Part shown: positions 1 through 8,331 of the stretch, one piece after another
How the letters are laid out: every line of letters starts with the position of its first letter
Numbering within the stretch: position 1 is the first letter of the stretch
Assembly (NCBI GenBank): GCA_027062325.1
Contig: JAMOTN010000033.1
Location: 1 to 8,331, forward strand
Direction of reading: 5' to 3'
Source of the DNA: a bacterium
GTDB taxonomy: Bacteria; JAMOTN01
Length of the DNA stretch: 8,331 bases
Program-made: the position numbers and the translations under genes
The notes under the pieces: model-generated
What the model saw: the letters and a program-made list of their open reading frames with translations, nothing else
Database searches by the model: none
What the model was told of the DNA's origin: nothing

Positions 1-239
1 TTCTTATCAAAACTTTTAATAGTTCTTTCTGCCATGAATCTTTCTATTTCAGAAACTGCTATATCTAACGCAAAATTTCTAAAACGTGCAACAACATTCT
101 GTCTCTCTGTTGAGTATATTACTCTAACAACATAGAAACCCACAGTAAATAAAATTATTGCTAAAACCATCGCCCACACTATAAAAATAGCTCTCTTTTT
201 AACTCGGCTCTTTACTCTCATAAGTCTCATAAACAGCAA
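1..239 (-). CDS. N-terminal part of a single-pass membrane protein, PilX-like in layout (runs off the left edge)
   Basis: This is the first ~79 codons of a gene whose 3' end lies outside the window. The product starts with a short basic stretch (RVKSRVKKR), then one strong hydrophobic helix (AIFIVWAMVLAIILFTVGFY), then a polar helix with TERQNVVARFRNFALD and SEIERFM. A short basic head, one membrane helix and a long polar helix with a Glu/Arg-rich beginning is the layout of PilX-like and other type IV pilus accessory proteins, but I see no prepilin peptidase site, so this is only a resemblance. Start choice: AGGAGG at 247-252 lies 7 bases before a TTG at 239, but 16 bases before the ATG at 230, so TTG is preferred. 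The upstream gene's TAG stop overlaps this ribosome binding site, so the two are almost certainly one transcript. Confidence 0.6.
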   Translation of the reverse strand, partial: MLFMRLMRVKSRVKKRAIFIVWAMVLAIILFTVGFYVVRVIYSTERQNVVARFRNFALDIAVSEIERFMAERTIKSFDK

Positions 240-250
240 ACACTACCCTC

Positions 251-1891
251 CTATTTGAATCTCATTGAAGAAAATCTACAACTGAAAGCTCCTATAACAG
301 AATTGTTTTTTTGAAATTTAATATGTATATTACCGTCAAATTTTTTAGCCTTTCTCTCAATTATCAAACTCCCCAAGACTGATAAATTCTTTCCAAAAAT
401 ATCTCCATTACAAAAAACATCTCCTTCAATATCCGCATTTTCAAAAAAAACCTCCTGTTTAACATACAACCCCAAAAGCTTACTTTTTCCTTTAACCACA
501 GCTCCCTTACACGCTATTAACCAATCTTTTTTATTTACCCCATTTACACCTGCTTTTTCGTAAGCAAGCACTCCACTCACATTTTCCAAATACCAGCTGT
601 ATCTGCCAGGTAAAAATTTATATCCTACAAAAACTGCTCTCCTTCTAAGCTCTTTCCATCCCATAAGTTTTAAAGGAGATACAGCAACAGATTCTTCTCC
701 CCTCTTTGCCCCAAACCTATACGGCCTAGCTTCCCACTTCTGAGCATCATATTCAATCATTTTAGCCCCAAGGGGCTCAAAAGAAACCTTATGGTAAAAA
801 GGAGCTTTTTTCTCAGTACCAACAGGTCCCGAAATTTTAAGAGGTCTAAAAAGCATGTAAATTTTTCCCTCAACCATACCTGCTAAAATACCAGAATAAT
901 TAGGGATAGTTATAGAAGGTAGTTGAAATCCTCCTTCCGGAATATTTATAGAAGGCAAACTAACAGCTACAGTTGAAACTTCAGCCTCCACTCCACCCAC
1001 AACTATTGTAGAAAGTACAGAGGGCTTTCCAAACGGCAAAAAATACGATGCTCCTCCCTCAAAATATTCAACATCCCACTTCTTAGCTTTATTTTTCAAA
1101 TTAGAAAGTTTTCTATAAACCAGCGCTTGATTACTAGGATCCGCTGCAAGTGCAAGAATTTCCGCCCAATCTTTGTTAAGTTCAAATACTCTCTTTAAAC
1201 CAACTGGAACATACGGTTGTTTAGGTAACCACGACACGTAAAATCGCGGCAGCACAGCATAAACACTTCCTGTGGACTCAATTCTGACTTTTCCCTTATC
1301 AACTCCGTAGTCAATTTGTATTAATGGAGGTTTACAGAGATCAAAAGCCTCACAATTTCTTAATAAAAATGCATAACCAGGAGCAAAACCTTTCCACTCT
1401 ATCACCTTGAAATCAACTGTAAATTTCAAATTTACTTTAAAGTGGCGTGAAGAAAGACAAAGCTGAACCAAATAAAAACCATATTTATCTCCAAATCCAT
1501 CCAATTTAGCTTCTGAATAAAAAACAGCTTCTGCCTCTTCCACCTCTAAAAACGGCAAAATTTCCTTAAATTTCGAAAATAGCTTTCTAAATTCTTTATC
1601 TTGGGTAAAATCTATACATTCTTTCTTAAGAAGCGCACATTTGTAAAAATTCATACGTTGCAAAATCAAATTCTTAAAACTTAAAGCCGCATATTTCAAA
1701 CGGTAATACTCCTCTTCATATCTAGTCTTCTTTGAAAATGTAAAAACTGTATTGTAAACATAAGTTACAATTACTAAAACAAAGAATACAAAAGACAAAA
1801 GCCACAACCACGTAGCTGCTTTTTTAGTATCTTGGAAAGTAGTAGTATTAAAACTGCATTTTTTTAATATTAACCCTTCGCCAAAATTCAT
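251..1891 (-). CDS. Unrecognised membrane-anchored protein with a possible beta-solenoid C-terminus
   Basis: The product is about 546 residues and I do not recognise its family. The N-terminus is about 25 residues of cytoplasmic-type sequence, then one hydrophobic helix (about 27-50, WLWLLSFVFFVLVIVTYVY), then a charged helix (KTRYEEEYYRLKYAALSFKN). A large, beta-rich extracytoplasmic part follows. A segment near 311-332 repeats the pattern LPSINIP then LPSITIP. The last ~90 residues (near 455-530) contain short runs of alternating hydrophobic residues with glycines (ENADIEGDVFCNGDIFGKNL, SVLGSLII), as in beta-solenoids of the bactofilin kind. Eight or so cysteines are spread through the chain. 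ATG at 1891 has GAGGTG 8 bases upstream; the in-frame TTG just before it (1894) is also possible. The gene is followed after 11 bases by another with the same N-terminal layout, so both may serve one envelope machine, perhaps type IV pilus or type II secretion related. Function is unknown. Confidence 0.8.
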   Translation of the reverse strand: MNFGEGLILKKCSFNTTTFQDTKKAATWLWLLSFVFFVLVIVTYVYNTVFTFSKKTRYEEEYYRLKYAALSFKNLILQRMNFYKCALLKKECIDFTQDKEFRKLFSKFKEILPFLEVEEAEAVFYSEAKLDGFGDKYGFYLVQLCLSSRHFKVNLKFTVDFKVIEWKGFAPGYAFLLRNCEAFDLCKPPLIQIDYGVDKGKVRIESTGSVYAVLPRFYVSWLPKQPYVPVGLKRVFELNKDWAEILALAADPSNQALVYRKLSNLKNKAKKWDVEYFEGGASYFLPFGKPSVLSTIVVGGVEAEVSTVAVSLPSINIPEGGFQLPSITIPNYSGILAGMVEGKIYMLFRPLKISGPVGTEKKAPFYHKVSFEPLGAKMIEYDAQKWEARPYRFGAKRGEESVAVSPLKLMGWKELRRRAVFVGYKFLPGRYSWYLENVSGVLAYEKAGVNGVNKKDWLIACKGAVVKGKSKLLGLYVKQEVFFENADIEGDVFCNGDIFGKNLSVLGSLIIERKAKKFDGNIHIKFQKNNSVIGAFSCRFSSMRFK

Positions 1892-2063
1892 CAAATCGGC
1901 ACCTCAATAACACGAAAAATCAACTGAAGCATAAAAAATCTTTAATGATATTTTACACCATAAGCCAACTCCATAAAAAACTTTAGGAACCAACTGAGCA
2001 AATAAAACATTGTTTCAAGGATAAAACAAATAAAATAACCAAAAAATTAACACAAATTAAAAA

Positions 2064-2139
2064 TGGTGGACCGTGCAGGACTTGAACCTGCAACCCGCGG
2101 ATTAAGAGTCCGCTGCTCTACCAATTGAGCTAACGGTCC
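2064..2139 (-). tRNA. tRNA-Lys (anticodon CUU)
   Basis: A complete cloverleaf is visible on the minus strand. The acceptor arms are GGACCGT and ACGGTCC, followed by discriminator A and an encoded CCA. The anticodon stem is GCGGA/TCCGC around loop CTCTTAA, giving anticodon CUU, which reads AAG. The T arm has the usual GGTTCAAGTCC. It is the last gene of a four-tRNA operon. The DNA just after it is T-rich but shows no terminator hairpin. Confidence 0.96.
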
Positions 2140-2162
2140 ACCCACTTATCTTTTATCTCCCA

Positions 2163-2239
2163 TGGTGGACGATGCAGGGCTCGAACCTGCGACCTCTGGC
2201 GTGTGAGGCCAGCGCTCTAGCCACCTGAGCTAATCGTCC
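2163..2239 (-). tRNA. tRNA-Val (anticodon CAC)
   Basis: The minus strand folds as a cloverleaf with acceptor arms GGACGAT and ATCGTCC, discriminator A and encoded CCA. The anticodon stem CTGGC/GCCAG closes loop CTCACAC, giving anticodon CAC, which reads GUG. The T-loop motif GGTTCGAGCCC is present. It is third in transcription order, 23 bases before tRNA-Lys. Confidence 0.96.
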
Positions 2240-2257
2240 ACCTACTTATTTGCAAAA

Positions 2258-2330
2258 TGGCCCTACCGGGATTTGAACCCGGGTCTGATGGTTGAGAACC
2301 ACCTATCCTAGACCCCTAGACGATAGGGCC
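2258..2330 (-). tRNA. tRNA-Glu (anticodon CUC), CCA not encoded
   Basis: The acceptor arms are GGCCCTA and TAGGGCC, followed by discriminator A. The next bases are TTT, so the CCA end must be added after transcription, unlike the three neighbouring tRNAs. The anticodon stem GGTGG/CCATC (one G-U pair) closes loop TTCTCAA, giving anticodon CUC, which reads GAG. The 5' half, with TCGTCTAGGGG, is typical of bacterial tRNA-Glu. Confidence 0.95.
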
Positions 2331-2349
2331 ATACTTATTTACTATTTCC

Positions 2350-2424
2350 TGGCTGAGGGGGAAGGACTCGAACCTTCACTACGGGATCCAGAGTCCCGCG
2401 TCCTGCCGATTAGACGACCCCTCA
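2350..2424 (-). tRNA. tRNA-Gln (anticodon CUG)
   Basis: The acceptor arms are TGAGGGG and CCCCTCA, so the first pair is the weak U1-A72 typical of tRNA-Gln; discriminator G and an encoded CCA follow. The anticodon stem CGGGA/TCCCG closes loop CTCTGGA, giving anticodon CUG, which reads CAG. It is the first gene of the tRNA operon, about 50 bases downstream of the predicted transcription start. Confidence 0.96.
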
Positions 2425-2456
2425 GCGTCCATTTTTTCCGACTTAACTTCTGAAAG

Positions 2457-2469
2457 ATTGGACTCCAAT
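2457..2469. repeat. Perfect short inverted repeat in the tRNA operon leader
   Basis: ATTGGA, one central base, then TCCAAT. The repeat begins a few bases after the predicted transcription start of the tRNA operon. The single-base centre is too tight for an RNA hairpin loop, so an operator-like protein site is more likely than a folded RNA element. No regulator is known from the window. Confidence 0.4.
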
Positions 2470-2480
2470 ATCCGCTTTTT

Positions 2481-2510
2481 ATTTTAAAACCAGCCTCTTC
2501 AATTTGTCAA
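2481..2510 (-). promoter_or_regulatory. sigma70-type promoter of the tRNA operon
   Basis: On the minus strand a perfect -35 box TTGACA (2505-2510) is separated by 18 bases from TAAAAT (2481-2486). Transcription should start near 2474, giving a leader of about 50 bases before tRNA-Gln. This is the only near-consensus promoter upstream of the four tRNAs, so they are probably one transcript. Confidence 0.8.
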
Positions 2511-2561
2511 GGCCTTTCAAAACTTTCCTAGTACTGACGTGTTTCTCTCATATTGAAACAT

Positions 2562-2590
2562 GGAATTCAATTTTAAGGGCCCTTCTAGAA
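2562..2590. other. Cluster of short palindromes between the tRNA operon and the plus-strand gene
   Basis: Three perfect palindromes lie within 29 bases: GAATTC (2563-2568), AAGGGCCCTT (2575-2584) and the overlapping TTCTAGAA (2583-2590). They sit about 90-120 bases before the plus-strand gene and about 55 bases upstream of the tRNA promoter's -35 box. They might be binding sites for a regulator of either transcript. There is no T-run on either side that would make them a terminator. Short palindromes can arise by chance. Confidence 0.25.
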
Positions 2591-2682
2591 TAAACCTGCT
2601 AAAAATCGGGAATAGATTTTGCACTTTCCTCTATAAAGCCAATTAACACTCTAACTAATCTTTTTTCAAAGGAGGGAGAAAG

Positions 2683-3270
2683 ATGAGCAGAAAAAATTCT
2701 AAGGTTGCTACTAGAAAACCGAAAGAGACTCTTCAAAACAGAACTGTAAATTCAGCAACTGAAAACCAAGAGGCAAAACCAGTTGAGGAACTTCTTGATC
2801 AACCTATCGAAATTCTAATAAATGGATCACCCTCTGATTTGAGGGTAGATAAAAAAGTTAATGATAATTCTGGTAAGGTTAACAACATTAACCAGCATTC
2901 AAATCAGCCAGAAACTGAAACATTAAATTCTTTTGTAAGAGTAAATCCCTCAACCGCAGATGAATCAAGCAATAATTTTTTATCCTACTTCAAAAATCTT
3001 GAAAACATGTTGAATGTATTTGAAAACATGAACTCAACTTTAAACAAAATTGGAAAAGTATTACTGGAGCTTTTAGAACAAGACAGATGGATCTCTTTTC
3101 ACCTAAGCCAAATTAAAAAAAGGATCTCCTTTTCAAACCTTAAGTTTCCACAATATAAAACATGCAAAAATCTATCCACTGGTAACCCACATTTCAATAG
3201 CAACTCAACAAAATTTTTTAGAAGCACCAACAAAAATCATCACCAAAATTATAAATTTAAGCATGGATAA
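2683..3270 (+). CDS. Orphan asparagine-rich, largely disordered protein of unknown function
   Basis: The 195-residue product matches no family I recognise. It starts with a basic stretch (MSRKNSKVATRKPKE), followed by about 80 polar residues rich in Asn, Gln, Ser, Thr and Glu and probably disordered. One amphipathic helix follows (about 98-135) with regularly spaced Leu, Phe and Met, suited to coiled-coil or partner binding. The tail is basic and rich in Asn, Lys and His. I count 29 asparagines, about 15%. There is no signal peptide or membrane helix, so it is probably cytoplasmic. The start is firm: GGAGG at 2671-2675 lies 7 bases before the ATG. It is the only plus-strand gene here, divergent from the tRNA operon and convergent with the pilin gene, so it is likely monocistronic. 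Its promoter is unclear: TATAAA at 2632-2637 lacks a good -35 box. Confidence 0.75.
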   Translation: MSRKNSKVATRKPKETLQNRTVNSATENQEAKPVEELLDQPIEILINGSPSDLRVDKKVNDNSGKVNNINQHSNQPETETLNSFVRVNPSTADESSNNFLSYFKNLENMLNVFENMNSTLNKIGKVLLELLEQDRWISFHLSQIKKRISFSNLKFPQYKTCKNLSTGNPHFNSNSTKFFRSTNKNHHQNYKFKHG

Positions 3271-3285
3271 TACATAATTAACTAA

Positions 3286-3321
3286 AACAACAAAAAGCCC
3301 GCAGGCTTAATACCTGCGGGC
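3286..3321 (-). terminator. Rho-independent terminator after the acidic pilin gene
   Basis: A 9-bp GC-rich stem (GCCCGCAGG 3297-3305 with CCTGCGGGC 3313-3321) encloses a 7-base loop. On the minus strand it is followed by TTTTTGTTGTTTT, the classic intrinsic terminator layout, 30 bases after the pilin stop codon. On the plus strand the stem is not followed by a T-run, so for the convergent gene ending at 3270 it is at best a weak stop. Confidence 0.92.
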
Positions 3322-3351
3322 CAAACTTCTTATAACAACAGCGGTTTATAC

Positions 3352-3843
3352 TTATTGATAATTAGCAACCACCCAGAAGCTTCCGTAGTAATCTCCAGGA
3401 GCCTGAGTTTCCGGAACAGTCACATCTCCACCTATTCTAAAATAAAATGGAGACCATGAACCTGCTGACAGAGAAATTTGCCCACCATTACTAACAATAC
3501 CCTGATTATCAGAAAGATTTACAGTAAGAGTATTGGTTCCATCAGATATATCTACAGAAGTAATTGGAGTCGTCAAATCTCCAACAGCAGTAAACATTAT
3601 AGTCACGCCCAACAAATTAGAACCAACAACTTCTACACTTGCAGAAGTTGCATCTCCAGGAGTGACAGTAGCGCTATCTCCCTGGACGACATCTCCAAAC
3701 TCAATAGTTGCATAGTTAGAATCTACGATAACTTGAAGAGCTTGAATAACACGACAGTGAATGTGGACCTCTCCTGTTGCCGCTGCAAAAGCATATCCTG
3801 CACCAACCAACACGAACAAAAGCGCAAACAATACTTTCTTCAT
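3352..3843 (-). CDS. Probable major (shaft) pilin of a chaperone-usher pilus, DUF4402-like
   Basis: The 163-residue product has a Sec signal peptide (MKKVLFALLFVLVGAGYAFA, cleavage near 20-21), so it is exported to the periplasm. Mature residues 23-40 (GEVHIHCRVIQALQVIV) alternate hydrophobic and polar residues, as expected of the N-terminal donor strand that completes the next subunit. The rest is beta-rich, with IEFGDVV (47-53), DNQGIVSNGG (112-121) and a C-terminus GGDVTVP...GDYYGSFWVVANYQ, which matches the usual DUF4402 ending. The mature chain has about 14 acidic and 2 basic residues. Start: ATG at 3843 has GGAGGTG 6 bases upstream and gives a clean signal peptide; an upstream in-frame ATG at 3927 would overlap the promoter. 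Its own promoter, excellent ribosome site and terminator fit a protein made in excess over usher and chaperone. Confidence 0.85.
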   Translation of the reverse strand: MKKVLFALLFVLVGAGYAFAAATGEVHIHCRVIQALQVIVDSNYATIEFGDVVQGDSATVTPGDATSASVEVVGSNLLGVTIMFTAVGDLTTPITSVDISDGTNTLTVNLSDNQGIVSNGGQISLSAGSWSPFYFRIGGDVTVPETQAPGDYYGSFWVVANYQ

Positions 3844-3898
3844 ACTCCGCACCTCCCTCATTGTCCTGTATCCACTCTTAGCGGACTTTTCATAAAAT

Positions 3899-3927
3899 AT
3901 TCTATTAAACTTATACTTTTTCGTCAA
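3899..3927 (-). promoter_or_regulatory. Internal sigma70-type promoter of the acidic pilin gene
   Basis: TTGACG (3922-3927) and TAGAAT (3899-3904) are separated by exactly 17 bases on the minus strand, five of six matches to each consensus box. The predicted start near 3892 gives a leader of about 49 bases. It lies in the 127-base gap after the chaperone stop, so the pilin can be transcribed apart from the upstream genes. Within the leader, TCCGC (read from 3885 to 3881) can pair with GCGGA (3850 to 3846) around the ribosome binding site. Confidence 0.75.
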
Positions 3928-3970
3928 CTGTTCGCAACTTTCACCACTGCCTTTCTCCTAAATTAACTAA

Positions 3971-4765
3971 TTACAATTCCACTTCCTTTAGTAAAACCTT
4001 ATTCTTTAAATCGTACAATTTTTTATAGTAATAAACCTTAAATATAACCTTCTTATTTTTCAATTTTAGTTTCTTCTTCAACCACGCTAAATCAACTACT
4101 AAAACCTTCTTAGCAAAAACTCTCTTGGTATAAACTATCTTTTCGGCATCATTATTCACAAGATAGATACCTATTCTCACATTTCTGGTGCCCGTATTCT
4201 TGAAAGTTAACATTCCTTTTGAGTAAATACAATCAATGTTATACTTTGACTTTTCCGGAATATAGTATATCGGCATAGTTGTGAGAAAACCTATGGAAAT
4301 TGAAACCCCTACATTTTCCTTACCAGCATTTCTTCTACCAGAGCTCAAACGTGATTTCAAGTTTTGTATAACCAATCTACACTTTGCTTCCTCATTATCC
4401 TTTTTCAATTTGGATAAATACTTTTCTTTTATTCCAATACGCACTTTGAACTTTCCTTTTGGGGGAATAACAACAACTTTAGGAGATAAATAAAGAGATT
4501 TCAAAAAAGTTATATCTTTCTGATTATCAGTTTTCCCAAGAATAAGTTCTCCTGTGGAAGAATAGGTATATGGAATCAGCCACAGCTTGTATCTAACTAC
4601 TCTATCACTTGCTCCATATAAAGTTATATAACCTCTTGGCTTTTTATCTGACAACTTTATCCACGTAGGGACAACTTTGGCAAAATATGGTTCTGCTAAT
4701 ACTCTATAAGATAAAACAAGCAATACAAACAGCCACAACTTAAACCCCTTTAAGATTCTCACCAC
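3971..4765 (-). CDS. Periplasmic pilus chaperone, PapD-like
   Basis: About 264 residues, the usual size for pilus chaperones. Counting from GTG 4771, the signal peptide is residues 1-26 (ending SYRVLA), and the mature protein starts EPYFAKVVPTWIKLS, an edge strand typical of domain 1. SPKVVVIPPKGKFKVRIGI (96-114) resembles the strands that donate a hydrophobic edge to the pilin, and GFLTTMPIYYIP (161-172) is the usual end of domain 1. The second, Lys-rich immunoglobulin-like domain follows. Cys131 and Cys181 could form a disulfide. Its role would be to hold both pilins in the periplasm and deliver them to the usher encoded 16 bases upstream. GGGGGA (4772-4777) abuts GTG 4771 but is 6 bases from GTG 4765 and 9 from GTG 4762, so I prefer 4765. 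Sequence is divergent; the call rests on pattern, size and context. Confidence 0.75.
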   Translation of the reverse strand: MVRILKGFKLWLFVLLVLSYRVLAEPYFAKVVPTWIKLSDKKPRGYITLYGASDRVVRYKLWLIPYTYSSTGELILGKTDNQKDITFLKSLYLSPKVVVIPPKGKFKVRIGIKEKYLSKLKKDNEEAKCRLVIQNLKSRLSSGRRNAGKENVGVSISIGFLTTMPIYYIPEKSKYNIDCIYSKGMLTFKNTGTRNVRIGIYLVNNDAEKIVYTKRVFAKKVLVVDLAWLKKKLKLKNKKVIFKVYYYKKLYDLKNKVLLKEVEL

Positions 4766-4781
4766 AATCACTCCCCCTAAA

Positions 4782-7538
4782 TCAATAAAATTCTATCCAC
4801 TCTCCCCCCTTCAAAATCTTTACCCCATCATCATCAACTAAAACTTGTGCTTTACTCCCTATATCAGATTTTAGAGTATATTTTCCAGCTGGCAACCTAA
4901 CATAAAAATATCCACCCTCATAAATTTCAGCCTTTTCCTTATAAGAATCCGAAACAAACTCTAAGGTAGAGCTCTCATTCTTAACTTCTCCTTCCACATC
5001 CACAACTTTTATCAACCTATATACATACTCATACCTACTTTTATCAACCACGTATATGTTTTGTGGTCCTTCCAAAATCTTATAATTTTCCCCTAAATCA
5101 ATAAAAATTGAGTAAAAACCACTGCTTAAAGCTGTTATCAATCTTCCACTCTTAACTTTCCCCAAAACTTTATCATTTGCCAAAACTTCCACATTATTAA
5201 GGAGAATATCTCCTTTGTCATACTTCCCATTTAAATTTCTATCAACGTAGAAGAAGAAATCAACCACACTGCTTCCCAATCCTTCCCCAGCATTGAATTT
5301 GATACTTTTTTTCGAAGCCAGCATGCCTATCCTGTGATAAAAGTTCAGACTCCAGTCTAACTTTTCTTTATACTTAGCATCCAACCTACATCTCAAACCC
5401 TTAAATACAAAATTTGTTGTGAAAGATGGAAGAAACTTAGAACCATCTCTTACAAGGTTAAAAGAGTAAACATCCTTTCCCACAAATTTTCTATAGGAAA
5501 ATCCCACTAAACTACCAGTTGAGGAAAAATCAAAATCAAACTTCCCTCTATGTAAAGCATAAAGCGAAACTCCATAAACAAAATTTGAAAAAAAGTTTGA
5601 TGAGTATATGAACTTACCTCTTACATTCAAAGACATTAATCCAGGTACCAGAGCCAAAGCCAAATTATTTCTCAAAGTCAGGCGCCAATCTTCACGCTTC
5701 TCCAAGTCCACAGCGAGGTAGTACCTGTCATTTCTAAATAAAACTCCGCTCATATATCCATCAACATGCTCAAAATCCGTATTTAGCATGAGTTTAAATC
5801 TCTTACCTAAAAACTTAATAGTTGTATCCAACATTCCACTAGCCTCTCCCTCAGAAAAACCGAACAAAGCTTTAGTAAGCTTGGTATTATACTCTACTTC
5901 TCCCTTCCAATCGTCACTAATTTTAAAAAACCTCAAACTCAAATTCGTCAGCGGGGCAACTCCATACGAAAATTCAAACTTTGAGTTTGAAAAGCCAGGA
6001 TTCAAAGCTATATCAAATATCCCTTTCTTATAAGGAGCAATACGGACACTTGGTCTAATATTTTTTTCTATTATTTTTACAGCTCCGTATTTATCAACAA
6101 TTACAACCTTCAGCGGAGAACTCTGATAATAAACTTTTATTTTATAACTGGCAGGAATATTCCCTTCTTTGAATTCTTTCAACATTTTCCCATTGTAAAA
6201 AATACTTACTCTCCTCGCATCCCCATACTCAGATAAATCAATTGTATAGTATCCATACTCATCAAAATCAGAGGGATAATTATTAAAACTAACAATCATT
6301 TTTCTATTTTGAGTATAATATGAAAATTTCAACTTTCCACTTGGTCTGAACTTAACCGATCCTTCTATCAAATTCCCAACTTCAAAACCTCCTTCATTTA
6401 AATTCGATGAAAACGAAAGGTTAAAGACGGAAAACCCAACATCATAGTTAGCCTGCGAAGAAAAGTCCACTTTACCATTTTTAACAGAAAAATATATGTT
6501 ATTATTGGCAACCAAGGAACTATACTGAGCCTCTCTTTTTTGAGAAGCCAGGGCCACTTCCCTCAAATCAAAATTTTTATTATCTCCATCTCCCATTCTT
6601 TTAAATAAAGCATTAATAATGCTTTGATCCTCTGTTTTTAAAAATACTGCTCCATTTGAAGGAACATAGAACAACTTAATAACATTAAAAGCTTTGTTAA
6701 AATCATCCAAACTTAATACGCGACTGCGCACACCTAAACCACTTTTCAACAAATCCTTTTCAGAAACAAACTCAATTTTACACAACTCCTTACCGTCCTT
6801 AATAACAACTGACTTTCTCTTATTAAAATCAAAAAAATCCTTAAACTTAAGCACTTTATCTTTACTAAATAAAAAAACTTTTAAATCCTGCCCTTCTTTT
6901 TCATAATAAATTCCAACTCTTTTAAAAAACGGAAGTAAATCTAAAAAAACCTTTATCTCCTCTCCACCCATATAAGCACCTAGAAACCTGACTTCTTTCA
7001 GCAAAATCATTCTTCTAAAAAATACCGGCATATACATTTCAAATAATTCTACAGAAACATTTTCCTCGTTTATTCCATCTACTTCATAAAGTGTTGGTGT
7101 ACAGAACTCATCGGGAGCAACATTTTTTACAACCACATTTGAAGACTTCAACATTTTAACAATGGGAGTTTTTACAGTAAAAAAGCGTCTTTCAATCGGC
7201 ATTGAAACAACATATAAATTTTCATCTTTTGAAACACGTCTATACACTTTCTCATCCAAATCAAGTAAATATCTGATGCCAGAAGGAAGATTTTTTAAAT
7301 CAAAATTATTATTAGCTAGGATTGTATTAAATAACCTAGAATGATGTCTAGAGGATTGGGAAACCATACCAAACTTTTTGCTAAGCCTCACATCCAAATT
7401 TACAATTTGAGAAGGAGGCTCTTTTTCTACTTTTATAAATACAACATTCAAAAACAACAACAGAACGAATATCAATCCCAAAAAAAGCAATACTTTAAAG
7501 CGATTACTTTTAGAAATTTTTAAATTTTCAAATTTCAT
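4782..7538 (-). CDS. Outer-membrane usher of a chaperone-usher pilus, highly divergent
   Basis: About 918 residues from ATG 7538. A basic start and hydrophobic stretch (about 14-36) form a signal peptide or anchor. Residues ~40-340 are a poorly conserved periplasmic region with Cys146 and Cys253. Around 340-430 barrel-like strands begin (YSSLVANNNIYFSVKNG). Residues ~440-510 match the usher plug and its exit: RVSIFYNGK, then IPASYKIKVYY, VVIVDKYGAVK, and IRPSVRIAPYKKGIFDIALN. About 250 more residues alternate aromatic and polar residues as in a beta-barrel. Then FFFYVDRNLNGKYDKGD (~761-777) opens a C-terminal beta-sandwich of the SdrB-like or CS1-usher type, and VEGEV...LPAGKYTL (~848-890) a second one. 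Role: outer-membrane channel that catalyses pilin polymerisation. Start: ATG 7538 has AGAGG 9 bases upstream, while the upstream ATG 7568 has no ribosome site. It lies 36 bases after the first pilin gene. Confidence 0.78.
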   Translation of the reverse strand: MKFENLKISKSNRFKVLLFLGLIFVLLLFLNVVFIKVEKEPPSQIVNLDVRLSKKFGMVSQSSRHHSRLFNTILANNNFDLKNLPSGIRYLLDLDEKVYRRVSKDENLYVVSMPIERRFFTVKTPIVKMLKSSNVVVKNVAPDEFCTPTLYEVDGINEENVSVELFEMYMPVFFRRMILLKEVRFLGAYMGGEEIKVFLDLLPFFKRVGIYYEKEGQDLKVFLFSKDKVLKFKDFFDFNKRKSVVIKDGKELCKIEFVSEKDLLKSGLGVRSRVLSLDDFNKAFNVIKLFYVPSNGAVFLKTEDQSIINALFKRMGDGDNKNFDLREVALASQKREAQYSSLVANNNIYFSVKNGKVDFSSQANYDVGFSVFNLSFSSNLNEGGFEVGNLIEGSVKFRPSGKLKFSYYTQNRKMIVSFNNYPSDFDEYGYYTIDLSEYGDARRVSIFYNGKMLKEFKEGNIPASYKIKVYYQSSPLKVVIVDKYGAVKIIEKNIRPSVRIAPYKKGIFDIALNPGFSNSKFEFSYGVAPLTNLSLRFFKISDDWKGEVEYNTKLTKALFGFSEGEASGMLDTTIKFLGKRFKLMLNTDFEHVDGYMSGVLFRNDRYYLAVDLEKREDWRLTLRNNLALALVPGLMSLNVRGKFIYSSNFFSNFVYGVSLYALHRGKFDFDFSSTGSLVGFSYRKFVGKDVYSFNLVRDGSKFLPSFTTNFVFKGLRCRLDAKYKEKLDWSLNFYHRIGMLASKKSIKFNAGEGLGSSVVDFFFYVDRNLNGKYDKGDILLNNVEVLANDKVLGKVKSGRLITALSSGFYSIFIDLGENYKILEGPQNIYVVDKSRYEYVYRLIKVVDVEGEVKNESSTLEFVSDSYKEKAEIYEGGYFYVRLPAGKYTLKSDIGSKAQVLVDDDGVKILKGGEWIEFY

Positions 7539-7550
7539 TTTAGCTAACCT

Positions 7551-7565
7551 CTGCTTATAAAGCAG
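7551..7565 (-). promoter_or_regulatory. Small hairpin touching the usher ribosome binding site
   Basis: CTGCTT (minus strand, 7565-7560) pairs perfectly with AAGCAG (7556-7551) around a three-base loop. The last two bases of the stem are the first two of the usher's AGAGG ribosome binding site. Folding could lower usher translation relative to the upstream pilin. It is short and may have no effect. Confidence 0.35.
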
Positions 7566-7574
7566 CATGGTATA

Positions 7575-8087
7575 TCACAACAAATTTGCAACTACATAAA
7601 GAGTACCGTAGTAATCTCCTTCTATTGCCTTTTTAGGAACTTTAATTTTTCCACATATCTTAATTCGCAATCTTTTTTTAAAAAAGAATAAGTTACTCCC
7701 TCCATTTTTGACAATTTCCTGGTTATCCCTTAGTTTTACTACTAATGGTTTTACATCCGTAATAGGTGTAGGCATAAAACCATCCCAAAAAAGCTTCACC
7801 TTAGTAGTAGGTGATAAGCTCGAATCAGAAGCATCTACAAACCTAACTTCAAAAATAACATTTCCCGAAGTTCGAACAATCACCTTAGCTGCATCAGTAG
7901 AATTACAAGGCACTTTTTTAGAATCACCTATAACAACATCTCCAAATTCTAGTAGATCATCCCTAACTATAACTTTTACAAAATTCCTCCTTCCAGGAAA
8001 TGGAAAAGGAAAAAAAGTTCCACTATAATTTTCACTTAAAAACATGAAAAGAAATAATATTATTGTAAATACCAATACTTTCCCCAT
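7575..8087 (-). CDS. Minor, possibly tip, pilin-like subunit (paralogue of the acidic pilin)
   Basis: The 170-residue product has a hydrophobic signal-peptide-like start (MGKVLVFTIILFLFMFLSEN, cleavage near 20-23). It shares landmarks with the pilin at 3352-3843: EFGDVV-GDS (47-56), DNQEIVKNGG (121-130) and GDYYGTLYVVAN (157-168), so the two are paralogues of the DUF4402-like fold. It differs in three ways. The expected donor strand is replaced by TFFPFPFPG (24-32), the mature chain is basic (about 24 Lys/Arg to 15 Asp/Glu), and it has two cysteines (61, 145) that could form a disulfide. First position in the operon and lack of a normal donor strand suggest a tip or initiating subunit; this is inference. 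ATG 8087 has no ribosome binding site, and a promoter lies immediately upstream, so it may be translated from a leaderless mRNA. Confidence 0.72.
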   Translation of the reverse strand: MGKVLVFTIILFLFMFLSENYSGTFFPFPFPGRRNFVKVIVRDDLLEFGDVVIGDSKKVPCNSTDAAKVIVRTSGNVIFEVRFVDASDSSLSPTTKVKLFWDGFMPTPITDVKPLVVKLRDNQEIVKNGGSNLFFFKKRLRIKICGKIKVPKKAIEGDYYGTLYVVANLL

Positions 8088-8093
8088 ATCTAT

Positions 8094-8122
8094 ATGATAT
8101 TACACTTTACAATCAATATCAA
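8094..8122 (-). promoter_or_regulatory. Promoter of the pilus operon, apparently leaderless
   Basis: TTGATA (8117-8122) and TATCAT (8094-8099) lie 17 bases apart on the minus strand, five of six matches each. Only 6 bases separate the -10 box from the ATG at 8087, so transcription would begin at or within a base or two of the start codon. This explains why no Shine-Dalgarno sequence is seen. Confidence 0.6.
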
Positions 8123-8188
8123 AATAGCAAGACTTAATCACAAATAGGTAAAAACAATAAAAAAACTAACTATTAAATGGGTGATAAA

Positions 8189-8233
8189 ACTCAAACGAGT
8201 CAAAAATAAAAAAAATGAAAAAAAAATAAAAAA
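8189..8233 (-). terminator. T-rich end of the rRNA operon
   Basis: Directly after the 5S rRNA the minus strand has long T-runs (8233-8202, broken only by single A, C and G bases). The closing helix of 5S rRNA, half of which is in the window, could act as the terminator stem. A weaker 4-bp hairpin (ACTC/GAGT, 8200-8189) followed by TTTATC lies just beyond. Confidence 0.5.
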
Positions 8234-8331
8234 GGGCTGGCGGACACCTATTTTTCCACCCCTTCCCGGCGGGGCAGTATCGTCGGCTGTAGGGGGCTTA
8301 ACTTCCGGGTTCGGCATGGCTCCGGGTGTTT
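8234..8331 (-). rRNA. rrf: 5S ribosomal RNA, 5' end cut off by the window edge
   Basis: The minus strand contains the universal 5S core (GCCATGCCGAACCCGGAAGT followed by TAAGCCCCC), then GCCGACGATACTG, a GC-rich helix (CCCCGCCGGGAAGGGG) and the 3' strand GTGTCCGCCAGCCC. About 98 bases are present; the usual length is near 115-120, so roughly 20 bases at the 5' end lie outside. It is presumably the last gene of an rRNA operon extending to the right. Its high GC content against the AT-rich surroundings suggests growth at high temperature. Confidence 0.95.

Follow-up and report, generated by a model that had tools for sequence, protein, structure and literature searches.

The window analysed here, 8,331 nucleotides at its full length, is the whole of one contig (C33) of a metagenome bin of 1.65 Mb that is 84% complete and consists of 81 contigs. 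Four genes on the minus strand, described in an earlier, sequence-only reading of this DNA, are present where that reading placed them (open reading frame coordinates were checked) and are transcribed in the order P1, U, C, P2, along with the following features.

7575..8087, minus strand: P1, DUF4402-like pilin paralogue of 170 aa, proposed tip subunit
4782..7568, minus strand: U, predicted outer-membrane usher, 928 aa from the first ATG (918 aa from a start at 7538)
6054..6236, minus strand: conserved segment of U, residues 445-505, from hhalign and alignment (pLDDT 74-85)
4785..5270, minus strand: C-terminal domains of U with the motif DxNxNGxxDxGD (SdrD-B/carboxypeptidase-regulatory-like), from alignments with relatives
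3971..4771, minus strand: C, predicted PapD-type periplasmic chaperone, 266 aa from a GTG
3352..3843, minus strand: P2, DUF4402 pilin of 163 aa, proposed shaft subunit, with its start moved from 3927
3296..3322, minus strand: intrinsic terminator-like stem of 11 pairs (8 G-C) with a T-rich tail, just 3' of P2
8094..8122, minus strand: promoter-like TTGATA-17-TATCAT directly upstream of P1, a consensus match only
3899..3927, minus strand: promoter-like TTGACG-17-TAGAAT in the gap between C and P2, a consensus match only
8235-8331: partial 5S rRNA gene, upstream of the operon

The gaps between P1 and U and between U and C are about 10 bases or fewer, and about 127 bases separate C from P2. For P2, the ATG at 3843, with a Shine-Dalgarno-like GGGAGGTG upstream, appears a likelier start than the TTG at 3927, because GGGAGGTGCGGAGT precedes this ATG and the protein then begins with a clean signal peptide. 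The 5S rRNA gene upstream and the GC-rich stem at 3296-3322 downstream limit the operon to these four genes, with no room between 5S and terminator for an additional pilin or adhesin gene.

The genes of four tRNAs, for Gln, Glu, Val and Lys (minus strand, 2064-2424), lie downstream of the pilus operon, and a 195-aa Asn/Ser-rich ORF (plus strand, 2683-3270) faces it between the terminator and the tRNAs. In two adjacent minus-strand ORFs (3-239 and 251-1894), the hydrophobic N-termini recall PilX-like proteins of type IV pili; the longer ORF, of 547 aa, matched no family.

Identification of the components through related loci

Direct library searches identify only one of the four proteins. P2 matches DUF4402 (PF14352; 33 bits, cut-off 25.2), and P1, for which no Pfam, NCBIfam or PHROG model gave a match, is paralogous to P2 (34%, BLASTP E 9e-17), so that the proposal of two DUF4402 pilins holds directly for P2 and by paralogy for P1. 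The usher and the chaperone are indeed divergent, as had been suggested: neither produced a significant match to Pfam, NCBIfam or PHROG, including the usher and PapD families, and sequence comparison of both with the PDB gave no useful match. Direct searches of 98 genomes, the contig collection and plasmids recovered no close relatives of U, nor did direct hhalign of U against Pfam-type ushers yield a match.

A search for DUF4402 in 145 genomes led to three informative genomes besides the host's own. At these seed loci, DUF4402 pilins adjoin a protein of 279-287 aa, which scores above the PapD_N cut-off in one of them, and a protein of 855-899 aa. Searching the 114 genomes of one seed phylum with a profile of the three large proteins gave relatives in 22 of them, Bdellovibrionales included, and a scan of named genomes produced 233 loci, 80 of which were kept (L045-L124), from Bdellovibrionales, Alpha- and Gammaproteobacteria, Desulfobulbus and relatives, Zixibacteria, Chlorobiales, Eisenbacteria and Acidobacteriota. 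The kept and seed loci together provide 83 ushers, 77 chaperones and 155 DUF4402 pilins. In a search of 386 genomes, most matches covered the SdrD-B-like end only and were not counted as ushers.

The large proteins are taken as ushers on three lines of evidence, namely the alignment of the family profile with FimD and Pfam-type ushers of another phylum (hhalign 98%, E 2.4e-13, 531 columns), the Foldseek matches of the U model described below, and the constant company of a PapD chaperone and DUF4402 pilins. The Pfam usher model matches only one of the 49 aligned family ushers, and members found on plasmids carry the label 'carboxypeptidase regulatory-like' or hypothetical.

Several loci show further variations. 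Desulfobacterota-type loci (L065, L073, L075, L079, L084, L090 and L119) have ushers whose open frames, with unchecked starts, span 1240-1390 aa and exceed the others by about 400 residues; another small genome (L168, G027 contig C73) has a divergent chaperone (48.6 bits) beside an usher that is divergent as well; and a 480-aa open frame with three tandem DUF4402 matches (L015 672-1985, G142 contig C238) is a possible fused pilin.

Profiles built from the kept and seed loci recover all four proteins of the operon, with the scores of C, U and P1 exceeding the shuffle controls: C reaches 32.0 bits with the HMM of the family's 77 chaperones (500 shuffles gave at most 6.4), U 26.6 bits with that of the 83 ushers (best of 300 shuffles 1.4), and P1 and P2 score 10.0 (best of 500 shuffles 2.6) and 47.9 bits, respectively, with the pilin HMM. 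The complete chaperone-usher set that had been claimed from the letters alone, a chaperone, an usher and two pilins, is thereby supported through the profiles of relatives.

C, which matches no Pfam model directly, has the properties expected of a PapD-type two-domain periplasmic chaperone, as judged from its HMM score, its similarity to one family chaperone (BLASTP E 3.5e-6) and hhalign (E 1.2e-4); PapD_N is matched by 36 of the 55 members of the chaperone alignment (A6). Archaic chaperones anchor the pilin carboxylate by Arg89 and Tyr196 in CsuC (PMC4654587). By sequence alignment only, these residues correspond to Arg132 (strand F1) and Tyr214 (domain 2) of C, and the same kind of alignment revealed no counterpart in C of the second domain-2 Arg of the archaic anchor. 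The near-invariant Arg37, Arg130, Arg171 and Arg192 of the family are Trp, Lys, Ile and Asn in C.

U shares only 14-18% identity with the family ushers, and hhalign connects it to them at 95%. The direct profile match falls mainly in the last barrel strands and in the C-terminal domains, which are also present in other proteins, while residues 445-505 correspond to the family stretch GWEVELYRN...GRYxF...YGPxGE on the plug side of the barrel and rank with the most confidently modelled parts of U (pLDDT 74-85). The AlphaFold model, built from an alignment of 49 ushers with no templates, has a mean pLDDT of 57, with about 70-85 in the C-terminal barrel half and plug region and a poorly modelled N-terminal region; a single-sequence model (pLDDT 33) was not used. 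In a Foldseek search of the PDB, the first 17 matches of the model are FimD and PapC (E 7e-13 to 4e-4, up to 830 columns), so that the test of the usher fold, on which the sequence-only reading had staked its claim, came out in its favour. With VIA-align the model matches FimD at Z ~10 over residues 295-855, and because other large barrels reach similar Z, it is Foldseek and the genomic context that carry the usher assignment. A search against viral structures returned nothing relevant. The fold may be owed in part to the relatives' alignment, which may impose their own fold; as predicted, U is an outer-membrane usher that combines a large barrel of putatively 24 strands with a plug and C-terminal domains.

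A candidate second usher in the genome (contig C69, E 0.05) was rejected, as the match falls in a C11-type-peptidase-like ORF. A C11-peptidase-like ORF of the same contig (L001 2272-3204) begins with MRSMKKVALLLVLLMVGAGFAAT, near-identical to the P2 leader VRSMKKVLFALLFVLVGAGYAFAA.

As the family profiles recover C, U, P1 and P2 and the U model matches FimD and PapC first, the product of the operon is very probably a chaperone-usher pilus that belongs to a DUF4402-type branch.

Gene order, known systems and the roles of the two pilins

The DUF4402 loci (L012/L048 of Deltaproteobacteria bacterium GWA2_38_16, L013, L014 and L045-L124) have the same three components as the P1-U-C-P2 operon, which likewise groups a DUF4402 pilin with its chaperone and usher; they also share the DxNxNGxxDxGD C-terminal domains of the usher and one to several DUF4402 pilins, and most of those with multiple pilins combine, as here, one donor-bearing with one donor-poor pilin. 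The operon differs from them in that the usher is directly followed by the chaperone, in the loss of the four near-invariant residues of C and in its hyperthermophilic host. The order pilin, usher, chaperone, pilin, which had been singled out as unusual, is real and occurs at none of the 83 related loci, some of which are cut by contig ends, but it is of little information, because order is fluid in the family: P(1-3)CU is commonest, and PCUP, UPPC, PCPUP and arrangements on both strands are also found. Nor is the 'minimal' gene set special, many relatives being equally small.

The archaic (sigma) Csu system of Acinetobacter baumannii would share the donor-strand logic, and the Arg (F1) and Tyr (domain 2) by which its chaperone anchors the carboxylate align with residues of C, but its pilins are of the SCPU type, a two-domain tip adhesin of the kind that it possesses is absent here, its gene order differs, and U, unlike its counterpart in Csu, ends in SdrD-B-like domains and has no match to PF00577. 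Archaic pili are recognized by SCPU pilins and a two-domain tip adhesin, whereas P2 gave no match to SCPU models and P1 is a single domain. As for the sigma clade of ushers, Pfam-type ushers align with the profile of the family (98%) but not with U alone. The proposed thermophilic branch of the archaic pili is not supported: SCPU is absent, U has no Pfam-usher match, and the family members come mostly from organisms not known as thermophiles. With type 1 FimD/FimC of E. coli, the operon shares the usher fold (FimD is the best structural match of U) and a PapD-type chaperone, and it differs in the pilin family, in having no direct sequence match and in the absence of a FimH-like two-domain adhesin. 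The description of an operon devoid of a large two-domain adhesin, with paralogous single-domain DUF4402-like pilins at both ends, stands.

We infer that P1 and P2 would enter the periplasm by Sec, where C would bind each pilin, lend it a strand and hold its C-terminal carboxylate; the complexes would dock on U, a plugged outer-membrane barrel, and donor-strand exchange would join the subunits while the fibre exits through U.

The two pilins differ at their N-termini. That of P2 is donor-strand-like, with AATGEVHIHCRV, and AATGEVHIHCRVIQALQV precedes an LxFG-like motif; the latter segment resembles the donor strand of CsuA/B, which is a lead rather than a test. In P1, the corresponding segment between the signal peptide and the first core strand, SGTFFPFPFPG, contains three prolines, and this proline-rich stretch does not look usable as a donor strand. 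By the general logic of donor-strand exchange, only the first, distal position is open to a subunit that lacks such a strand, so P1 would occupy the distal end, likely as a single-domain tip, and P2 would form the shaft. Extra P2 might be supplied by its own promoter (3899..3927) and a strong ribosome site.

Related operons offer a suggestive parallel. Donor-bearing pilins (N-terminal strand long and proline-poor) and donor-poor ones (strand short or proline-rich) occur together in 34 of the 44 related operons with at least two pilins, against a shuffle mean of 24.9; the pattern is only suggestive because prolines became a criterion only once P1 had been seen and because length alone gives no significant pairing (p 0.18). 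A rival reading takes P1 as an alternative shaft or base subunit of a pilus that is a polyadhesin along its length. This arrangement, which we regard as possible though on balance doubtful, would suit the similar sizes of P1 and P2, the equally long interval from hydrophobic core to LxFG (34 vs 35) and the 9 of 44 related operons with only donor-bearing pilins. Against it, the putative donor segment of P1 has three alternating prolines, and just 9 of the 94 long-type pilins have three or more; a subunit lacking such a strand, moreover, could not be joined to a preceding one.

It is also conceivable, if quite improbable, that the PapD-like chaperone and the large barrel export and display DUF4402 proteins singly, with no polymerised pilus. 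Such a reading could draw on the missing donor strand of P1, on the poor model of the N-terminal region of U and on DUF4402 being a domain of no tested function; no paper naming DUF4402 or PF14352 was found in a literature search that covered few subscription journals. It is contradicted by the donor-strand-like N-terminus of P2, by family operons that combine donor-bearing with donor-poor pilins and by the alignment of family ushers with FimD-type ushers over 531 columns. A polymerised pilus, likely with P1 at its tip and P2 in its shaft, is the reading we retain.

The host and the wider family

The bin encodes a full-length reverse gyrase (830 bits), and its 16S has a GC content of 61.7%, compared with 35% for the contig; the host is therefore very likely a hyperthermophile, which strongly supports the earlier guess of a probable thermophile. 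The compared genome set contains no other member of its phylum. No literature on chaperone-usher pili in hyperthermophiles was found by title or abstract, which is weak evidence of novelty.

The link to this host depends on the contig belonging to the bin. The 5S and its downstream flank at the right end of the contig recur at the start of the bin's only 16S-23S contig (~127 bases that differ, on reading by eye, in one homopolymer; an exact-match comparison of the two ends gave no match), so the pilus operon sits directly behind the rRNA operon. There is a slim chance that the contig is a contaminant and the link to a hyperthermophile false, given that the bin is fragmented and that base composition does not discriminate the contig from it. 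The 5S and flank shared with the contig whose 16S is 61.7% GC speak against contamination, although 16S contigs are themselves prone to misbinning, which weakens this argument. The pilus would likely serve attachment or biofilm formation of a hyperthermophile.

The more interesting part of these observations is the overlooked DUF4402-type family that contains the operon. We lean, with some reservation, towards a broad, unnamed DUF4402 branch that spans many phyla, including a reverse-gyrase lineage, employs donor-less single-domain tips and has an usher family that went overlooked because standard usher models fail on it. The analysis places a chaperone-usher pilus in a hyperthermophilic bacterium without a sequenced close relative, exposes a large usher family hidden behind 'carboxypeptidase regulatory-like' labels, with 233 matches in one scan, and offers for DUF4402 a function that can be tested, that of a pilin.
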